From Microbacteriaceae bacterium PS02333 (GTDB taxonomy: Bacteria; Actinomycetota; Actinomycetes; Actinomycetales; Microbacteriaceae), in the NCBI GenBank assembly GCA_029959665.1, contig JASCOI010000001.1:1-64000 (forward strand): 64,000 nucleotides of DNA, given 5' to 3'. The notes beneath the pieces were generated by a model. That model saw nothing but the letters and a program-made list of their open reading frames with translations. It did not search any database and was not told the DNA's origin. Both the position numbers and the translations under genes were made by a program. Positions 1 through 64,000 of the stretch are shown piece by piece (position 1 is the first letter of the stretch; every line of letters begins with the position of its first letter).

Positions 1-769
1 CCCGCGCGCCCCCGCCCGGCGGGCGGAAGGGCCGGGGCCCCCCCCCCGCCGCCACCACGAGGATCCCGACGAGCCAGGCGAGCGCCACCCAGATGTCGGA
101 TCCGACCGCCTGCTGCGCGAAGAGGGCGCGGATCGTGTCGACGATCGACGTCACGGGCTGGTGCTCGGCGAACCAGCGGACCGGCCACGGCATGGTGTCC
201 GTCGGGACGAACGCCGAGCTGATGAACGGCAGGAAGATCAGCGGGTAGCTGAAGGCGCTCGCGCCGTCGACCGTCTTGGCGGACAGCCCCGCGATCACCG
301 CGACCCAGGTCAGCGCCAGCGTGAAGAGCAGCAGGATCCCGGCGACCGCGAGCCACGCTCCGACACCCGCACCGGTGCGGAACCCCATGGCGAACGCGAC
401 ACCGACGACCACGACGAGCGAGACCGTGTTCGCGACCAACGACGTCAGGACGTGCCCCCAGAGCGCACTCGACCGGGCGATCGGCATGGACTGGAACCGC
501 TCGACGATGCCCTTCTGCATGTCGAGGAACAGGCGGTAGGACGTGTACGCGATGCCCGACGCCACCGTGATCAGGAGGATCCCCGGCAGCAGGTAGTCGA
601 CGTACGACCCGCTGCCGGTGTCGATCGCGCCGCCGAACACGTACGTGAACAACAGCAGGAACGCGATCGGCATCACCGCGGTCGTGATGATCGTGTCCGG
701 GCTCCGGAGCACGTGGCGCAGCGACCGGCCGGTCAGGGCGGTGGTGTCGGCGATGACGTGGGTGCTCAT
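1..769 (-). CDS. ABC-2 type transporter permease, DrrB-like (3' end missing)
   Basis: Membrane permease of a daunorubicin-resistance-type exporter. It would pair with the ATPase encoded immediately upstream to form an efflux complex in the cytoplasmic membrane. The ATG at 769-767 overlaps the ATPase stop (ATGA), implying translational coupling. The N-terminus (MSTHVIADTTALTGRSLRHV) is the usual cytoplasmic arm before the first membrane helix. The frame stays open to the window edge. The last 15 or so codons, from about position 50 down, become Gly/Pro/Arg-rich where a final hydrophobic helix and basic tail would be expected, so that end is probably bad sequence rather than protein. Substrate unknown. 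Confidence 0.85.
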   Translation of the reverse strand, partial: MSTHVIADTTALTGRSLRHVLRSPDTIITTAVMPIAFLLLFTYVFGGAIDTGSGSYVDYLLPGILLITVASGIAYTSYRLFLDMQKGIVERFQSMPIARSSALWGHVLTSLVANTVSLVVVVGVAFAMGFRTGAGVGAWLAVAGILLLFTLALTWVAVIAGLSAKTVDGASAFSYPLIFLPFISSAFVPTDTMPWPVRWFAEHQPVTSIVDTIRALFAQQAVGSDIWVALAWLVGILVVAAGGGPRPFRPPGGGAR

Positions 770-1551
770 GCTGCGCTCCTGGTGTTCGTCCCGGTCATGA
801 TCGCCAGGAAGACCTCTTCGAGGGTGGGCTGCTTCTCGACGTACTCCACGCGCGCCGGTGGGAGCAGTCGCTTCAGGTCGGCGAGGGTGCCGTCGGCGAT
901 GATCCGACCCTCGTGCAGGACCGCGATGTGGTCGGCGAGCTGTTCGGCCTCGTCGAGGTACTGCGTGGTGAGGAGCACCGTCGTGCCGGCGGCGGCGAGC
1001 TCGCGGACCGCCGTCCAGACCTCGATGCGGGCCTGGGGGTCGAGGCCGGTGGTCGGCTCGTCCAGGAACACGACGGCGGGGTCACCGATCAGGCTCATCG
1101 CGATGTCGAGTCGACGCCGCATCCCGCCGGAGTACGTGCCCGCGCGCCGGGCCCCGGCCTCGACGAGGTCGAACCGGGCGAGCAGGCGGTCCGCGACCCC
1201 GCCGGGATCGGCCAGGTGCCGGAGCCGTGCCATCAAGACGAGGTTCTCGCGGCCGGTCAGCACGTCGTCCACCGCGGTGAACTGTCCCGTGAGGCTGATC
1301 GCCTGACGGACGTCCGAGGCACGGGTCACGACGTCGTGTCCCTGCACGCTCGCGGTGCCGCCGTCCGGCTTGGCCAGGGTGGCGAGGATCCGCACCACCG
1401 TCGTCTTGCCGGCGCCGTTCGATCCGAGCAGGGCGGTGATGCTGCCCCGCTGCACCTCGAGGTCGACGCCACGGAGGACGTGGAGGGTGCCGAAGGACTT
1501 CTCGAGACCCCGGACGGCGATCGCCGCGACGGCAGCGTCCCGGGCGGTCAC
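766..1551 (-). CDS. ABC transporter ATP-binding protein, DrrA-like
   Basis: A 261-residue ATPase powering the downstream permease. Walker A (GSNGAGKTT) lies near residues 43-51, the signature SGGMRR near 141-146 and Walker B (VVFLDEP) near 160-166. The usual switch histidine is Gln in TTQYLDEAE, as in the DrrA subfamily. The C-terminal segment PTLEEVFL is also typical of DrrA. The start is a GTG that overlaps the stop of the DUF1048 gene (GTGA), and the stop overlaps the permease ATG, so four genes from padR onward form one coupled operon. The family exports drugs or lipids; the substrate here is not evident. Confidence 0.93.
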   Translation of the reverse strand: MTARDAAVAAIAVRGLEKSFGTLHVLRGVDLEVQRGSITALLGSNGAGKTTVVRILATLAKPDGGTASVQGHDVVTRASDVRQAISLTGQFTAVDDVLTGRENLVLMARLRHLADPGGVADRLLARFDLVEAGARRAGTYSGGMRRRLDIAMSLIGDPAVVFLDEPTTGLDPQARIEVWTAVRELAAAGTTVLLTTQYLDEAEQLADHIAVLHEGRIIADGTLADLKRLLPPARVEYVEKQPTLEEVFLAIMTGTNTRSAA

Positions 1552-1904
1552 GACTCCGCCGCCTGTTCCTCGGTCGCCTGGGCGATGGCGTCCTGCAGGC
1601 GCTGCTGCTCCTTGCTGAGCCACGAACCGAGGCCGTAGTTGCGCTTGAACTCCTCGGCGAACTCGATCGGGTCGTCCCCGACGACGCTCGCGACGGGGGT
1701 ACCGTCCGCGGCTGCGCGCTCGAAGAGGTCCGCGAGGTCGTCGAGCATGCGCATGAGACGCTCGGCGTCGCTCGGGCCGGTGACCATCAGGTAGCGCTCG
1801 ATGCCCTCGACCGCGGTGCCGTAGCCGGCCGGGAGCGCCTTGACGCGGGCCTTGTACTCGCGCCACTCGCGCTTGTCGCCGATGAGCTTGGTGATGATGG
1901 ACAT
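1548..1904 (-). CDS. DUF1048 family protein
   Basis: A 118-residue soluble helical protein of the DUF1048 type (MSIITKLIGDKREWREYKAR at the start, charged throughout, no membrane segment). Such proteins commonly sit between a PadR repressor and DrrAB-like exporter genes, as here. Their biochemical role is not established. It starts one base after the padR stop and its own stop overlaps the ATPase start. It is therefore probably made in step with the exporter, and may be a regulator or accessory of it (inference). Confidence 0.85.
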   Translation of the reverse strand: MSIITKLIGDKREWREYKARVKALPAGYGTAVEGIERYLMVTGPSDAERLMRMLDDLADLFERAAADGTPVASVVGDDPIEFAEEFKRNYGLGSWLSKEQQRLQDAIAQATEEQAAES

Positions 1905-1905
1905 G

Positions 1906-2244
1906 TCAGTTCCCCTGCGTGGTCTGTGTGCGGAGCTGGTCGAGTCGTTCTGCGAGGAAGCTCCAGGTCCTCCAGAACTCGGTGAGACGGTCCCGCCCCA
2001 GGTCGGTGATGGAGTACACCTTCCGTGGCGGGCCCTTCTCCGACGGCACCTTCTCGACGTCGACCAGGCCGCGCTGTTCGACGCGGACGAGGAGCGCGTA
2101 GACGGTGCCCTCGGCGATGTCGCTGAAGCCCTGGTCCCGCAACCACGCGGTGATGTCGGCTCCGTGCGACGGTGTGGATGCGACGACGGCGAGGACGATG
2201 CCCTCGAGGACGCCCTTGAGCATCTCGGTGTCTTGCTTGCCCAT
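1906..2244 (-). CDS. PadR family transcriptional regulator
   Basis: A 112-residue winged-helix repressor of the short PadR class. The helix-turn-helix (GADITAWLRDQGFSDIAEG) is followed by the wing with the family hallmark GTVYALLVRVEQRGLV and the turn PPRKVYSITDLGRD. It heads the operon with DUF1048 and the DrrAB-like exporter and presumably represses it until a drug-like ligand binds. A strong ribosome site, AGGAGG, lies just upstream of the ATG. Repeated sequences in the promoter (2271-2315) are candidate operators. Confidence 0.93.
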   Translation of the reverse strand: MGKQDTEMLKGVLEGIVLAVVASTPSHGADITAWLRDQGFSDIAEGTVYALLVRVEQRGLVDVEKVPSEKGPPRKVYSITDLGRDRLTEFWRTWSFLAERLDQLRTQTTQGN

Positions 2245-2270
2245 GACCCCTCCTGCTACTCAGTGATGAT

Positions 2271-2315
2271 GACTACCGGTACAAAGTAACACTGACTACC
2301 AGTACATAGCAACAC
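2271..2315. promoter_or_regulatory. Candidate PadR operator: 22-bp direct repeat upstream of padR
   Basis: Two copies of a 22-bp sequence beginning GACTACC (2271-2292 and 2294-2315) match at 19 of 22 positions and are spaced 23 bp apart, about two helical turns. The first copy contains the palindrome TACCGGTA. They lie 27-71 bp upstream of the padR ATG, where the promoter should be. Binding by PadR is inferred from position only. Confidence 0.55.
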
Positions 2316-2354
2316 CGAGTACCGACGGATCTGCGACCGGTCCCGTGCGCGCAT

Positions 2355-2396
2355 GGACGGGAGGCCCGGTGCCGGCTGGCACTGTGCCTCCTGTCC
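2355..2396. terminator. Dispersed 42-bp palindrome, copy 1 (imperfect), probable terminator
   Basis: The left arm GGACGGGAGGCCCGGTGCC is matched by a right arm with about four mismatches, several of which could pair as G-U in RNA. It lies just past the end of the DUF3892-like gene (stop at 2412, minus strand). The same palindrome recurs in perfect form at 17629-17672 and degenerate at 53698-53742. No T-run follows, as is usual in high-GC genomes. Confidence 0.6.
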
Positions 2397-2411
2397 GTCA
2401 GGAGGTCGCGA

Positions 2412-2747
2412 TCAGCGCGCGGTGCGGCGGAAGAAGAAGCGCGCGACCGCGCGGAGGCCACCGGACGGCTTCGCCGGACGGGCGACGCGCTGCGGTGCCT
2501 GGAAGGCGACGTCGTGCAGGTTGTTGCGCTTGGAGCCGTCCCAGTTGGCGAAGAGGTACGAGCCGCCGATCATCGACAGGCTGCGGACCCGTGCCCGGTG
2601 CCACTCGCCCGCGCGGACGACGTACCCGGAGTGCCCGGAGTGGATGTTGCGGATCACCGTGTCCACGTCGATGACGCTCGTCGTGGTGACGACGGCGGTG
2701 ATGCCCGTTCGGTCGCGGGCGACGTACTCGATGATGTGTTCGGTCAC
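2412..2747 (-). CDS. Small DUF3892-like protein
   Basis: About 111 residues from a GTG start. The pattern GITAV, then DTVIRNIHSG, YVVRAGEWHRARV, and finally SYLFANWDGSKRNNLHDV resembles the DUF3892 domain, a short all-beta domain of unknown function. The last 25 residues are basic (FFFRRTAR). An in-frame ATG at 2825 would add 26 poorly conserved-looking residues. I prefer GTG 2747 because the domain begins right after it, although its ribosome site is weak. It lies downstream of hutD with a 92-bp gap and may be transcribed separately. Confidence 0.6.
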   Translation of the reverse strand: MTEHIIEYVARDRTGITAVVTTTSVIDVDTVIRNIHSGHSGYVVRAGEWHRARVRSLSMIGGSYLFANWDGSKRNNLHDVAFQAPQRVARPAKPSGGLRAVARFFFRRTAR

Positions 2748-2839
2748 AGAAGGGGCTTCGGGTCGGCGTGCAGGGATGGGAACCGCCGTTGCTTCCACGA
2801 TCAGGATACGTCCACACACCGACATGCGGTAGCGCCCGC

Positions 2840-3358
2840 TCAGGACGTGCGGGCCACCGCAACCCGGCCGGAGCCCGTCAGCGTTCCCGGACCGATGCAC
2901 GTGTCCCCGAACGCGAGCGATCGCCCGTCACATCGGACGTCGCCGTCGAGCAGGACCACGGCGAGCGCGTCGGCGCCCGGCGAGCACGACCCGGCGACGG
3001 TCTCGACGCACAGGTCGGGTCGGCCCACCCCACGGCGGACCATGAGGTTGAGGTCGTACGCGGCCTCGGTCACCCTGACGGCTGCGACCGCCGACTCCCC
3101 CGCGAAGGCGATGGCGTCGTACTGCCCGAGCACCGTGCGGACGCCGTCCACGTCGAGCACGAGCCCGTGCTCACCGAGGGCCACGAGCATCCGGTCCACG
3201 CCGGGCAACCGGGAGAACGGCGCCGACGAACCCACCGTCGCGATGCTGAGCCGCACGTCGAAGTCCCCCGCTGACGGCGTCCGCCAGAGCTCCACGGTCT
3301 CCCCGAGTCCGTTCGCCCACCGGGCCGACCCGGTCTCGGCGAAGCGGACGAGCGTCAC
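2840..3358 (-). CDS. hutD: HutD family protein
   Basis: A 172-residue cupin-like HutD/Ves protein: WANGLGETVELWR near the start, then SIATVGSSAPFSRLPGVDRMLV and later FAGE. HutD is a conserved companion of histidine-degradation genes. In pseudomonads it has been proposed to limit the pathway by binding an intermediate, but no enzymatic reaction is established. The GTG start overlaps the stop of the upstream MFS gene (GTGA), making it the last gene of the iclR-hutH-MFS-hutD operon. At 172 residues it is near the usual length. Confidence 0.85.
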   Translation of the reverse strand: MTLVRFAETGSARWANGLGETVELWRTPSAGDFDVRLSIATVGSSAPFSRLPGVDRMLVALGEHGLVLDVDGVRTVLGQYDAIAFAGESAVAAVRVTEAAYDLNLMVRRGVGRPDLCVETVAGSCSPGADALAVVLLDGDVRCDGRSLAFGDTCIGPGTLTGSGRVAVARTS

Positions 3359-4698
3359 GCGAGTCCCTCGTCATCGAGCGACGTGTGCGAGGTCTCCGGC
3401 GCGAGCAGGATCGACACGACCATGCCGACGACGAGCACTGCGGCGAGGGCGAGCAGCGTCGCGCTGATGCCCCACCCGGCGAGCGTGATCGGCAGCAGGA
3501 AGGTGCCGATCGCCGACCCGATGCGGCTCACCCCGTTGAGGAGGCCGACGCCGGCCGCGCGGACGTTCGTCGGGAAGAGCTCAGGCGGGTAGACCTGGTC
3601 GAGGTTCGAACTGCCCGACATCACGAAGGTGAAGACCAGGAACGGCGGGAGCACCACCCAGACCGGTGCGTGGCTGCCGAGCGCGACCACGGCGAGCGCG
3701 ACGGCCATGATGCCGAACGTCCAGATCACGAGCGGACGACGACCGATCCTGGCGACCGCCCAGAGTCCCGCGATCCCGCCCAGCAGCAGGAACACGTTGA
3801 GCAGCAGTCCTGACGCGAACCCGTCGGCGTCCATCCCGAGACTCAGCAGGATGACGGGCAGGAACGTGTAGATCGCGAAGTACGGGATGACCTGCGCGTT
3901 GTAGAACACGGTGCCGAAGACGGTCCGCCGCAGGTTCCGACCGGTGAAGAGGTCCCGGTAGCGACCGGGGCGCGCGGTCGAGTGCGTCGCCGCCACCGCG
4001 TCGACGTCGAGTTGTCCCGGCAGGTACTTCGCGACGATCGCGCGGGCTTCCTCGATGCGGCCCTTCGTGATCAACCACCGCGGTGACTCCGGCGTGCCGA
4101 CCCGCAGGATGAGCACGACGATGGCCGGGATCGCGCCGCTCGCGAGCAGGAAGCGCCAGCCGAGGTCGGACGGGATCGTGCTGATCCAGGTGCCGATGAA
4201 GTACGCCGCCGTGTACCCGACGGTCCACGCGACGGTGAGCGAGGCGAGGAGGCCGCCGCGGAAGCGTGCCGGGACGAACTCGGCGACGAGGGTCGGCCCG
4301 AGCGCGTAGTCCGCGCCGACGCCGAAGCCGATGAGCAGGCGCAGCACGAACAGCGACACGGGTTCGTGCACGAAGAACTGCGCTGCCGACGCGACGACGA
4401 TGAGCACGAAGTCGAGCATGTAGATGAGTCGGCGGCCGAACAGGTCGCCGAGCCACCCGCACGTGATGCTGCCGACGAAGATGCCGATGAGCACCGAGCT
4501 GGCGATGAGGCCCGACCACAGGGCGTCGACGTGCATGCCGGGGCCGATGAGGGTCAGGGCGATCCCGATGCTGCCGAGGGCGTAGCCGTCCGAGAAGTTC
4601 GCACCGAAGGTGAGCGCGGTGATGCGGAGGTGGAAGCGGCTGAGCTTCTCGGGACGGTCCTGGTGCACCGCGGGGGTGCCGGTCGAGGACGATGTCAT
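3355..4698 (-). CDS. MFS transporter in the hut operon (histidine or urocanate uptake, putative)
   Basis: A 447-residue, 12-helix major facilitator of the sugar/aromatic-acid symporter type. The loop motif GDLFGRRLIYMLDF sits between helices 2 and 3. PESPRW follows helix 6, and PELFPTNVRAAGVG precedes a late helix, as in the sugar-porter/AAHS families. Its ATG overlaps the hutH stop (ATGA) and its stop overlaps the hutD start, so it is translationally coupled to both. From that context it most likely imports histidine, urocanate or a related imidazole. Hut loci often use APC or BCCT carriers for this, so an MFS carrier here is a plausible substitution. Confidence 0.85.
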   Translation of the reverse strand: MTSSSTGTPAVHQDRPEKLSRFHLRITALTFGANFSDGYALGSIGIALTLIGPGMHVDALWSGLIASSVLIGIFVGSITCGWLGDLFGRRLIYMLDFVLIVVASAAQFFVHEPVSLFVLRLLIGFGVGADYALGPTLVAEFVPARFRGGLLASLTVAWTVGYTAAYFIGTWISTIPSDLGWRFLLASGAIPAIVVLILRVGTPESPRWLITKGRIEEARAIVAKYLPGQLDVDAVAATHSTARPGRYRDLFTGRNLRRTVFGTVFYNAQVIPYFAIYTFLPVILLSLGMDADGFASGLLLNVFLLLGGIAGLWAVARIGRRPLVIWTFGIMAVALAVVALGSHAPVWVVLPPFLVFTFVMSGSSNLDQVYPPELFPTNVRAAGVGLLNGVSRIGSAIGTFLLPITLAGWGISATLLALAAVLVVGMVVSILLAPETSHTSLDDEGLA

Positions 4699-6230
4699 GG
4701 TGCTCCGATGGTCGGTGTTCCCGTGATCTCGATGAGCTCGTCCGAGCAGACCAGGGCGTAGAGGGTCTCGATGTCCTCGCCGAACGCACGGTCGTGTTCG
4801 GCGAAGGGGACGTCACGGCGGACGCGGGTCCGGACGGCGGCGAGCGCCGGGGAGCTCGCGTCGATCGAGTCGAGGAGGTCGGTGGCCTGTGCGGCGGTGA
4901 GCAGCTCGATCGCGAGCACGTACCGGAGGCGGTCCACAGTACGGGTCGCTTGCTGGGTGGCGAGGTACGCGTTGCTGATCGGGTCCTCCTGTCCGGCCGA
5001 CGTGGGGATCGAGTCGATCGTCGCCGGGGACGCCTCGCCGCGGATCTCCATCACGAGGGCGGCGGCGGTGTACTGCGGGATCATCAGACCGTTGTCGAGC
5101 CCCGGGTTCCTGGCCAGGAACGGCGGCAGTTCGCTGACCGTGCTGTTCACCATGCGGTCGACCCGGCGTTCGCTGTGGTGGGCGAGGACCGCGGCTGCGG
5201 CCTTGAGCGAGTCCATCGCGAGGCCGATCGACGTCGCGTCGAAGTTCCCGCCCATCACCGCGTCACCGTCACCGCTGCCGTCGCCGAACAGCACCGGGTT
5301 GTCGCCGAGGGAGCCCAGGGCTTCGTCGACGATCGTCGCGGCGTCGCCGAAGGCCCGTGCGACGGACCCGTGCAGCTGGGGCATCGCACGGATCAGGTAG
5401 GGGTCCTGCACGCGGTGGTCCCGGTGCCGCTCGGCGAGGGAGCTGCCGTCGAGCAGCCGCGCGATGGTGCTGGCCGACCGCTGCTGCTCGGGGGCGCGGC
5501 GGAGCGCGTGCAGGCGCGGGTCGAGGGCCCTGGTGGTGCCGCGGAGCGCCTCGAACGACAGCGCGCCGACCACGTCCGCGTGCCGCAGTGCGCTCGTGGC
5601 GTCGTGCACGGCGAGGGCGGCGATGCCGGTGACGCTCATGATGCCGTTGAGGAGCGTCAGCCCCTCCTTGGCCTCGAGCCGGATGGGCGACAGTCCCACG
5701 GCGTGCAGCGCGTCCGCCCCCGGGAGCACCGCGCCGCCGACCCGGGCGCGCCCGCGACCGATCAGGACGAGGGCGATGTGCGCCTCGAGCGCGAGGTAGC
5801 CGAGGGAACCCGAACCGGGCACGACCGGCGTGACGCCGCGGTTCAGCACCTCGCGGACGAGTTCGAGGGTCTGCAGGCGTGTGCCGGAGAACCCGCGACC
5901 GAGGTGTCCGAGCATCGTGACGAGGATCGCCCTGACCTGTTCGTCGGGGATCGGCGTGCCGACGGACACGGCGTGGGACGCGATGATGTTCTCCTGGAGC
6001 CGCCGGGTGTCCTCCGGTGAGATCGTCTCGGTGTAGTTGTCGCCGAACCCCGTCGTGACGCCGTAGACCACGCGCCGGTCGGCGACGAACTTCGTCACGA
6101 GTGCCGCCGCGGCGTCGACCCGGGCTTCGTACGCGGCCGAGAACGAGACCGCGGCGCCGTGCCTGGCGACGGCGACGACCTGCTCGATCGACAGTTGCGC
6201 GTCGTCGAGGTGCACATCGGTGGGCTGCAT
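4695..6230 (-). CDS. hutH: Histidine ammonia-lyase family protein lacking the MIO tripeptide
   Basis: A 511-residue member of the HAL/PAL lyase family, whose HutH members convert L-histidine to urocanate. Counterparts of known active-site residues are present: Tyr56 in VYGVTTGFG, Asn195 in LLNGIM, Tyr278 and Arg281 in DPYLIR, SERR, and the QED motif near the C-terminus. The cofactor site is missing. The family reads GSVG-ASG-DLAPLAH; here GSLG (141-144) is followed directly by YLALEAH (145-151). The Ala-Ser-Gly that cyclises to methylidene-imidazolone is deleted with the frame intact. QED is followed by Pro instead of the common His. Operon context supports a histidine role, but the chemistry cannot be the standard one. 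It may use another mechanism or substrate. Confidence 0.8.
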   Translation of the reverse strand: MQPTDVHLDDAQLSIEQVVAVARHGAAVSFSAAYEARVDAAAALVTKFVADRRVVYGVTTGFGDNYTETISPEDTRRLQENIIASHAVSVGTPIPDEQVRAILVTMLGHLGRGFSGTRLQTLELVREVLNRGVTPVVPGSGSLGYLALEAHIALVLIGRGRARVGGAVLPGADALHAVGLSPIRLEAKEGLTLLNGIMSVTGIAALAVHDATSALRHADVVGALSFEALRGTTRALDPRLHALRRAPEQQRSASTIARLLDGSSLAERHRDHRVQDPYLIRAMPQLHGSVARAFGDAATIVDEALGSLGDNPVLFGDGSGDGDAVMGGNFDATSIGLAMDSLKAAAAVLAHHSERRVDRMVNSTVSELPPFLARNPGLDNGLMIPQYTAAALVMEIRGEASPATIDSIPTSAGQEDPISNAYLATQQATRTVDRLRYVLAIELLTAAQATDLLDSIDASSPALAAVRTRVRRDVPFAEHDRAFGEDIETLYALVCSDELIEITGTPTIGAP

Positions 6231-6263
6231 CGGGCGTCGTTCCTTCCTGCGGGACGGAGGGTG

Positions 6264-6926
6264 TCAGCGGGCGGGTTCGTACACCGACGCGGCTTCGCGG
6301 ACGAGCCAGCCGCCGATCCGGGCGACGTCGTCGGTGGTGGTCAGGCGGTAGCTCGGGACCAGGCAGGACATCGCGGCGACGACCCGGCTGCCGGCGGAGA
6401 TCGGCACGGAGACCGCGGTGACGTCCTTCTCGGCGCCCTCGACGACCACGACGTACCCGTCGGGCCCGACGTCGCCGAGCAGGACCCTGCCGACCGCCGT
6501 GTCCTCCACGGGGATGGCGCGCCCGACCCAGCCGACGTGTCGGATGGACTGCGTGCCCTCCGCGATCGCGAGGTGCACCGCGGTGTTCCCCGTCCCGAAG
6601 ACGCTGAGGTAGCAGGACTCGGTCGTGCCGTCCGCGACACGTCGCATCGCATCGCGGGCCTGGACGACCAGGGCCGTGTTCGAGAGTGCTGCGGCGCCGA
6701 GCTGCACGAGGTGCGGGCCGGCGGTGAACAGCCCGTCCTCGTCGCGGCGGACGAACTCGTGCGACTCGAGCGCCCGGAGCAGTCGGAGCGCCGTGCTCGC
6801 GGACAGGTCGGCGCGCCGTGCGACCTCGGTGAGGGTGAGTCCGTCGGCGTCGCACACCAGCCCGAGCAGGCGGAGCGCTCGGTCGATCGTGCGCATGCCG
6901 GGCCCGCCGGTGGGTTCCTGCTCCAT
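6264..6926 (-). CDS. IclR family transcriptional regulator, hut operon-linked
   Basis: A 220-residue IclR regulator: an N-terminal winged helix (TIDRALRLLGLVCDADGLTL, then VARRADLSASTALRLLRAL) followed by a ligand-sensing domain with SCYLSVFG, VGRAIPVEDTAVGRVLLG and SAGSRVVAAMSC. It is the first gene of the operon and lies 33 bases upstream of hutH. The likely ligand is histidine, urocanate or a later intermediate (inference). A second IclR gene lies just upstream in the same orientation, so the locus has two related sensors. Confidence 0.9.
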   Translation of the reverse strand: MEQEPTGGPGMRTIDRALRLLGLVCDADGLTLTEVARRADLSASTALRLLRALESHEFVRRDEDGLFTAGPHLVQLGAAALSNTALVVQARDAMRRVADGTTESCYLSVFGTGNTAVHLAIAEGTQSIRHVGWVGRAIPVEDTAVGRVLLGDVGPDGYVVVVEGAEKDVTAVSVPISAGSRVVAAMSCLVPSYRLTTTDDVARIGGWLVREAASVYEPAR

Positions 6927-6955
6927 GCTGCCACCCTATGCAAGCGTGCTGCCAC
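6926..6955. promoter_or_regulatory. Repeated GTGGCAGCA boxes upstream of the hutH operon
   Basis: On the minus strand the 9-mer GTGGCAGCA occurs twice, 21 bp apart, directly before and overlapping the iclR start codon. The 8-mer GTGGCAGC occurs again at 7865-7872 on the plus strand upstream of hutU. Two-turn spacing and presence at both divergent hut promoters fit a shared regulator site. The motif is short, so chance is not excluded. Confidence 0.35.
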
Positions 6956-6996
6956 TGAGTAGCAGTTGTCGTTTCGGGTGGATTAAATCGGATCGC

Positions 6997-7770
6997 TCAC
7001 TTCTGTGCCGGACCGTCCGATCCGCCGATCCGCCGCGACAGCTCCCCCGCGACGCGCGTCACCTCCTGCACCAGCCCGTCCGGGGGCGTGCCGTCGTCGT
7101 CGGACCGGTACGTGCACGCCACGCTCGCAACCGGCCACCTGCTCCCGTCGAGCACGGCCACGCCGACCGAGGCGAGTCCCTGCGTGACGGCGCCGACCTC
7201 GGTGGCGACCCCTGCCTCCCGGATCGCTGCCAGCTCGGCCCGGAGCGCACGACCGTCGGACGGCCCCGTGCCGGTCCGCGACACGAACGCCGAGTCGGAC
7301 GGGTACAGCGCACGGAGCTGTGCCGGTGGCAGCGCGGCGAGCATCGCCTTCCCGCTCGCGGTGAGGTGCGCCGGCAGCCGGACCCCGACCTCGGTGATGA
7401 GCGTCGGCCGGTGCCGCGCGCGCTCCTCGACGACGTACACGACCTCGGCGCCGTGCATGACCGCCAGGTGGGCGCTCTCCCCGGTCCGGTCCACCAGGGT
7501 CGCGAGCAGCGGTGCGCCGAGCAACGAGAGCGGCTGCTGGCGCGTGAACCCGGACCCGAGCTCGAACGACGCGAGGCCGAGCGCGTACCGCCGGCTCTCG
7601 GCGAGGTGGATCACGAACCCGTGGTCGACCAGCGTGGCCAGCAGTTGGTACACGGTGGAACGCGGGAGTCCGAGCCGCGTCGCGATGACGGCCGCCGCCA
7701 TCGGACCACGCTGTGCGCCGAGCACGGTCAGGATGCGCAGCGTCGAGTCCGCCGCAGGGGCCTTGGGCAC
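6997..7770 (-). CDS. IclR family transcriptional regulator, divergent from hutU
   Basis: About 257 residues. The winged helix includes [16 protein letters not shown] and [20 protein letters not shown]. The effector domain has [18 protein letters not shown] and ends in [13 protein letters not shown] choose the GTG at 7770 because GGGAGGA lies just before it and the helix-turn-helix begins at the usual distance. An upstream GTG at 7815 would add 15 residues and place a 20-bp inverted repeat inside the gene. It is transcribed away from hutU and is a candidate activator or repressor of the right arm of the hut locus. Confidence 0.88.
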
Positions 7771-7795
7771 GGTCCTCCCGTCGCCGCCGGGTTTC

Positions 7796-7815
7796 GTGTC
7801 CGGTATCCCGGACAC
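7796..7815. promoter_or_regulatory. Candidate IclR operator: 8-4-8 inverted repeat
   Basis: The arm GTGTCCGG at 7796-7803 is matched by its exact reverse complement at 7808-7815 across a 4-bp spacer. It lies 26-45 bp upstream of the preferred iclR start and 146 bp upstream of hutU, where an autoregulatory site would be expected. Confidence 0.5.
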
Positions 7816-7960
7816 TACCTGTCATGAAGCGCCCTGTGGAACGCGGCGTTCGTGTCGGATGGTCGTGGCAGCCGTGAACCGGCCGGCACACCCCAGCCGC
7901 CAGGCGCCGCGACCGGCCCCCGGCCCCCACGCGACCACGCACAGCCCGAGAAGGAGCACC

Positions 7961-9646
7961 ATGACCCCCACCGGACAGCCCACCCCGAGCACGGTCGGCG
8001 CCCGCCCCGTCCGTGCGGCCCGCGGCACGGAGCTCAGCGCGAAGAGCTGGCAGACCGAGGCACCGTTGCGGATGCTGATGAACAACCTCGACCCCGAGGT
8101 CGCGGAACGCCCGGACGACCTCGTCGTCTACGGCGGCACCGGCCGCGCCGCCCGCAGCTGGGAGGCGTTCGACGCGATCGTGCACGCACTCCGCGACCTG
8201 GAGTCCGACGAGACGCTCCTGGTGCAGTCCGGCAAGCCCGTCGGGATCTTCCGCACGCACGAGTGGGCGCCGCGGGTGCTCATCGCGAACTCGAACCTCG
8301 TCGGCGACTGGGCGACGTGGCCCGAGTTCCGCAAGCTCGAGGCGGAGGGCCTGACGATGTACGGGCAGATGACCGCGGGTTCGTGGATCTACATCGGCAC
8401 GCAGGGCATCCTGCAGGGCACCTACGAGACCTTCGCCGCCGTCGCCGACAAGCGGTTCGGGGGCACCCTCGCCGGCACGATCACGCTCACCGGCGGCTGC
8501 GGCGGCATGGGCGGCGCACAGCCGCTCGCGGTGACGCTCAACGGCGGCGTCGCCCTGGTCGTCGACGTGGACGCGAGCCGTCTGCAGCGCCGCGTCGAGC
8601 ACCGGTACCTCGACGAGATGACGGACGACGTCGACGACGCGATCGAGCGGGTCACCCGCGCGAAGGCGGAGCGACGGGCGCTCTCGGTCGGGCTCGTCGG
8701 CAACGCGGCCACCGTCTTCCCCGAGCTCCTCCGGCGCGGCGTCGCGATCGACGTCGTCACCGACCAGACCAGCGCGCACGACCCGCTGAGCTACCTGCCG
8801 GAGGGCTACGACGTCCCGACGTGGCACGACCGCGCCGAGCAGGACCGCGACACGTTCATCGACGACTCGCGCCGGTCCATGGCGAAGCAGGTCGAGGCGA
8901 TGGTCGGGTTCATGGACGCGGGCGCCGAGGTCTTCGACTACGGCAACTCCATCCGGCGCGAGGCCGAGCTCGCCGGCTACGACCGCGCGTTCGCGTTCCC
9001 CGGCTTCGTGCCCGCCTACATCCGCCCGCTCTTCGCCGAGGGCAAGGGCCCGTTCCGCTGGGCGGCCCTGTCCGGCGACCCCGCCGACATCGCGGCGACC
9101 GACCAGGCGATCCTCGAGCTCTTCCCCGAGGACGAGAAGCTCCGCCGCTGGATCACCTCGGCGTCCGAGAAGGTGCAGTTCGAGGGGCTCCCCGCACGCA
9201 TCTGCTGGCTCGGCTACCAGGAGCGGCACCTCGCCGGCCTGAAGTTCAACGAGCTCGTCGCGAACGGCACGATCTCCGCACCGATCGTCATCGGCCGCGA
9301 CCACCTCGACTCCGGATCGGTCGCGTCCCCCTACCGCGAGACCGAGTCGATGCGGGACGGCTCGGACGCGATCGCCGACTGGCCGCTCCTGAACGCCCTG
9401 CTCAACACCGCGTCCGGGGCGACCTGGGTGTCCATCCACCACGGCGGCGGCGTCGGCATCGGCCGGTCCATCCACGCCGGGCAGGTGATCGTCGCGGACG
9501 GCACGGACCTCGCCGCGGAGAAGATCGCCCGCGTGCTGGTGAACGACCCGGGCACCGGTGTGATGCGCCACGTCGACGCCGGCTACGAGCGTGCCGAGGA
9601 GGTCGCCCGCGAACGTGGCCTCCGCGTCCCCATGTGGGAGGTCTGA
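7961..9646 (+). CDS. hutU: Urocanate hydratase
   Basis: A 561-residue urocanase converting urocanate to 4-imidazolone-5-propionate with tightly bound NAD+. The NAD-binding stretch [19 protein letters not shown] lies near residues 180-200. The catalytic-cysteine region LPARICWLG and the family block [19 protein letters not shown] are intact, as is [17 protein letters not shown] near the end. Length is normal. The ATG follows AAGGAG by a good distance. It is first gene of the right hut arm, with the M20 hydrolase starting two bases after its stop. Confidence 0.97.
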
Positions 9647-9648
9647 GC

Positions 9649-11328
9649 ATGACCGACTCGGGCGCGACGGTCCTCCCGGGGTTGGCCGAGATCGCCGAGG
9701 TCGGGCGGGACACCGTCCGCGGCGGGTACTCCCGGCACCTGCTCGACGACGCCGAGCGCGACCTCCGCGACTGGTTCGTCGAGCGGGCGGAGCGCCTCGG
9801 CCTCGACGTCGAGCACGACCGGAACGGCAACACCTGGGCATGGTGGGGCGCACCGGGGCCCGATGCGTTCGTCACGGGCTCGCACCTCGACTCGGTCCCC
9901 GGCGGCGGCGCCTTCGACGGCCCGCTCGGCGTCGTCTCGGCGCTCGACGCCGTCGTGCGTCTGCAGCAGGAGGGGCACCGCCCGTCGCGACCGACGGCGA
10001 TCGCCGTCTTCGCCGAGGAGGAGGGCGCACGCTTCGGTGTCGCCTGCCTCGGGTCGCGCCTGCTGAGCGGTGCCATCAGCCCGGAACGCGCGCTCGCGTT
10101 GACCGATGCGGACGGCACCAGCCTGGAGGCAGTGCTCGCCTCCGCCGGCATCGACCCGTCCGCCGTCGGTCCGGATCCGGATCGTCTGGCCGGCATCGGC
10201 ACGTTCGTCGAGCTGCACGTCGAGCAGGGGCGCGGACTCGTCGACCTCGGGTCGCCCGTCGCGCTCGCGTCGAACATCCTCGGGCACGGCCGCTGGCGCT
10301 TCCGGTTCTCCGGGCAGGGCAACCACGCGGGCGCGACGCTCATGAGCGACCGGCGTGACCCGGTCGTCGCGGCCGCAGCAGCCATCGCCGCCGTGCCCGG
10401 GATCGCCCGTGCCGCGGCGGACGCCCGAGCGACGGTCGGACGACTCCGAACGGTCCCCGGCGGGACGAACGTGATCGCGTCGACCGCCGAGTTCTGGCTC
10501 GATGCCCGAGCCGGCGAGGACACCGTGACCCGCACCGTCGTCGAGGCGATCGCCGCCGCGGCCGAGGACGCCGCCACCGCGAACGGCTGCACACTCGAGG
10601 TGACCGAGGAGTCCTGGTCGAGCCGCGTCGACTTCCCGGAGGGGCCGCGGGCAGCGATCGACCGCGTGCTCGCGGGGGACGTCCCCGTGCTCTCCACGGG
10701 CGCCGGCCACGATGCCGGGGTCCTCTCCGCGCACGTCCCGTCCGCGATGCTCTTCGTCCGGAACCCCACCGGCGTCTCGCACGCGCCGGAGGAGTGGTCG
10801 GACGCCGACGACTGCGCCGCCGGGGTCGAGGCACTCACGACCGTGATGCGGGCGTCGACGTCACCGGCGGCACCGCGGGTGCGGCCGCGGTCCACTGCAG
10901 GACCGCGGTCGTCGACGGCGTCGCACGGTCCGACGTCCGCCTCGACGTCGACGGGGCTGGTCGCATCACCGCAGTGGCAGTCGGAGTCTCGCCCCGCGTC
11001 GGGGACCTGCGGCTCGGCACCGTCCTCGCCGGGTCCGGCAACGCCCACTCGCACGCGTTCCACCGGGTGCTCCGCGGGCGGACCCACGCGGACGGCGGCG
11101 ACTTCTGGCAGTGGCGCACCGCGATGTACCGCACCGCCGCAGCCCTCGACCCGGACACGTACCGCCGACTCGCGGTCGGCGCCTTCGCGGAGATGGTCGC
11201 CGCCGGTTGGACCGCCGTCGGGGAGTTCCACTACGTGCACCACCGCCCCGACGGGTCCCGGTACGACGACCAGAACGCCGTCGGGCTGGCCCTCGCCGAC
11301 GCCGCGCGCGAGGTCGGCATCCGCCTGA
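9649..11328 (+). CDS. M20 family amidohydrolase (allantoate amidohydrolase-like), stop codon apparently lost
   Basis: A zinc-dependent M20/hydantoinase-carbamoylase family enzyme of about 404 functional residues. The metal-site motifs are GSHLDSVPGGGAFDGPLG, FAEEEGARFG and ELHVEQG. The substrate-side block is GGTNVIASTAEFWLDARAG, and the last conserved motif is STGAGHDAGVLS. Homology ends at about 10860, but the frame runs on to 11328 through sequence that clearly encodes the next gene in another frame. A single C-to-G change at 10862 would restore a TGA stop here. In a hut operon using HutF but without HutG, this enzyme is the best candidate to hydrolyse N-formylglutamate (inference). Confidence 0.85.
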   Translation: MTDSGATVLPGLAEIAEVGRDTVRGGYSRHLLDDAERDLRDWFVERAERLGLDVEHDRNGNTWAWWGAPGPDAFVTGSHLDSVPGGGAFDGPLGVVSALDAVVRLQQEGHRPSRPTAIAVFAEEEGARFGVACLGSRLLSGAISPERALALTDADGTSLEAVLASAGIDPSAVGPDPDRLAGIGTFVELHVEQGRGLVDLGSPVALASNILGHGRWRFRFSGQGNHAGATLMSDRRDPVVAAAAAIAAVPGIARAAADARATVGRLRTVPGGTNVIASTAEFWLDARAGEDTVTRTVVEAIAAAAEDAATANGCTLEVTEESWSSRVDFPEGPRAAIDRVLAGDVPVLSTGAGHDAGVLSAHVPSAMLFVRNPTGVSHAPEEWSDADDCAAGVEALTTVMRASTSPAAPRVRPRSTAGPRSSTASHGPTSASTSTGLVASPQWQSESRPASGTCGSAPSSPGPATPTRTRSTGCSAGGPTRTAATSGSGAPRCTAPPQPSTRTRTADSRSAPSRRWSPPVGPPSGSSTTCTTAPTGPGTTTRTPSGWPSPTPRARSASA

Positions 11329-12272
11329 CCCTGCTCGACACCTGCTACCTCACCGGAGCGCCGGGGCAGCCCCTCGCGGGGGAGCAACGCCGGTTCGGCG
11401 ACGGGTCGGCGGCGGCATGGCTCGACCGCTGGCACGGCCTCCGAGCCGCGGTCGGCGACGACCCGCTCGTGACGGTCGGCGCCGCGGTGCACTCCGTCCG
11501 CGCCGTCGTACCCTCCGACGTCGCGGTGATCGCGAGCGGGCTCCCCGAGGACGTCCCGCTCCACGTGCACCTGTCCGAGCAGCCCGCCGAGAACGAGCAG
11601 AGCGTCACCGCCTACGGTGTCCGCCCGACGCGGGTGCTCGCCGACGCCGGGGCGCTCGGTCCTCGGCTGAGCGTCGTGCACGCCACGCACCTGACCGATG
11701 ACGAGATCGTCCTGCTGGGGAACGCCGGCGTCTCCGCGGTGCTCTGCCCCACGACCGAGGCGGACCTCGGCGACGGCATCGGTCCGGCCAGGCGGCTCGC
11801 CGACGCCGGTGCGACCATCGCGCTCGGGTCCGACCAGAACGCCGTCGTCGACCCGTTCCTCGAGGTCCGCGGGCTCGAGGCGGGCGAACGCCTCCACGCC
11901 CGGCAGCGCGGGGTCTTCTCCCCGCGGGAGCTCGACGCCGCGCGGTCCACCGCCGGCTACCGAGCCCTGGGCGTCACCGGGGGCATCCGCGTCGGCGCCG
12001 TGTGCGACCTCGTCGAGATCGACCCCGCGACCGTCCGCACCGTCGGCGCCCGGCCGGAGCAGCTCCTGCTCGCGGCGACGGCGTCCGACGTGCTCCGGGT
12101 GGTCGTGGGTGGCCGGGTCGTCGCCGACCGCGGCGTGCTCGTCGACGGCCGCTCCCCCGCGGTGCTGCTCCACGACGCGATCGACGTGATCGACTCGACC
12201 GACCCGACCAACGCTGCCGACTCTGCCGAACCGACCGACCCGATCGACCCGACGAAGGGACCGCGCGCATGA
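10860..12272 (+). CDS. hutF: Formimidoylglutamate deiminase, start codon apparently lost
   Basis: A 470-residue amidohydrolase-superfamily enzyme converting N-formimino-L-glutamate to N-formyl-L-glutamate and ammonia. It shows the metal motif GSGNAHSHAFHRVLRGRTH, GEFHYVHH, the third-strand histidine in VHLSEQ, and GSDQNAVVDPF. The coding signal begins at about 10860, yet the frame has no ATG, GTG or TTG there. The nearest upstream is GTG 10794, deep inside the M20 gene. C-to-G at 10862 would create GTG exactly there, as a GTGA overlap. The C-terminus is an Asp/Thr/Pro-rich tail (DSTDPTNAADSAEPTDP). The stop overlaps the hutI ATG. Confidence 0.85.
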   Translation, partial: VTGGTAGAAAVHCRTAVVDGVARSDVRLDVDGAGRITAVAVGVSPRVGDLRLGTVLAGSGNAHSHAFHRVLRGRTHADGGDFWQWRTAMYRTAAALDPDTYRRLAVGAFAEMVAAGWTAVGEFHYVHHRPDGSRYDDQNAVGLALADAAREVGIRLTLLDTCYLTGAPGQPLAGEQRRFGDGSAAAWLDRWHGLRAAVGDDPLVTVGAAVHSVRAVVPSDVAVIASGLPEDVPLHVHLSEQPAENEQSVTAYGVRPTRVLADAGALGPRLSVVHATHLTDDEIVLLGNAGVSAVLCPTTEADLGDGIGPARRLADAGATIALGSDQNAVVDPFLEVRGLEAGERLHARQRGVFSPRELDAARSTAGYRALGVTGGIRVGAVCDLVEIDPATVRTVGARPEQLLLAATASDVLRVVVGGRVVADRGVLVDGRSPAVLLHDAIDVIDSTDPTNAADSAEPTDPIDPTKGPRA

Positions 12273-13495
12273 CGAGCGAACTCGTCACGGACATCGGCGA
12301 ACTCCGCACGATGGACCCGGCGGACGCCGACGGCCCCGGCACGTCCGACGCAGCCGCCGCGTCCGTCGTCCGCCGCGACCACGCCGTCGTCGTCGAGGAC
12401 GGCCGCATCGCGTGGATCGGCCCGGCAGCCGACGCTCCCCCCGCCGACCACCGCACGAGCGTCGGTGGCCGCGCCTGCATGCCCGGCTGGGTCGACTCGC
12501 ACACGCACCTCGTCTTCGCCGGCGACCGCTCGACCGAGTTCGTGGACCGGATGGCCGGGCGCCCGTACGAGGCGGGCGGGATCATGACCACGGTCGCGGC
12601 GACCCGGAACGCGACCGACGACGAGCTCGGCCGGAGCGGCGCGGCCCTCGTCGACGAGGCCGTCGCACAGGGCACGACGACGATCGAGGCCAAGACCGGC
12701 TACGGCCTGGACGTCGACACCGAGCTCCGGCTCGCCAGGATCGCCGCACAGGTCGCGGACGTCGTGACCTTCCTCGGCGCCCACGTGGTGCCACCGGGAG
12801 TCGATCGGCGGACCTACCTCGACCTCGTCACGGGCCCGATGCTCGACGCCGTCCGCCCCCACGTGGGGTTCATCGACGTCTTCTGCGAATCGGGAGCGTT
12901 CTCCCCCGACGAGGCGCGTGCGGTGCTCCTCGCCGGCCGCGCAGCGGGACTCGGGCTCCGGGTGCACGGCAACCAGCTCGGCGAGACCGGCGGCGTCGCG
13001 CTCGCCGTCGAGCTCGGCGCAGCGAGCGTCGACCACTGCAACCACCTGTCGGCGACGGACGTCGACGCGCTCGCGGGGTCCGACACGATCGCCACCCTGC
13101 TGCCGGCGTGCGACCTGTCGACCAGGGCGCCGTTCGCGCCGGCACGAGCACTGGTCGACGCCGGAGCCCGCATCGCACTCGCGTCGAACTGCAACCCGGG
13201 CACGTCCTTCACGTCGTCGATGCAGTTCCAGGTCGCCACCGCGGTGCTCCAGCAGCGACTCACGCTCGAGGAGGCGCTCGGTGCGGCGACCCTCGGTGGC
13301 GCGGCAGCGCTCCGCCTCGACACCGGATCCGATGCCGTCGGCAGCATCCGCGTCGGCGGGCCGGCCGACCTGCAGGTGATCGACGCGCCGACGGCCGCAC
13401 ACATCCCCTACCGGATCGGCACGCCGCTGACCGCCGCCGTCTGGCGACGCGGCCGACGGACCACCGGGGTCACCGCCTTGGGCGGGCCCCGGTAG
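12269..13495 (+). CDS. hutI: Imidazolonepropionase
   Basis: A 408-residue amidohydrolase that opens 4-imidazolone-5-propionate to N-formimino-L-glutamate. The metal motif DSHTHLVFAGDR lies near residue 76, followed by IEAKTGYGLD, LGAHVVPP, LRVHGNQL and the late block ALASNCNPGTS, all family landmarks. The ATG overlaps the hutF stop (ATGA). It is the last gene of the right arm, separated by only five bases from the convergent oxidoreductase gene, with no evident terminator between them. Confidence 0.96.
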   Translation: MTSELVTDIGELRTMDPADADGPGTSDAAAASVVRRDHAVVVEDGRIAWIGPAADAPPADHRTSVGGRACMPGWVDSHTHLVFAGDRSTEFVDRMAGRPYEAGGIMTTVAATRNATDDELGRSGAALVDEAVAQGTTTIEAKTGYGLDVDTELRLARIAAQVADVVTFLGAHVVPPGVDRRTYLDLVTGPMLDAVRPHVGFIDVFCESGAFSPDEARAVLLAGRAAGLGLRVHGNQLGETGGVALAVELGAASVDHCNHLSATDVDALAGSDTIATLLPACDLSTRAPFAPARALVDAGARIALASNCNPGTSFTSSMQFQVATAVLQQRLTLEEALGAATLGGAAALRLDTGSDAVGSIRVGGPADLQVIDAPTAAHIPYRIGTPLTAAVWRRGRRTTGVTALGGPR

Positions 13496-13500
13496 CCCGG

Positions 13501-14652
13501 TCAGACCGCGACGGTCTCCAGCGTCGCCGCGAGCGGGTCGAAGTCCTCGGGGAGCGAGGCGATCGGCTCCACCGTCGACTCGACCTCGACGAAGGACCGC
13601 GCGGCGATCGACTCCTCCACCGCCACCATCGTGTCGAGCACGTGGTACCCGACCTCGCCCGTGGCGATGTGCGAGCCACCACCGCGGATCGCCCGCGCCA
13701 TGTCGAGCACGCCGAGGCCGCGACCGACCGTCGGCTCCTCGTCGAGGACCGTCTCGAAGGACTGCTCGAAGGGGAACGTCGCGTCCTTCGTCAACGGCCG
13801 CGCGATGCGGATCGGGTGCCCTCCCCCGAACGTGTTCGGGTCGGGCAGCACGATCGTGCCCTCGGTGCCGTTCACCTCGAACACGCCGTGCCGGAACAGC
13901 GGGGTGTCGAAGGACAGCAGCGACTGTGCCTGACCGCCCTGCTCGAAGGCCGTCAACACGGACACGTGCGTCGGGACCTCGACCGGGAAGGACTGCCCGG
14001 CGTTCGGCCCGACCACCAGGTCCCGGGTCTCCCGTGACCTCGAACCGGTCGCGACGACGGACGCCACCGGGCCGAGCAGGTGCACGAGCGCCGTGAAGTA
14101 GTACGGGCCGATGTCGAACAGCGGACCGGCGCCCTGGGCGTAGAGGAACGACGCGTTCGGGTGGAACACGTCGGGTCCCTGCCACTGCATGCTCGTCACG
14201 GCGGTCAGCGGGGTGCCGATCGCGCCGGACTCGATCGCGCGCTTGGCGGTCTGCCATCCGGGGCCGAGGACGGTGTCCGGCGCGGTGCCGAGCTGCAGCC
14301 CGAGTTCGTCCGCCAGGGCGACGAGCCCCGCGGCGGACTCGCGGTCGACCCCGATTGGCTTCTCGCTCCAGACGTGCTTGCCGGCGCGGAGCGCCGCGGT
14401 CGAGACCTCGACGTGGGTGGCGGGGAGCGTCAGGTTGATGACGATCTCGACGTCGGGGTCGGCGAGGACCTCGTCACCGGTGCCCGACGCGGGGACGCCC
14501 CACTTCGCTGCCGACGCCGCGGCGCGCTCGGTGTCGATGTCGCCGATCCGCACGACCTCGACGTCCGGGAACGTCGTGAGGTTCGTCAGGTACTGCTCGC
14601 TGATCATGCCGGCACCGATGAACCCGATGCCGACCTTGCCCGTGCGCGTCAT
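13501..14652 (-). CDS. Gfo/Idh/MocA family oxidoreductase
   Basis: A 383-residue NAD(P)-dependent dehydrogenase. The N-terminal Rossmann motif is GFIGAGMISEQYL, followed by the family signature EKPIGVDRE near residues 100-108. The central sugar-binding domain contains GPLFDIGPYYFTALVHLLG. Members oxidise sugars or cyclitols. The ATG overlaps the stop of the upstream isomerase gene (ATGA). Together with the isomerase and MFS carrier it forms a sugar or polyol catabolic operon. The exact substrate is not readable. Confidence 0.9.
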   Translation of the reverse strand: MTRTGKVGIGFIGAGMISEQYLTNLTTFPDVEVVRIGDIDTERAAASAAKWGVPASGTGDEVLADPDVEIVINLTLPATHVEVSTAALRAGKHVWSEKPIGVDRESAAGLVALADELGLQLGTAPDTVLGPGWQTAKRAIESGAIGTPLTAVTSMQWQGPDVFHPNASFLYAQGAGPLFDIGPYYFTALVHLLGPVASVVATGSRSRETRDLVVGPNAGQSFPVEVPTHVSVLTAFEQGGQAQSLLSFDTPLFRHGVFEVNGTEGTIVLPDPNTFGGGHPIRIARPLTKDATFPFEQSFETVLDEEPTVGRGLGVLDMARAIRGGGSHIATGEVGYHVLDTMVAVEESIAARSFVEVESTVEPIASLPEDFDPLAATLETVAV

Positions 14653-15464
14653 GCGGACACCGCTTCCTTGTCGAGCGTGGCTGCGAGCCACCGGTAGGAC
14701 TGCTCGACGGCGTCGAAGACGTCCAGCTCCGAGTGGTCGAACTCGATCACGGCGTACTCGAGGGCTGGCGCAGCGGCGAGGACCTCGGCGATCGGCACGT
14801 CGCCCTGTCCGGCCGGGGTCTGGTCCTGCGGGATCTCGGCGGTGGAGATGCCCGGACGCATCGGGCCGTCCTTGACGTGCACGGCGACGATGCGGTCGCC
14901 GAGCTCCTGGACGAAGGCGACGACGTCGACGCCGGCTGCCGACGCCCAGTACAGGTCGAGTTCGAGCACGACGCGCGGGTCGAGGAGTTCGGCGAGCACC
15001 TGCAGTGCGGGCTTGCCGTCGATCTGCGGCCGGAGCTCGTGGTCGTGGTTGTGGTAGCCGACGCGGAGGCCGTGGGTCGCGGCCTCGTCGGCGGCTTCGT
15101 TGAGACGCGCTGCGACGCGCTCGACGCCCTCGCGGGTGGTCCACTCGTCGGGACCGACGAACGGGTCGATGACGATCTCGAGGCCGAGCTCCTTCGCCGC
15201 GGCGAACGTGTCGGCGTGCGACGGTGCGGTCATCGTCGTGCCGTCCGGCAGGGGGATCTCCTGCTGGACGAGGAAGGCGTGGCCGGTCTTGGCGGTGATG
15301 CCGTGGGCGTCGAACGCCGACTTGAGCTCCGCGGAGCGACCGACGAAGGCGAACGCCTCGACGGTGTCGAAGCCGATCGCGGCGAGCCGTGCGACCCCGG
15401 CGTCGAGGTCCGGCTCCAGCGCGGCGTTCACCGTGTAGAGCTGCAGCGAGATGGCGGGTGCCAT
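14649..15464 (-). CDS. Sugar phosphate isomerase/epimerase (xylose-isomerase-like TIM barrel)
   Basis: A 271-residue AP-endonuclease-2/IolE-type TIM barrel. SLQLYTVN is in the first strand. LRVGYHNHDHEL carries metal-ligand histidines, LELDLYW carries the acidic ligands, and HVKDG is in a late strand. Such proteins isomerise or epimerise sugars or act as inosose dehydratases. It is coupled to the downstream oxidoreductase by a 4-bp overlap and lies 30 bases after the MFS gene, so the three act in one pathway. Confidence 0.88.
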   Translation of the reverse strand: MAPAISLQLYTVNAALEPDLDAGVARLAAIGFDTVEAFAFVGRSAELKSAFDAHGITAKTGHAFLVQQEIPLPDGTTMTAPSHADTFAAAKELGLEIVIDPFVGPDEWTTREGVERVAARLNEAADEAATHGLRVGYHNHDHELRPQIDGKPALQVLAELLDPRVVLELDLYWASAAGVDVVAFVQELGDRIVAVHVKDGPMRPGISTAEIPQDQTPAGQGDVPIAEVLAAAPALEYAVIEFDHSELDVFDAVEQSYRWLAATLDKEAVSA

Positions 15465-15494
15465 GGGGAGTCCTTTCGTTGGTGCCAGGACCGG

Positions 15495-16862
15495 CTAGCG
15501 GACCGACTTGATCGGGAGGATGACGAGCGCACCGAGGAGCACGGCGACACCGGCACCCCAGAGCATGAGCGTGTAGTTCTGCCCGCCGCCGATGCCGAGG
15601 AGGAACAGGCCGACCGCCGGGGCGAGCGACTGCGGCAGCGCGTTGGCGATGTTGATGACGCCGAGGTCCTTGCCGGGGCGCTCCGGGTCGGGCAGCACGT
15701 CGACGACCAGCGCGGTGTCGATGGCGGCGTAGATGCCGTAGGCGAAGCCCATCACGATCTCGGCGAAGTAGAACCCGCCGACGCTGTCGACGTGCGCGAG
15801 GATCACGAGGCCGACCGCGGTGAGCGCGGTGGAGCTCCACACGAACACCTTGCGGCGACGGAGCCGGTCGGACACCCAGCCGGAGACCGCTGCACTGACG
15901 AGCAGCGCGACCGTGTACAGGAGCACACCGAACGCGACCACCCCGACCGCTTCGGCCTGCGGGAGCCCGATGCGGTCCTCCATGTACAGGAGTCGGTAGG
16001 TCGTGAACATGAACGTCCCGAAGGTGATCAGGAAGCGGCCCCACCAGGCGAGTCCGAAGTCGGGGTGCTTGATCGGGTTGGTCCAGAACGAGGAGATCAG
16101 GTTGATCCAGCTGAACGGCTTGATCGTGGTCGTCGGCAGGTCGTCACGGGCGACGAACGAGTAGACGAGGATCACGGCGATCGCCAGGATGCCCGGTGCG
16201 ATGAAGAGCAGCGGGAGGTTGCCCACCAGGTAGACGGCGAGGTACAGACCGGCGAGGATCGCGAGGTTCTGCGCGAGGGCGATGACGCTCGACGCCTTGC
16301 CACGCTGGAACTCGGGCACGTTGTCGGCGAAGCTCGCGGTCAGCGCCGCCAGTGCGGCGTTCGCGGAGACCTGCGCCAGCACCCAGGCCGCCGTCAGCTG
16401 CGGCACGTCCGGCGCGAAGGCGATCCAGGCGAGCGCAACGACGAAGACCAGGACGCCGCCGACCATCCACGGGCGCCGACGACCCCAGCGGGTACGGGTC
16501 CGGTCCGAGAACGCGCCGACGAGCGGGTTCGCGAAGAGCGCGCCGAGGGCACCGAACGGCAGCACGGAGCCGACGATGGTCTCGGGGCTCGCGGGGTTCA
16601 GCTCGGTCGCCTTGATGGTCATGCCGACGAACACCGGGGTGAGCAGCGCGGCGAAGAGCCCGAACTGCGCGAGACTGAGCGCCCACATGTACTTCCGCCC
16701 GACACGCACGGTGCTGACGGACTGCGTGAGGCCCTCGACCGAGAACGCACGGGATGCCGCGGCCGGATCCGTGCTCGTCGCACCTGCTGCGGCCGTGACC
16801 GGCGGGCTGGCGGTCCCAGCGAGGCCTGACTGCGGTTCTTCCTTCGACGTCGGTGTCGACAT
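15495..16862 (-). CDS. MFS transporter, sugar cation-symporter type
   Basis: A 455-residue, 12-helix carrier. The loop GAFSDRTRTRWGRRRPWMVGG resembles the GPH/SLC45 sugar symporter group, and a second loop WVSDRLRRRKVF lies in the C-terminal half. The start is the ATG at 16862, preceded by GAGGAGG at ideal spacing. Upstream in-frame starts lack this. The first 50 residues are a Ser/Thr/Pro-rich cytoplasmic arm. It is first gene of the operon with the isomerase and oxidoreductase and presumably imports their sugar. Confidence 0.88.
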   Translation of the reverse strand: MSTPTSKEEPQSGLAGTASPPVTAAAGATSTDPAAASRAFSVEGLTQSVSTVRVGRKYMWALSLAQFGLFAALLTPVFVGMTIKATELNPASPETIVGSVLPFGALGALFANPLVGAFSDRTRTRWGRRRPWMVGGVLVFVVALAWIAFAPDVPQLTAAWVLAQVSANAALAALTASFADNVPEFQRGKASSVIALAQNLAILAGLYLAVYLVGNLPLLFIAPGILAIAVILVYSFVARDDLPTTTIKPFSWINLISSFWTNPIKHPDFGLAWWGRFLITFGTFMFTTYRLLYMEDRIGLPQAEAVGVVAFGVLLYTVALLVSAAVSGWVSDRLRRRKVFVWSSTALTAVGLVILAHVDSVGGFYFAEIVMGFAYGIYAAIDTALVVDVLPDPERPGKDLGVINIANALPQSLAPAVGLFLLGIGGGQNYTLMLWGAGVAVLLGALVILPIKSVR

Positions 16863-16904
16863 GACTCCTCCTCGAGCCATCAGGGGCAGATGCCCTCCTG
16901 GATT

Positions 16905-16919
16905 CCTAGCCGCGCTAGG
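16905..16919. promoter_or_regulatory. Candidate TetR operator: 6-3-6 inverted repeat
   Basis: CCTAGC at 16905-16910 is matched by GCTAGG at 16914-16919 across a 3-bp spacer. It lies 43-57 bp upstream of the MFS ATG in the 177-bp gap shared with the divergent tetR gene, which contains an unusually AT-rich patch around 16918-16990. Confidence 0.5.
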
Positions 16920-17039
16920 TTTTGAGGACAGTAACACTGAAAACATCCGCGCGGAAGTATTGCGTCACGATTTCATCGCAGTTGCTTTGGGCAACAGGTG
17001 TCACCGAGACGGCGTCGTCGTCCGCGGTAGCCTTCGACG

Positions 17040-17624
17040 GTGAGTTCCAACGATGGATCCGGCACGCGTGGCCCGTACGCCAAGGGCGTGCAGCGTCGAC
17101 AGGAGATCCTCGACCGGACGCTCGACGTCGTGGCGTCGAAGGGCATCGACGGCGCCTCGCTCCGGGCGATCGGCGAGACCATCGGGGTCTCGCACGCGGC
17201 ACTGCGGCACTACTTCGACTCGCGTGAGGCGCTCCTCCTCGAGGTCCTGCGCGAGCGTGACGCGGATTCGACCCGTCGTCTCGAGGGTGTCGACGGCGTC
17301 CTGAACCGGATGGCCGAGGCAGCCGACCACAACGTCAGCGTGCCCGGGCTCGTGACGATGTACACGACGCTCCTCGCGACGTCGGTGGAACCGGGCAACG
17401 AGACCTCCCGCGCCTTCTTCGCGGAGCGGTTCGAGATCGCCCGCGCGGACCTCGCCGGGCAGTTGCGCGACGAGCTGCAGGCCTCCGGTCGACACTCCGA
17501 CGCCGATCTCGACCAGGTCGCGTCGCTCATCGTCGCCGCGTTCGACGGCCTCCAGGTCCAGTGGCTGCTGGACCGCAGCGTCGACATCGCCGGGACCCTG
17601 CGCCTGCTGGAGCGCGTGCTCTGA
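17040..17624 (+). CDS. TetR family transcriptional regulator
   Basis: A 194-residue regulator with an N-terminal helix-turn-helix (RQEILDRTLDVVASKGIDGA, then LRAIGETIGVSHAALRHYF) and an all-helical ligand domain. It starts at a GTG. It is divergent from the sugar MFS operon and is probably its repressor. A perfect 22-bp-arm palindrome follows its stop codon within five bases and should terminate it. Confidence 0.88.
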   Translation: MSSNDGSGTRGPYAKGVQRRQEILDRTLDVVASKGIDGASLRAIGETIGVSHAALRHYFDSREALLLEVLRERDADSTRRLEGVDGVLNRMAEAADHNVSVPGLVTMYTTLLATSVEPGNETSRAFFAERFEIARADLAGQLRDELQASGRHSDADLDQVASLIVAAFDGLQVQWLLDRSVDIAGTLRLLERVL

Positions 17625-17628
17625 CAGA

Positions 17629-17672
17629 CGGACGGGAGGCTCGGTGCCAGCTGGCACCGAGCCTCCCGTCCG
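17629..17672. terminator. Dispersed palindrome, copy 2 (perfect 22-bp arms), probable bidirectional terminator
   Basis: The arm from 17629 to 17650 begins CGGACGGGAGGCTCGG and is followed with no spacer by its exact reverse complement to 17672. It sits between the convergent tetR stop (17624) and the MBL hydrolase stop (17685). A folded RNA would form a very stable hairpin on either strand. No T-run is present. Confidence 0.75.
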
Positions 17673-17684
17673 CGCGCACCCGCG

Positions 17685-18320
17685 TCAGACCGTGATCGTC
17701 TCGCCGTCCGGGACGGTGACCAGCTCGACACCGGTCAGCTGCCCCGTGAACTGCGCGAAGGAGCCCTTGCCGGAGTCGCTCAGCATGAGGTCGTGGATCT
17801 GCACGGCTCGGGCGGGGTGCACGGCGCGCACGAAGTCGACCAGCTCGCCGAGCTTCGCCCACGGGCCGGAGGTCGGGACGAGGAGCGTCTGCACCGATTC
17901 CTCGGGCACGAAGTACGCATCGCCCGGGTGGTAGACGTTGCCGTCGACGACGTAGCCGACGTTGCTCATGAGCGGGATGTCCGCGTGGATGACCGCGTGG
18001 TCACCACCGACGACCCGCACGGCGAAGCCAGCGGCCTCGAACGCATCGCCCGCGGTGACCGTCGTGACACGGCCGTCACGGTCGCCGAGCTCGGCTGCGA
18101 CGTTCGCCGGAGCCCAGACGCGCAGGTCGGGCTGCGCGTCGAGCGCCGCACCCAGGACCCCGGCGTCGAAGTGGTCGGGGTGGTCGTGGGTGACGAGCAC
18201 CGCGCTGGTGGCGGCGACGAGTTCCGCGGAGTTCGGCGTGTAGGCGCCCGGATCGATCACGAGGGTGTGCTCGCCCTTGGTGAGCACGACGGTGGCGTGG
18301 GTGTACTTCGTGAGTTCCAT
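17685..18320 (-). CDS. MBL fold metallo-hydrolase
   Basis: A 211-residue UlaG-like metallo-beta-lactamase-fold hydrolase. The metal motif is THDHPDHFD near residues 44-52, with later ligands in GGDHAVIH and HPGDAYF. It starts at the ATG at 18320, 36 bases from the divergent marR ATG. That gap is filled by a perfect 25-bp inverted repeat, so the two genes are surely co-controlled. The substrate is unknown. Relatives include lactonases and uncharacterised hydrolases. Confidence 0.9.
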   Translation of the reverse strand: MELTKYTHATVVLTKGEHTLVIDPGAYTPNSAELVAATSAVLVTHDHPDHFDAGVLGAALDAQPDLRVWAPANVAAELGDRDGRVTTVTAGDAFEAAGFAVRVVGGDHAVIHADIPLMSNVGYVVDGNVYHPGDAYFVPEESVQTLLVPTSGPWAKLGELVDFVRAVHPARAVQIHDLMLSDSGKGSFAQFTGQLTGVELVTVPDGETITV

Positions 18321-18326
18321 GTCCGT

Positions 18327-18351
18327 AACTGTACAGGCTTCCTGTACAGTT
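18327..18351. promoter_or_regulatory. MarR operator: 11-3-11 perfect inverted repeat
   Basis: The arm AACTGTACAGG at 18327-18337 is matched exactly by its reverse complement at 18341-18351 across CTT. It fills most of the 36-bp space between the divergent MBL hydrolase and marR start codons, so bound protein would block both genes. This is one of the longest perfect operators in the window. Confidence 0.8.
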
Positions 18352-18356
18352 TTCCC

Positions 18357-18806
18357 ATGGGCATCGATGAGCAGACGTTCACGCTCGACGACGCGAACGA
18401 ACTCCGACGGGCGATCGGCGAGAGCGTGCGCGCGATCCGCCGGACGGAGACCACGCCGGAGGGGCAGATCGAGGTGCTCGGGTTCCTCGCCCGGGACGGC
18501 GCGTACAGCATCGCGGCGCTCGCACGGCTGCGACGGGTGCGCCACCAGACCATGCGGGTGACGGTGGCGGACCTCGAGGAGCAGGGGCTCGTGGCGCGGA
18601 CCCCGGACCCCGCCGATGCTAGGGGCGTGCTCGTCGCGCTGACCGACACCGGTCGGGAGGTGATCGCGTCCTCGCGCGTCCGCCGGTCGACGCGGATCCT
18701 GGCGGCCGCCGAGCGTGCGCTGACACCGTCCGAGCGAGCGGTCCTCGCACAGACCGCCGCCGCGCTCGACAAGCTGACGGCGGCGCTGCACGCCGACGGG
18801 CAGTGA
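18357..18806 (+). CDS. MarR family transcriptional regulator
   Basis: A 149-residue winged-helix dimeric regulator. The recognition region is YSIAALARLRRVRHQTMRVT and the wing is DLEEQGLVARTPDPADARGV, followed by LTDTGREV. It is divergent from the MBL hydrolase gene with the palindromic operator between them, indicating autoregulation and control of the hydrolase. The gap is so short that its ribosome site must lie inside or next to the operator. Confidence 0.9.
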   Translation: MGIDEQTFTLDDANELRRAIGESVRAIRRTETTPEGQIEVLGFLARDGAYSIAALARLRRVRHQTMRVTVADLEEQGLVARTPDPADARGVLVALTDTGREVIASSRVRRSTRILAAAERALTPSERAVLAQTAAALDKLTAALHADGQ

Positions 18807-18813
18807 CCCGGGA

Positions 18814-18852
18814 GCCGCGGATTGCCGGTGCCGCGGCGTCCGGCACCGCGGC
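18814..18852. terminator. GC-rich hairpin between convergent genes
   Basis: CGGTGCCG at 18826-18833 pairs with CGGCACCG at 18841-18848, and GCCGCGG at 18814-18820 can alternatively pair with 18846-18852. It lies between the marR stop at 18806 and the end of the small gene at 18867. A terminator is the likeliest role. Confidence 0.5.
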
Positions 18853-18866
18853 CGGTCGGCGACGTG

Positions 18867-19166
18867 TCAGACGGCGCGGAGACGGCCGGGCCCGACGGGC
18901 AGCAGCCCGCCGCGGTACTCCAGGACGCCGTCGGACGCGGTGACGGTCACCGACGCAGCACCGAACCGCCACGCCCGGTTGAACAGGTAGACACCGAGGA
19001 CCGTCGTGCCCTCGTCGGGGACCGCCCACGTGCCCGTCCCCCACTGCGCCGGGTGCCCGACGCCGTCGATCGTCACGGTCGGCCGGGCGAACCACGCGAA
19101 CGCGGGCTTCACGATCCGGAGCTCGACGCGACGTCTGGTCGTCCCCGAGGGCAGCACTGCATCCAC
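18867..19166 (-). CDS. Small conserved-looking hypothetical protein
   Basis: 99 residues from a GTG start; I do not recognise the family. Most of it looks like a compact beta-rich domain (VTIDGVGHPAQWGTGTWAV, VLGVYLFNRAWRFG, VTVTASDGVLEYRGG) without a signal peptide or membrane helix. It starts 20 bases after the marR stop and is third gene of the exporter-marR operon, so it may be linked to drug response. Codon use matches its neighbours. Confidence 0.6.
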   Translation of the reverse strand: MDAVLPSGTTRRRVELRIVKPAFAWFARPTVTIDGVGHPAQWGTGTWAVPDEGTTVLGVYLFNRAWRFGAASVTVTASDGVLEYRGGLLPVGPGRLRAV

Positions 19167-19186
19167 CGCCGAAGACTACGGGACGA

Positions 19187-19654
19187 TCAGAGCTGCCGGA
19201 GCAACCGGGCGAGCTCGTCGAGGTCGTGCTCGGACCACCGCGAGAGCGCACCCCGGAACTCGTCCCGAGCCGTGCTCCGCGTGCGCTCCATCCGCTCGAT
19301 CGCGTCCGCGGTGGCCGCGACGATGATCGCCCGCCGATCCGTCGGGTCGGTCGACCGCGACACGAGCCCGAGCTCCTCGAGCTGGTGGAGCTGCCGACTG
19401 AGCACGCTCTTGTCGAACCCGAGGGCCTCGGCGAGGTCGCGCGCACCCGTCGGACCACCGACGACGAGCTCCACCAGCGTCCGGTACCCGGACGGCTGCA
19501 AGGCGGGATCGATGTCGTCGGAGCGCTGTCGCATCTGCTGGCGGTACGCGTTGTACAGGGCGGCGAACTGGCGCTCGAGCGTGTCGATGCGGGTCGCGAT
19601 CCCGTCGGGGACCCCGGGCGTCGTGGGCGTGGTCACCTCACGAGTGTCGGCCAT
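19187..19654 (-). CDS. MarR family transcriptional regulator
   Basis: A 155-residue winged-helix regulator. ARDLAEALGFDKSVLSRQLH is the recognition region and STDPTDRRAIIV the wing. Its ATG lies 17 bases inside the end of the upstream exporter gene, so the two are co-transcribed. The exporter-marR order and the paired TTGAC-type operators upstream of the exporter suggest a self-limiting drug-efflux switch. Confidence 0.9.
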   Translation of the reverse strand: MADTREVTTPTTPGVPDGIATRIDTLERQFAALYNAYRQQMRQRSDDIDPALQPSGYRTLVELVVGGPTGARDLAEALGFDKSVLSRQLHQLEELGLVSRSTDPTDRRAIIVAATADAIERMERTRSTARDEFRGALSRWSEHDLDELARLLRQL

Positions 19655-21353
19655 GTACCCTGCCACCGTCCTGCGAACCACCGGTCTCGACCACCGGGTT
19701 CGACCCCGTGACGGTCCCGACGCCTGCGAAGTCCTCTGCGGCTCCCGCGAGCGGCCCCTGGTCGGTGGATCGCTCGGCGACGGTCTTCGTGGTGAGCGGC
19801 TTGTTCGGCATGAACACGATCGCCAGGACGAGGAGGATCGCGATCGGCGCAGCGATGAGGAAGATGTTCGCGACCGCCTGACCGTACGCGGACTCGATGA
19901 TCTCGCGGACGCCGTGCGGCAGCTGGCTGACGGCCGGGATGCTGCCGGAGGCGAGCTCCTTCGCGACGGCTGCGCCCTTCTCGCCGAGCGCCGCGATCGC
20001 CTTGCCGAGCTCCGCCTGCTTGTCACCGATCAGGTCCGAGACCCGGGTGCCGAGGACGGTCCCCAGGACCGAGACGCCGAGCGCACCACCGAGGGAACGG
20101 AAGAACGCGACACCGGCGGACGCCGCGCCGATGTTGTTCGGCTCGGTGGTGTTCTGCACGACGAGGACGAGGTTCTGCATGACCGATCCGACACCGGCGC
20201 CCATGACGAACATGTAGACCGCGACGACGACGTACGGGGTGTCGTACTGGATCGTGCCCATCAGCGCGAGACCGACCACGAGTGCGATCGACCCGATCGT
20301 CATGATCGGCTTCCACTTGCCCGTCTTCGTGACGAGCATGCCGCCGACGGTCGAGGCGATGAGCAGGCCGCCGATCATCGGGATGGTGAGCAGGCCGGAC
20401 TGCGTCGGGGTCGCCCCGCGGGCCAGCTGCATGTACTGCGCCAGGTAGACCGTCGCGCCGAACATGGCGATGCCGACGGCGATCGAGCCGATCACGGCCA
20501 TCGTGAACGTACGGTTCCGGAAGAGGGTCATCGGGATGACCGGCTCCGTGGCGCGCAGCTCGATGAACACCGTGGCGATGAGCAGGACGACCGCGCCGAT
20601 CACCATGACGAAGGACGTGGGCGACACCCAGTCGAAGTTCTTGCCGGCCAGCGTGACCCAGATCAGCAGCAGCGAGACACCGCCCGCGATGAACGCGATG
20701 CCGAGGTAGTCGATCGAGACCTTGCGCTTCGGCAGGGCACGCAGCTTCAGGGTGAGCTGGAGCAGGATGATCGCGGCGATCGCGAACGGGACGCCGACGA
20801 AGAAGTTCCAGCGCCATCCGAGGCTGTCCGTCAGCAGGCCGCCGAACAGCGGGCCGCCGACGGTGCCGACCGCCATGACGGCGCCGAAGTAGCCGCCGTA
20901 GCGCCCGCGCTCACGGGGGCTGATGATGTCGGCGAGGATGATCTGGCTCAGCGCGGTCAGACCACCGGCACCGAGGCCCTGCACGACGCGGAAGGTGATC
21001 AGGGTGCCCGGGTTCTCCGAGAAGCCGGCGAGCGCGGAGCCGAGGACGAAGACCACGAGCGAGAGCTGGATGAGCAGCTTGCGGTTGAACAGGTCGGCGA
21101 GCTTGCCCCAGACCGGGGTCGACACGGTCGTCGCGAGCAGCGTCGACGTCACGACCCAGGTGTAGGCGCTCTCCCCACCGCCGAGGTCGCCGATGATGCG
21201 CGGGAGCGACGTGCTGACGACCGTGGACGCGAGGATCGCGACGAACATGCCGAGCAGCAGACCGGACAGCGCCTCGAGCACCTGCCGGTGCGACATCGCG
21301 GGCGCTGCGGACGACTCGTCCAGCGCGGCTGCTGGTGGTGGTGTGTGCGACAT
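19638..21353 (-). CDS. DHA2 family MFS drug exporter (EmrB/QacA type)
   Basis: A 571-residue, 14-helix proton antiporter. The motif GKLADLFNRKLLIQLS lies in loop 2-3, DHA motif C (AVGTVGGPLFGGLL) in helix 5, and WRWNFFVGVPFAI follows. A cytoplasmic tail of about 40 residues (VAERSTDQGPLAG onward) overlaps the marR gene by 17 bases. The ATG is at 21353, downstream of two near-identical inverted repeats. It is likely to export a hydrophobic toxin or antibiotic. Confidence 0.93.
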   Translation of the reverse strand: MSHTPPPAAALDESSAAPAMSHRQVLEALSGLLLGMFVAILASTVVSTSLPRIIGDLGGGESAYTWVVTSTLLATTVSTPVWGKLADLFNRKLLIQLSLVVFVLGSALAGFSENPGTLITFRVVQGLGAGGLTALSQIILADIISPRERGRYGGYFGAVMAVGTVGGPLFGGLLTDSLGWRWNFFVGVPFAIAAIILLQLTLKLRALPKRKVSIDYLGIAFIAGGVSLLLIWVTLAGKNFDWVSPTSFVMVIGAVVLLIATVFIELRATEPVIPMTLFRNRTFTMAVIGSIAVGIAMFGATVYLAQYMQLARGATPTQSGLLTIPMIGGLLIASTVGGMLVTKTGKWKPIMTIGSIALVVGLALMGTIQYDTPYVVVAVYMFVMGAGVGSVMQNLVLVVQNTTEPNNIGAASAGVAFFRSLGGALGVSVLGTVLGTRVSDLIGDKQAELGKAIAALGEKGAAVAKELASGSIPAVSQLPHGVREIIESAYGQAVANIFLIAAPIAILLVLAIVFMPNKPLTTKTVAERSTDQGPLAGAAEDFAGVGTVTGSNPVVETGGSQDGGRVHGRHS

Positions 21354-21398
21354 CGGGCTCCCTCGACGAGACTTCGATGCGACGCTGCATCCGAATGG

Positions 21399-21440
21399 TT
21401 GACCAGCGTCAATCATCTCACATCGTTGACACACGTCAAC
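21399..21440. promoter_or_regulatory. Twin MarR operators upstream of the DHA2 exporter
   Basis: Two copies of TTGAC-N4-GTCAA, at 21399-21412 and 21426-21439, lie 27 bp apart and 46-86 bp upstream of the exporter ATG. The second extends to a perfect 6-4-6 repeat (GTTGAC arms) at 21425-21440. They cover the promoter region and are probably bound by the MarR protein encoded in the operon. Confidence 0.7.
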
Positions 21441-21469
21441 TAGTGCGGTCCGTGCGCGTCGCCGCTAGA

Positions 21470-21480
21470 TTGTTGAACAA
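21470..21480. promoter_or_regulatory. GntR-type operator upstream of pxpA
   Basis: The odd-centred palindrome TTGTTGAACAA lies 22-32 bp upstream of the pxpA GTG. It is the same 11-mer, read on the other strand, as the core of the operator at 33210-33224 between the GntR gene and DUF969. The pattern fits the FadR-subfamily consensus of GT...AC sites. Confidence 0.7.
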
Positions 21481-21501
21481 CTTCGGCGACAGGGAGCGCG
21501 C

Positions 21502-22269
21502 GTGACGACGATCGACCTGAACAGCGACCTCGGCGAGGGCTTCGGCGCCTGGACGATGGGCGACGACACCGCGATGCTCGACGTCGTCTCGAGCGCGAAC
21601 ATCGCCTGCGGCTTCCACGCCGGCGATCCGACGATCATGCTCGCCACGACCCGCGCTGCGGCATCGCGCGGGGTCGCTGTCGGGGCGCACGTGGCCTACC
21701 GCGACCTCGCGGGATTCGGTCGCCGACCGGTCCAGGTCACGCCGGACGAACTCCACGCCGACGTCGTCCACCAGCTCGGCGCGATGGCGGCCACCGCACG
21801 GGTCGCCGGCACGACCGTGACCTACGTGAAGCCGCACGGCGCGCTGTACAACACCGCGTGCGCGGACCCGGTCCAGGCCGACGCGGTGACCCGGGCGGTC
21901 GCCGACGTCGACCCGTCCCTGGCCGTGCTCGCCTTGCCGGGGTCCGAACTCCTCCGTGCCGCCGAACGCCACGGGCTGCGGACGGTCACCGAGTCGTTCG
22001 CGGACCGCGCGTACGAACCCGACGGGTCGCTGGTGTCGAGGAGCAAAGCAGGCGCGGTGCTGCACGACCCGGACGTCGTGGCGGCCCGTGTGCTCCGGAT
22101 GGTCACCGACGGCGTCGCCACCGCCGTCGACGGCTCGGACATCCCCGTCCGTGCCGACTCGGTCTGCGTGCACGGCGACTCACCGGACGCCGTCGCGATG
22201 GCCCGCGCGATCCGTGCCCTGCTCACCGCGCGGGGCATCACGATCGCGCCGTTCGCCCCGGCGCCGTGA
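21502..22269 (+). CDS. pxpA: 5-oxoprolinase subunit PxpA (LamB/YcsF family)
   Basis: A 255-residue subunit of the ATP-dependent 5-oxoprolinase PxpABC, which opens 5-oxo-L-proline (pyroglutamate) to L-glutamate. Family landmarks are [16 protein letters not shown] at the start, [28 protein letters not shown] and VKPHGALYN. It begins at a GTG and its stop overlaps the pxpB start (GTGA), the first of two coupled junctions. Confidence 0.95.
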
Positions 22270-22904
22270 CACCCGACGCCGTCACACCCGACGTCCGGCC
22301 AGCTGGCGGCACCGCACTGCTCGTCACGTTCGGGTCCCTGGCCGAGGTCGTGGCGTTCCGCGCGGGCATCACCGCCGCGGTGCTACCCGGCGTGACCGAG
22401 GTCGTGTCCGGTGCCCGCACGCTCCTCGTCCGGTTCGATCCGGCCGGCACGGACGCCGGACGGCTCCGCGCCGACCTCACACGCGTCGTGCCCGCGGACA
22501 GCGAGCGAGCCCATGACACCGACCCGCTCGTCATCCCCGTCACCTACGACGGCGACGACCTCGAGGCCGTCTGCGCCGTCTCCGGCATGACCCGCGACGA
22601 GCTCGTCGCGTGGCACACGGGTCAGGTCTGGACGAGTGCGTTCTGCGGCTTCGCTCCGGGGTTCAGCTACCTCACCGGCACGTCGCCCTCGTTGGACCTC
22701 CCCCGTCGCGACACCGCGCGCACCGCCGTCCCGAGCGGGGCCGTCGCCCTCGCGGGCGAGTTCAGCGCGGTCTACCCGCGGGTCTCGCCCGGTGGCTGGC
22801 AGCTCATCGGCCGCACCGACGTCCCGATGTGGTCGGTCGACCGCGACCCACCGGCGCTCGCTCCCGCCGGCACACGGGTCCGCTTCGTGAGGGCCGACTC
22901 GTGA
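22266..22904 (+). CDS. pxpB: 5-oxoprolinase subunit PxpB
   Basis: A 212-residue subunit with the allophanate-hydrolase subunit 1 (cyclophilin-like) fold: [13 protein letters not shown], then [21 protein letters not shown] and [17 protein letters not shown], with [12 protein letters not shown] near the end. It works in complex with PxpA and PxpC. Its GTG overlaps the pxpA stop and its stop overlaps the pxpC GTG, which should fix subunit ratios. Confidence 0.95.
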
Positions 22905-23785
22905 GCACACTCACCGTCCTGCGCGTCGGCTTCGGCGTCACGACCCAGGACCTCGGCCGCCCCGGCCTCAGCGACATGGGCCTCGGCGCAGCCGGCGCCG
23001 CCGATCGCGGGTCCGCAGCACTGGCCAACCGAATGGTCGCCAACCGTCCGGACGCGGCCGTCCTGGAGGCCCTGCTCGGCTCCGTCACGCTCCGCGCCGA
23101 TTCGCACGTGGTCGCCACCGTCACCGGGGCAGCTCCCGCGGTCCACGTCAGGCGGGCGGACGGCACGGTCCGCGGCGCGGCCGCGTACGAGGTCGTCACG
23201 CTCGCCCCCGGCGACACGCTCGACATCGGCGTGCCGGACACCGGGTTGCGCACGTACGTCGCGGTCCGTGGCGGGTTCGCGGTCGCGCCGGTCCTCGGGA
23301 GCCGGTCGTGGGATTCGCTCGCGCGGCTCGGTCCGGCACCCGTGGTCGTCGGCGACGTGCTCGGCATCGGCGACGCAGCCGACGCGTGGCCCGTCGTCGA
23401 CGCCGTCGCCCCGCCGCTCAGGTCCTCGCCGTGGGAGCCCGTGGTGCTCGACGTGGTGCCGGGGCCCCGCGACGACTGGTTCACGCCCGGGTGGCGGACG
23501 ACGCTCACCGGACAGGACCACCACGTCACGCAGGACAGCGACCGTGTCGGGGTCCGGACGACCGCCGCCGAACCGCTGGTCCGGGCGGTCACGCACGAGC
23601 TCCCGAGCGAGGGCGTCGAGACCGGCTCGCTGCAGGTGCCACCGGCGGGCTTCCCCGTGCTGTTCCTCGCCGACCACCCGGTGACCGGCGGCTACCCGGT
23701 CGTCGCGGTCCTCACGCCGGGGTCCGTCGACCGTGCAGCGCAGCTCCGCCCGGGCGACACGGTCCGCTTCCGCGTCAGCGGATGA
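22901..23785 (+). CDS. pxpC: 5-oxoprolinase subunit PxpC
   Basis: A 294-residue subunit with the allophanate-hydrolase subunit 2 fold: FGVTTQDLGRPGLSDMGLGAAGAADR at the start (long match to the family), VAVRGGFAV in the middle and TGGYPVVAVL near the end. It completes the ATP-dependent 5-oxoprolinase. The last 11 bases overlap the convergent tetR gene. Confidence 0.95.
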   Translation: MSTLTVLRVGFGVTTQDLGRPGLSDMGLGAAGAADRGSAALANRMVANRPDAAVLEALLGSVTLRADSHVVATVTGAAPAVHVRRADGTVRGAAAYEVVTLAPGDTLDIGVPDTGLRTYVAVRGGFAVAPVLGSRSWDSLARLGPAPVVVGDVLGIGDAADAWPVVDAVAPPLRSSPWEPVVLDVVPGPRDDWFTPGWRTTLTGQDHHVTQDSDRVGVRTTAAEPLVRAVTHELPSEGVETGSLQVPPAGFPVLFLADHPVTGGYPVVAVLTPGSVDRAAQLRPGDTVRFRVSG

Positions 23786-24347
23786 GCGCGGCCACGGCGT
23801 CGACGACGATCTGCCGCCGCCGTGCCGGGGTGACCGCTCGGACGAGTGGCTCGAACCCTGCCGGGGTCGTGCTCCACATCGCCGCCGTGGTGAGGACGAG
23901 CGCGAGGAGCACGGCCGGCCGGTAACTCCGCGGGACGACGCCGGCGCGCTGCGCGTGCTCGATCGCCGACACGACGGCTTCGTTGGCGGAGACGACGTCC
24001 TCGACGGGGCTGGCGTCCTGGCGTTCCAGGCGGTACCAGGTCGCCAGACGGAGTGCCCAGGGTCGACGGACGTAGCTGTCGTGCAGTCGCCCGGCGTACT
24101 CGGGCAGGTCGTCGGTGTCGAGCGGCACGTCCTCGAGCGTCTCCGCGACGGATTGCGCGACGACCGCGTCGAACAGCCCTTCCTTGCTCCCGAAGTAGTG
24201 GAAGACCTGCGCCTTGTTGCTCGACGACGCCGCCGAGATGCGCTCGATCCGGGATGCCGCGAGCCCGACGGCCGCGAACTCGTCGCGCCCGGCGAGCAGG
24301 AGTCGTGCCCGGACGGCGTCGGCGGGCGGAGGCGTGAAGGCGGCCAT
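23775..24347 (-). CDS. TetR family transcriptional regulator
   Basis: A 190-residue regulator. The helix-turn-helix is IERISAASSSNKAQVFHYFGSKE near residues 35-58, followed by a helical ligand domain and a Pfam TetR_C-like tail. The ATG at 24347 is preferred over a GTG nine bases upstream. It lies tail-to-tail with pxpC (11-bp overlap) and just downstream of the LCP gene. Its target is not evident. Confidence 0.85.
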   Translation of the reverse strand: MAAFTPPPADAVRARLLLAGRDEFAAVGLAASRIERISAASSSNKAQVFHYFGSKEGLFDAVVAQSVAETLEDVPLDTDDLPEYAGRLHDSYVRRPWALRLATWYRLERQDASPVEDVVSANEAVVSAIEHAQRAGVVPRSYRPAVLLALVLTTAAMWSTTPAGFEPLVRAVTPARRRQIVVDAVAALIR

Positions 24348-24370
24348 GGCCACCACGCTACCGACTCGCG

Positions 24371-25660
24371 TCAGCGCTTCGCCGCACAGGTGACGGTGGC
24401 CGCACTCTGCCCGGAGACGTCGGCCGGGAGCGGTGACGACGTGGGCGGAGCCGATGTCGGCGGTGCCGGTGCCCCTGGTGCGGCTGCCCCTGACGGCGGC
24501 GCCGTCGCCGGCGGTTCCGTTGCCGGCGGCTCCGTTGCCGACGGGTCGCGGACCGCAGACCGACCGAGACTGTCGGCCCCGAGCACCACGGGCTGATCGT
24601 GCTGCAACACCGAGTTCAGGGCGCTCGCGGCACCTTGCGCGACCAGGACGCGCGCCGGGTCGGAGGGATCATCGACGACCGGGTACTGGACGAAGGTCAT
24701 GTTCGCCAGCCCGACGGAGTTCACCGCGAGCGCCAGCCGAGCGAGGGTGGCCGGGTCCGCGAGCGTGTCCGAGAGGGTCATGTGCTTCGACGCCGTCGTG
24801 GCCAGCCGCAACACCTTCCCCGGGTCGGTGAGTGTGCGGGCGGACACCGTCTGCCGCGCGAGCGCCGCCATGAAGGTCTGCTGGTTGCTGATCCGGGCGA
24901 GGTCGCTGGAGTCCCCGACGCCGTACCGGGACCGGAGGAACGCGGCCGCCTCCGCTCCGGACAGCTTCCGGTCGCCCGCCTGCAGGTCGAGCGCCGGGGT
25001 GACGTCGGTGTCGTGAATCGGGGTCGCGAGGCACACCTCCACCCCACCGATGGCGTCCGCCATCGCCACGACGCCGTCGAAGGTGATCATGCCGGCGTAG
25101 CCGATCTGGAGTCCGGTGAGTTGGTCGATCGTCTTCGCGACACAGGCCAGCCCGTGCTGCTCGCCCCCTCGGCCGAGCGCGGTGTTGAGCATCGCGGCCG
25201 GCACAGCGGGCACGACCGTGCCCTGGTCGTTCTCGCACGCGGGGATGGGGACGACGAGGTCGCGCGGGAAGCTGACGACCGCCATGTTGGTGTGGTCCGC
25301 GGAGATGTGCACCAGCAGGTTCGAGTCGTTGTGCCCGACGCCGGAGCTCGCACGGAGGTTCGCCGCGTCGTCGAAGCCGGCACCCTGCCCCTCGCGGGTG
25401 TCCGTCGCGACGAGCAGCATGTTCACCTCGCCGGTCGCGGCCGTCAACTGCGGTGCTGCGCTCGTGTGACTGCCCGGCATCGCGAGCGAGACCGTCGGCT
25501 TCGCATCACGCACCACCTGCCACGACGCGATCGCGGCGACCGAACCGACGCTCACCAACCCGATCGCAGCGACCGCGGCGACGGCCTTGACCATCGGACC
25601 GAGCGTGCCGTGCCGACGCTGCCGACCATGTCGAGCAGCGGGTACCCCACCGCGCGTCAC
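24371..25660 (-). CDS. LCP (LytR-CpsA-Psr) family cell-wall glycopolymer ligase
   Basis: A 429-residue protein. A transmembrane anchor at about residues 23-48 follows a basic cytoplasmic N-terminus. The extracytoplasmic LCP domain has MLLVATDTRE, the pyrophosphate-binding SFPRDLVVPIP, YAGMITFDGVVAMADAIGGVEVCL and the Arg-rich AAAFLRSRYG. LCP enzymes transfer undecaprenyl-linked polymers to peptidoglycan. The last 60 residues are a low-complexity Pro/Ala/Thr/Ser tail with repeated TEPPAT units, ending in a Cys-containing segment. It is divergent from the secreted repeat protein. Confidence 0.9.
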   Translation of the reverse strand: MTRGGVPAARHGRQRRHGTLGPMVKAVAAVAAIGLVSVGSVAAIASWQVVRDAKPTVSLAMPGSHTSAAPQLTAATGEVNMLLVATDTREGQGAGFDDAANLRASSGVGHNDSNLLVHISADHTNMAVVSFPRDLVVPIPACENDQGTVVPAVPAAMLNTALGRGGEQHGLACVAKTIDQLTGLQIGYAGMITFDGVVAMADAIGGVEVCLATPIHDTDVTPALDLQAGDRKLSGAEAAAFLRSRYGVGDSSDLARISNQQTFMAALARQTVSARTLTDPGKVLRLATTASKHMTLSDTLADPATLARLALAVNSVGLANMTFVQYPVVDDPSDPARVLVAQGAASALNSVLQHDQPVVLGADSLGRSAVRDPSATEPPATEPPATAPPSGAAAPGAPAPPTSAPPTSSPLPADVSGQSAATVTCAAKR

Positions 25661-25858
25661 CGGATCGTCCCCGTCGCGAACCCCTCATCGTGCATGTCGT
25701 CAGTCTCGACCAGCGCTGGTGGACACCGGATCATCCTTTGGTCGACGATCGGGCACCGATGGTCTGAATCGGTCCGTCCGCGTTGCCGGCCCGCGACGGC
25801 GCTCGTAGGGTCGACGTGTCGCTGGCGGACGAGCCGTCGAGCGGACGAGGAGCGTTGC

Positions 25859-26545
25859 ATGTCGAACCGCGAGACCGACCCCCGGACCACCGGAGCCGCG
25901 TTCCGTCGCTCTGCCGCCACCGTGGCGGTCGCCTGCGCCGTGGCCGGATCGCTCGTCGGTCTCGGTTCCGTCGGCGCACTCGCCGCACCGGAACGCACCT
26001 CGGCGCACGGCTCGACTCCGACCGCCCAGCCGACGCCCGTGCCGAAGGTGCAGTACGGCGACGCGGACATCGCGCGGTTCCAGGCATCGCCGTACGCGGA
26101 CGACGCGGTCGCACTGGCCGCGGCATGGGGCACCGACCTCGCGACGGCGAAGGGCCGAGCGGGTGCCGATCTCCGCACCGGCACCGCGCTGCCCTTCGCG
26201 GCCGGGGACGCCGCGAGCTACCCGTTCACGCCGGAGCAGCAGCGGAACGCGTTCTTCCTCGGCTTCGGGGGCTTCCCGACGGCGCTCGCGCTCGCCGTGA
26301 CGTGGGGCGTGCCCGACGTCGACACCGTGAAGACGAAGCTCGGGTCGAAGATGCTCGCCCACCTCCCGCTGCCCGTGCCCCCGACCTCGTTCACCGAGGC
26401 CGAGGAGGCGCGGGCGTTCACCGCGAGCGGGTACGGCGAAGCCGACGCCGCCCGACTCGCCGCGCTCTGGCAGAGTCCCTCGACGTACAGCGCCGAGGTC
26501 CGCGCCGGGCAGGCGCTCCTCGCTGGCGACTCCCTGCCAGCCTGA
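25859..26545 (+). CDS. Secreted protein with three ~50-residue repeats
   Basis: 228 residues, family not recognised. A twin-Arg-less signal peptide (AATVAVACAVAGSLVGLGSV, then ALAAPE) is followed by a Thr/Pro linker. Three repeats follow, at about residues 65-112, 121-170 and 180-227. They share an F-x2-S/G-x-Y/F core, a DA/TA-x2-LA-x2-W segment and a final basic helix ending in a short LP turn: ARFQASPYADDAVALAAAWG, then ALALAVTWGVPDVDTVK, and ARAFTASGYGEADAARLAAL. This resembles small helical repeats of exported proteins. The amidoligase gene begins two bases after its stop, so the two are co-transcribed. Confidence 0.75.
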   Translation: MSNRETDPRTTGAAFRRSAATVAVACAVAGSLVGLGSVGALAAPERTSAHGSTPTAQPTPVPKVQYGDADIARFQASPYADDAVALAAAWGTDLATAKGRAGADLRTGTALPFAAGDAASYPFTPEQQRNAFFLGFGGFPTALALAVTWGVPDVDTVKTKLGSKMLAHLPLPVPPTSFTEAEEARAFTASGYGEADAARLAALWQSPSTYSAEVRAGQALLAGDSLPA

Positions 26546-26547
26546 GC

Positions 26548-27705
26548 GTGCCCGCCCCCGACGCACTCACCACGCGGACCGGATTCGAGATCGAACTGCT
26601 CGCGCCGGTCGGCAGCAGTCGCCGTGCACTGGCGGAGCGCATCGCCGACGAACACGGCGGGAGTGTCATCCGGGTGTTCCACGTCGACTCGGAACCCTCC
26701 CTCGTGCCCGGCATGGGCCAGTTCTGGCACCTGACACCCGGGTACCGGATCGACGACGCAACAGGGACCGAGCTCGCCACCTTGGTCGACGACATCACCA
26801 TCGTCGAGGACATCCGACGCGAGCAGCTCGCCGCCCACTGCGCGGAGGCCGACCACCGGGGCTGCGCGCTCTGTCGGCCGGATCAGGACCCCGACGCGTA
26901 CCGGATCCTGTCCGACGACCTCCGGCTCCTGCGGCTCGCCGGGGACACCATCGGTGCGCAGACACGGTTCGAGCACGCCCTGGACGGCATCGCCGACGTC
27001 TTCGACGTCCCGGTCGAGACGGTCGGCGCGGTGCGACGGGTCCGCGACCGCTCCGGGGCGAGCATCGCCATGGCGACCGCGGTCGCACCGGGGCGCGAAC
27101 GACCATGCGAGATCGTGACGCCGCCGATCCGTTCCGGGCACACCGAGGCGCTCGAGGCACTGCTCGAGCCGGCGCGGGCGCTCGGCTTCCGGGTGCCGGT
27201 CGAAGCAGCCGTGCACCTGCACCTGGATGCCGGTCCGTTCCGGAACACCCCAGCGTTCGCGAACGTCGTCCGGTTGTTCACCGCGTACCGCAGCGGGCTG
27301 CACGCCGTCCTCGGGACGAACCCGCACTGTGTCCGGACCGGCGCGCTCCCCGAAGCCCTCACGACGGTGGTCGACACCGAGTCGCGGTCCGGCGCGGAGT
27401 GGCCGCGTCTGCAGGAAGCGGTCCGGGAGCTCGGACTCACGAAGTACCTCGACGTGAACCTCACCGCGCTCCTGACCGACACCCCGCCCCGTGACACCAT
27501 CGAGATCCGGATCCTGCCCGGCATGCTCGACGGCGCGGACATCACACGGCGGGCGGCGATCGTGCAGGCCCTCCTGGAACGGTGCCTGGATCCGGCCCCG
27601 CTCCCGCAGGCACCGCGTGGGGTACTGTCCGAGGAGGCGCTGCGCGTCCTCCTCGCCGACGCTCGGGCCCGTCAGCGGCAACGCATCCGTCCGGCGTTAG
27701 CGTGA
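26548..27705 (+). CDS. Putative amidoligase (glutamine-synthetase-fold family)
   Basis: 385 residues from a GTG. Resembles the putative amidoligase family, proteins predicted to form amide or isopeptide bonds with ATP: TGFEIELLAP near the start, DSEPSLVPG, CEIVTPPIRSG, VHLHLDAGPF and IEIRILPGM, which together carry the acidic and Arg/His residues of the fold. A CX6-CALC cluster lies near residues 103-112. Known members often sit with a gamma-glutamyl cyclotransferase or ATP-grasp gene. Here the neighbours are a secreted repeat protein and a two-component system. Substrate unknown. The stop overlaps the kinase start (GTGA). Confidence 0.75.
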   Translation: MPAPDALTTRTGFEIELLAPVGSSRRALAERIADEHGGSVIRVFHVDSEPSLVPGMGQFWHLTPGYRIDDATGTELATLVDDITIVEDIRREQLAAHCAEADHRGCALCRPDQDPDAYRILSDDLRLLRLAGDTIGAQTRFEHALDGIADVFDVPVETVGAVRRVRDRSGASIAMATAVAPGRERPCEIVTPPIRSGHTEALEALLEPARALGFRVPVEAAVHLHLDAGPFRNTPAFANVVRLFTAYRSGLHAVLGTNPHCVRTGALPEALTTVVDTESRSGAEWPRLQEAVRELGLTKYLDVNLTALLTDTPPRDTIEIRILPGMLDGADITRRAAIVQALLERCLDPAPLPQAPRGVLSEEALRVLLADARARQRQRIRPALA

Positions 27706-28979
27706 GACCCGTGCGACGGCGACGCGAACCGATGGTCCTGCTCCGGGGACCCTCCAGCCGACGGCTCGTCGCCATCGCGGCGGGTACCGCTGTGTACTTC
27801 GTCGGCCTCGCCGTGGCGCTGCACCTGGCCTGGTACCCGCAGGCGCTCCCCGGGTACGTGTTCTTCGGGGTCGCCGCCGCCGTCGCCGCGGCCACCTGCG
27901 TGCGATGGCCGTTGGAGACGTTGACGAACCTCACGGCCTTCACGGCGTACGTCTGCCTCGCCCCGCTGCCCGAGGAGATGTACGGGTTGTACGTCCGGCC
28001 GCCGGAAGCACTGATCCCCCTCGCCCTGGTCACCTTCCTGATCATCTCGAACGGCGGCCCGGTGATCGCCCCCGCGGCCACCTTCGGCACGCTCGCGGTC
28101 CTGACGATCGTCCCGTGGAAGGACGTCGTGCAACTGGCCGCTGAACACCGTCCGTGGTCCGAGGCCGCACTCATCGACTCCGGGACGGACCGGTCGTTGC
28201 TGCTCGGCGAACTGATCGGCTGCGCGCTCGTCGTGCTCGTCGCCGTGATGCTGCGGCGGCAACGGCGGGTCACCGCGCAGCTCGCGGAACAGAACCGCGA
28301 GCTGACACGCCTGCAGGCCGCCACGATCGCGCACGCCGCCGAACGCGAACGCACCCGCGTCGCCCGCGAGGTGCACGACGAGGTGGCGCACCACGTCGCG
28401 GCACTCGTCATCCACGCCCAGTCCTCCCTGCGGATCGCCGACCGCGACCCCGGGCAGCTCGTCGACGCCATGCGGGTCGTCGCCGAGGGGGGTCAGGACG
28501 TCCTTGCCCGCATCCGCTCGGTCGTCCGGGTCCTGCGGGTGCCCCCGGAGACGGCACCGGTCCTCGGCAGCCTCGCCGACGAGCTCCTCGCCCTCGCCGA
28601 GCGGATCCGCGCCATCGGGTACGACGTGGACAGCACCGTGACCGTCCGCGGAGAAGTCCCCGAGCGGGAACGCGCCGCCATCCTCGGCATCGTCCAGGAG
28701 AGCCTGACGAACGTCATGCTGCACTCGTCCGCGCGGGCGATCTGCATCACGGTGCAGGAGCAGCAGTGGTCCTGGACCATCGACGTGACCGACCCGGGTC
28801 CGAAGCAGGAGCGGTTCCCGAGCGTGCCCCGAGGCGGCTCGGGGATCCCCTCGATGCGGGAACGGGCCGGTACGTTCGGCGGCAGCGTGGTCGCCGGACC
28901 GGATCGGGACGGCTCGGGGTGGTCGGTGTCGGCCACGATCCCGATGATCACCCCCTCGAAGAAGGAGACGACCAGATGA
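27702..28979 (+). CDS. Two-component sensor histidine kinase, NarL/LiaS type
   Basis: 425 residues. The N-terminal half has about five to six membrane helices (IAAGTAVYFVGLAVALHLAW onward). A dimerisation box EVHDEVAHHVAALVIHAQ carries the phospho-accepting His (HisKA_3). The ATPase domain has the N-box QESLTNVMLHSS, then DPGP and GSGIPSMRERAGTFGGS. I chose GTG 27702, which overlaps the amidoligase stop; GTG 27711 and ATG 27732 are alternatives. Its stop overlaps the response-regulator ATG. The sensed signal is unknown and may concern the cell envelope. Confidence 0.9.
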   Translation: MRPVRRRREPMVLLRGPSSRRLVAIAAGTAVYFVGLAVALHLAWYPQALPGYVFFGVAAAVAAATCVRWPLETLTNLTAFTAYVCLAPLPEEMYGLYVRPPEALIPLALVTFLIISNGGPVIAPAATFGTLAVLTIVPWKDVVQLAAEHRPWSEAALIDSGTDRSLLLGELIGCALVVLVAVMLRRQRRVTAQLAEQNRELTRLQAATIAHAAERERTRVAREVHDEVAHHVAALVIHAQSSLRIADRDPGQLVDAMRVVAEGGQDVLARIRSVVRVLRVPPETAPVLGSLADELLALAERIRAIGYDVDSTVTVRGEVPERERAAILGIVQESLTNVMLHSSARAICITVQEQQWSWTIDVTDPGPKQERFPSVPRGGSGIPSMRERAGTFGGSVVAGPDRDGSGWSVSATIPMITPSKKETTR

Positions 28980-29665
28980 CGCTGCGGGTACTCGTCGTGG
29001 ACGACCAGGCGATCGCACGAGCAGGCCTCGCGACGATGCTGGACGCCGAGGACGACATCGACGTCGTCGGGCAGGCGCACGACGGTGAGAGCGCGGTGCG
29101 GGCGGCGCTCGCGACCGAACCCGACGTCATCGTGATGGACATCCGGATGCCCGGCCTCGACGGCATCGGCGCAACACGTCGGATCCTCGGCGCACAAGCC
29201 TGCGCGGTCGTCCTCATCACGACCTTCGACGACGACCAGTACCTGTTCGACGGCATCGCAGCCGGTGCTTCCGGCTTCCTGTTGAAGGACTCCGGACCGG
29301 ACCTCATCGGCGCCGCCGTCCGAGCCGCCGCCCGCGGGGACTCCCTCATCGACCCGGCGATGACACGTGCGCTGATCGACCAGTCGATCGCCCCCGCTCC
29401 GGCTCGACGAGCCGACGCGGTCCAGCAAGCGGCCCTGGCGTCGCTCAGTGACCGCGAGCGCGACGTCCTCAGCGCCGTCGCCCGGGGCCTGAGCAACGGG
29501 GAGATCGCCAGCGAGATGTTCCTCAGCACCGCGACCGTGAAGAGCCACATCTCGAGCGTCTTCGCGAAGACGGGCACGAAGACCCGCGTGCAGGCGGTGG
29601 TGTTCGCGTTCGCGACGGGGTTCACGGAGCCGAGCACCGGCGAGCCCGTTCCACCATCGGGCTGA
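28976..29665 (+). CDS. LuxR/NarL family response regulator
   Basis: A 229-residue regulator. The receiver domain has VLVVDDQAIARAGL with the acidic pair, the phospho-acceptor Asp in VIVMDIRMPGLDG near residue 54, a Thr switch in LITTFDDDQY and a Lys in FLLKDSGP. The C-terminal LuxR helix-turn-helix is LSDRERDVLSAVARGLSNGE and ATVKSHISSVFAKTGTKTRV. The ATG overlaps the kinase stop (ATGA). Confidence 0.94.
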   Translation: MTLRVLVVDDQAIARAGLATMLDAEDDIDVVGQAHDGESAVRAALATEPDVIVMDIRMPGLDGIGATRRILGAQACAVVLITTFDDDQYLFDGIAAGASGFLLKDSGPDLIGAAVRAAARGDSLIDPAMTRALIDQSIAPAPARRADAVQQAALASLSDRERDVLSAVARGLSNGEIASEMFLSTATVKSHISSVFAKTGTKTRVQAVVFAFATGFTEPSTGEPVPPSG

Positions 29666-29731
29666 CCGCGAACCGCGGTGATTCCGACGAAGGGAGGAAC
29701 GCGAGGCCGTCGGGACGCGCACCGTGGAGGC

Positions 29732-30349
29732 ATGCGCACCAACCGGATCGGTCTCAGTCTCCTCGCCGCCACCGCAACCCTGGCGGCACTCTCCGCCTGC
29801 TCGGGCACCGGCACCCCGACAGCGTCCCCGACCGCCACGTCGACCGCCGACGCCACGACCACCACCGCCACGCAGCACGCGACTCCCCCGGCGTCCCCGT
29901 CGCCGTCCGCAACGGGAACGGCACAGGGGACGTGCGGCACCCAGTCCGCTGCGGCTGCGGTGCAGCAGGCGGTCGCGACCCTGGCCCGCCCGGTCCCGAA
30001 CCTGCCGGACGCGACGTGGGACGCGTCGCACGCGGACACCTCCGGGTACGACCCGTGCGCCGCGCTCGCGTGGTCCGTCGTCTCGGTGGCGGACGGGACG
30101 CCGAGCTCCCCGAATGCCATCCTGCTGTTCCACGACGGCAAGTACCTCGGCACCGCCACCAAGGTGCAGTACCCGTTCGAGCCGACGGTCACCCGGAACT
30201 CCGACACGTCGATCGCGGTCACCTACCGCTACGCGAAGCAGACCGACGCGAACGCGAACCCGTCGGGCACCGCGAACGCCACCTTCACGTGGGACGACGC
30301 GGCCGGGAAGGTCGAGATGGCGGGTGCGGTTCCTCCGGCGTCCTCCTGA
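29732..30349 (+). CDS. LppP/LprE-like lipoprotein
   Basis: A 205-residue exported lipoprotein. The signal peptide ends in the lipobox LSAC with Cys at residue 23, followed by a Thr/Ser/Pro-rich linker of about 40 residues. The globular part (NLPDATWDASHADTSGYDPC, ALAWSVVSVADGT, NAILLFHDGKYLG) matches the LppP/LprE domain of actinobacterial lipoproteins, whose function is unknown. It lies 66 bases downstream of the two-component genes and could be in their regulon. Confidence 0.82.
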   Translation: MRTNRIGLSLLAATATLAALSACSGTGTPTASPTATSTADATTTTATQHATPPASPSPSATGTAQGTCGTQSAAAAVQQAVATLARPVPNLPDATWDASHADTSGYDPCAALAWSVVSVADGTPSSPNAILLFHDGKYLGTATKVQYPFEPTVTRNSDTSIAVTYRYAKQTDANANPSGTANATFTWDDAAGKVEMAGAVPPASS

Positions 30350-30377
30350 CCCGTCGGGATGCGCGCCGCCCGTGTCG

Positions 30378-31406
30378 TCAGCGAGCGGCGTGCTCGCGCG
30401 CTTCCATCGCGTCCCAGGCGAAGCTCGCGAGCCAGTGGGTCGAGTAGTACTCCTCGCCGACGCTCGCGGCCAGCCCTGATGCGAGAAGCCGATCGGCGGC
30501 CTCGTCGAGCATGCCGGCGAGCGGGTCACCCGCACCGAGCGCGTCCACGATGCGACGGGCAGCGCCGGCGCGCGACAGGTCGAGACCGAAGAGGTGCACC
30601 TGCTGCGGGTCGTTCTCGTCGCGGACGGTCGTCGGGGTGAGGATCGCGTCGCCCGGCTGCACTTCGGACAGGAACGCGCGCGCCCACGGCACGAACTCCG
30701 CCGGCGGCAGCACCGCACGCATGAGGTCTGCCTCGGCCAGGCCCGCGGACAGGAAGTCGTGCCCGCTGCGCTCCCAGGCGAACGGCCACCCGGCGTCCTC
30801 GCCGAACCACTGCAGGGCAGCGCGCTCGCACGTCGCCACGAGTTCGTCGCGTCCGAGGGACCGTGCGGCCTCGAGCACGAGCAGCAGCCCGAACGCGGCG
30901 TTCGCGTGCACGCCGTGGCGGACCGGGTGGGCGGCGCCGTCGACCCAGTTCGTGACGAGTTCCTCGACGACGTCGACCAGCGGGACGAACCCGGGCGCGA
31001 GGGACCGGATCACCGGGACCTCGGACGCGGCGACCTCGGCGGCGAGCCGCATCAGCCAGGCCCACCCGTACGGGCGCTCGTAGTGCGGCGTCCCGCGGAG
31101 GTACGCCGCTTCCGTCGCGAGGTGATCCGCGCGGAGGTGGGCCTGCAGGACGGCGGTGACCCGTGCCTCCAGTCCGGCCGGCAGGCCGAACGCGACCAGG
31201 CGCGCGGCGAGCCAGTGCATGTGCACCGAGGAGTGCCAGTCGTACGACGTGGCGAAGGCGGGGTGCAGCTCGACGGGGAGTGCCCGGTCGTCCGGACCGG
31301 ACGTCGTGTGGTGCGCCGCGTAGGGGTACTCGCGGGTGGTGTTCTCCACGGCGACGGCCGCGAAGCGGTCGGCCCAGGCGGCGCGGGCGAGGTCAGAATG
31401 CGACAA
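30378..31406 (-). CDS. DUF2891 family protein
   Basis: A 342-residue soluble protein of the DUF2891 family, with a helical-toroid look: YPYAAHHTT, LHPAFATSYDWHSSVHMHWL, TPHYERPYGWAWLMRL, HGVHANAAFG and YYSTHWLASFA. The conserved Trp/His content suggests a sugar- or peptide-handling enzyme, but no reaction is known. The apparent start is a TTG that overlaps the DUF979 gene by 14 bases. It is last gene of the DUF969-DUF979 operon. Confidence 0.85.
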   Translation of the reverse strand: MSHSDLARAAWADRFAAVAVENTTREYPYAAHHTTSGPDDRALPVELHPAFATSYDWHSSVHMHWLAARLVAFGLPAGLEARVTAVLQAHLRADHLATEAAYLRGTPHYERPYGWAWLMRLAAEVAASEVPVIRSLAPGFVPLVDVVEELVTNWVDGAAHPVRHGVHANAAFGLLLVLEAARSLGRDELVATCERAALQWFGEDAGWPFAWERSGHDFLSAGLAEADLMRAVLPPAEFVPWARAFLSEVQPGDAILTPTTVRDENDPQQVHLFGLDLSRAGAARRIVDALGAGDPLAGMLDEAADRLLASGLAASVGEEYYSTHWLASFAWDAMEAREHAAR

Positions 31407-32481
31407 GGTACATGACTCCCATGTTGACGACGAGCAGGATGGCGGCGGTCGGGATCTGCGCCTTGATCGGCCCGTACTTGTCCCGCATCTCGAGCAGGGC
31501 AGCGGGGACGAGGTTGAAGTTCGCGGCCATCGGGGTGACGAGGGTGCCGCAGAAGCCGGCGAGCATGCCGATCGCGAAGATCGCGGCCGGGTTGCCGTCG
31601 AAGCCCTGGACGAGCACCGGCCAGCCGATCGCGGCGGTCATGATCGGGAACGCGGCGAACGCGTTGCCCATGATGATCGTGAACAGCGCCATGCCGAGGC
31701 AGTAGACCACCACCGCGGCGATCAGTGAGCCGCCGGGCAGGATCGTCTTGATGATCGTCCCGACGGCGTCGCCGACCCCGGCCTGGGTGAAGACGATGCC
31801 GAGCGTGGAGAGCATCTGCGGCAGCAGCGCTGCCCAGCCGATGGCCTGCAGCAGACGGCCGCCCTCGCGCAACGGCGTCGCGACCTTCGGTGGTCGCAGG
31901 ATGAACACCGCGACGACGACCGCCAGCACCGACCCGATGCCGAGTCCGGTCAGGGTCGCGCTGCCCTCGGCGAGGAGCGGCTTGCCGCCGATCGACACGA
32001 GGGGGCCGAGCGTCGCGACGAGCACCGCCACGACCGGCACGACCAGCGCCGGCACGAAGAGCCGGTTGCCGTAGCGCGCAGCGAGGGTCGCGCGTTCCGC
32101 GGGGCTGGTCGTCGCGAGCACGCCCGTCGCACTGCTCGGACGAACGGTCACGCCGGTGGGTTCCGCGGGTCCCGTCTCCGCCCCGGCACCTGCTCCGGGA
32201 ACGGTCGCGACCCGGGTGCGGCTCGGCCGGCCACCCCGTGCCGTCGTTCCGGTGAAGCCGAGCCCGGCGAGCGCGACCATCACGAGGACCGCGATGCCCA
32301 GCACCCACGCCGGCGCCGTCTTCGCCGCGACGAACGTGCCGTAGAAGAACGACAGGCCGAGGATCCCCCAGAAGCCGGCGTTGCCGAGCCGCTTGGCGTG
32401 CGTGGTGTCCGTCACGATCAGCACCGCGACGGCGATGAAGAACGCCCCGATGAGCCAGTAGAGCCATTCGCTGGTGATCAC
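31393..32481 (-). CDS. DUF979 family membrane protein, probable transporter subunit
   Basis: A 362-residue integral membrane protein with roughly nine helices (LYWLIGAFFIAVAVLIV at the start, FWGILGLSFFYGTFVAAKTA next). The C-terminal half contains AAFPIMTAAIGWPVL and GFCGTLVTPMAANFNLVPAALL, reminiscent of permease re-entrant loops. DUF979 nearly always pairs with DUF969, and as I recall the pair is linked to 5-oxoproline gene clusters. A role as a 5-oxoproline importer fits the shared operator with pxpABC. The GTG overlaps the DUF969 stop. Confidence 0.85.
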   Translation of the reverse strand: MITSEWLYWLIGAFFIAVAVLIVTDTTHAKRLGNAGFWGILGLSFFYGTFVAAKTAPAWVLGIAVLVMVALAGLGFTGTTARGGRPSRTRVATVPGAGAGAETGPAEPTGVTVRPSSATGVLATTSPAERATLAARYGNRLFVPALVVPVVAVLVATLGPLVSIGGKPLLAEGSATLTGLGIGSVLAVVVAVFILRPPKVATPLREGGRLLQAIGWAALLPQMLSTLGIVFTQAGVGDAVGTIIKTILPGGSLIAAVVVYCLGMALFTIIMGNAFAAFPIMTAAIGWPVLVQGFDGNPAAIFAIGMLAGFCGTLVTPMAANFNLVPAALLEMRDKYGPIKAQIPTAAILLVVNMGVMYLVAF

Positions 32482-33191
32482 GCGTTCGCTCCGATGGTCG
32501 TCGCCGCGTCAGAGTTGCGCATGTCCGCGGCCATCCGGTCGAGCTTCCGGTCGAACAGCAGCAGCCGCGTGCCGTGCACCAGGAGTGCGGCGATGCCCGT
32601 CGGGATCGCCCACAGCGCCAGGTCGATCGGCTCCAGCGAGAGCCCGTACGTCGCGTCGACGAAGGTCGTGATGAGCAGGATGGAGCCGACCGCGACGAAG
32701 ACGTCCTCGCCGAAGAACACCCCGACAGTGTCCGACGACGCCGAGTAGCCCTTGATCTTCTCGCGCATCCGCTCGTCGATCCGGCCGTACTTCTTGGTCG
32801 CCGCGCCTTCTGCCATCGGGTGCACGAGCGGACGGACGGTCTGCGCCGGACCGCCGATGCTCGTCAGGCCGACGGCCGCGGTGATCTGCCGGACCGCCAG
32901 GTACCCCGCCAGGATCCTGCCCGTCGTGAGCTTGTCGAGCTTCGCGATGAGGCGCTTCGCCTGGTCCTGCAGGCCGTAGCGCTCGATCAGGCCGATCACC
33001 GGCAGGACCAACGCGAAGGTGGTGACGGACCGGCTGGAGGCGAACCCGTTGCCGAACGCGTCGAGGATGCCGACGGGACCGATCCCGCCGATGGCCGCGG
33101 TGACGATGCCCGCGACGGTCACGACGAGCAGCGCGTTGACACGCAACGCGAACCCGACGATGACGACGGCGACGCCGATGAGGACGAACAT
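32478..33191 (-). CDS. DUF969 family membrane protein, probable transporter subunit
   Basis: A 237-residue membrane protein with about six helices: MFVLIGVAVVIVGFALRVN, then SRSVTTFALVLPVIGLIERYG. The loop GGPAQTVRPLVHPMAEGAA and FFGEDVFVAVGSILL are typical of the family. It is first gene of the DUF969-DUF979-DUF2891 operon, and its ATG lies 19 bp downstream of the GntR-type palindrome. Together with DUF979 it probably forms a two-subunit carrier. Confidence 0.87.
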   Translation of the reverse strand: MFVLIGVAVVIVGFALRVNALLVVTVAGIVTAAIGGIGPVGILDAFGNGFASSRSVTTFALVLPVIGLIERYGLQDQAKRLIAKLDKLTTGRILAGYLAVRQITAAVGLTSIGGPAQTVRPLVHPMAEGAATKKYGRIDERMREKIKGYSASSDTVGVFFGEDVFVAVGSILLITTFVDATYGLSLEPIDLALWAIPTGIAALLVHGTRLLLFDRKLDRMAADMRNSDAATTIGANA

Positions 33192-33209
33192 GCGGGACAG
33201 TCTGGACGT

Positions 33210-33224
33210 GATTGTTCAACAATC
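33210..33224. promoter_or_regulatory. GntR operator: perfect 15-bp palindrome
   Basis: GATTGTT at 33210-33216 is mirrored by AACAATC at 33218-33224 about a central C. It sits 18 bp upstream of DUF969 in the 108-bp gap shared with the divergent gntR. Its core TTGTTCAACAA is the reverse complement of the site upstream of pxpA at 21470-21480. Confidence 0.75.
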
Positions 33225-33299
33225 GCAAGACCCTGCCGGGATCTGTAACACCGTGGTCACACGCCTGCTCTGTGGAGGGATCGTGCCAGGATCGTGGAC

Positions 33300-33968
33300 A
33301 TGACCCGAACCGTCGGCAGCGCTGAGTCCGTCGCCGACCGGCTCCGTTCCGCCATCGCCGCCGGGGAGTTCTCCCCCGGTGCGCAGCTGTCCGAGGAACG
33401 GCTCAGCGAGCAGCTCGGGGTCTCGCGGAACACCTTGCGCGAGGCGTTCCGGCTCCTCGCGAGGGATCGTCTCGTGGAGCACGTGTTCAACCGCGGGGTG
33501 TTCGTCCGCCGGCTCTCCGCCGAAGACGTCGCCGACCTCTACGCCGCCCGACGGGTGCTCGAGGACGCGGCGGTCCGCGCGATCCTGCCGGACTCCCCCG
33601 CGCTGGCGTCGGCCGCTGACGCCGTCGACACCGCACACGCAGCGGCAGCCGCCGGGGACTGGCGCGCGGTCGGCACCGCGGACATCGCGTTCCACTCGGC
33701 GCTCGTTCGAGCCGTGCCGAGCACACGGGTCCATGCCCTGATGGACTCCCTGCTGGCGGAGATGCGGCTGGCGTTCCTGACGACCGACGACCCTGCGGCG
33801 TTCCACGCCGGGTTCGTGGAGCGGAACGCCGCGATCGTCACCGCGCTGCGCGCCGGGGACACCTCGGCTGCATCAGCGCTGCTGACCGACTACCTCGACG
33901 ACGCGGAGCGGACACTCCGGACGGCCGCGGGTACGGACGTCACGGGGCGGACCGGAGCCACTCGCTGA
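33300..33968 (+). CDS. GntR family transcriptional regulator (FCD domain)
   Basis: A 222-residue FadR-subfamily regulator. The winged helix is LSEERLSEQLGVSRNTLREA and FRLLARDRLVEHVFNRGVFV. The C-terminal FCD ligand domain contains LYAARRVLEDAAVR, DIAFHSALV (metal-ligand Asp/His) and a late His-containing helix. It is divergent from DUF969-DUF979-DUF2891. The shared palindrome at pxpABC suggests it controls both loci, probably releasing DNA when 5-oxoproline binds (inference). Confidence 0.9.
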   Translation: MTRTVGSAESVADRLRSAIAAGEFSPGAQLSEERLSEQLGVSRNTLREAFRLLARDRLVEHVFNRGVFVRRLSAEDVADLYAARRVLEDAAVRAILPDSPALASAADAVDTAHAAAAAGDWRAVGTADIAFHSALVRAVPSTRVHALMDSLLAEMRLAFLTTDDPAAFHAGFVERNAAIVTALRAGDTSAASALLTDYLDDAERTLRTAAGTDVTGRTGATR

Positions 33969-34674
33969 ACCGGGGGCCGACCACCTCGACGTGACGCTCC
34001 GGCAGCAGGGCGCCGACGCGGAACGCCCGACCGGTCCGTCCGGGGATCCGGAGTGGCACCGGCACGAGCCCGGGAAGACCCAGGGCCCGCGTCATCGCCC
34101 ACAGCGTCGTGGTCTCGGGACCGGCGACCTCCACGACCGGGGCCGTCCGCGCGCCGACCACGACGTCCGCGATCACCCCGGCGACCGCGTCGAGGGAGAC
34201 GGGAGCGATCGTCATGCCCGGGACGAGCACGAACGGCCCGAACCGCATCCGCTCGGTGTTCTGCCGCGCGAACTCGAACCACTGCGTCGACCGGACGACG
34301 GTGAGCAGGGGGCTGACCGCGGCTGCCGACTGCTCCTGCGCCGTCTTGCCCGCGAAGTACCCGTACCCCTGCACCTCGGGTCGCGTGCAGTTGACGATCG
34401 AGAGCAGCACGTGCCGCGCGCCGCGTCGGGCGGTCGCAGCACCGATGGCTCGCGTCGACCGCGTGAAGAAGTCCGTCGCACGCCTCCGGCTCGTCGTGAA
34501 CAGCCCGGTGGCTTCGATGACCACCTCCGCATCCCCCATGGCGGCGTCGACGTCGTCGAGCAAGACGTCGAACCCCGTCGACCGGGACAGCTGCGTCACC
34601 GTGCCACCCCGCGCTGCCACCGCATCAGCGATCGCCTTCCCGGAGATGCCCCCTCCCACCACTACCGCGTGCAT
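33940..34674 (-). CDS. NAD(P)-binding SDR-like (atypical) protein
   Basis: 244 residues. The N-terminal nucleotide-binding motif is VVVGGGISGKAIADAVAARG and a later VVIEATGLF, typical of NmrA/atypical SDR proteins without the Tyr-x3-Lys pair of classical SDRs. YFAGKTAQEQ and VRSTQWFEFARQNTERM fit the NAD(P)H-binding epimerase-like group. It is divergent from a TetR gene across a palindromic operator and overlaps the gntR 3' end by 29 bases. Confidence 0.8.
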   Translation of the reverse strand: MHAVVVGGGISGKAIADAVAARGGTVTQLSRSTGFDVLLDDVDAAMGDAEVVIEATGLFTTSRRRATDFFTRSTRAIGAATARRGARHVLLSIVNCTRPEVQGYGYFAGKTAQEQSAAAVSPLLTVVRSTQWFEFARQNTERMRFGPFVLVPGMTIAPVSLDAVAGVIADVVVGARTAPVVEVAGPETTTLWAMTRALGLPGLVPVPLRIPGRTGRAFRVGALLPERHVEVVGPRFSEWLRSAP

Positions 34675-34684
34675 GCCACAGTCC

Positions 34685-34706
34685 GTTCTCTACACATGTA
34701 GAGAAC
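34685..34706. promoter_or_regulatory. TetR operator: 10-2-10 perfect inverted repeat
   Basis: GTTCTCTACA at 34685-34694 is matched by its exact reverse complement at 34697-34706. It lies 10-32 bp upstream of the SDR-like ATG and 30-52 bp upstream of the tetR ATG, so bound TetR would block both. Confidence 0.78.
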
Positions 34707-34736
34707 ACTACGATGGTAGAGACGGAGAGGGAAGTG

Positions 34737-35315
34737 ATGGGACGACGCGAGGACCTCGCCGATGCCGGCGTGCGGTTGACGGCACGAGGGGGAACTAGGG
34801 CACTCACGCACCGGGCCGTGGACGCAGAAGCCGGCGTGCCGCCGGGATCGACGTCCTACTACGCGTCGACACGACGCGAGCTGACCGCGCTCGTGGTCGA
34901 CCGGATCACGTCGCAACTCGCCGAGGACCTCGTCGCCCTGCAGATCCCCGAGCAGGTCGACGAGGACGCGGTGGTCTCGATCGCGATGGGGTTCCTCGAG
35001 CACCTCGCCGCCCGCGACGTCGCACAGTCCGTCCGACTGGCGTTGCTCCTCGAACTCCGGGACGACGCGGAACTCCGCGGACCCCTCACCGGGGCCGACC
35101 CGGTCCGGGCAGCGCTCATCGACACGGCGCGAACCCTGTTGGAGCGGATCGACATCGTCGCACCGGAGCGGTGCGCCGTCGATCTCGTCGGGCTCGTCGA
35201 CGCGCTCCTGCTGTACCGCACGGCAGCCGTGGCCCCTCTGGACGAGGGGTCGATCCTCGTGTCGTACGTCGCCGGGCTCCCGCGACGTGCGACACGAGGA
35301 CACCGAACGCACTGA
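34737..35315 (+). CDS. TetR family transcriptional regulator
   Basis: A 192-residue regulator with the helix-turn-helix around LTARGGTRALTHRAVDAEAG and VPPGSTSYYASTRRELTA, followed by a TetR_C-like helical domain. I prefer the ATG at 34737, preceded by GAGAGGGAA, over one at 34713 that would sit next to the operator. It presumably represses itself and the divergent SDR-like gene. Confidence 0.87.
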   Translation: MGRREDLADAGVRLTARGGTRALTHRAVDAEAGVPPGSTSYYASTRRELTALVVDRITSQLAEDLVALQIPEQVDEDAVVSIAMGFLEHLAARDVAQSVRLALLLELRDDAELRGPLTGADPVRAALIDTARTLLERIDIVAPERCAVDLVGLVDALLLYRTAAVAPLDEGSILVSYVAGLPRRATRGHRTH

Positions 35316-35442
35316 TCACCGCGCCGACGACGCGGTCATCGTGATGAGCAGTAGGAACGGGTATGAGTAACTTGAGGTGTTCTGTCGGCGGTCGGGTACC
35401 TCTGACGGCGGCATGCGATGGCGTCCCCCGCCCCGCTCCGAC

Positions 35443-35499
35443 CGAGTGCGCAGACGATGCGATCTGCACTGCGAGCAGTGCTCCACGTCTGCGCACTCG
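35443..35499. other. Nested hairpin structure of unknown role
   Basis: A 14-bp arm CGAGTGCGCAGACG (35443-35456) is matched perfectly by its reverse complement at 35486-35499. Inside lies a second perfect stem, GCACTGC at 35466-35472 with GCAGTGC at 35475-35481 and a 2-base loop. The 232-bp region (35316-35547) between the TetR and phospholipase D genes holds no convincing gene. It is not followed by a T-run. It could be a structured RNA, a terminator or a protein-binding site. Confidence 0.55.
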
Positions 35500-35547
35500 A
35501 TGTGCCGACGCCGGACACCGCACGACCTCCGCCCGTAGTGTTCGGGT

Positions 35548-37125
35548 GTGCCCACCGACCCGCGTCACTGGTTCCTCGCTCGCGACGAACGCGGCAACCT
35601 CGCCACCGAGGTGCACGCCGGAGGGGACGACGCCGCACCGTGGTCCGAGGGCAACGCGGTACGCCCACTGGTGCACGGCGCCCCGTACTTCGCGCGCATC
35701 CACGCGGAGCTGTGCGCGCTGCAACCGGGTGACCGGGTGTGGTTCACGGACTGGCGCGGCGACGCGGACGAGCGACTCCTGCCGGACGGCCCGACGATCG
35801 GCGACCTGCTCGCCGAACGCGCACGCGACGGTGTCGAGGTCCGCGGCCTGATCTGGCGATCCCACGGCGAACGCGTCTCGGCGTCGATCAGCGCCCGCTC
35901 GAACGAGTTGCTCGGCCGGAAGATCAACGACGCCGGGGGCGAGGTCCTCCTCGACCAGCGCGTCCGCGTCTTCGGGTCGCACCACCAGAAGTTCTTCGTG
36001 ATCCAGCACCGGGACGACCCCTCGCGGGACGTGGCGTTCGTCGGCGGGATCGACCTCTGCCACAGCCGCCGCGACGACGCCGCGCACCAGGGCGACCCGC
36101 AGCCCGTCTCGATCGACGCCAGGTACGGCGAGCGCCCCGCCTGGCACGACGCCTCGATGGAGCTCCGCGGGCCGGTGGTCGCCGACGTCCTGGCGGTCTT
36201 CGCCGAGCGGTGGGACGACCCGCACCCGCTCGACCGCAGCCTGCCGTACCGGATGCTGCTGCAGCGCCTCACGCACATGCCCCGTCGGCCGGAGCCGCTG
36301 CCCGAGCGAACGCCCCCGCCACCCCGTGCCGGTGACCACGCCGTGCAGCTGCTGCGCACGTACGGGGTGAAGCGGCCGCCGTTCCCCTTCGCACCGGAGG
36401 GTGAACGCAGCATCGCCCGCGCCTACGCGAAGGCGTTCTCGAAGGCGGAGTCCCTGCTCTACATCGAGGACCAGTACCTCTGGTCACGCGAGGTCGCGTC
36501 CGGGATCGCCGAGGCCCTCGAGCGGAACCGGGACCTCCGGGTGATCATCCTCGTGCCGCGGTACCCGAACTCCGACGGCCCGCTCGGTGGTCCGCCCAGT
36601 CGACTCGGGCAGATCGAGGCGCTGCGCTCCCTCCGCCGGACCGCTCCGGACCGGGTCGGCGTGTTCGACCTCGAGCACGAGGACGGCCGACCGATCTACA
36701 TCCACGCGAAGATCTGCGTCGTCGACGACCAGTGGTTCACGATCGGGTCGGACAACTTCAACCGCCGGTCGTGGACGTCCGACAGCGAACTCACCTGTGC
36801 CGTGGTGGACGGCTCCGCCGGCGACGGCTCCCTCGCGCAGGACCTCCGGCTGCAGCTCTGGGCCGAGCACCTCGCGACGACGCCCGACGACCCGAGCCTG
36901 ATCGGCTCCGGTGCAGAACTCCTGGCGCTGTGGCGAGCCCGGGCCCGCGCGCTCGACCACTGGCAGGAGGACGGCCGCCCCGGCGAGCGACCGCCGGGCC
37001 GGATCCGCCGGCACGAGCCCGAGCCGGTGTCGGCGCTGCAGCGCCTGTGGGCGCGGCCGGCGACGCGCCTGGCGGTCGACCCGGACGGGCGTCCGCGCGG
37101 ACTGCGGGGCTCGACCCGCTTCTGA
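35548..37125 (+). CDS. Phospholipase D family protein
   Basis: 525 residues from a GTG. Two PLD catalytic motifs are visible: HHQKFFVIQHRDD followed by FVGGIDLCHSRR near residues 148-174, and HAKICVVDDQWFTIGSDNFN near 385-405. Together they form the HKD pair that cleaves or transfers phosphatidyl head groups. No signal peptide is evident, so it may act on the inner face or be a synthase-like enzyme. The C-terminal 60 residues are basic and Arg/Pro-rich. Confidence 0.92.
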   Translation: MPTDPRHWFLARDERGNLATEVHAGGDDAAPWSEGNAVRPLVHGAPYFARIHAELCALQPGDRVWFTDWRGDADERLLPDGPTIGDLLAERARDGVEVRGLIWRSHGERVSASISARSNELLGRKINDAGGEVLLDQRVRVFGSHHQKFFVIQHRDDPSRDVAFVGGIDLCHSRRDDAAHQGDPQPVSIDARYGERPAWHDASMELRGPVVADVLAVFAERWDDPHPLDRSLPYRMLLQRLTHMPRRPEPLPERTPPPPRAGDHAVQLLRTYGVKRPPFPFAPEGERSIARAYAKAFSKAESLLYIEDQYLWSREVASGIAEALERNRDLRVIILVPRYPNSDGPLGGPPSRLGQIEALRSLRRTAPDRVGVFDLEHEDGRPIYIHAKICVVDDQWFTIGSDNFNRRSWTSDSELTCAVVDGSAGDGSLAQDLRLQLWAEHLATTPDDPSLIGSGAELLALWRARARALDHWQEDGRPGERPPGRIRRHEPEPVSALQRLWARPATRLAVDPDGRPRGLRGSTRF

Positions 37126-37152
37126 CAGCCGCTCCACTCGAAGTGGGGGCTG
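37126..37152 (+). terminator. Hairpin downstream of the phospholipase D gene
   Basis: CCACT at 37134-37138 pairs with AGTGG at 37142-37146, and CAGCC at 37126-37130 pairs with GGCTG at 37148-37152. It starts directly after the stop codon. No T-run follows. Confidence 0.5.
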
Positions 37153-37208
37153 TGCCCCGAGCGCGACCACCCCCAGACTTGTGCGGTTCTCAAGTTCCAA
37201 GGAGTCGC

Positions 37209-38063
37209 ATGCACCGCCCCCAGCCCGAGCAGCCACAGTCACGCAAGAGCCGCCGCTTGCCCGTCTCCACCTGGGTGGGCATCATCGGAACCGCGCTCAT
37301 GGCGCTCATCGGACTCGCGTCCGGCGGCTTCTGGACGATGGTGTTCATGGCATCGGTCGTGGTCCTGCTCACCGCGGTGTACGGCGTGCTCTTCCGTCGG
37401 ACGACATGGCTCCGCCTCCCCCGGAAGCGCGCCGCCGCCGGGATCGGTGCAGCGGTCGCGTTCGCATTGCTGATCGGGTCGACGTCGGCGTACGGTGCCA
37501 CGCACCCCGAGGTGACGACGCAGACCCGACCGGTCTCGTTCGCATCAGCACCCGCAGCGGCACACACGTCCGCGACACCGCACCGTACCGCGACGCCGAC
37601 CCCCACGCCCACGCCCACGCCCACGCCAGTCCTCACGACGAAGACCGTCACCGAGACTCTGCCGATCCCGTTCACGGCGAGCACGGTCGAGAGCGCGACC
37701 CTCGCGAGCGGAACGTCGTCGGTCACGACAGCCGGCGTGGACGGCGTCGAGACCAAGACGTGGACGGTGTCCTACACCGACGGTGTCGAGACGGGGCGAA
37801 CCCTTGCGAGCGACGTCACCACGACGCAGCCGGTCACGCAGGTCACGACCGTCGGGACCTACGTCGCGCCGCCACCACCCGCGGCGCCGACCTGCACGAA
37901 CGGCACGTACGTCAACACCGCGGGCAACACGGTCTGCCGACCGGAGGTGTCGACGACCGCCCCGAGCGGCGCGACCGCGAAGTGCGGCGACGGCACCTAC
38001 AGCTTCAGCCAGTCCCGACGAGGAACCTGCTCGTCGCACGGGGGCGTCGCGGCCTGGCTCTGA
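37209..38063 (+). CDS. Membrane-anchored protein with G5 and DUF3761 domains
   Basis: 284 residues. Two or three N-terminal membrane helices (WVGIIGTALMALIGLASGGF; AAVAFALLIGSTSAYG) are followed by a Thr/Pro repeat linker (TPTPTPTPTPTP). A G5 domain of about 75 residues (TVTETLPIPFTASTVES onward) comes next, then a C-terminal DUF3761 domain (CGDGTYSFSQSRRGTCSSHG). G5 domains bind cell-wall N-acetylglucosamine polymers in other proteins. DUF3761 is a small disulphide-rich surface domain. Likely a cell-wall-associated surface protein. Confidence 0.85.
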   Translation: MHRPQPEQPQSRKSRRLPVSTWVGIIGTALMALIGLASGGFWTMVFMASVVVLLTAVYGVLFRRTTWLRLPRKRAAAGIGAAVAFALLIGSTSAYGATHPEVTTQTRPVSFASAPAAAHTSATPHRTATPTPTPTPTPTPVLTTKTVTETLPIPFTASTVESATLASGTSSVTTAGVDGVETKTWTVSYTDGVETGRTLASDVTTTQPVTQVTTVGTYVAPPPPAAPTCTNGTYVNTAGNTVCRPEVSTTAPSGATAKCGDGTYSFSQSRRGTCSSHGGVAAWL

Positions 38064-38090
38064 TCCCGAACGCGCCCTCCTGGCCGCGAA

Positions 38091-38480
38091 TCAGAACCAG
38101 CGGAGGGCGAACTGCTCGACGACGTTCCGGACGACGCCGACGACCCCGGTCGCCGGTTCGCCGGAGTCGCGGCCGACGGCCCGGCGCATGGCGTCCTGCG
38201 CGGCCTCGTAGTCGCTCCGCTCTTCGCCGGAGAGGTCGTCGGGTGCCGTGGTCGTGATCATCGCGATGCGCTCCAGCCGACGCAAGCCGTACCGGAACCC
38301 GATGGGTCGTGGTGCGGCCTGCACGAGCTGGAGCAGCTGCTCGTGGGAGTACCGGTCACCGGTCTCCCCGGCGGCCGCGACGAAGTCCGTCAGCCCGCGG
38401 AGTCCCGCGTCGGACCCGCCGAAACGGATCTGCAGGAGTCGCGCTCGGCTGCAGAGGTCGTACACCAGCGCCTCGTCCAC
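38091..38480 (-). CDS. Small soluble hypothetical protein
   Basis: 129 residues from a GTG; family not recognised. It looks wholly helical and soluble, rich in Arg, Asp and Glu (LVYDLCSRARLLQIRFGG; ERSDYEAAQDAMRRAVGR), with no signal or membrane segment. It stands alone on the minus strand between two plus-strand genes, 27 bases after the DUF3761 gene and 176 bases before the glycosyltransferase. Codon usage is like its neighbours, which supports it being real. Confidence 0.6.
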   Translation of the reverse strand: MDEALVYDLCSRARLLQIRFGGSDAGLRGLTDFVAAAGETGDRYSHEQLLQLVQAAPRPIGFRYGLRRLERIAMITTTAPDDLSGEERSDYEAAQDAMRRAVGRDSGEPATGVVGVVRNVVEQFALRWF

Positions 38481-38656
38481 CGCGGTCCCCTCCCGACTCG
38501 TCGATCCGAGCCTCCCACAGCGGAACCGGCGACACCAGGTGCGCGGTCAGTCGTCCACGTCGCCACGCCGTTCCTGGACCCGCTCCTGAGCGAACCGGAG
38601 GCCCGCGACCCCGCGCTCCACGGCTTCCTCATCGACGGCAGCAGGACATTTCCGAC

Positions 38657-40717
38657 ATGACCACGAACGACCGCGTCGGAGTCCGCCCGGCGCGCTGGCT
38701 CCACCAGACCCGCGGGCAGCAGGCCGTCCTCGCCGGGATCGTGCTGCTCGGAGCGGTGTTGACCAGTTGGAACCTCGCCCGTGGTGGCGACTCCGAGTTC
38801 TACGCCGCGGCGGCCCGCTCGATGTCCGAGTCCCTGCCGGCGTTCCTGTCCGGGTCGTTCGACCCCGGCGCGACCGTGACGCTCGACAAGCTCGCCGGCT
38901 TCGCCGTGCCCCAGGCGATCAGCATCCACCTGTTCGGCATGTCCACCGCGTCGCTCGACCTGCCGCAGGTCCTCGAGGGTGCCGTCACGACCGTCGCGGT
39001 CGCCGTGGTGGCGCTGCGCTGGCTCGGCGCCCGGGCCGGACTCGTCGCAGCGGCCCTCGCAGCCGGCACCCCGATCTTCGTGTCGATGTTCGGGCACCCG
39101 ATGGAGGACGGGCTCCTCACCATGGCCCTCGCCGTCGCGCTCGTCTGGTGGCAGCGGGCCGCGCTCACCGGTGCGTGGTGGCCGCTGGTCCTCGCCGGTG
39201 CCTTCGTCGGGGTCGGGTTCCAGGCGAAGATGCTGCAGGCCTGGCTGATCCTGCCGGCGCTCGTCGTCGGCGGGGTCGTCGCAGCCAGCAGCGGTGGTGG
39301 GGTGCGGTGGCGTCGGGCTGTCGCACACTCGGCGGTGCTCGTCGGCGCGACCCTGGTGGCGAGCCTCGGCTGGTCCGTGGTCGTCGCCCTGCTCCCCTCG
39401 TCCGACCACCCCTACATCGACGGGTCGACCGACGACAGCGTCTTCGCGATGGTCCTCGGCTACAACGGGGTCGACCGGTTCCTGCCCGGCCTGTGGCCGG
39501 GAGCGGTCGGCGCGATCGGCGCGGCCGTCGGACACGCGGGCACGCACGTCGCCGAACTCTTCCACACGGCCGCCGGAGCGGGTCGCGGCGGGCACTCGAT
39601 CCTGCAGCTCTTCTCGCCTCGGTACGCCTCGCAGGTCGGCTGGACCTGGCCCGCCGCGATCACCGGCATCGGGATCGGCGCGGTCCGATGGTGGCCGCGT
39701 CGGTCCGGCCGGGAGGCTCGCCCCGCCACCGCCGTCTTCCTCACCCTGGTCGTCTGGCTGGCGACGGCGGTCGCGGTCCTGTCCGTCCTGCGGCTCCCGC
39801 ACACCGCCTACGTCGCCGGCATCGGCGTCCAGCTCGCGGCCCTCGGCGCGCTCGGGTGGTGGGGCGCAGCCGGGCTGCTCGACGCCCCCGACCGCCGGCT
39901 CCGGCTCGTGCCGACGGGCCTGCTCGTCGTGCAGGGCGGGTGGTGGATCTGGCTCGCACGGTCCTCCGCCGAACCGGCGGTGCTCTCGACGATCGCGGTC
40001 GGCGTGACCGTCGCCGCCCTGGTGGCGCTGCTCGTACGCCGGCGATCGACGTTCGGAGTCGGTTCCACCCGAGGACGCCGGACGGCCGCCGGGCTGCTGG
40101 TCGCCGCCGTGGTGCTCGGCCCCGCGTGCTTCTCCCTGCAGGCGCTCGACGCGGCACGGGACGGCAGCGGGGGCGATGCCTCGGTGGGGATCACCACCGG
40201 CGCCTTCCCCGGTGCCGGGCACCTCCCCACCCGTGCGTTCGCGCTCGGCAGGTCACCGTCGCGCGATCGGACCGGCGACACGTCGACCGCGTTCCGGATC
40301 TCGGCGCCCGACGTCATCGGCGGCCACACCCGTCTCGACGCGTCGGAAGCCGCACTCGTCGCCGACGCCGAACGGCACGGCGGCGGGAAGGACGGCGCCC
40401 CGCTGTTCCTGACCGATTCGTGGCGGATCGCCGCCGACGTCATCGGGGACACCGGCGACGAGGTGCTCACGGACGGCGGGTTCTCCGGCCGTGTCCCGGT
40501 GTTCACGACCACGCAGATCGAGTCGATGATCCGTGCGGGGAAGGAGCGACTGTTCGTCGTCGCGAACGGGACGGCGTCCACCGACCCGGTGCGTCAGGCG
40601 ACCGCGGCCCTCGGGTGTCGGGTGGTGCACCGCTGGGGGTCGACGTTCGCCTCGTCGTCCGGGGCACCGTGGCGGTCGCCGGCGGACGCGTCGTTCGCAC
40701 TCGAAGAGTGCTCCTGA
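38657..40717 (+). CDS. Membrane glycosyltransferase, GT39/ArnT-like
   Basis: 686 residues with about 11-12 membrane helices. After the first helix comes the luminal acidic motif RGGDSEFYAAAARSM, then FDPGATVTLDKLAGF, the catalytic-loop pattern of polyprenyl-phosphate-sugar mannosyltransferases/ArnT. Such enzymes move a sugar from a lipid carrier to protein or cell-wall polymer outside the membrane. A roughly 170-residue soluble C-terminal domain follows the last helix. A second, related gene lies at 51618. The two share the pattern but differ in the C-terminal part. Confidence 0.85.
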   Translation: MTTNDRVGVRPARWLHQTRGQQAVLAGIVLLGAVLTSWNLARGGDSEFYAAAARSMSESLPAFLSGSFDPGATVTLDKLAGFAVPQAISIHLFGMSTASLDLPQVLEGAVTTVAVAVVALRWLGARAGLVAAALAAGTPIFVSMFGHPMEDGLLTMALAVALVWWQRAALTGAWWPLVLAGAFVGVGFQAKMLQAWLILPALVVGGVVAASSGGGVRWRRAVAHSAVLVGATLVASLGWSVVVALLPSSDHPYIDGSTDDSVFAMVLGYNGVDRFLPGLWPGAVGAIGAAVGHAGTHVAELFHTAAGAGRGGHSILQLFSPRYASQVGWTWPAAITGIGIGAVRWWPRRSGREARPATAVFLTLVVWLATAVAVLSVLRLPHTAYVAGIGVQLAALGALGWWGAAGLLDAPDRRLRLVPTGLLVVQGGWWIWLARSSAEPAVLSTIAVGVTVAALVALLVRRRSTFGVGSTRGRRTAAGLLVAAVVLGPACFSLQALDAARDGSGGDASVGITTGAFPGAGHLPTRAFALGRSPSRDRTGDTSTAFRISAPDVIGGHTRLDASEAALVADAERHGGGKDGAPLFLTDSWRIAADVIGDTGDEVLTDGGFSGRVPVFTTTQIESMIRAGKERLFVVANGTASTDPVRQATAALGCRVVHRWGSTFASSSGAPWRSPADASFALEECS

Positions 40718-40733
40718 GCGGCGGCCGTCCGGC

Positions 40734-42296
40734 TCAGACCGTCGCCTCCGTGCCCCGCACCCTCCCGATCACGACGTCGACGATGCCGGCGAGGAGGGCG
40801 GCGCCGACGAACCCGAGCGCCACACCGAGTCCGAGCGGCAGCCCGTTCGCGTAGTCACCACGCGAGCTCGCGAGCGCCGAGTAGAACACGCTGCCGACCG
40901 CCGCGATGCCGATCGCCGACCCCACCCGCGCGCCGACCTGGATGAGTCCGCCGGCGGAGCCGCCCTGCGCGACGGGCACCTCGGACAGCGTCAGGGTCTG
41001 GTTCGGGGAGATCGTGAGCCCGGAGCCGATGCCCGCCACCAGCAGCGGCAGGACCAGCCACCAGCCGAGGTCCGACCGGTAGTGGTTCGCGACGACCCAG
41101 ATCACCGCACCGAGGCCGATGAGCACGAGGATCGTCCCGATCACGATGAGCTGGCGGCCGAACCGGTGCACGATCCGCCCGCCGATCGTCGACGCGATGC
41201 CCGAGCCGATCGCGAACGGCACCGAGGAGAGTCCCGCCAGCAGCGCCGAGTAGTGCAGGCCGGACTGCAAGGCGAGCGTCAGGACGAAGAACAGCGGGGT
41301 GAACCCGGCGAAGTAGAGCGTCGCGAGTCCGACGCCGAGCGAGAACGACCGGCGCCGGAAGAGCGCGAGGTCGACCACCGGTTCCTTCGTCCGGCCGTAG
41401 TGCCGCTCCCACAGCACGAACAGCACGGCGAGCACGACGGCGACGACCACGAGCCACCACTTCGCGTTCCCCTTCCACTCCTGCGACTGCACGAACGGCA
41501 GCAGCAGCGCGACCACCGCAGCACCGAGCAGTGCGATGCCGACCGGGTCGAAGTCGTGCTTCTTTCCCCGCTCGTGCGCACTGGCCGCGGGGAGGTAGCG
41601 CATCGCCAACAGCATGGTGACGAGCCCGAACGGCAGGTTCACGAAGAACACGAACCGCCAGCCGTTCTCGGTGCCGAACGCCGTGATGAGGAGGCCGCCG
41701 ACGAGCGGGCCGATCGCGGTGGCGATGCCCACCGTCGCTCCGAACAGCCCGAACGCGGTACCGCGCTCCTTGCCGCGGAACAGCTGCTGGATGAGCGCCG
41801 TGACCTGCGGGGTGAGGAGCCCGCCCGCAAGACCCTGCACGAGGCGGGCGATCACCAGGACGAGGCCGTTCGGGGCGAACCCGCAGAGGGCGCTCGCGAG
41901 GGTGAACAGCCCGACGCCGATGACGAACATGCGACGGCGTCCGGTGGCGTCCCCGAGTCGCCCGCCGGGGACGAGCAAGAGGCCGAACGACAGCGCGTAC
42001 CCGGAGAGGATCCACTGGACGGCCTCGGGACTCGCACCGGGCAGGCCCGTCGAGATGGACTGCAGGGCGACGTTGACGATCGACACGTCGAGCAGCACGA
42101 TGCCACCGCCGAGCAGGCAGATGACGAGGGCCTTCCAGCGGTTCGGGTCCGGCTGGTCGGCGGAGTCCGTCGACGTGCCGCGCGACTCGGGCGACTCGCC
42201 CGATGACGCGTCGGAGGTCGCTAGGTGGTGCGCGCCGTGGTGTTCGACGCTGGGAGCCGCATCGGGCTCGACGGGTTTGCGGTGTTCGGCTGCCAT
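40734..42296 (-). CDS. DHA2 family MFS transporter (EmrB/QacA type)
   Basis: 520 residues, 14 helices after a 50-residue hydrophilic N-terminus. GGRLGDATGRRRMFVIGVGL is the loop 2-3 motif. VGIATAIGPLVGGLL is the helix-5 drug:H+ antiporter motif, followed by NGWRFVFFVNLPFG. It ends 17 bases from the convergent glycosyltransferase gene. It is the second DHA2 exporter in the window. Its regulator may be the TetR gene 87 bases upstream in the same orientation. Confidence 0.92.
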   Translation of the reverse strand: MAAEHRKPVEPDAAPSVEHHGAHHLATSDASSGESPESRGTSTDSADQPDPNRWKALVICLLGGGIVLLDVSIVNVALQSISTGLPGASPEAVQWILSGYALSFGLLLVPGGRLGDATGRRRMFVIGVGLFTLASALCGFAPNGLVLVIARLVQGLAGGLLTPQVTALIQQLFRGKERGTAFGLFGATVGIATAIGPLVGGLLITAFGTENGWRFVFFVNLPFGLVTMLLAMRYLPAASAHERGKKHDFDPVGIALLGAAVVALLLPFVQSQEWKGNAKWWLVVVAVVLAVLFVLWERHYGRTKEPVVDLALFRRRSFSLGVGLATLYFAGFTPLFFVLTLALQSGLHYSALLAGLSSVPFAIGSGIASTIGGRIVHRFGRQLIVIGTILVLIGLGAVIWVVANHYRSDLGWWLVLPLLVAGIGSGLTISPNQTLTLSEVPVAQGGSAGGLIQVGARVGSAIGIAAVGSVFYSALASSRGDYANGLPLGLGVALGFVGAALLAGIVDVVIGRVRGTEATV

Positions 42297-42383
42297 GACG
42301 ACCCCACGGTAGGCCCGTCCGCCCCATCCGTCGTCAGCCGAACGGGATGACGCGTACCCCGATCGACACGCGAGCCAGTTGCC

Positions 42384-42980
42384 CTACGGGGCCGCGGGCT
42401 GCGGCTGCCGCAACCCCGTGACCAGGAGCGTCACGCTCGTGCGGACGTCGTAGTCCGGGTCCCGCGGGCTCCACGCGACGAGGTCACCGACGGCACGGAG
42501 CAACTGGTACGGCGCGATCGACGCGACCACCTCCCCCGAGTCCCGGGCGGCATCGAGCAGCCGGCCGAGCACCGGTACGAGCTCGTCGATGAAGAGCGAG
42601 TGCAGCGCCGTGAACCCGTCGGCGTCGCCCTCCCAGACCCGCGCCAGCCCGTGCTTGGTCCCGAGGAAGTCGACGAACTGGTGCACCCAGCGCAGGACCG
42701 CCACGAACGGCGTGGGCTCCGACGCGAGCAGCGCCGGCCCGGCTTCCGCGCAGGCGACGATCTGGTGCCGGTAGACCGCGACGACCAGGTCGGAACGGGT
42801 CGGGAAGTGCCGGTAGAGCGTCCCCACGCCGACGCCGGCCGCCGCAGCGACCTCGCGCACGGGAGCGCCGACGCCCGACGCAGCGAACACCCCGCCGGCG
42901 GCGTCCAGGATCGCCCGCTCGTTCCGCTCGACGTCACGCCGACGCCGAGGCGCGTCATCCCCGGTCGGCAGCGTGCTCAC
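42384..42980 (-). CDS. TetR family transcriptional regulator
   Basis: A 198-residue regulator. The helix-turn-helix is ILDAAGGVFAASGVGA and VREVAAAAGVGVGTLYRHFP. VVAVYRHQIVACAEAG begins the ligand domain. Two adjacent GTG codons (42980, 42983) are possible starts. It is divergent from the SDR gene, with two palindromic sites in the gap, so it most likely represses itself and the SDR. Confidence 0.88.
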   Translation of the reverse strand: MSTLPTGDDAPRRRRDVERNERAILDAAGGVFAASGVGAPVREVAAAAGVGVGTLYRHFPTRSDLVVAVYRHQIVACAEAGPALLASEPTPFVAVLRWVHQFVDFLGTKHGLARVWEGDADGFTALHSLFIDELVPVLGRLLDAARDSGEVVASIAPYQLLRAVGDLVAWSPRDPDYDVRTSVTLLVTGLRQPQPAAP

Positions 42981-43009
42981 CACCCGATCATTCCATGCCC
43001 GCCACGGAG

Positions 43010-43070
43010 AACGGAGCGCTGCTCCGTTTCCTCTTGCAATCCGGATCACTGTTCCGTATCGTTCCGGAAC
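43010..43070. promoter_or_regulatory. Candidate TetR operators between tetR and SDR
   Basis: AACGGAGC at 43010-43017 is matched by GCTCCGTT at 43021-43028 across GCT (8-3-8). A 10-bp palindrome GTTCCGGAAC lies at 43061-43070, with GTTCCG also at 43051-43056. Both fall in the 132-bp divergent promoter gap. Confidence 0.6.
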
Positions 43071-43112
43071 GTCGCTCCGTTTCGGCGACCACGGCCTCCA
43101 GGAAGGACCACC

Positions 43113-44090
43113 ATGACCAGCGACCAGCACCCCATCGGCACCGGCTTCACCGCCTCCAGCACCGCGGACGAGGTCCTCGCGGGCATCGACATCACCGGCC
43201 GCAACGTCGTCGTCACCGGCGGCCACGGCCGCCTCGGCCACGAGACCAGCCGCGCACTCACCGCGGCCGGCGCGTCCGTGACCGTCGCCGCACGGGACAC
43301 CGATCGCGCATCCGCCGCAGTCGCCGACATCCCCGGCGTTCTCGTCGAACAGCTCGACCTCACCGACCCGGCATCGATCGACGCCTTCGCCGCACGGTGG
43401 TCGGCCTCCGGCCGCCCGCTCCACGCGTTGGTGAACAACGCCTCGACACTCTTCACCCCGGACCGCCAGCTCGACGCGCGCGGCAACGAGCGCTCGTTCT
43501 CGACGGCGCACCTGGGGCACTTCCAGCTCACGCGGGCGCTCCTCCCCGCCCTCCTGGAGGCTCGTGGTGCGCGGGTCCTCACCGTGACGTCCGGCGCGGC
43601 CCGGATCGGACAGATCCGCTGGGACGACCTGGCGTTCGCCAGCGGGTACGACGCCGTCGCTGCGTACGGGCAGGCCAAGCGGGCGAACGTGCTCTTCACG
43701 GTGGAGCTCGACCGTCGGTACGCCGACCAGGGCATCCGGGCCTTCGCCGCACACCCCGGCGTGATCATCGGACCCGGCCCGCACGACCCGAGCCGCATCG
43801 CGTCCTACCGCCAGCAGGGACTCGTCGACGAGCACGGCGCGACGATGATCGACCCGTCGAACGGCAAGAAGACGATCGAACAGGGTGCGGCGACGCTCGT
43901 GCTCGGCGCCGCGAGCCCGCTGCTCGACGGCATCGGCGGGGTCTACCTGAAGGACGGCGACGTCGCGGTGATCGACGACGAGGTCCGACCACTCACCGCC
44001 GACAGCATCCCCGCTGATGCGAACTCCGCGATGCTGGACCCCGACGACGCCCGGCGGCTGTGGACGCTCACGGAGCAGCTCCTCGCCTGA
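43113..44090 (+). CDS. SDR family NAD(P)-dependent oxidoreductase
   Basis: 325 residues. The Rossmann motif is VVVTGGHGRLGHETSRAL near residues 33-50. NNAS follows in the fourth strand, TVTSGAARIG carries the catalytic Ser, and AYGQAKRANVLF gives the Tyr-x3-Lys pair. It resembles the retinol-dehydrogenase-like/light-dependent-reductase-type SDR group. A ribosome site AGGAAGGA lies before the ATG at 43113. It is controlled by the divergent TetR; the substrate is unknown. Confidence 0.9.
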   Translation: MTSDQHPIGTGFTASSTADEVLAGIDITGRNVVVTGGHGRLGHETSRALTAAGASVTVAARDTDRASAAVADIPGVLVEQLDLTDPASIDAFAARWSASGRPLHALVNNASTLFTPDRQLDARGNERSFSTAHLGHFQLTRALLPALLEARGARVLTVTSGAARIGQIRWDDLAFASGYDAVAAYGQAKRANVLFTVELDRRYADQGIRAFAAHPGVIIGPGPHDPSRIASYRQQGLVDEHGATMIDPSNGKKTIEQGAATLVLGAASPLLDGIGGVYLKDGDVAVIDDEVRPLTADSIPADANSAMLDPDDARRLWTLTEQLLA

Positions 44091-44161
44091 CGAACCTGCC
44101 ACTTCCGAGAGCGGGTGCCATCGGGATACCTGGCGCGAGCCGAGGCCCCTATCGTGGACGG

Positions 44162-44575
44162 ATGGGGGAACGACTCGACGCGTGGGACGACCCCGGCGAT
44201 GACCTGGTGCTCCGTCCCACGCGGACACGTCGGAAGCCGGGCGCGATCGACCTCACCGTGACGATCGCTGCCCTCGCCGTGAGCTACCTCGCCGCACCGG
44301 CTGCGTGGGGCGCCGTGGTCATCAGCCAGATGGCCTTCGACGCCTGTGCGATGCCGTCCCCGGGGTGCGACGACCGCGCCGGCAGCGCCGTGCTCGTCTG
44401 GCACCCGACCGTGACCGCGGTCGTCCTCGTCCTCGGGACCTGCTGGGCCGTCGTCCGCCGGGCCCGCGGGCGAGCGGCGTCACTCGTCGGGCTGGGCACG
44501 CTCGCTGGCGTGGTCGTCACGTTCCTCGCGGCCGAGGTCGTGACGCACATCGCGAGTGCGGGCCACCTCTTCTAG
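44162..44575 (+). CDS. Small integral membrane protein
   Basis: 137 residues, not recognised. A 28-residue hydrophilic N-terminus is followed by three predicted membrane helices: IDLTVTIAALAVSYLAAPAA, LVWHPTVTAVVLVLGTCWAV and LVGLGTLAGVVVTFLAAEVV. A Cys pair (FDACAMPSPGCDD) lies in the first extracytoplasmic loop. The last 96 bases overlap, on the other strand, the end of the HAD gene. Confidence 0.65.
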   Translation: MGERLDAWDDPGDDLVLRPTRTRRKPGAIDLTVTIAALAVSYLAAPAAWGAVVISQMAFDACAMPSPGCDDRAGSAVLVWHPTVTAVVLVLGTCWAVVRRARGRAASLVGLGTLAGVVVTFLAAEVVTHIASAGHLF

Positions 44576-45220
44576 GACGACGTCACGGAGGGCCACGGCG
44601 GGGTCGACCAGCAGCGCCCGCATCCCGGCAGCACGCGCGCCGGCGACGTCGTGCGCGGGGTTGTCCCCGACGAAGAGGCAGTCGGCCGGGTCCACGCCCA
44701 ACTCGTCGGCCAGCGTCACGAATGCTCGCGGGTCGGGCTTCTGGAACCCGATGCGCTCCGACGTGCAGACGACGTCGAACGCGCCGTCGAGGCCGGTCCG
44801 TGCCAGCTTGTCGCGTTGCTGCTCCTCCGTCCCGTTGGTCAGGACGCCGAGCCGGAACCCCCGGGAGCGCAGCGCGTGCAGCAGCGGCAGCGCGTCGGGG
44901 AACGCCCGCCAGGACGCCCGGTACACGCGGAGGTAGTCCTCGAACAGCACGTCCAGCCCGACGTCGTCGCCCGGAACGTCGATGCCGAACGGTGGCAGCA
45001 CCGTTCGAAGACGCTCCCGTCGCTGCTCCTGGAAGCTGATCTCCCCGGAACGCCACCGCTCGAACTGCTCGTCCTCGGCAGCGAACCAGGCATCGAGTGC
45101 CGTCTCGGTGACGTCGAGCCCGAGTCCGCCGAGGAACGCAGCCGCGCCGGCACGCCCCGACCCGCGGTGGTCGAAGAGCGTCCCGTCGAGGTCGAAGCCG
45201 ACCGCTCGCAGCGTCCCCAC
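44480..45220 (-). CDS. HAD superfamily hydrolase, subfamily IA
   Basis: About 246 residues. GFDLDGTLFDH holds the nucleophile Asp and acid/base Asp, LGVLTNG the motif-II Thr/Asn, RIGFQKPDP the motif-III Lys and FVGDNPAHDVAGARAAGM the motif-IV acids. Relatives are phosphatases for small phosphorylated metabolites. Two GTG codons (45220, 45226) could start it. The conserved domain ends at about LVDPAVALRDVVLEEV, and the last 26 charged residues lie in the antisense of the neighbouring membrane-protein gene. Confidence 0.88.
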   Translation of the reverse strand: MGTLRAVGFDLDGTLFDHRGSGRAGAAAFLGGLGLDVTETALDAWFAAEDEQFERWRSGEISFQEQRRERLRTVLPPFGIDVPGDDVGLDVLFEDYLRVYRASWRAFPDALPLLHALRSRGFRLGVLTNGTEEQQRDKLARTGLDGAFDVVCTSERIGFQKPDPRAFVTLADELGVDPADCLFVGDNPAHDVAGARAAGMRALLVDPAVALRDVVLEEVARTRDVRHDLGREERDDHASERAQPDE

Positions 45221-45405
45221 TCCCACAGCGTAGGACCCGGATGGCGGAACGTTGCGCGGGAGCCTCGATACCGCGCGCGACGCCGCAGAATGCGCACGAA
45301 TCCGCCGGAGATGGGCAACTTTCCGTCCGCCGCTTTTCCATAGGCTCAGGAAAAGCACGTTCCACGCCGCACCGCAGCGGCCGACCCGATGACGGGAGGT
45401 TCGAC

Positions 45406-46872
45406 ATGTCGCAATTCGTCCAGAGGTTCACGCAGGACGCCATCGTCGGTGAGCCCGAGGTCGTCGAGGACCGCCTGGACGTGCGCGAGATCGCAGCGCT
45501 CCCTGCCTGGCACCGCCTCAAGGACGCCGTCGTGTCGTTCCGATCCCTGCAGACGCAGGACGGCTCGATACCCGACCCGTCGGATCACCGGACCGCTTCC
45601 GGGTACCTGGCCACGATCCTCCCGGCGGTCGCCGAACTGGCCCCGCATTTCCCGCACGATGCGGCGTACCTCGCTGCATTGCAGCGCGACTTCGCGCGAT
45701 GGGAACAGCAGGGATTCGGCGTCCCGGACTTCCTCGACTCGCTGAACGCATTCCAGCCGCAACAGGACCGGGTGGACGGGCTCGGCCACCTCGTCGTCTT
45801 CCCGATGGTGACGCAGAACGGCAGTTCCTCGCGGCTCGTCGAAGCCGTCCTGGTCGAGGTCATCTGGCCCGAGTTCATCGCGGAACTCGAAGCCGGCGAC
45901 TACGACAACGCGCTCTTCGTCGCACTCCGCTTCGTCGACTTCACCCCCGGGTACGACACGAACTCCGCGGTGCTGTTCCCCGAAACCGTGGCGATGCGGG
46001 AGATCCCGGCGTTCACGTGGGGTGCGATCTTCCAGGACCGCGAAGCCGCACGCTACCGGCGGGTCGTCCGTGCCGCTGCGGACATCACCAAACTCGAACT
46101 GCCCGCCGAAGCAGCGGCGATGCTCGACGACCAAGAACTCACGGAGCGGGTCTTCGTGATGTGGGACATCATCCACGACCGTTCCCACATGCGCGGCGAT
46201 CTGCCCTTCGACCCGTTCATGATCAAGCAGCGGATGCCGTTCTTCCTCTACTCGCTCGAAGAACTCCGGTGCGATCTGACCGCATTCCGGGAATCGGTCC
46301 GGCTCGACCGCGAATTGTCCGCTCGCACCGACGACCTGTCCGACGCGGATCGCGCCATCCGCGACCACGCTCGCCTCGTGCAGTACGCCGTCGTCTTCGA
46401 CCGCATCTTCCGGTTCGCGATCACCGGCAGCCGCGTCCGGAACTACGACGGACTCGGCGGGCAGCTGCTCTTCGCGTGGATGCACCAGCACGACGTCCTG
46501 CACTGGACGGACACGCAGCTCACGATCGACTGGGACGAGGTGCCGGACGTGATCATCGCGCTCAGCGACCAGATCAACGAGCTGTACTGGCGCTCGATCG
46601 ACCGGCCGAAGTCGGCGCACTGGCTCGCCGCCTACGAGATGCTGACCCGGACGCTCACGCCGCACCCTGCTTCCCGGTGGGCGCAAGGTCTCCCCGCCGA
46701 GACGCTCGCCGGGCCGCCGAAGGGATACACCGACGCGGTGCTCGACGACGAGTTCCCCCTGTCCATGTTCTACGAGGCGCTCGACAAGAAGATGGCCGCG
46801 GTCATCGCGTCGACGGCCGGTATCACCGGCGCTTCGTCCGTCACGCCCGCCGACGTCGCGGACGCCGCGTGA
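45406..46872 (+). CDS. DUF6421 family protein
   Basis: A 488-residue soluble protein of DUF6421. Blocks such as VFVMWDIIHDRSHMRGDLPF, DPFMIKQRMPFFLYSLEELR, and LLFAWMHQHDVLHWTDTQL are strongly conserved in actinobacterial members. HD and His-rich motifs suggest metal or substrate binding, but no function is known. A ribosome site GGGAGGT precedes the ATG at 45406. It is coupled to the SDR gene by a GTGA overlap, and threonine aldolase follows. Confidence 0.88.
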   Translation: MSQFVQRFTQDAIVGEPEVVEDRLDVREIAALPAWHRLKDAVVSFRSLQTQDGSIPDPSDHRTASGYLATILPAVAELAPHFPHDAAYLAALQRDFARWEQQGFGVPDFLDSLNAFQPQQDRVDGLGHLVVFPMVTQNGSSSRLVEAVLVEVIWPEFIAELEAGDYDNALFVALRFVDFTPGYDTNSAVLFPETVAMREIPAFTWGAIFQDREAARYRRVVRAAADITKLELPAEAAAMLDDQELTERVFVMWDIIHDRSHMRGDLPFDPFMIKQRMPFFLYSLEELRCDLTAFRESVRLDRELSARTDDLSDADRAIRDHARLVQYAVVFDRIFRFAITGSRVRNYDGLGGQLLFAWMHQHDVLHWTDTQLTIDWDEVPDVIIALSDQINELYWRSIDRPKSAHWLAAYEMLTRTLTPHPASRWAQGLPAETLAGPPKGYTDAVLDDEFPLSMFYEALDKKMAAVIASTAGITGASSVTPADVADAA

Positions 46873-47561
46873 GCGCTGGGCCCATGGCCGGCCGTGTGGT
46901 GCTGATCGCGGGAGCGACCAGCGCCAGCGGCGCGGCCGTCGCGCGCGCGCTCACCTCCGCCGGTGCGGCCGTCGTCGCCGTCGGCACCCGATCCGACGCA
47001 CTGGAGGCACTGCGCGCGTCCGTCCCGGGCGTCACCACGTCCACGTGCGACCTCTCCGACCACGGTGCGGTCGTCTCGTTGGCCGCCGAGATCCACGATG
47101 CCGTCGGTCCCGTCGACGGCCTGGTCCACCTCGTCGGCGGCTGGCGCGGTGGCGGTGGCCTCGCGGGCCAGTCCGACGAGGACTGGGACTTCTTCGACCG
47201 GGGCTTCCGGACCCTGCGGAACACGACCAGGGTGTTCGACGACGACCTCGTCGCGTCACCGGCCGGACGGCTCGCGATCGTCTCGTCCACCGCGGTCGAC
47301 TCCCCCACCGCCGGCGGCGCGAACTACGCCGCCGCCAAGGCCGCGGCCGACGCCTGGGTCCGTGCGGTGGCCCAGGGCTTCCGGAAGCGCGCGCCGCAGG
47401 CCGCAGCCGCGATCTTCGTCGTCCGAGCGCTCGACGGACTCGAGGAACGGCTCGGCGACGAGGTCGTCCGGCTCTGGTCTGCTGCGCCCGCCGAGATGAA
47501 CGGCGCCCGACTCTCCCTCTCCCCGTCAGCCCAGCCCCCTGCTGCCCCCTCCCTAGGATGA
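46869..47561 (+). CDS. SDR family oxidoreductase, linked to DUF6421
   Basis: 230 residues. GATSASGAAVARAL is the nucleotide-binding motif, HLVGGWRGGGG lies where NNAG usually is, IVSSTAVDS carries Ser and NYAAAKAAADAWVRAV the Tyr-x3-Lys pair. The GTG overlaps the DUF6421 stop, so the two proteins are made together and likely act in one pathway. The C-terminal 20 residues are Ala/Pro/Ser-rich. Confidence 0.87.
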   Translation: MSAGPMAGRVVLIAGATSASGAAVARALTSAGAAVVAVGTRSDALEALRASVPGVTTSTCDLSDHGAVVSLAAEIHDAVGPVDGLVHLVGGWRGGGGLAGQSDEDWDFFDRGFRTLRNTTRVFDDDLVASPAGRLAIVSSTAVDSPTAGGANYAAAKAAADAWVRAVAQGFRKRAPQAAAAIFVVRALDGLEERLGDEVVRLWSAAPAEMNGARLSLSPSAQPPAAPSLG

Positions 47562-47565
47562 ACCG

Positions 47566-48633
47566 GTGACCCTCCAACTCCACGACCTGGACCTGCGGGG
47601 CTTCGCCTCCGACAACTACGCCGGCGTCCACCCCGAGATCCTCGACGCGATCGCCGCGGCCAACCAAGGCCACCAGATCGCCTACGGCGAGGACGTCTAC
47701 ACGGCACGGCTGCAGGAGGTCATCACGGCCCACTTCGGCGCGCAGGCCGAGGCGTTCCCGGTGTTCAACGGCACCGGCGCGAACGTCGTCGGTCTGCAGT
47801 CGATGCTGCCGCGGTGGGGCGCCGTCGTGTGCACCTCGACCGCGCACATCCACACCGACGAGGCGGGGGCGCCAGAACGCGTCGGCGGCATGAAGCTGCT
47901 CACCGTCGATGCTCCCGACGGCAAGCTCACGCCCGAGCTGATCGACCGCGAGGCGTGGGGCTGGGGCGACGAGCACCGTGCCCAGCCGCTCGTCGTGTCG
48001 ATCACCCAGACCACCGAGCTCGGCACGGCGTACACCGTCGAGGAGATCCGGGCGATCGCGGACCACATCCACCCGCTCGGCATGACGCTGCACATGGACG
48101 GTGCCCGCATCTCCAACGCCGCGGCGACGCTCGGGCTCCCCCTCCGCGACTTCACCACCGACGCCGGCGTCGACGTCCTGAGCTTCGGCGGCACCAAGAA
48201 CGGGATGCTCTACGGCGAGGCGATCGTCGTGCTGAACCCCGCCGCGTCCGAGGGGCTGCAGTACCTCCGCAAGATGAACATGCAGCTCTCGTCGAAGATG
48301 CGCTTCGTGTCGGCGCAGCTCATCGCGCTGTTGACCGACGACCTCTACCTCCGCTCGGCCTCGCACGCGAACGCCATGGCGCAGCGGCTCCGTGGTGCGC
48401 TCGAGGCGGGGATCGCCGACGGCAGCATCCAGGGCGTCGGGTTCAGCCAGGAGACCCAGGCGAACGGGGTGTTCGCGACACTGCCGGCCGGCGTGGCCGA
48501 TCGGCTGCGCGAGCACTTCCGGTTCTACGACTGGGACGCCAGCCGGAACGAGGTGCGGTGGATGTGCTCGTTCGACACGTCGGAGCAGGACATCGACGCC
48601 TTCGTCGCGGCGCTCACGCGGGAGCTCGGCTGA
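47566..48633 (+). CDS. Low-specificity L-threonine aldolase-like PLP enzyme
   Basis: A 355-residue fold-type I PLP enzyme of the beta-eliminating lyase/threonine aldolase group: FASDNYAGVHPEILDAI at the start, then NGTGANVVGLQSML. LHMDGARISNAAATLG carries the PLP-ring Asp and VLSFGGTKNGMLYGEA the Schiff-base Lys near residue 209. It cleaves beta-hydroxy amino acids such as threonine to glycine and an aldehyde. The GTG is four bases after the SDR stop, making a three-gene unit with DUF6421. Confidence 0.9.
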   Translation: MTLQLHDLDLRGFASDNYAGVHPEILDAIAAANQGHQIAYGEDVYTARLQEVITAHFGAQAEAFPVFNGTGANVVGLQSMLPRWGAVVCTSTAHIHTDEAGAPERVGGMKLLTVDAPDGKLTPELIDREAWGWGDEHRAQPLVVSITQTTELGTAYTVEEIRAIADHIHPLGMTLHMDGARISNAAATLGLPLRDFTTDAGVDVLSFGGTKNGMLYGEAIVVLNPAASEGLQYLRKMNMQLSSKMRFVSAQLIALLTDDLYLRSASHANAMAQRLRGALEAGIADGSIQGVGFSQETQANGVFATLPAGVADRLREHFRFYDWDASRNEVRWMCSFDTSEQDIDAFVAALTRELG

Positions 48634-48645
48634 CTGCGTCGCCGT

Positions 48646-49383
48646 TCAGTCCTGCGCCGTGGGCCGGATGATCACCTCGCCGACGTCGACACCCGCCGGC
48701 TGGGCGATCGCGTAGGCGACGGCAGCCGCCACGGCGTCGGCGGGCATGGCGATCGCGGCCATCCGGGCCTCGAGCGCAGCGCGCTGCTCGGGGTCGTCCG
48801 TCTTCGTGACACCCTCGGTGGCGGTGAAGCCGGGCGAGACGACCGTGACCCGCAGGTCGGGGCCGGCCTCTTGTCGGAGTGCCTCGCTGAGGACCCGCAC
48901 GGCGGTCTTGGTCGCCGCGTACACACCCTGCGCCGGCACGATGCGGTGCGCCGACGTCGAGGCCGTGTGCACGAAGTGCCCGAACCCCTGCTCGCGGAAC
49001 ACCGGAAGCGCGGCGGCGATCCCGTTGAGGACCCCGACCAGGTTGACGTCGACCATCTGCTGCCAGCCGTCGACGTCGAGGGCATCGAACGGCGAGACCG
49101 CCATGCTGCCCGCGTTCTGGTGGAGCACGTCCAGGCGACCGAATCGGGACCGAGCCGACGCGACCAACGCGTGCAGCGCCTCCCGGCTGCGGACGTCGGT
49201 CTCGACCGCGACCGCTTCGCCACCGGCCGCGGAGATCTGCTCGACGACGGATGCGAGCCGATCGACCCTGCGGGCGCCGAGCACGACCTTCGCGCCCGAA
49301 GCGGCGAGGCGGAGCGCTGTCGCCTCGCCGATACCGCTCGATGCTCCGGTGACGGCGACGACCTTGCCCTGGATTCCCTCCAT
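48646..49383 (-). CDS. SDR family NAD(P)-dependent oxidoreductase
   Basis: 245 residues, a classical SDR. VAVTGASSGIGEATALRL near residues 10-27, HQNAGSMA replacing NNAG, the catalytic Ser in TASTSAHR and YAATKTAVRVLSEALRQE as the Tyr-x3-Lys pair. FTATEGVTKTDD follows a PGF turn. It is divergent from a TetR gene with a palindromic operator between them. Confidence 0.92.
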   Translation of the reverse strand: MEGIQGKVVAVTGASSGIGEATALRLAASGAKVVLGARRVDRLASVVEQISAAGGEAVAVETDVRSREALHALVASARSRFGRLDVLHQNAGSMAVSPFDALDVDGWQQMVDVNLVGVLNGIAAALPVFREQGFGHFVHTASTSAHRIVPAQGVYAATKTAVRVLSEALRQEAGPDLRVTVVSPGFTATEGVTKTDDPEQRAALEARMAAIAMPADAVAAAVAYAIAQPAGVDVGEVIIRPTAQD

Positions 49384-49402
49384 GGTCTTCCCTTCGCTAG
49401 AG

Positions 49403-49454
49403 TGAAGCGGACGCTTGTCCGCTTCATCGAGGGAGGCTACCGGACACATGTCCG
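49403..49454. promoter_or_regulatory. TetR operators: 10-4-10 inverted repeat plus half-size copy at the tetR start
   Basis: TGAAGCGGAC at 49403-49412 is matched exactly at 49417-49426 across GCTT. A second related site, CGGACA-CA-TGTCCG, spans 49441-49454 and includes the tetR ATG. The shared half-site GCGGAC/CGGAC suggests the same repressor binds both. Confidence 0.75.
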
Positions 49455-50011
49455 CTTCGCAATCGGTCCGCCGCGCCGACGCTGAACGCAACCGCGCGCG
49501 TCTCGTCGACGTCGCGCGGGAAGCGCTGCGCGTCGAACCAGCGACGACCATGCAGTCGGTGGCACGGCTCGCCGGCGTCGGTCAGGGAACCATCTACCGC
49601 CATTTCCCCAGCCGGGAGGCCCTGCTCGCCGAGGTCTACCGCGATGACTTCCAGGGACTGGTCGCGTCCGCGCGCGACTCGGCAGGATCGCCCGACCAGC
49701 GGACGGCACTCCGATCCTGGCTCGACGAGCTCGCCGCCTTCGGGTACCAGAAGCACGCGCTGGCCGACGTCCTGGACGCGGCCACCCGTCAGCAGTTGCA
49801 CGACGAGCAGTACGACGAGATCGTCGACGCGATCGCCACCCTGCTCGACGCCGGAGTGCGCGCCGACGTCCTCCGTCCGGACGTGTCACCACCGGACCTG
49901 CTCGCGCTCGTCGCGTTCCTCTGGCAGCTCGGGTCGTCGGCCGCCGACCGAGCGCCGCACCTGCTCGACCTCGTCGTGGACGGACTGCGCGCCGACCGCA
50001 ACCCAACGTAG
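49448..50011 (+). CDS. TetR family transcriptional regulator
   Basis: A 187-residue regulator: ADAERNRARLVDVAREAL, then MQSVARLAGVGQGTIYRHFPSREALLAE as helix-turn-helix. GAGGGAGG precedes the ATG at 49448. It is divergent from the SDR gene at 48646 and is likely its repressor. The ATG lies inside the second operator copy, so bound protein might also affect translation start. Confidence 0.9.
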   Translation: MSASQSVRRADAERNRARLVDVAREALRVEPATTMQSVARLAGVGQGTIYRHFPSREALLAEVYRDDFQGLVASARDSAGSPDQRTALRSWLDELAAFGYQKHALADVLDAATRQQLHDEQYDEIVDAIATLLDAGVRADVLRPDVSPPDLLALVAFLWQLGSSAADRAPHLLDLVVDGLRADRNPT

Positions 50012-50019
50012 AATCCCGT

Positions 50020-51486
50020 GTGATCTCCGAGCACCCCGAACCCAGCGGCATCCTCCCCGAGGACCTCGACGCCACCCTCCGGGTCCTCGACCAGCTGCCG
50101 TCGATCGACGAGACGCACCCCGACTTCGTGCGGGTTCGTCAGGCGACGGCGAAGATGTTCAAGGCCGTGAAGCGGGCCCACCGACTCGAGAAGCGTGCGG
50201 TCATCGCCGAGGCCGACCGCCTGGTGATCGCTGCGACCGCCACCGGCGCCGCCGACCGCATCGACGACGAGACCCGCGGCGTCCCGATCAGCACCTCGAC
50301 CAGCGCCTCGATCGCGGGCACCCTGCTGAAGTCCCGCCCGTGCTACATGTGCAAGCAGCACTACACGGTGGTCGACGCGTTCTACCACCAGCTCTGCCCC
50401 TCGTGCGCTGCGATGAGCCACGCCAAGCGCGACGCCAGGACCGACCTGACCGGCAAGCGCGCTCTGCTCACCGGGGGACGCGCGAAGATCGGCATGTACA
50501 TCGCGCTCCGTCTCCTGCGAGACGGGGCCCACACCACCATCACGACGCGGTTCCCCCGCGATGCGGTGCGCCGGTTCTCGAGCCTCCCCGACTCCGCCGA
50601 GTGGATCTCGCGCCTCAAGGTCGTCGGCATCGACCTGCGCGACCCCGCCCAGGTCATCGGCCTCGCCGAGGACGTCGCCGCGGCTGGGCCCCTCGACATC
50701 CTGATCAACAACGCCACACAGACCGTGCGCCGGTCGACCGGCGCGTACCAGCCCCTCGTCGACGCCGAACTCGCGCCGCTCCCCGACGGGCCCCTCCCCG
50801 AGCTCGTGACGTTCGGGCACACGAACGACCAGCACCCGCAGGCGCTCGCCCGCTCCGTCACGGCGCACCCGATCCTCGCGGCCGCTGCTGCTCGCGCCGA
50901 CGAACTCACCGAGCAGGCCATGGCCCCGGGCTCGAGCTCGCTCGAACGGCTCGCCATGGGCACCGCGATCGACGCCGGCGGCCTCGTGCCCGACCTGCAC
51001 GACGTGAACTCCTGGACGCAGCACGTCGACGAGGTCGACCCGCTCGAGATGCTCGAGGTCCAGCTGGCCAACACCACGGCGCCGTTCATCCTGATCTCGA
51101 AGCTCCGCCCGTCCATGGCGGCGAGCGGGGCGCACCGCACCTACGTCGTCAACGTCAGCGCCATGGAAGGGGTGTTCGGCCGCGCCTACAAGGGCCCCGG
51201 GCACCCGCACACGAACATGGCGAAGGCCGCCGTCAACATGCTGACGCGTACGAGTGCCCAGGAGATGTTCGAGACCGACGGCATCCTGATGACGAGCGTC
51301 GACACCGGGTGGATCACCGACGAGCGACCGCACCCGACGAAGGTCCGGCTGGCAGAAGAGGGCTTCCACGCGCCACTCGACCTCGTCGACGGGGCTGCCC
51401 GTGTCTACGACCCGATCGTCCGCGGCGAGGCGGGCGACGACGTGTTCGGCGTCTTCTTGAAGGACTACGCACCCAGCTCATGGTGA
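50020..51486 (+). CDS. SDR-fold protein with N-terminal extension and zinc ribbon
   Basis: 488 residues, about twice a classical SDR. A helical N-terminal ~100 residues (LDATLRVLDQLPSIDETHPD) leads into a four-Cys cluster, CYMC at 108-111 and CPSC at 126-129, a likely zinc ribbon. The Rossmann domain starts with ALLTGGRAKIGMYIALRLLR, has LINNATQTVRRS and VNVSAMEG with the Ser. The usual catalytic Tyr is not where expected: four residues before the Lys in PHTNMAKAAVNML is Thr. An insertion lies between NNAT and the Ser strand. It may be a pseudo-oxidoreductase or use other residues. Confidence 0.85.
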   Translation: MISEHPEPSGILPEDLDATLRVLDQLPSIDETHPDFVRVRQATAKMFKAVKRAHRLEKRAVIAEADRLVIAATATGAADRIDDETRGVPISTSTSASIAGTLLKSRPCYMCKQHYTVVDAFYHQLCPSCAAMSHAKRDARTDLTGKRALLTGGRAKIGMYIALRLLRDGAHTTITTRFPRDAVRRFSSLPDSAEWISRLKVVGIDLRDPAQVIGLAEDVAAAGPLDILINNATQTVRRSTGAYQPLVDAELAPLPDGPLPELVTFGHTNDQHPQALARSVTAHPILAAAAARADELTEQAMAPGSSSLERLAMGTAIDAGGLVPDLHDVNSWTQHVDEVDPLEMLEVQLANTTAPFILISKLRPSMAASGAHRTYVVNVSAMEGVFGRAYKGPGHPHTNMAKAAVNMLTRTSAQEMFETDGILMTSVDTGWITDERPHPTKVRLAEEGFHAPLDLVDGAARVYDPIVRGEAGDDVFGVFLKDYAPSSW

Positions 51487-51617
51487 GGCGCTGGCGCACG
51501 CCGCGCACGGCCGCCCGCCCTCGGTCGTGACGTCGACGCCGATCGACTGCACACGACTTACCAAGACCACAGCCGTGGCTCATGGTCGGCCGATGACGGT
51601 CGCTGACGATCGTCGTC

Positions 51618-53684
51618 ATGACCACCCACGCACCCGACGTCACCGCGCCGCACCCTCCGTCGGCGAGGGCCGCAGCCAGCACTGCCCGCCCCACGGTCAG
51701 CCATCGACTGCGACGACTGATCCGCGGCCGGGCTGATGCCGCCCGGTGGGAGCGTCCGGCGTTGCTCGGCCTGCTGCTGGCGACGGGTGTGCTCTACGTC
51801 GTGAACCTCGGCGTGAACGGCTGGGCGAACGCCTTCTACTCCGCGGCGGTGCAGGCCGGGAGCCAGAGCTGGGAGGCGTTCTTCTACGGATCGTCCGACG
51901 CCGCGAACGCCATCACCGTGGACAAGCCGCCCGCCTTCCTCTGGGTGATCGGGATCTCGGTCCGGCTCTTCGGGCTGAACTCGTGGGCGATCCTGCTGCC
52001 CCAGGCGCTGATGGGGATCGCGTCGGTGGCCATCCTGTACCGGATCGTGCGTCGCCGGTTCTCAGCCGGTGCGGCACTCGTCGCCGGCGCGGTGCTCGCC
52101 ACCACCCCGGTGGCGACACTGATGTTCCGCTACGACAACCCGGACGCGCTGCTCGTCCTGCTCACGGTCGGAGCGATCGCCCTGACCCTGCGCGGCATCG
52201 AGTCCGGACGGATGCGGTGGGTCGTGTGGGCCGGCGTCCTGGTCGGACTCGGCTTCCTGACGAAGCAGCTGCAGGCGTTCCTCGTGCTGCCACCCCTGAT
52301 CGGCGTGTACCTCGTCGCGTCGCCCCGTCCGGTGCTCCGCCGGCTCGGCCACCTGGCGGCCGCTGCCGCCGCACTCCTCGTGTCCGCCGGATGGTGGGTC
52401 GCGATCGTCGAGCTCGTCCCGGCGTCGGCCCGGCCGTACATCGGCGGGTCACAGACGAACAGCTTCCTGGAGCTGACCTTCGGCTACAACGGCCTCGGCC
52501 GGGTCACCGGCGACGAGACCGGCAGCGTCGTTCCGGGCGGTACCACCGGCGCGGGCTCCTGGGGCTCGACCGGCCTGACGCGGCTGTTCGGCTCGGAGTT
52601 CGGCACCCAGGTCACGTGGCTCCTGCCGACCGCGCTGCTGTTGCTCGTCGTGTCGCTCGTCGCCGTCGGTGTCCGGCGCCGCAGCGACCCACGCCAGGCG
52701 ACCGTGTTGGTGCTCGGTGGTTCGCTGCTCGTCACCGGAGCGGTCTTCAGCTTCATGGGCGGGATCTTCCACCCGTACTACACCGTCGCGCTCGCCCCCT
52801 ACATCGCCGGCCTGGTGGGCATCGGTGCAGGACTCGTGTGGCAGCGCCGCGCGGTGCTCGCCTGGCGGATCGCGACGTCCGTGATCGTGGCCGTCTCCGG
52901 GGCCTGGTCCTTCGCGCTGCTGACCCAGGCGTCGTCGTGGCAGCCGTGGATCCGCTGGGTGGTGTTGGCCGCGACGGCGGTCGGGGCCGTGCTGGTCCTG
53001 GTGCCGCCGCGAGGCCGGGGTGTGGCGTCGGCCACGACCGCGGTGCTGCTCGTCGCGGCACTGCTCGGGCCGACGGCGTTCTCGGTACAGACCACCACGG
53101 TGGGGCACACCGGCGCACTCCCCTCCGCCGGTCCGAGCGTGACGTCGGCGGGCCCAGGTGGCGGCATGGGTGGGCCCGGTGGTGCCGGCGGCGGGCAGGG
53201 TGGCGCCGGAGGCCGGCAGCCCGGGCAGCAGCAAGCACCCGGTGGTCAGGCCCCGGGTGGTCAGGCTCCCGGCCAGCTCCAGGGTGATGGCACCGCTGGG
53301 GGTGCCGGTGGTGGCACGAACCTGCTCGGTGGTTCGACGGAGGTGTCGGAGGAGGTCGTGACGGCGCTCTCCACCGACGCCGACGACTACACCTGGGCGG
53401 CCGCGACCGTCGGCTCGAACAGCGCCGCCACCTACCAGCTCGCGACGGGCGACCCGGTGATGGCGATCGGCGGGTACAACGGCACCGATCCGTCGCCGAC
53501 GCTGTCGGAGTTCACGACCTTGGTCGCCGAAGGGAGAGTGCACTGGTTCATCGGCAGCTCCACGAACACCAGCGGCAGTAGCGGGAGCGATGCCGCCACG
53601 AAGATCGCGGCGTGGGTCGCCGCGAACTTCGACGCGCAGACCGTCGGTGGCGTCACGATGTACGACCTGACCAGCGGTGCTTGA
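51618..53684 (+). CDS. Membrane glycosyltransferase, GT39/ArnT-like, with Gly-rich segment
   Basis: 688 residues with about 11 helices. GWANAFYSAAVQAGSQSWEA and AITVDKPPAFLWVIGISVRL match the acidic luminal motif and DKPP of bacterial GT39 proteins. After the last helix (about 485) comes a Gly/Pro/Gln-rich stretch of about 60 residues, then a soluble ~120-residue domain (VSEEVVTALSTDADDYTW onward). It probably transfers a sugar from a polyprenyl carrier outside the membrane. The Gly-rich linker is repetitive at DNA level (repeats of GGTCAGGC-like units). Confidence 0.9.
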   Translation: MTTHAPDVTAPHPPSARAAASTARPTVSHRLRRLIRGRADAARWERPALLGLLLATGVLYVVNLGVNGWANAFYSAAVQAGSQSWEAFFYGSSDAANAITVDKPPAFLWVIGISVRLFGLNSWAILLPQALMGIASVAILYRIVRRRFSAGAALVAGAVLATTPVATLMFRYDNPDALLVLLTVGAIALTLRGIESGRMRWVVWAGVLVGLGFLTKQLQAFLVLPPLIGVYLVASPRPVLRRLGHLAAAAAALLVSAGWWVAIVELVPASARPYIGGSQTNSFLELTFGYNGLGRVTGDETGSVVPGGTTGAGSWGSTGLTRLFGSEFGTQVTWLLPTALLLLVVSLVAVGVRRRSDPRQATVLVLGGSLLVTGAVFSFMGGIFHPYYTVALAPYIAGLVGIGAGLVWQRRAVLAWRIATSVIVAVSGAWSFALLTQASSWQPWIRWVVLAATAVGAVLVLVPPRGRGVASATTAVLLVAALLGPTAFSVQTTTVGHTGALPSAGPSVTSAGPGGGMGGPGGAGGGQGGAGGRQPGQQQAPGGQAPGGQAPGQLQGDGTAGGAGGGTNLLGGSTEVSEEVVTALSTDADDYTWAAATVGSNSAATYQLATGDPVMAIGGYNGTDPSPTLSEFTTLVAEGRVHWFIGSSTNTSGSSGSDAATKIAAWVAANFDAQTVGGVTMYDLTSGA

Positions 53685-53697
53685 GCCGGCAACGGCC

Positions 53698-53742
53698 GGA
53701 CGGGAGGCGCGGTGTCAGCCCGCACCGCGCCTCCAGCCCGTC
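53698..53742. terminator. Dispersed palindrome, copy 3 (imperfect), bidirectional terminator
   Basis: GGACGGGAGGCGCGGTG on the left pairs with a right arm CACCGCGCCTCC followed by AGCCCGTC, with one interruption and an 8-base loop. It sits between the convergent glycosyltransferase (stop 53684) and ABC exporter (stop 53744), in the same position relative to genes as copy 2. Confidence 0.65.
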
Positions 53743-53743
53743 G

Positions 53744-55636
53744 TCAGCGCAGGTTCTCCTCGACAGCCAGGTCCTTCTGCACCGCGAACTGCGTACGGTG
53801 CAGTTCCTCGTACCGGCCGCCGGCAGCCAGCAGTTCCTCGTGCGTGCCGCGCTCCACGATCGACCCGTCCTCGACCACGAGGATCATGTCCGCGCTGCGG
53901 ATGGTCGACAGGCGGTGTGCGATCACCATCGCGGTCCGTCCCTCCAGCGCCTCGCTCAGTGCTGCCTGCACTGCGGCCTCGGACGTCGAGTCGAGCGCTG
54001 CCGTCGCCTCGTCGAGGATGACGACACGCGGCTGCGCGAGCAACAGTCTCGCGATGGTCATCCGCTGGCGCTCGCCACCGGACAGCCGGTAGCCGCGCTC
54101 CCCCACCATCGTGTCCAGCTGGTCGGGCAGGGACCGGATGAGCGGCTCGAGCCGAGCGCGGCGGACGGCGTCCCAGACCTCGTCGTCGGATGCCCCGGGC
54201 CGGGCGAGGCGCAGGTTGGAGCGGATGGTCTCGTGGAACAGGTGTCCGTCCTGCGTCACCATGCCGAGCGAGTGCCGCATCGACGCGAAGGTGACGTCGC
54301 GGACGTCCGTCCCGGCCAGCCGCACCGCCCCGCTGTCGACGTCGTACAGCCGCGACAGGAGCTGCGCGATCGTGGACTTGCCGGCGCCGGAGGTCCCGAC
54401 GAGGGCGACGGTCTGCCCCGGCTCGATCCGGAACGACACACCGTGCAGGACCTCTTCGCCACCGCGGGTGTCCAGTGTGGACACCTCTTCGAGTGAGGCG
54501 AGCGACACCTTGTCCGCCGACGGGTACGCGAAGCGGACGTCGTCGAACTCGACCGACACCGGGCCGTCCGGGACGGTGCCGGCGTCGGGCTTCTCCTGGA
54601 TGAGCGGTTCGAGGTCCAGCACCTCGAAGACCCGCTCGAAGCTGACCACAGCGCTCATGATCTCCACCCGCGCGTTCGCCAGGCTGGTCAGCGGGGCGTA
54701 GAGGCGGGTGAGCAGCAGGGCCAGCGTCACCACGTCACCGGTGTTCAGCTGCCCACCGAGGGCAAGGGAACCGCCGACGCCGTAGACGAGCGCGAGCGCG
54801 AGTGCGGAGACGAGCGTGAGCGCGGTGACGAAGACGAACTGCAGCAGGGCGCTCCGGACGCCGATGTCGCGGACGCGGGCGGCGCGCACGCGGAACTCCT
54901 CGGCCTCTTCGTCGGGACGACCGAACAGCTTGACGAGGGTGGCGCCGGGCGCCGAGAACCGCTCGGTCATCTGCGTGCTCATCGCTGCGTTGTGATCGGC
55001 GGCCTCGCGGCGGAGCGCAGCGAGCCTGCTGCCCATCCGGCGGGCTGGGATGAGGAAGATCGGGAGCATGACCACCGCGAGCACGGTCACGAGCCACGAC
55101 GTGCTGAGCATGACGGCAAGGGTGAGGATCAGCGCCACGATGTTCGTGACCACGCCGGACAGCGTGCCGCTGAAGGCCTGCTGCGCCCCGATGACGTCGT
55201 TGTTGAGACGGCTGACGAGCGCGCCCGTCCGCGTCCGGGTGAAGAACGCGATCGGCATCTTCTGCACGTGGTTGAAGACGGCGGTGCGGAGGTCGAGGAT
55301 CACACCCTCGCCGATCCGTGCCGAGTACCAGCGGGTCAGGAGTGACGCGGCGGCGTCGGCGACGGCGACCAGGGCGATGACGACGGCGAGCCACACGATC
55401 GTGCCGACTGCCCCCTTGGCGGCGATGACGTCGACCACCTGGCCGGCGAGCACCGGCGTCGCGACCGCCAGGAACGCCCCGACGACGGACAGCGCGATGA
55501 AGACCACCAACTTCGCGCGGTACGGCACGGCGAACGTCATGATCCGCCGGACGGACTCACGGGAGATGCCGTGCTTGCCGTCCCTCGCGGTGGAGATCTT
55601 GTACAGCGAGCTCCAGGCCGCGCCTTCCATGCTCAT
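53744..55636 (-). CDS. ABC transporter, fused membrane and ATPase domains
   Basis: A 630-residue exporter half-transporter that should work as a dimer. Six helices lie in residues 30-320, then the ATPase domain with Walker A GTSGAGKST, the signature LSGGERQRM and Walker B VVILDEATAALD, with the switch His in VIAHRLSTIRSAD. A ~50-residue segment between strands of the ATPase domain (ADKVSLASLEEVSTLDTRGG) is an unusual insertion. The substrate may be a lipid or drug. Confidence 0.94.
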   Translation of the reverse strand: MSMEGAAWSSLYKISTARDGKHGISRESVRRIMTFAVPYRAKLVVFIALSVVGAFLAVATPVLAGQVVDVIAAKGAVGTIVWLAVVIALVAVADAAASLLTRWYSARIGEGVILDLRTAVFNHVQKMPIAFFTRTRTGALVSRLNNDVIGAQQAFSGTLSGVVTNIVALILTLAVMLSTSWLVTVLAVVMLPIFLIPARRMGSRLAALRREAADHNAAMSTQMTERFSAPGATLVKLFGRPDEEAEEFRVRAARVRDIGVRSALLQFVFVTALTLVSALALALVYGVGGSLALGGQLNTGDVVTLALLLTRLYAPLTSLANARVEIMSAVVSFERVFEVLDLEPLIQEKPDAGTVPDGPVSVEFDDVRFAYPSADKVSLASLEEVSTLDTRGGEEVLHGVSFRIEPGQTVALVGTSGAGKSTIAQLLSRLYDVDSGAVRLAGTDVRDVTFASMRHSLGMVTQDGHLFHETIRSNLRLARPGASDDEVWDAVRRARLEPLIRSLPDQLDTMVGERGYRLSGGERQRMTIARLLLAQPRVVILDEATAALDSTSEAAVQAALSEALEGRTAMVIAHRLSTIRSADMILVVEDGSIVERGTHEELLAAGGRYEELHRTQFAVQKDLAVEENLR

Positions 55637-55783
55637 GGCTGTTCCTTCCGTGGGGCACGGTCCGATCGTGTCGGCCGGGTGCCCGGAGCTCGGGGTCCGC
55701 CCCGGTGGCGGCGAGCTGGAGCAACGATACGGCGGACGACTGACGACCGCGGTACCGTCGTGGGACGTCGAGACTGAAGGAAG

Positions 55784-56413
55784 TCACCCGCCCTGCGTCA
55801 GGCCGGTGATGAGGTTGATGGCGACCGCGACCACGAAGGTGCCGAAGAAGTACGACAACAGCGCGTGCCCCGTGGCGATACGCCGCGACGGGGTGGACGA
55901 CTGGGTGATGTTGCCCGCGTTGTAGGCCATCCCGATCGAGAACGCCGTGTAGGCGAAGTCGCTGTAGGACGGGTCCTCGTCCTGGTCGAAGTCGAAGCGG
56001 TGCCTGTCGTCGATGTAGTACATCCGCGCGTACCTGAACGCGTAGACGGTGTTCATGACCGCCCACGCCGCGACGACGCCGACCACCGCGAGGATCGCCG
56101 CCGCGGAGCCGACCGGGTCGTGCCGCTGGCTGCGGACGAGCGCGAAGATCACCAGCACCAGGCTGAGGAGCGTGGCGATGATGACGACCGCATCGACCAG
56201 CTTCCGGGATCGATCCTCGTGATGGGCGAGGTCCCTGGTCCGTTCGGGGTCTGCGGGCCAGGCTTCGGACCACGCCCACAGGAGGAAGGCCCCTGCGGCG
56301 ATCACCCAGCCGAGCAGCGCGGACAGGTCGGGGACACCGAGGAGCGCGGCGACCACAGCGCTCGCGCCGCCGACGATCGCGGCGACCCCGGCTTTCACTG
56401 ACAACTGCGACAT
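55784..56413 (-). CDS. DUF1345 family membrane protein
   Basis: A 209-residue protein with about five helices: SVKAGVAAIVGGASAVVAAL, LLGWVIAAGAFLLWAWSEAW, LVDAVVIIATLLSLVLVIFA, AAAILAVVGVVAAWAVMNTV and a last one around ATGHALLSYFFGTF. It matches DUF1345, with YAFRYARMYYIDD and DFAYTAFSIGMAY as conserved blocks between helices 4 and 5. Function unknown. The LuxR gene lies 38 bases upstream in the same direction. Confidence 0.85.
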   Translation of the reverse strand: MSQLSVKAGVAAIVGGASAVVAALLGVPDLSALLGWVIAAGAFLLWAWSEAWPADPERTRDLAHHEDRSRKLVDAVVIIATLLSLVLVIFALVRSQRHDPVGSAAAILAVVGVVAAWAVMNTVYAFRYARMYYIDDRHRFDFDQDEDPSYSDFAYTAFSIGMAYNAGNITQSSTPSRRIATGHALLSYFFGTFVVAVAINLITGLTQGG

Positions 56414-56451
56414 GGCACTTCCCCTTCTCGCGGTGGAGCTCGGCTCGGCGC

Positions 56452-57420
56452 CTACGCGGAACGGGCCGCCGAGAGTGGGACGTACAGCCCGGCGCGCTCG
56501 GCGCGCACGGCGGCGAGCGTCCGGGAGGTGGCGTCCAGTTTGAGCAGGATGTGTTCGATGTGCGCGGCGACGGTGCGCGGTGCGATCGCCAGCGCCCGGG
56601 CGATCTCGAGGTTGGAGCAGCCCTCGATGACGTGACCCAGCACCTCGAGCTCCCGCGGCGTCAGGCCGCGCAGGTCCGTGGCAGGTGCGAGCACCACGAC
56701 GCCGCAGGCCACGGTGCTGAGGTCCGCCTCGCCCGCGAGCACCGTCACCCTCGCGTAGGCGTCCGGCGACTGTCGGCTTCCACGCGGCCAGAGGAACGAA
56801 CCGTGCTCCTGCCCCTCGCAGATGGCGTCCCTGGCTGCGTCGACGAGGTCCGATCCGGTGGTGAGGAGCTCGTCGTCGGACAGGCCCGGGATGCGCACGA
56901 TCCCGTGGCCGGCAAGGAGGACCACACCGGATTCGACGCCGCTGACCCAGGCGACCGTCGCGGCGAGCGACCTGACCGGGTCGATGCCCGATGCGAGCGC
57001 CGGTGCGAACCGAGCGAGTCGTCGCCGGGTCGTCTCGGACGGCGGGGTCGCGCTCCGGAAGAGCACCGTCACGAGGCCGACCGAGCGGTGCCCGTCCGCG
57101 CACAGCACCACGGAGAGCGCCTCCCGGAAGCCGGCAGCAGGTGGGCACGCTGTCGGCGACGGGCCCGAGGGGGCATCGTGCGTGACGAGAGACCCGCGCA
57201 GGAAGCCGACACTCACATCGTCGAGACCGCTGCTCGCGACCGTGCTGTACCGAGCGCCGTCCCCATCGGCCAGCGCCATCCACGCGGCGTCGAACGGGAT
57301 GTGGTGGTGCAGTCCCTCCAGCAGTGCTCGAGCCCGCTCGTGGACCGGTCCCGGACGGACCGCGGTCCGCTCGGACGACGCTGCAGTGCGTTCCACGGAA
57401 CTCGCCCCCTTCCTGACCAT
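56452..57420 (-). CDS. LuxR family regulator with N-terminal sensory domain
   Basis: 322 residues. A GAF-like region of about 160-180 residues (HHHIPFDAAWMALADGDGA, LRGSLVTHDAPSG, VGLVTVLFRS) precedes the LuxR helix-turn-helix LRGLTPRELEVLGHVIEGCS, LEIARALAIAPRTVAAHIEH and LLKLDATSR. There is no phospho-acceptor receiver domain. It is divergent from the formaldehyde/alcohol dehydrogenase operon and is a likely regulator of it or of DUF1345. Confidence 0.88.
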   Translation of the reverse strand: MVRKGASSVERTAASSERTAVRPGPVHERARALLEGLHHHIPFDAAWMALADGDGARYSTVASSGLDDVSVGFLRGSLVTHDAPSGPSPTACPPAAGFREALSVVLCADGHRSVGLVTVLFRSATPPSETTRRRLARFAPALASGIDPVRSLAATVAWVSGVESGVVLLAGHGIVRIPGLSDDELLTTGSDLVDAARDAICEGQEHGSFLWPRGSRQSPDAYARVTVLAGEADLSTVACGVVVLAPATDLRGLTPRELEVLGHVIEGCSNLEIARALAIAPRTVAAHIEHILLKLDATSRTLAAVRAERAGLYVPLSAARSA

Positions 57421-57623
57421 CGTCTGCGGGAATCGGGGCGAGTGTCCGAAAACCGTTGATCACCGGTGTAGCGATCGCCACCTGTCCCGACGCTCAGGTC
57501 GGCCGAGCGCATGGGCAGGTCTGCCGATGGTGCGACTGCGCTCGAGGGCGTGACATGGGCCCATCGCGTGGTCGACCGGCCCGCGTCTCGTTCAGGGCAC
57601 GTCACCGACGTGAGGAGTCGAAC

Positions 57624-58775
57624 ATGAAAGCCGTTGTCTACCAGGGGCCACGCACGGTCTCGGTGCAGGACGTACCGGACGCGCGTATCGAGCGTCCCAC
57701 CGACGTGCTGGTGCGCGTCACGACGACCAACATCTGTGGGTCCGACCTGCACATGTACGAGGGCCGCACCAGCTTCGAGACCGGACGCTGGTTCGGTCAC
57801 GAGAACATGGGCGAGGTGATCGAGGTCGGTCACGGCGTCGACAAGGTCAAGGTGGGCGACGTCGTCGTCCTGCCGTTCAACGTCGCGTGCGGCCACTGCA
57901 AGAACTGTGAACGCGGACTGACCAACTACTGCCTCACGGCGCAACCGGTCCCCGAGTGGGCAGGTGCGGCGTACGGCTTCGCGGACATGGGACCGTGGGC
58001 AGGCGGCCAGGCAGAACTGCTGCGCGTTCCGTGGGGCGACTTCAACTGTCTCCGACTCGGTGAGGACGCCGAGGAGCGGTCCGCCGACTACGTGATGCTC
58101 GCCGACATCTTCCCGACCGGCTACCACGCCACCGAGATGGCCGGCGTGCAACCGGGCGACCAGACCGTCATCTACGGTGCGGGCCCGGTCGGACTGATGG
58201 CAGCGCTGTCGGCCACGATCCGGGGTGCGAGCAAGGTGATGGTGGTGGACCGTCATCCCGATCGACTCCGGCTGGCGGAGTCGATCGGCGCGATCGCGAT
58301 CGACGACTCGAAGGTCGATCCGGTGCAGGCCGTGCTCGAGCAGACGATGGGACTCGGCGCCGACAACGGCTGTGAGTGCGTCGGGTACCAGGCGCACGAG
58401 CCCTCCGGCGACGAGCAGACGAACCTCACGCTCAACCGTCTGGTGCAGTCGGTCCGGTTCACCGGACGGATCGGGACGGTCGGGGTGTTCGTCCCTCAGG
58501 ACCCCGGCGGCCCGGACGAGCTGGCGAAGCAGGGGCAGGTCGCGTTCGACATGGGGCTGCACTGGTTCAAGGGCCAGACCATGGGGACGGGACAGGCTCC
58601 GGTCAAGAAGTACAACCGACGGCTCCGTGACCTGATCGCGGGGGGCAAGGCGACACCGTCGTTCATCGTGAGCCACGAGATCCCGCTGGACCAAGCGCCG
58701 GACGCCTACGAGCACTTCGACAACCGGGACGACGGCTGGACCAAGGTCGTCCTCAAGCCGGGGAAGGTGGCCTGA
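57624..58775 (+). CDS. Zinc-dependent alcohol dehydrogenase, FdhA-like
   Basis: 383 residues of the medium-chain dehydrogenase family. Catalytic zinc ligands are in NICGSDLHMYEG and FGHENMGEV. Structural zinc Cys are in CGHCKNCERGLTNYC. The nucleotide motif is VIYGAGPVGLMAALSA. The length and features such as PTGYHATEMAGVQPGDQ and the GCECVGYQAHEP loop resemble glutathione-independent formaldehyde dehydrogenases. TGAGGAG precedes the ATG. It is first gene of a three-gene unit. Confidence 0.9.
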   Translation: MKAVVYQGPRTVSVQDVPDARIERPTDVLVRVTTTNICGSDLHMYEGRTSFETGRWFGHENMGEVIEVGHGVDKVKVGDVVVLPFNVACGHCKNCERGLTNYCLTAQPVPEWAGAAYGFADMGPWAGGQAELLRVPWGDFNCLRLGEDAEERSADYVMLADIFPTGYHATEMAGVQPGDQTVIYGAGPVGLMAALSATIRGASKVMVVDRHPDRLRLAESIGAIAIDDSKVDPVQAVLEQTMGLGADNGCECVGYQAHEPSGDEQTNLTLNRLVQSVRFTGRIGTVGVFVPQDPGGPDELAKQGQVAFDMGLHWFKGQTMGTGQAPVKKYNRRLRDLIAGGKATPSFIVSHEIPLDQAPDAYEHFDNRDDGWTKVVLKPGKVA

Positions 58776-58777
58776 TC

Positions 58778-59239
58778 ATGGTGGGCAGAGCTGCTGCCGC
58801 GGTCGGCGTCGCCGGGATCGCCGTCGGCCTGGTCGCCCGGTCCTTGGTGAAGCGACAGTGGGGATCGGACGGTGACGCGACGCATCCGGAAGGCTGGAAG
58901 GCGGTCACCGTGCTGGGCGATGCAGATGTGTTCGAACGCGACGGCTACCCCGAGCCGCTCGGACGCCTGGCTGCGGCGCTCGATATCCGGATCGACCCCG
59001 CGCCAGGGGACAAGGGCTTCGAGGTGCATGCCCGCGAGCGGGACGGAGCCGATCTCGGCGTGGACGGCCATGATCCGAACAGGACCCTGCGGGAAGCGCT
59101 GCGCGACGCCAAACAGCTCTTCGAGACCGGCGAGGTCCTCCGTGCGACGCCTCGACCTCACGGAGAACGTCCGCGGACCCTGCTCGGGAGCGCGGTCGAC
59201 GAGGCGGAGTCCGACGCGAAGGGCGGTGGTGTGCTGTGA
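58778..59239 (+). CDS. Small protein between two alcohol dehydrogenases
   Basis: 153 residues. It opens with a short hydrophobic segment (AAAVGVAGIAVGLVARSLV) that may be a membrane anchor or signal-like helix. The rest (VTVLGDADVFERDGYPEPLG; LREALRDAKQLFETGEVL) loosely resembles the C-terminal part of SRPBCC/cyclase-like proteins often found near formaldehyde dehydrogenases. I am not certain of the family. It begins two bases after the first dehydrogenase stop and overlaps the second dehydrogenase start (GTGA). Confidence 0.65.
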   Translation: MVGRAAAAVGVAGIAVGLVARSLVKRQWGSDGDATHPEGWKAVTVLGDADVFERDGYPEPLGRLAAALDIRIDPAPGDKGFEVHARERDGADLGVDGHDPNRTLREALRDAKQLFETGEVLRATPRPHGERPRTLLGSAVDEAESDAKGGGVL

Positions 59240-60405
59240 AGGCCCTCTGCTGGACCGGGGTGAACCGACTCGCCGTAGAGCGGGTCGACGACCCCGAGAT
59301 CGTCAACGCCCACGACGCCATCGTCAAGGTGACGTTGAGCACGACCTGCGGATCGGACCTCCACCTCCTCGGCGGGTACGTCCCGACGATGCGCGCGGGC
59401 GACGTGCTCGGCCACGAGTTCGTCGGCGAGATCGTCGAGGTGGGATCCGCCGTCACGAAGCACGCCGTCGGCGACCGCGTCGTCGTCTGCTCGTTCATCA
59501 GCTGCGGGAAGTGCTGGTTCTGTCGCAACGACCTCACCTCGTTGTGCGACAACGGGAACCCGAACGCCGGCATCCCCGAGATGCTCTGGGGCCAGGCGCC
59601 CGGCGGCTGCTACGGCTACTCACACGCACTGGGCGGGTGGGCCGGCAGCCATGCCGAGTACATTCGCGTGCCGTATGCCGACCAGGACGCCTTCCCCGTC
59701 CCCGATGGCGTGAGCGACGAGCGGGCGCTCTTCGCCTCCGACGCCGCTCCGACCGGATGGATGGGAGCCGATCTCGGCGGCGTCGCCCCCGGGGACACCG
59801 TTGCCGTCTGGGGTGCAGGCGGCGTCGGCCAGATGGCGGCGCGCGCGTCACTCCTGCTCGGTGCCGAGCGGGTCATCGTCATCGACCGCTTCCAGGAGCG
59901 GCTGACGCAGGTGGAGCAGGTCATCGGTGCGGAGACCATGAACTACGAGACCAGCGAGGTGACGGCCGAACTCCGGGAACGCACGGGCGGTCGCGGCCCG
60001 GACGTCTGCATCGAGGCGGTCGGGATGGAAGCCCACCGCGACGGTCCGGACTTCGCGTACGACCAGCTGAAGCAGCAGCTGCGGCTGCAGACGGACCGGC
60101 CCACCGCCGTCCGGGAGGCCGTGTTCGCCGCACGCAAGGGCGGCAGCCTGTTCGTGCTGGGTGTCTTCGGCGGGTTCGTGGACAAGTTCCCGCTCGGGGC
60201 AGTGATGAACAAGGGCCTGACGCTCCGGTCCGCTCAGCAGCACGGGCACCGTTACATCCCGATGCTCCTCGAACGGATGGCACGCGACGAGCTCGTCACG
60301 GAGCACCTGGCGACACACGTCATGCCGCTCGACGAGGCGCCCGAGGGCTACGCCAAGTTCAAGGACAAGACCGACGGGTGCGTGCGCGCCGTCTTCCGTC
60401 CCTGA
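59236..60405 (+). CDS. Zinc-dependent alcohol dehydrogenase
   Basis: A 389-residue medium-chain dehydrogenase. Catalytic zinc site TTCGSDLHLLGGY and GHEFVGEI, structural zinc CGKCWFCRNDLTSLC, and nucleotide motif VWGAGGVGQMAARASLLLGA with Asp at the adenine-ribose position (VIDRFQE), suggesting NAD. It starts at a GTG overlapping the preceding gene. Despite sharing the family with the first dehydrogenase, it has a different substrate pocket (long insertion GQAPGGCYGYSHALGGW). Confidence 0.92.
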   Translation: MKALCWTGVNRLAVERVDDPEIVNAHDAIVKVTLSTTCGSDLHLLGGYVPTMRAGDVLGHEFVGEIVEVGSAVTKHAVGDRVVVCSFISCGKCWFCRNDLTSLCDNGNPNAGIPEMLWGQAPGGCYGYSHALGGWAGSHAEYIRVPYADQDAFPVPDGVSDERALFASDAAPTGWMGADLGGVAPGDTVAVWGAGGVGQMAARASLLLGAERVIVIDRFQERLTQVEQVIGAETMNYETSEVTAELRERTGGRGPDVCIEAVGMEAHRDGPDFAYDQLKQQLRLQTDRPTAVREAVFAARKGGSLFVLGVFGGFVDKFPLGAVMNKGLTLRSAQQHGHRYIPMLLERMARDELVTEHLATHVMPLDEAPEGYAKFKDKTDGCVRAVFRP

Positions 60406-60426
60406 ACGCCGCAGACTGCCGCACGG

Positions 60427-61368
60427 CTACCCCAGCGGCTCGACGCCGTAGCTCGTCACGACGGCGCGGAGTTCGTCCAGGTACGTCTGCGCCTGCACGG
60501 TCAGCGGGACCGACGCGTGCGCGATCCAGCCGATCTCGATGCGTTCGTCGACGTCGAGCGGGATGGCGACGATCTCGGGATCGAGGTCGTCACTGATGAG
60601 CCCGGTCGAGATCGTGTACCCGCCGAGGCCGATCATCAGGTTGAAGATCGTCGCCCGGTCGGACACCCGGATCTCCCGCTTGCTCGACATCGTCGACAGG
60701 ATCTCCTCCGCCAGGTAGAAGGAGTTGTTCGCACCCTGGTCGAACGTCAGCCGTGGAAGATCGGCGAGGTCCTCGAGGGTCGCACGCGCCTGGGACGCGA
60801 TCGGGTTCCGCCGGGACACGAAGATGTGCGGCTGCGCGACGAACAGCGGCGTGAACACGACACCGGCGTCCCGCAGCAGTTTCCCGAGGACCTGGCGGTT
60901 GAAGTCGTTGCGGTAGAGGATGCCCACCTCGCTCCGCAGGGTGCGAACGTCCTCGATGATGTCCCACGTCCGCGTCTCCCGGAGCGAGAACTCATACTCG
61001 TCCGCAGCGGCGCCCTCCACCATGCGGACGAAGGCCTCCACCGCGAACGAGTAGTGCTGCGCGGAGACCCCGAGCAGCCGGCGCGAGGGCTGCCCACCGA
61101 CGTAGCGCTGCTCCAGCAGGGAGACCTGCTCGACCACCTGCCGGGCGTACCCGAGGAACTCGACGCCGTCGACGGTGAGGACGACACCACGCGCCGAACG
61201 CACGAAGAGCGCCCGGCCGATCCGAGCCTCCAGGTCCTTCATGGCAGCCGACAACGTCGGCTGCGCGACGTAGAGCAGGTCGGCCGCTGCGCTGATCGAG
61301 CCCTCCGTCGCGACCTCGATGAAGTACCGGAGCTGCTGCAGGGTGATGTCGTTCGAGACACGAGCCAT
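60427..61368 (-). CDS. LysR family transcriptional regulator
   Basis: 313 residues. The winged helix is ITLQQLRYFIEVATEGSISA, then LLYVAQPTLSAAMKDLEARI and ALFVRSARGVVLT. The C-terminal effector domain follows. It is divergent from mesX-mesD across 72 bp containing a CTAT-N8-ATAG site. LysR activators of methionine genes (MetR-like) bind homocysteine; a similar control is plausible but unproven. Confidence 0.92.
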   Translation of the reverse strand: MARVSNDITLQQLRYFIEVATEGSISAAADLLYVAQPTLSAAMKDLEARIGRALFVRSARGVVLTVDGVEFLGYARQVVEQVSLLEQRYVGGQPSRRLLGVSAQHYSFAVEAFVRMVEGAAADEYEFSLRETRTWDIIEDVRTLRSEVGILYRNDFNRQVLGKLLRDAGVVFTPLFVAQPHIFVSRRNPIASQARATLEDLADLPRLTFDQGANNSFYLAEEILSTMSSKREIRVSDRATIFNLMIGLGGYTISTGLISDDLDPEIVAIPLDVDERIEIGWIAHASVPLTVQAQTYLDELRAVVTSYGVEPLG

Positions 61369-61377
61369 AGGCGCAGG

Positions 61378-61393
61378 CTATACGACGGCATAG
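61378..61393. promoter_or_regulatory. LysR-type operator, CTAT-N8-ATAG
   Basis: CTAT at 61378-61381 and ATAG at 61390-61393 form a spaced inverted repeat of the kind LysR proteins recognise, within the 72-bp gap between lysR and mesX. It is 47-63 bp upstream of mesX. Confidence 0.5.
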
Positions 61394-61440
61394 TGTTTGG
61401 GGATTACCCGATGACCCGCGCCTGCCGTCATGATCAGGGG

Positions 61441-62421
61441 ATGGCGAACGACCTGACCTTCAGCATCACGCGGACGCGCTTCGACGAGGACTACTCCCCC
61501 GCCGACAGCTCGCGCCTGACCACGAACTTCGCCAACCTCGCACGCGGGGAGCAGCGGCAGCAGAACCTCCGTCGCGCGATCGCCATGATCGATCGCCGCT
61601 ACAACGACCTCGCTACTGGTGACCCGTCGGGCGACCGGTACCGGGTGGAGCTCGACATCGTCTCGGTCGCCGCACACTTCGTCGACGGGGGCGCGGACGA
61701 GCAGTTTCCCCTGCTCGAGATGCTCGACGTCACGATCGTGGACCAGCACACCGGCGAGCGCCACCAGGGGATCCTCGGCAACAACTTCTCGTCGTACCTC
61801 CGCGACTACGACTTCTCCGTGCTGCTGCCGACCCTCGACAAGAGCGCCGGCATCCCCGAGCACTTCGGGTACCTGCACGGCCAGCTCTTCCAGCGCTTCC
61901 TGGAATCTGACGCCTTCCGCTCCCAGTTCGATGCCGAGCCCGTCGTCTGCATCAGCGTCTCGACGAGCCAGACCTACCAGCAGTCGGGCACCGTGCACCC
62001 GGTCCTCGGCGCCGAGTACCTGCACGAGCACTCGTCGCTCACCGACGACTACTTCGGCCGCATGGGGATGCAGGTGCGCTACTTCATGCCCGCCGGCGGG
62101 AAGGCGCCGCTCGCGTTCTACACGCGTGGTGACCTGCTGGGCGACTACACGGACCTCCAGCTCATCGGGACGATCAGCACCATGGAGACGTTCCAGAAGA
62201 TCTACCGCCCGGAGATCTACAACGCGAACACCCCCGCGCCGAGCACCTACCGTCCGACCCTTTCGCACACGGATTACACGTCGACCGGCGTCGCCTACGA
62301 CCGCGAGGAACGCAGCCGCCTCGGCGTCACCCAGGGCCGCTACACCGAGGAGCACCTCGTGAAGCCGCACCGAGCACTCCTCGAGCGGTGGGCCTCCGGT
62401 GCCGCCGTCGTCTCCCACTGA
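61441..62421 (+). CDS. mesX: MesX (DUF1852), partner of the MesD methionine synthase
   Basis: 326 residues matching DUF1852: FSITRTRFDEDYSPADSSRL at the start, LTTNFANLARGEQRQQNLR, GRMGMQVRYFMPAGGKAPLA and PEIYNANTPAPSTYRPTLSH. DUF1852 proteins, named MesX, are required with MesD for an oxygen-dependent, folate-independent methionine synthesis in other bacteria. Biochemical action of MesX itself is poorly understood. It is followed by mesD after 21 bases. Confidence 0.9.
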   Translation: MANDLTFSITRTRFDEDYSPADSSRLTTNFANLARGEQRQQNLRRAIAMIDRRYNDLATGDPSGDRYRVELDIVSVAAHFVDGGADEQFPLLEMLDVTIVDQHTGERHQGILGNNFSSYLRDYDFSVLLPTLDKSAGIPEHFGYLHGQLFQRFLESDAFRSQFDAEPVVCISVSTSQTYQQSGTVHPVLGAEYLHEHSSLTDDYFGRMGMQVRYFMPAGGKAPLAFYTRGDLLGDYTDLQLIGTISTMETFQKIYRPEIYNANTPAPSTYRPTLSHTDYTSTGVAYDREERSRLGVTQGRYTEEHLVKPHRALLERWASGAAVVSH

Positions 62422-62442
62422 ACCGTTAGGAAACCCACGAGC

Positions 62443-63492
62443 ATGAGCACCCTTCTGCCCACCTCGATCGTCGGCAGCCTGCCGAAGCCGTCCTGGCTCG
62501 CCGAGCCCGAGAAGCTCTGGTCCCCCTGGCAGCTCGAAGGCGCAGCGCTGACCGAGGGCAAGCAGGACGCACTCCGAGCCGCCGTCCACGAGCAGGAGCG
62601 CGCCGGCATCGACATCGTCAGCGACGGCGAGCAGACCCGCCAGCACTTCGTCACGACGTTCATCGAGCACCTCGACGGCGTCGACCTCGATCGCAAGGAG
62701 ACCGTCCGCATCCGTGACCGGTACGACGCGGCCGTCCCGACCGTCGTCGGCGCCGTCAGCCGCCGTGCGCCCGTGTTCGTCGAGGACGCTGCGTTCCTGC
62801 GAGCGCAGACCGACCGCCCGATCAAGTGGGCCCTCCCCGGCCCGATGACCATGATCGACACGCTCTCCGACCAGCACTACAAGAGCCGCGAGAAGCTCGC
62901 GTGGGAGTTCGCCACGATCCTCAACCAGGAGGCCCGGGAGCTCGAAGCGGCCGGCGTCGACATCATCCAGTTCGACGAGCCCGCGTTCACCGTCTTCCAC
63001 GACGAGGTGCAGGACTGGGGCGTCGCCGCGCTCGAGCGCGCCGCCGAGGGCCTCCGCGCCGAGACAGCCGTGCACATCTGTTACGGGTACGGCATCGAGG
63101 CGAACAACAAGTGGAAGGAGACGCTCGGGGCGGAGTGGCGCCAGTACGAGCAGTCCTTCCCGCTGCTGCAGCAGTCGTCGATCGACATCGTGTCGCTCGA
63201 GTGCATCCACTCCCACGTGCCGCTCGACCTCGTCGAACTGATCCGCGGGAAGAAGGTCATGCTCGGGGCGATCGACGTCGCGACCGAGACCGTGGAGACG
63301 CTGGAAGAGGTCGCGGAGGTGCTCCGTCGTGCGCTCGAGTTCGTCGACGCGGACAAGCTCATCCCGAGCTCCAACTGCGGGATGGCGCCGTTGGCGCGAG
63401 GGGCTGCGCTGGAGAAGCTCGGCGCGCTCTCTGCTGGAGCGGACATCGTCCGAGCTGAACTCGTTGACGTCGCCGCGCCTGCGGCGCGCTGA
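62443..63492 (+). CDS. mesD: MesD, folate-independent methionine synthase (core-MetE family)
   Basis: A 349-residue protein equivalent to the C-terminal catalytic barrel of MetE without its N-terminal half. Zinc/homocysteine ligands are visible: His211 and Cys213 in HICYG, Glu253 in SLECIH and Cys312 in SSNCGM. SIVGSLPKPSWLAEP near the start and GPMTM in the middle are also MetE-like. MesD transfers a methyl group to homocysteine; its methyl donor is not settled. Presence of mesX immediately upstream supports MesD rather than other short MetE forms. Confidence 0.9.
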   Translation: MSTLLPTSIVGSLPKPSWLAEPEKLWSPWQLEGAALTEGKQDALRAAVHEQERAGIDIVSDGEQTRQHFVTTFIEHLDGVDLDRKETVRIRDRYDAAVPTVVGAVSRRAPVFVEDAAFLRAQTDRPIKWALPGPMTMIDTLSDQHYKSREKLAWEFATILNQEARELEAAGVDIIQFDEPAFTVFHDEVQDWGVAALERAAEGLRAETAVHICYGYGIEANNKWKETLGAEWRQYEQSFPLLQQSSIDIVSLECIHSHVPLDLVELIRGKKVMLGAIDVATETVETLEEVAEVLRRALEFVDADKLIPSSNCGMAPLARGAALEKLGALSAGADIVRAELVDVAAPAAR

Positions 63493-63530
63493 CCACTGCG
63501 AACCGTCGTCGTTGTTGCGTTGGTGAGGCG

Positions 63531-63552
63531 CCCGGCTCGCGACACAGCCGGG
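63531..63552. terminator. Hairpin downstream of mesD
   Basis: CCCGGCT at 63531-63537 pairs with AGCCGGG at 63546-63552 across an 8-base loop, 39 bases past the mesD stop. The right arm reads AGCCGGGAGGCTCG, faintly like the dispersed GGGAGGC palindrome. No T-run follows. Confidence 0.45.
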
Positions 63553-63682
63553 AGGCTCGTCCTGGGTCCGACGTCCGCGTCGCGTTCGCAGCGGGGTTGG
63601 CTAGAGTTCGAACGATCCGCTCCGAAGCCAGCTCGGACGCCAGGTCGGTATTCGTCTGCGTCCGCATGCACAGGGAGACCAG

Positions 63683-63850
63683 ATGAACGCCAATACTCGG
63701 ACCGCGCTGTGGTTCGCAACACCCGTCGTGCTCATCGCCATCGCGGTGGCGATCCTCCTGTTCGACCTGCCCGGCCTCGCGTGGCTGTCCGTCCTGGTCG
63801 TGCTCGGCATCGCGGCCGCGGTCTTCGTCGTCGCGGCACGACGACGATGA
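63683..63850 (+). CDS. Very small membrane protein
   Basis: 55 residues. Two hydrophobic helices, LWFATPVVLIAIAVAILLF and WLSVLVVLGIAAAVFVVAAR, are joined by a short loop (DLPG) and end in a basic tail. GGGAGA lies a few bases before the ATG. Such two-helix microproteins are common in actinobacteria and seldom have known roles. Codon third positions are GC-rich, consistent with a real gene. Confidence 0.7.
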   Translation: MNANTRTALWFATPVVLIAIAVAILLFDLPGLAWLSVLVVLGIAAAVFVVAARRR

Positions 63851-63858
63851 CCTCGCCA

Positions 63859-64000
63859 TCACCGTGACGCAACGGCGTGAGCCCCTCCGCTTTCACCTGC
63901 TGATACCGGGCCCGCCGTACCGTCCGTTCCCCCGATATCGACGTATCTCTCCGCGAAGTGAGGATCGAACGTCTTGATCGCGCCCCGTTCCCAGTACGCC
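63859..64000 (-). CDS. C-terminal end of an unidentified gene (runs off the window)
   Basis: The minus frame from the window edge gives 46 residues before a TGA at 63861-63859: WERGAIKTFDPHFAERYVD, then a Gly/Ser-rich hydrophilic tail. The first half looks like a genuine globular C-terminus, the tail less so. The family is not recognisable from so little. It is convergent with the 55-residue membrane protein (8-base gap). Confidence 0.4.
   Translation of the reverse strand, partial: AYWERGAIKTFDPHFAERYVDIGGTDGTAGPVSAGESGGAHAVASR

Follow-up and report, generated by a model that had tools for sequence, protein, structure and literature searches.

Microbacteriaceae bacterium PS02333 has a lyase of the HAL/PAL family that lacks the residues that form the electrophilic MIO group, and to judge from its sequence and genetic setting the enzyme most likely makes urocanate from a substrate other than histidine. 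We propose, tentatively, that it is an MIO-independent hercynine (N-alpha-trimethyl-histidine, histidine betaine) trimethylamine-lyase, an assignment that we regard as quite possible, though short of probable. The gene is at 4695..6230 on the (-) strand of the window, by which we mean the whole 64,000-nucleotide stretch that was analyzed (contig JASCOI010000001.1, positions 1 to 64,000).

The MIO-forming residues are absent from an otherwise HAL-like lyase

The open reading frame translates, with no internal stop, into a 511-amino acid protein of family PF00221 (516 bits vs. a cut-off of 27.3). Its loop GSLGYLALEAH (residues 141-151; 5778..5810, (-) strand) is three residues shorter than GSVG-ASG-DLAPLAH of Pseudomonas putida HAL, with Tyr145 at the site. 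In an alignment with solved HALs, the shortfall maps to Ala142-Ser143-Gly144-Asp145 of the P. putida enzyme. The placement of the gap depends on the aligner: MAFFT sets Tyr145 under Ala142 and removes Ser-Gly-Asp, and a gap that removes Ala-Ser-Gly and changes Asp to Tyr fits equally well. Under either placement the MIO triad is absent from the translated protein. The preliminary description of this DNA had reported a HutH-family lyase missing the MIO-forming triad in an intact frame, and the translation and the alignment with P. putida HAL bear this out. It had also raised the possibility of missing codons that resequencing would reveal. We ruled out sequencing error as the source of the deletion; the deletion and the residues that follow it are identical in independent assemblies and species, recurring in two further Curtobacterium genomes, C. 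pusillum and C. flaccumfaciens (the latter a frameshifted assembly), at a protein identity of about 72%. An AlphaFold2 model of the lyase made from two sequences was unusable (mean pLDDT of 33.4). Judged from the alignment, Tyr145 would be close to the amine site.

The other active-site residues of HAL are retained. The counterparts of Tyr53, Asn195, Tyr280 and Arg283 listed in the preliminary description were found by alignment to be Tyr56, Asn195, Tyr278 and Arg281, and those of His83, Gln277, Phe329, Met382 and Glu414 (HAL numbering) are also present. All eight HutH residues tested (Tyr53, His83, Asn195, Gln277, Tyr280, Arg283, Phe329 and Glu414) are thus kept. The lyase shares with P. putida HAL and other HutH proteins (TIGR01225; PDB 1gkm) its PF00221 membership, these remaining active-site residues and neighboring hutU, hutF, hutI and hutD genes. 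In contrast to HutH, it has no Ala/Cys-Ser-Gly (three residues are absent and Tyr145 is there instead) and therefore lacks MIO of the known type. It is also under the cut-offs of both HutH models (TIGR01225, 496.5 vs. 539.15; PRK09367, 509.9 vs. 524), and a normal HutH exists elsewhere in the same genome.

The lyase gene is in a hut locus

The lyase gene is in a full hut locus, as had been described, with hutU, hutF and hutI each over an NCBIfam cut-off and HutD over that of Pfam. Two genes for IclR-type regulators, the lyase gene, an MFS transporter gene and the HutD gene are on the (-) strand, and hutU, an M20 amidase gene, hutF and hutI are divergent on the (+) strand. The regulator genes are at 6264..6926, 33 bases upstream of the lyase gene, and at 6997..7815; for both, the best models are IclR-type, under their cut-offs. 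At its start, the MFS transporter gene (Sugar_tr; 3355..4698) shares 4 bases with the end of the lyase gene, and the gene for the HutD family protein (2840..3358; PF05962, 106 bits) likewise overlaps the stop of the MFS gene by 4 bases.

The divergent genes begin with hutU (urocanate hydratase; 7961..9646, start inferred; TIGR01228, 908 bits), followed by the gene for an M20 amidase of the allantoate amidohydrolase/hydantoinase-carbamoylase type (9649..10845; NF006770, 577.6 vs. a cut-off of 372). The open reading frame of hutF (formimidoylglutamate deiminase; 10794..12272), the true start of which is probably later, is over the cut-off of NF006681 (527.8 vs. 362) and under that of TIGR02022 (398.1 vs. 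413.05), and hutI (imidazolonepropionase; 12269..13495, start inferred) is over the cut-off of TIGR01224 (338.6 bits). The frame of the M20 amidase has no stop ahead of hutF and is open into hutF to 11328, which points to loss of the stop or to an erroneous base.

The gene order is common to the window, C. pusillum and C. flaccumfaciens. Identities between the window and C. pusillum are 73% for the lyase, 81% for the MFS transporter and 92% for HutU. The window hydratase is a true HutU, with thiourocanate hydratase models under their cut-offs (NF058530, 648.7 vs. 930).

The genome also encodes an MIO-type HutH

There are two PF00221 genes in the source genome (4.17 Mb in 322 contigs, estimated to be 100% complete). 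The second (G000, contig C272, 14361-15857) is of the CSG type, with the loop GSLGCSGDLAPLAH. Aligned with the window lyase, the comparison is GSLG-CSG-DLAPLAH vs. GSLG-YLALEAH, three residues fewer in the latter. The second protein is over both HutH cut-offs (624.8 for TIGR01225 and 673.8 for PRK09367); an MIO-type HutH elsewhere in the genome, the presence of which had been suggested as a check, was therefore found. The genome's one hutU and its one over-cut-off hutI are both beside the MIO-less gene and not the HutH gene on C272, and in C. pusillum and C. flaccumfaciens an MIO-type lyase is likewise elsewhere and the sole hutU is beside the MIO-less gene. Because hutU is single and the MIO-type HutH is located apart from it, both lyases are expected to feed one urocanate pathway.

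In one search, 3 of 36 Curtobacterium genomes (PS02333 included) had a lyase match. PS02333 and one other (G026) have the MIO-less gene plus an MIO-type gene, and the third (G029) has the MIO type alone (a CSG HutH at C1:2093634-2095118). No hutU match was found anywhere in G029, and urocanate may be an end product in that strain. In Curtobacterium and other actinobacteria, MIO-type HALs have Cys-Ser-Gly in place of Ala-Ser-Gly (for example, L001 1456-3003), and the first MIO residue is Cys in 18 of the 55 MIO-type rows of our alignment.

The same loop is found in other phyla, often near hut genes

We use GYL for proteins with the loop motif GS-x-G-YL, in which three residues are missing and Tyr is at the site; the label is defined by this motif alone, and all 11 labeled proteins have it. 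The sequence GS[LVA]GYL was read in these 11; the C. flaccumfaciens copy, which is frameshifted, would make twelve and was kept outside the counts. The 11 are the window lyase and its relatives in C. pusillum (L003), on a Deltaproteobacterium Smac51 plasmid (L005; 47% identity), on plasmids of Priestia (L006; 42%), Klebsiella (L031), Agrobacterium (L034), Rhizobium (L036, L090 and L101) and Burkholderia (L047), and on an IMG/VR (viral) contig (L097). In a survey of Actinomycetota, 137 of 396 genomes matched at 1e-40, and we read the loop in the 29 best-scoring new foreign loci; none of the 29 had the GYL loop (27 ASG, one SSG and one ACG), and lower-ranked loci could differ. Relatives from Fusobacterium and Cetobacterium are of the MIO type, not GYL.

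The GYL proteins differ from each other at several active-site positions. Tyr280 and Phe329 are as in HAL in the window lyase, L003 and L005 only, and the other 8 of the 11 have Leu280 and no Phe329; the window subgroup may therefore differ in substrate from the other GYL proteins. HAL positions 382/386 are Met/Tyr in 10 of the 11, including the window lyase, as in the genome's own HutH. Elsewhere they are Gln/Leu (L034), Gly/Lys (Treponema denticola ergothionase) and Met/Val (P. putida HAL). HAL position 62 is Asn in the window lyase, L003, L005, L006 and ergothionase (6s7j), and Leu in the other seven GYL proteins and in 47 of the 55 MIO-type rows.

Several GYL genes have hut neighbors. Next to the Priestia gene are hutU and hutI, two MFS genes and one gene of the agmatinase type; next to the Klebsiella gene are hutU, hutI, hutF, hutC, hutD and an ABC transporter. 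The hydratases at the C. pusillum, Priestia and Klebsiella loci are, like that of the window, true HutU proteins below the thiourocanate hydratase cut-offs. Two Rhizobium loci (L036 and L090) have hutI and hutF nearby, and L036 also has a normal ASG hutH next door. The proteins from L006, L031, L036 and L090 are annotated as 'hutH' or 'aromatic amino acid ammonia-lyase' and have the same loop as the window lyase and hut genes beside or near them, but they are 37-42% identical to it, are mostly accompanied by other transporters, and have Leu at HAL position 280. Within the fetched stretches, no matches to the window HutU, HutF or HutI were found near L005, L097 or L101, and the only hut neighbor of the Burkholderia gene was annotated as hutC.

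Relatives at least 95% identical to the Klebsiella GYL lyase (L031 7977-9509) were counted in 163 plasmid records (108 + 55 of 230 matched), among which the loop itself was read in L031 alone. The lyase gene is inside a plasmid hut locus in L031 and L103.

Ergothionase and an Agrobacterium cluster as precedents

A HAL relative without MIO is known. T. denticola ergothionase is such a relative, which releases trimethylamine from ergothioneine (PMC13405746). The preliminary description had mentioned that MIO-less HAL homologs exist, and ergothionase is one (PMC13405746; PDB 6s7j). Its loop (SSIG-EG-DITTLSH, taken from the alignment) is one residue short, which is not the change seen in the window lyase. 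The two proteins (ergothionase from PDB 6s7j/6s7q) are both HAL relatives without MIO and share Asn at HAL position 62 and the counterparts of Tyr53, His83, Gln277, Arg283 and Glu414. They differ in that Lys383, Gly379 and Leu277 of ergothionase correspond to Tyr387, Met383 and Tyr278 of the window lyase, and in that ergothionase acts on a thio-imidazole and has a different type of loop.

One GYL protein is among genes for the use of ergothioneine. The cluster on Agrobacterium plasmid pAtAF1_95 (L034) encodes proteins over the cut-offs for ErtD (783.6 vs. 600), ErtE (578.2 vs. 520) and S-methyl-thiourocanate hydratase (976.5 vs. 880), as well as an OpuAC (betaine) binding protein. This stretch (L034 1-9491) and L102 also hold genes for a molybdopterin S/N-oxide reductase, a GST and a betaine-type ABC transporter. 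Going by the names of the NCBIfam models, the L034/L102 cluster is a probable ergothioneine-derivative pathway, the first step of which would lose trimethylamine. A GYL enzyme, that of L034, thus probably releases trimethylamine. The L034 lyase has the same GS-x-G-YL loop as the window lyase and is 35% identical to it, but it has Gln/Leu at HAL 382/386, Ert genes and a betaine-type ABC transporter, whereas the window has Met/Tyr, HutU and an MFS transporter. This contrast within the family at 382/386 rests on one GYL protein, L034.

A proposed hercynine trimethylamine-lyase

The ergothionase precedent, the L034 cluster, Met/Tyr at HAL 382/386 and the true HutU together point to a sulfur-free substrate with a good leaving group. 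A substrate that is histidine-like on the imidazole side and betaine-like on the amine side, and that yields urocanate, would be hercynine. Hercynine is a precursor of ergothioneine. In the proposed scheme, trimethylamine would be eliminated from hercynine to give urocanate, which would then be degraded by the products of the divergent hutU-M20-hutF-hutI genes. By analogy with HAL, the carboxylate would be held by Arg281, Asn195 and Gln275, the plain imidazole by a HAL-like pocket of Met383, Tyr387 and Glu415, and the beta proton would be taken by Tyr56. MIO in HAL helps ammonia leave; a quaternary ammonium would depart unaided, making the electrophilic MIO dispensable. With the MIO loop gone, N(CH3)3 would have space, in a pocket that the new Tyr145 may line. 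Uptake of the substrate would fall to the MFS transporter encoded in the same string of genes. We infer the substrate, the product, the import and every catalytic step of this scheme.

EgtD was not matched in a profile search of the window's genome, a search in which 0 of 14 control genomes passed the cut-off and which therefore had no true positive control. Given no EgtD match, hercynine would have to come from outside the cell. The proposal is further supported by the location of the single hutU and the over-cut-off hutI, which are with the MIO-less gene and apart from the normal HutH, by Asn at HAL position 62, shared with ergothionase, and by the 4-base overlaps that link the lyase, MFS and HutD genes. 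Against it, Tyr280 and Phe329 are as in HAL, and no trimethylamine-use gene was found among the identified neighbors of the lyase. Among the matches listed in the open-access literature, we found no report of hercynine catabolism or of a hercynine lyase.

More broadly, and with somewhat greater reserve than for the window lyase itself, we suggest that hercynine trimethylamine-lyases without MIO might be a second entry to histidine utilization, encoded both chromosomally and on plasmids in bacteria from plants, soil and animals, and mostly annotated as hutH, with MIO having been lost because a quaternary ammonium leaves unaided. If this is true, many 'hutH' genes in databases, some of those carried by Rhizobium and Priestia plasmids among them, do not encode histidine ammonia-lyases, bacteria have a further source of trimethylamine, and there is a clear testable rule that no MIO means a quaternary ammonium leaving group.

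Transporters and binding proteins near GYL genes

The window MFS transporter is 50% identical to the MFS transporter beside the GYL lyase on the Priestia plasmid, and its highest bit scores are with Priestia MFS genes (best 30 of 65 records). Among these best 30 of 65, the MFS gene is directly beside a 'hutH' match in 12 of 13 Priestia records, the thirteenth (H151, 46%) not being adjacent; of the twelve, L006 is the one record in which the GYL loop was read. No lyase match was found within 7 kb of five MFS relatives on other plasmids (40-50% identity, H151 included), and in the three of these five records that carry gene names, other metabolic genes surround the MFS gene. The link between MFS and lyase is not specific and serves as a hint only. 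The closest solved structures to the window MFS are sugar porters, and OCTN2 scores 60.9 bits, matches that do not decide the substrate. We set aside the window MFS as proof of substrate, given its lyase-free relatives. On a Priestia plasmid (L093 4163-8365), a gene related to that of the window MFS is accompanied by an IclR gene, a 'lyase family protein' gene and two dehydrogenase genes, a catabolic unit of similar layout.

The binding proteins vary. That of the Klebsiella cluster belongs to the quaternary-amine family (PF04069) and matches EgtUC (84 bits). An aromatic cage has been described for EgtUC (PMC9732360). On our manual assignment along the alignment, the cage residues face V, D, L and Q in the L031 protein, which seems to be without an aromatic cage, arguing against a betaine ligand there. 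We had considered this OpuAC protein as support for a betaine, and the non-aromatic residues at the cage positions weaken it in that role. In L036 (Rhizobium) and L047 (Burkholderia), the clusters have amino-acid-type (SBP_bac_3) binding proteins, which also weigh against the hercynine proposal.

Alternative substrates and functions

The same MIO-free elimination to urocanate might start from another histidine derivative, such as N-alpha,N-alpha-dimethylhistidine or another N-substituted histidine. The true HutU and the loss of MIO fit such a substrate equally well, and the binding proteins of several GYL clusters, which are not of the quaternary-amine type or are without the cage, are in its favor. 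So is solA (N-methyl amino acid oxidase-type), which is after the GYL lyase gene in L036 and is absent from L090. However, the closest functional precedent, ergothionase, releases trimethylamine, and a quaternary ammonium departs more readily than a primary, secondary or tertiary amine. We consider another derivative unlikely.

It is no likelier that the protein is catalytically dead, has a binding or regulatory role, or acts on an unrelated imidazole (for example, in isomerization of cis-urocanate). The known catalytic group is lost and the gene is placed with regulators and HutD, as might be expected of such a protein. However, counterparts of Tyr53, His83, Gln277, Arg283 and Glu414 are present in all 11 GYL proteins, these proteins occur in several phyla, and dN/dS between the window and C. 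pusillum lyases is about 0.35 by a simple counting method, indicating constraint on the protein; the HutU ratio, computed over too long a frame, was disregarded.

An ergothionase function for the window lyase, with ergothioneine or an oxidized or methylated form of it as substrate, is doubtful, less probable than either of these. Ergothionase is MIO-less, as is the window lyase, and is homologous to it, and a GYL protein (L034) sits among ergothioneine-use models. But the closest solved structure to the window lyase is P. putida HAL (295.9 bits vs. 173.8 for 6s7j), and Lys383 of 6s7j (HAL 386), which we take to be catalytic, is Tyr387, with Met383 retained. The neighboring enzymes also argue against it: the adjoining hydratase is HutU (908 bits) and not a thiourocanate hydratase, a pairing judged by the name of the NCBIfam model, the window HutI scores just 19.4 bits with the ErtD model, and the M20 protein is under the ErtE cut-off (267 vs. 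520).

Deamination of L-histidine without MIO, one of two readings in the preliminary description, would fit the remaining HAL residues and the hut locus but is very improbable, since the genome has a complete MIO-type HutH and since blocking MIO formation in a related enzyme, RxPAL (S153A), caused a practically total loss of activity (PMC3903478). The other reading, a different role with the true HutH elsewhere (that on C272), stands as far as sequence allows and can be narrowed to an MIO-independent lyase that expels a better leaving group.

Relationships among MIO-less lyases

The GYL rows were together (SH-aLRT 83) and apart from the ergothionase group in a 69-row tree made without the loop columns. 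This tree used only matches spanning at least 380 query residues and left out duplicates (L007, L025 and L051), frameshifted copies (L029, L030 and L050) and a divergent one (L023). In a smaller, more careful tree, from which 20 further rows were removed (nearly identical copies, plus three very long ones), all MIO-less rows fell to the same side of a weakly supported branch (76/57). The GYL proteins formed one group in only 25% of 200 bootstrap trees, and constraining them to be together was not rejected (AU p 0.58). The trees are compatible with either one or two losses of MIO. L096-L101 were outside both trees, and L097 and L101 were included in the residue comparison.

There is a further MIO-less type, in which the loop is one residue short (GSIGAADLAPLAH and similar), in L035 (5953-7458), L033, L027 and L028. 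For the L035 protein, T. denticola ergothionase is the best match among solved structures, and its gene adjoins hutC and a gene for a glycine betaine binding protein.
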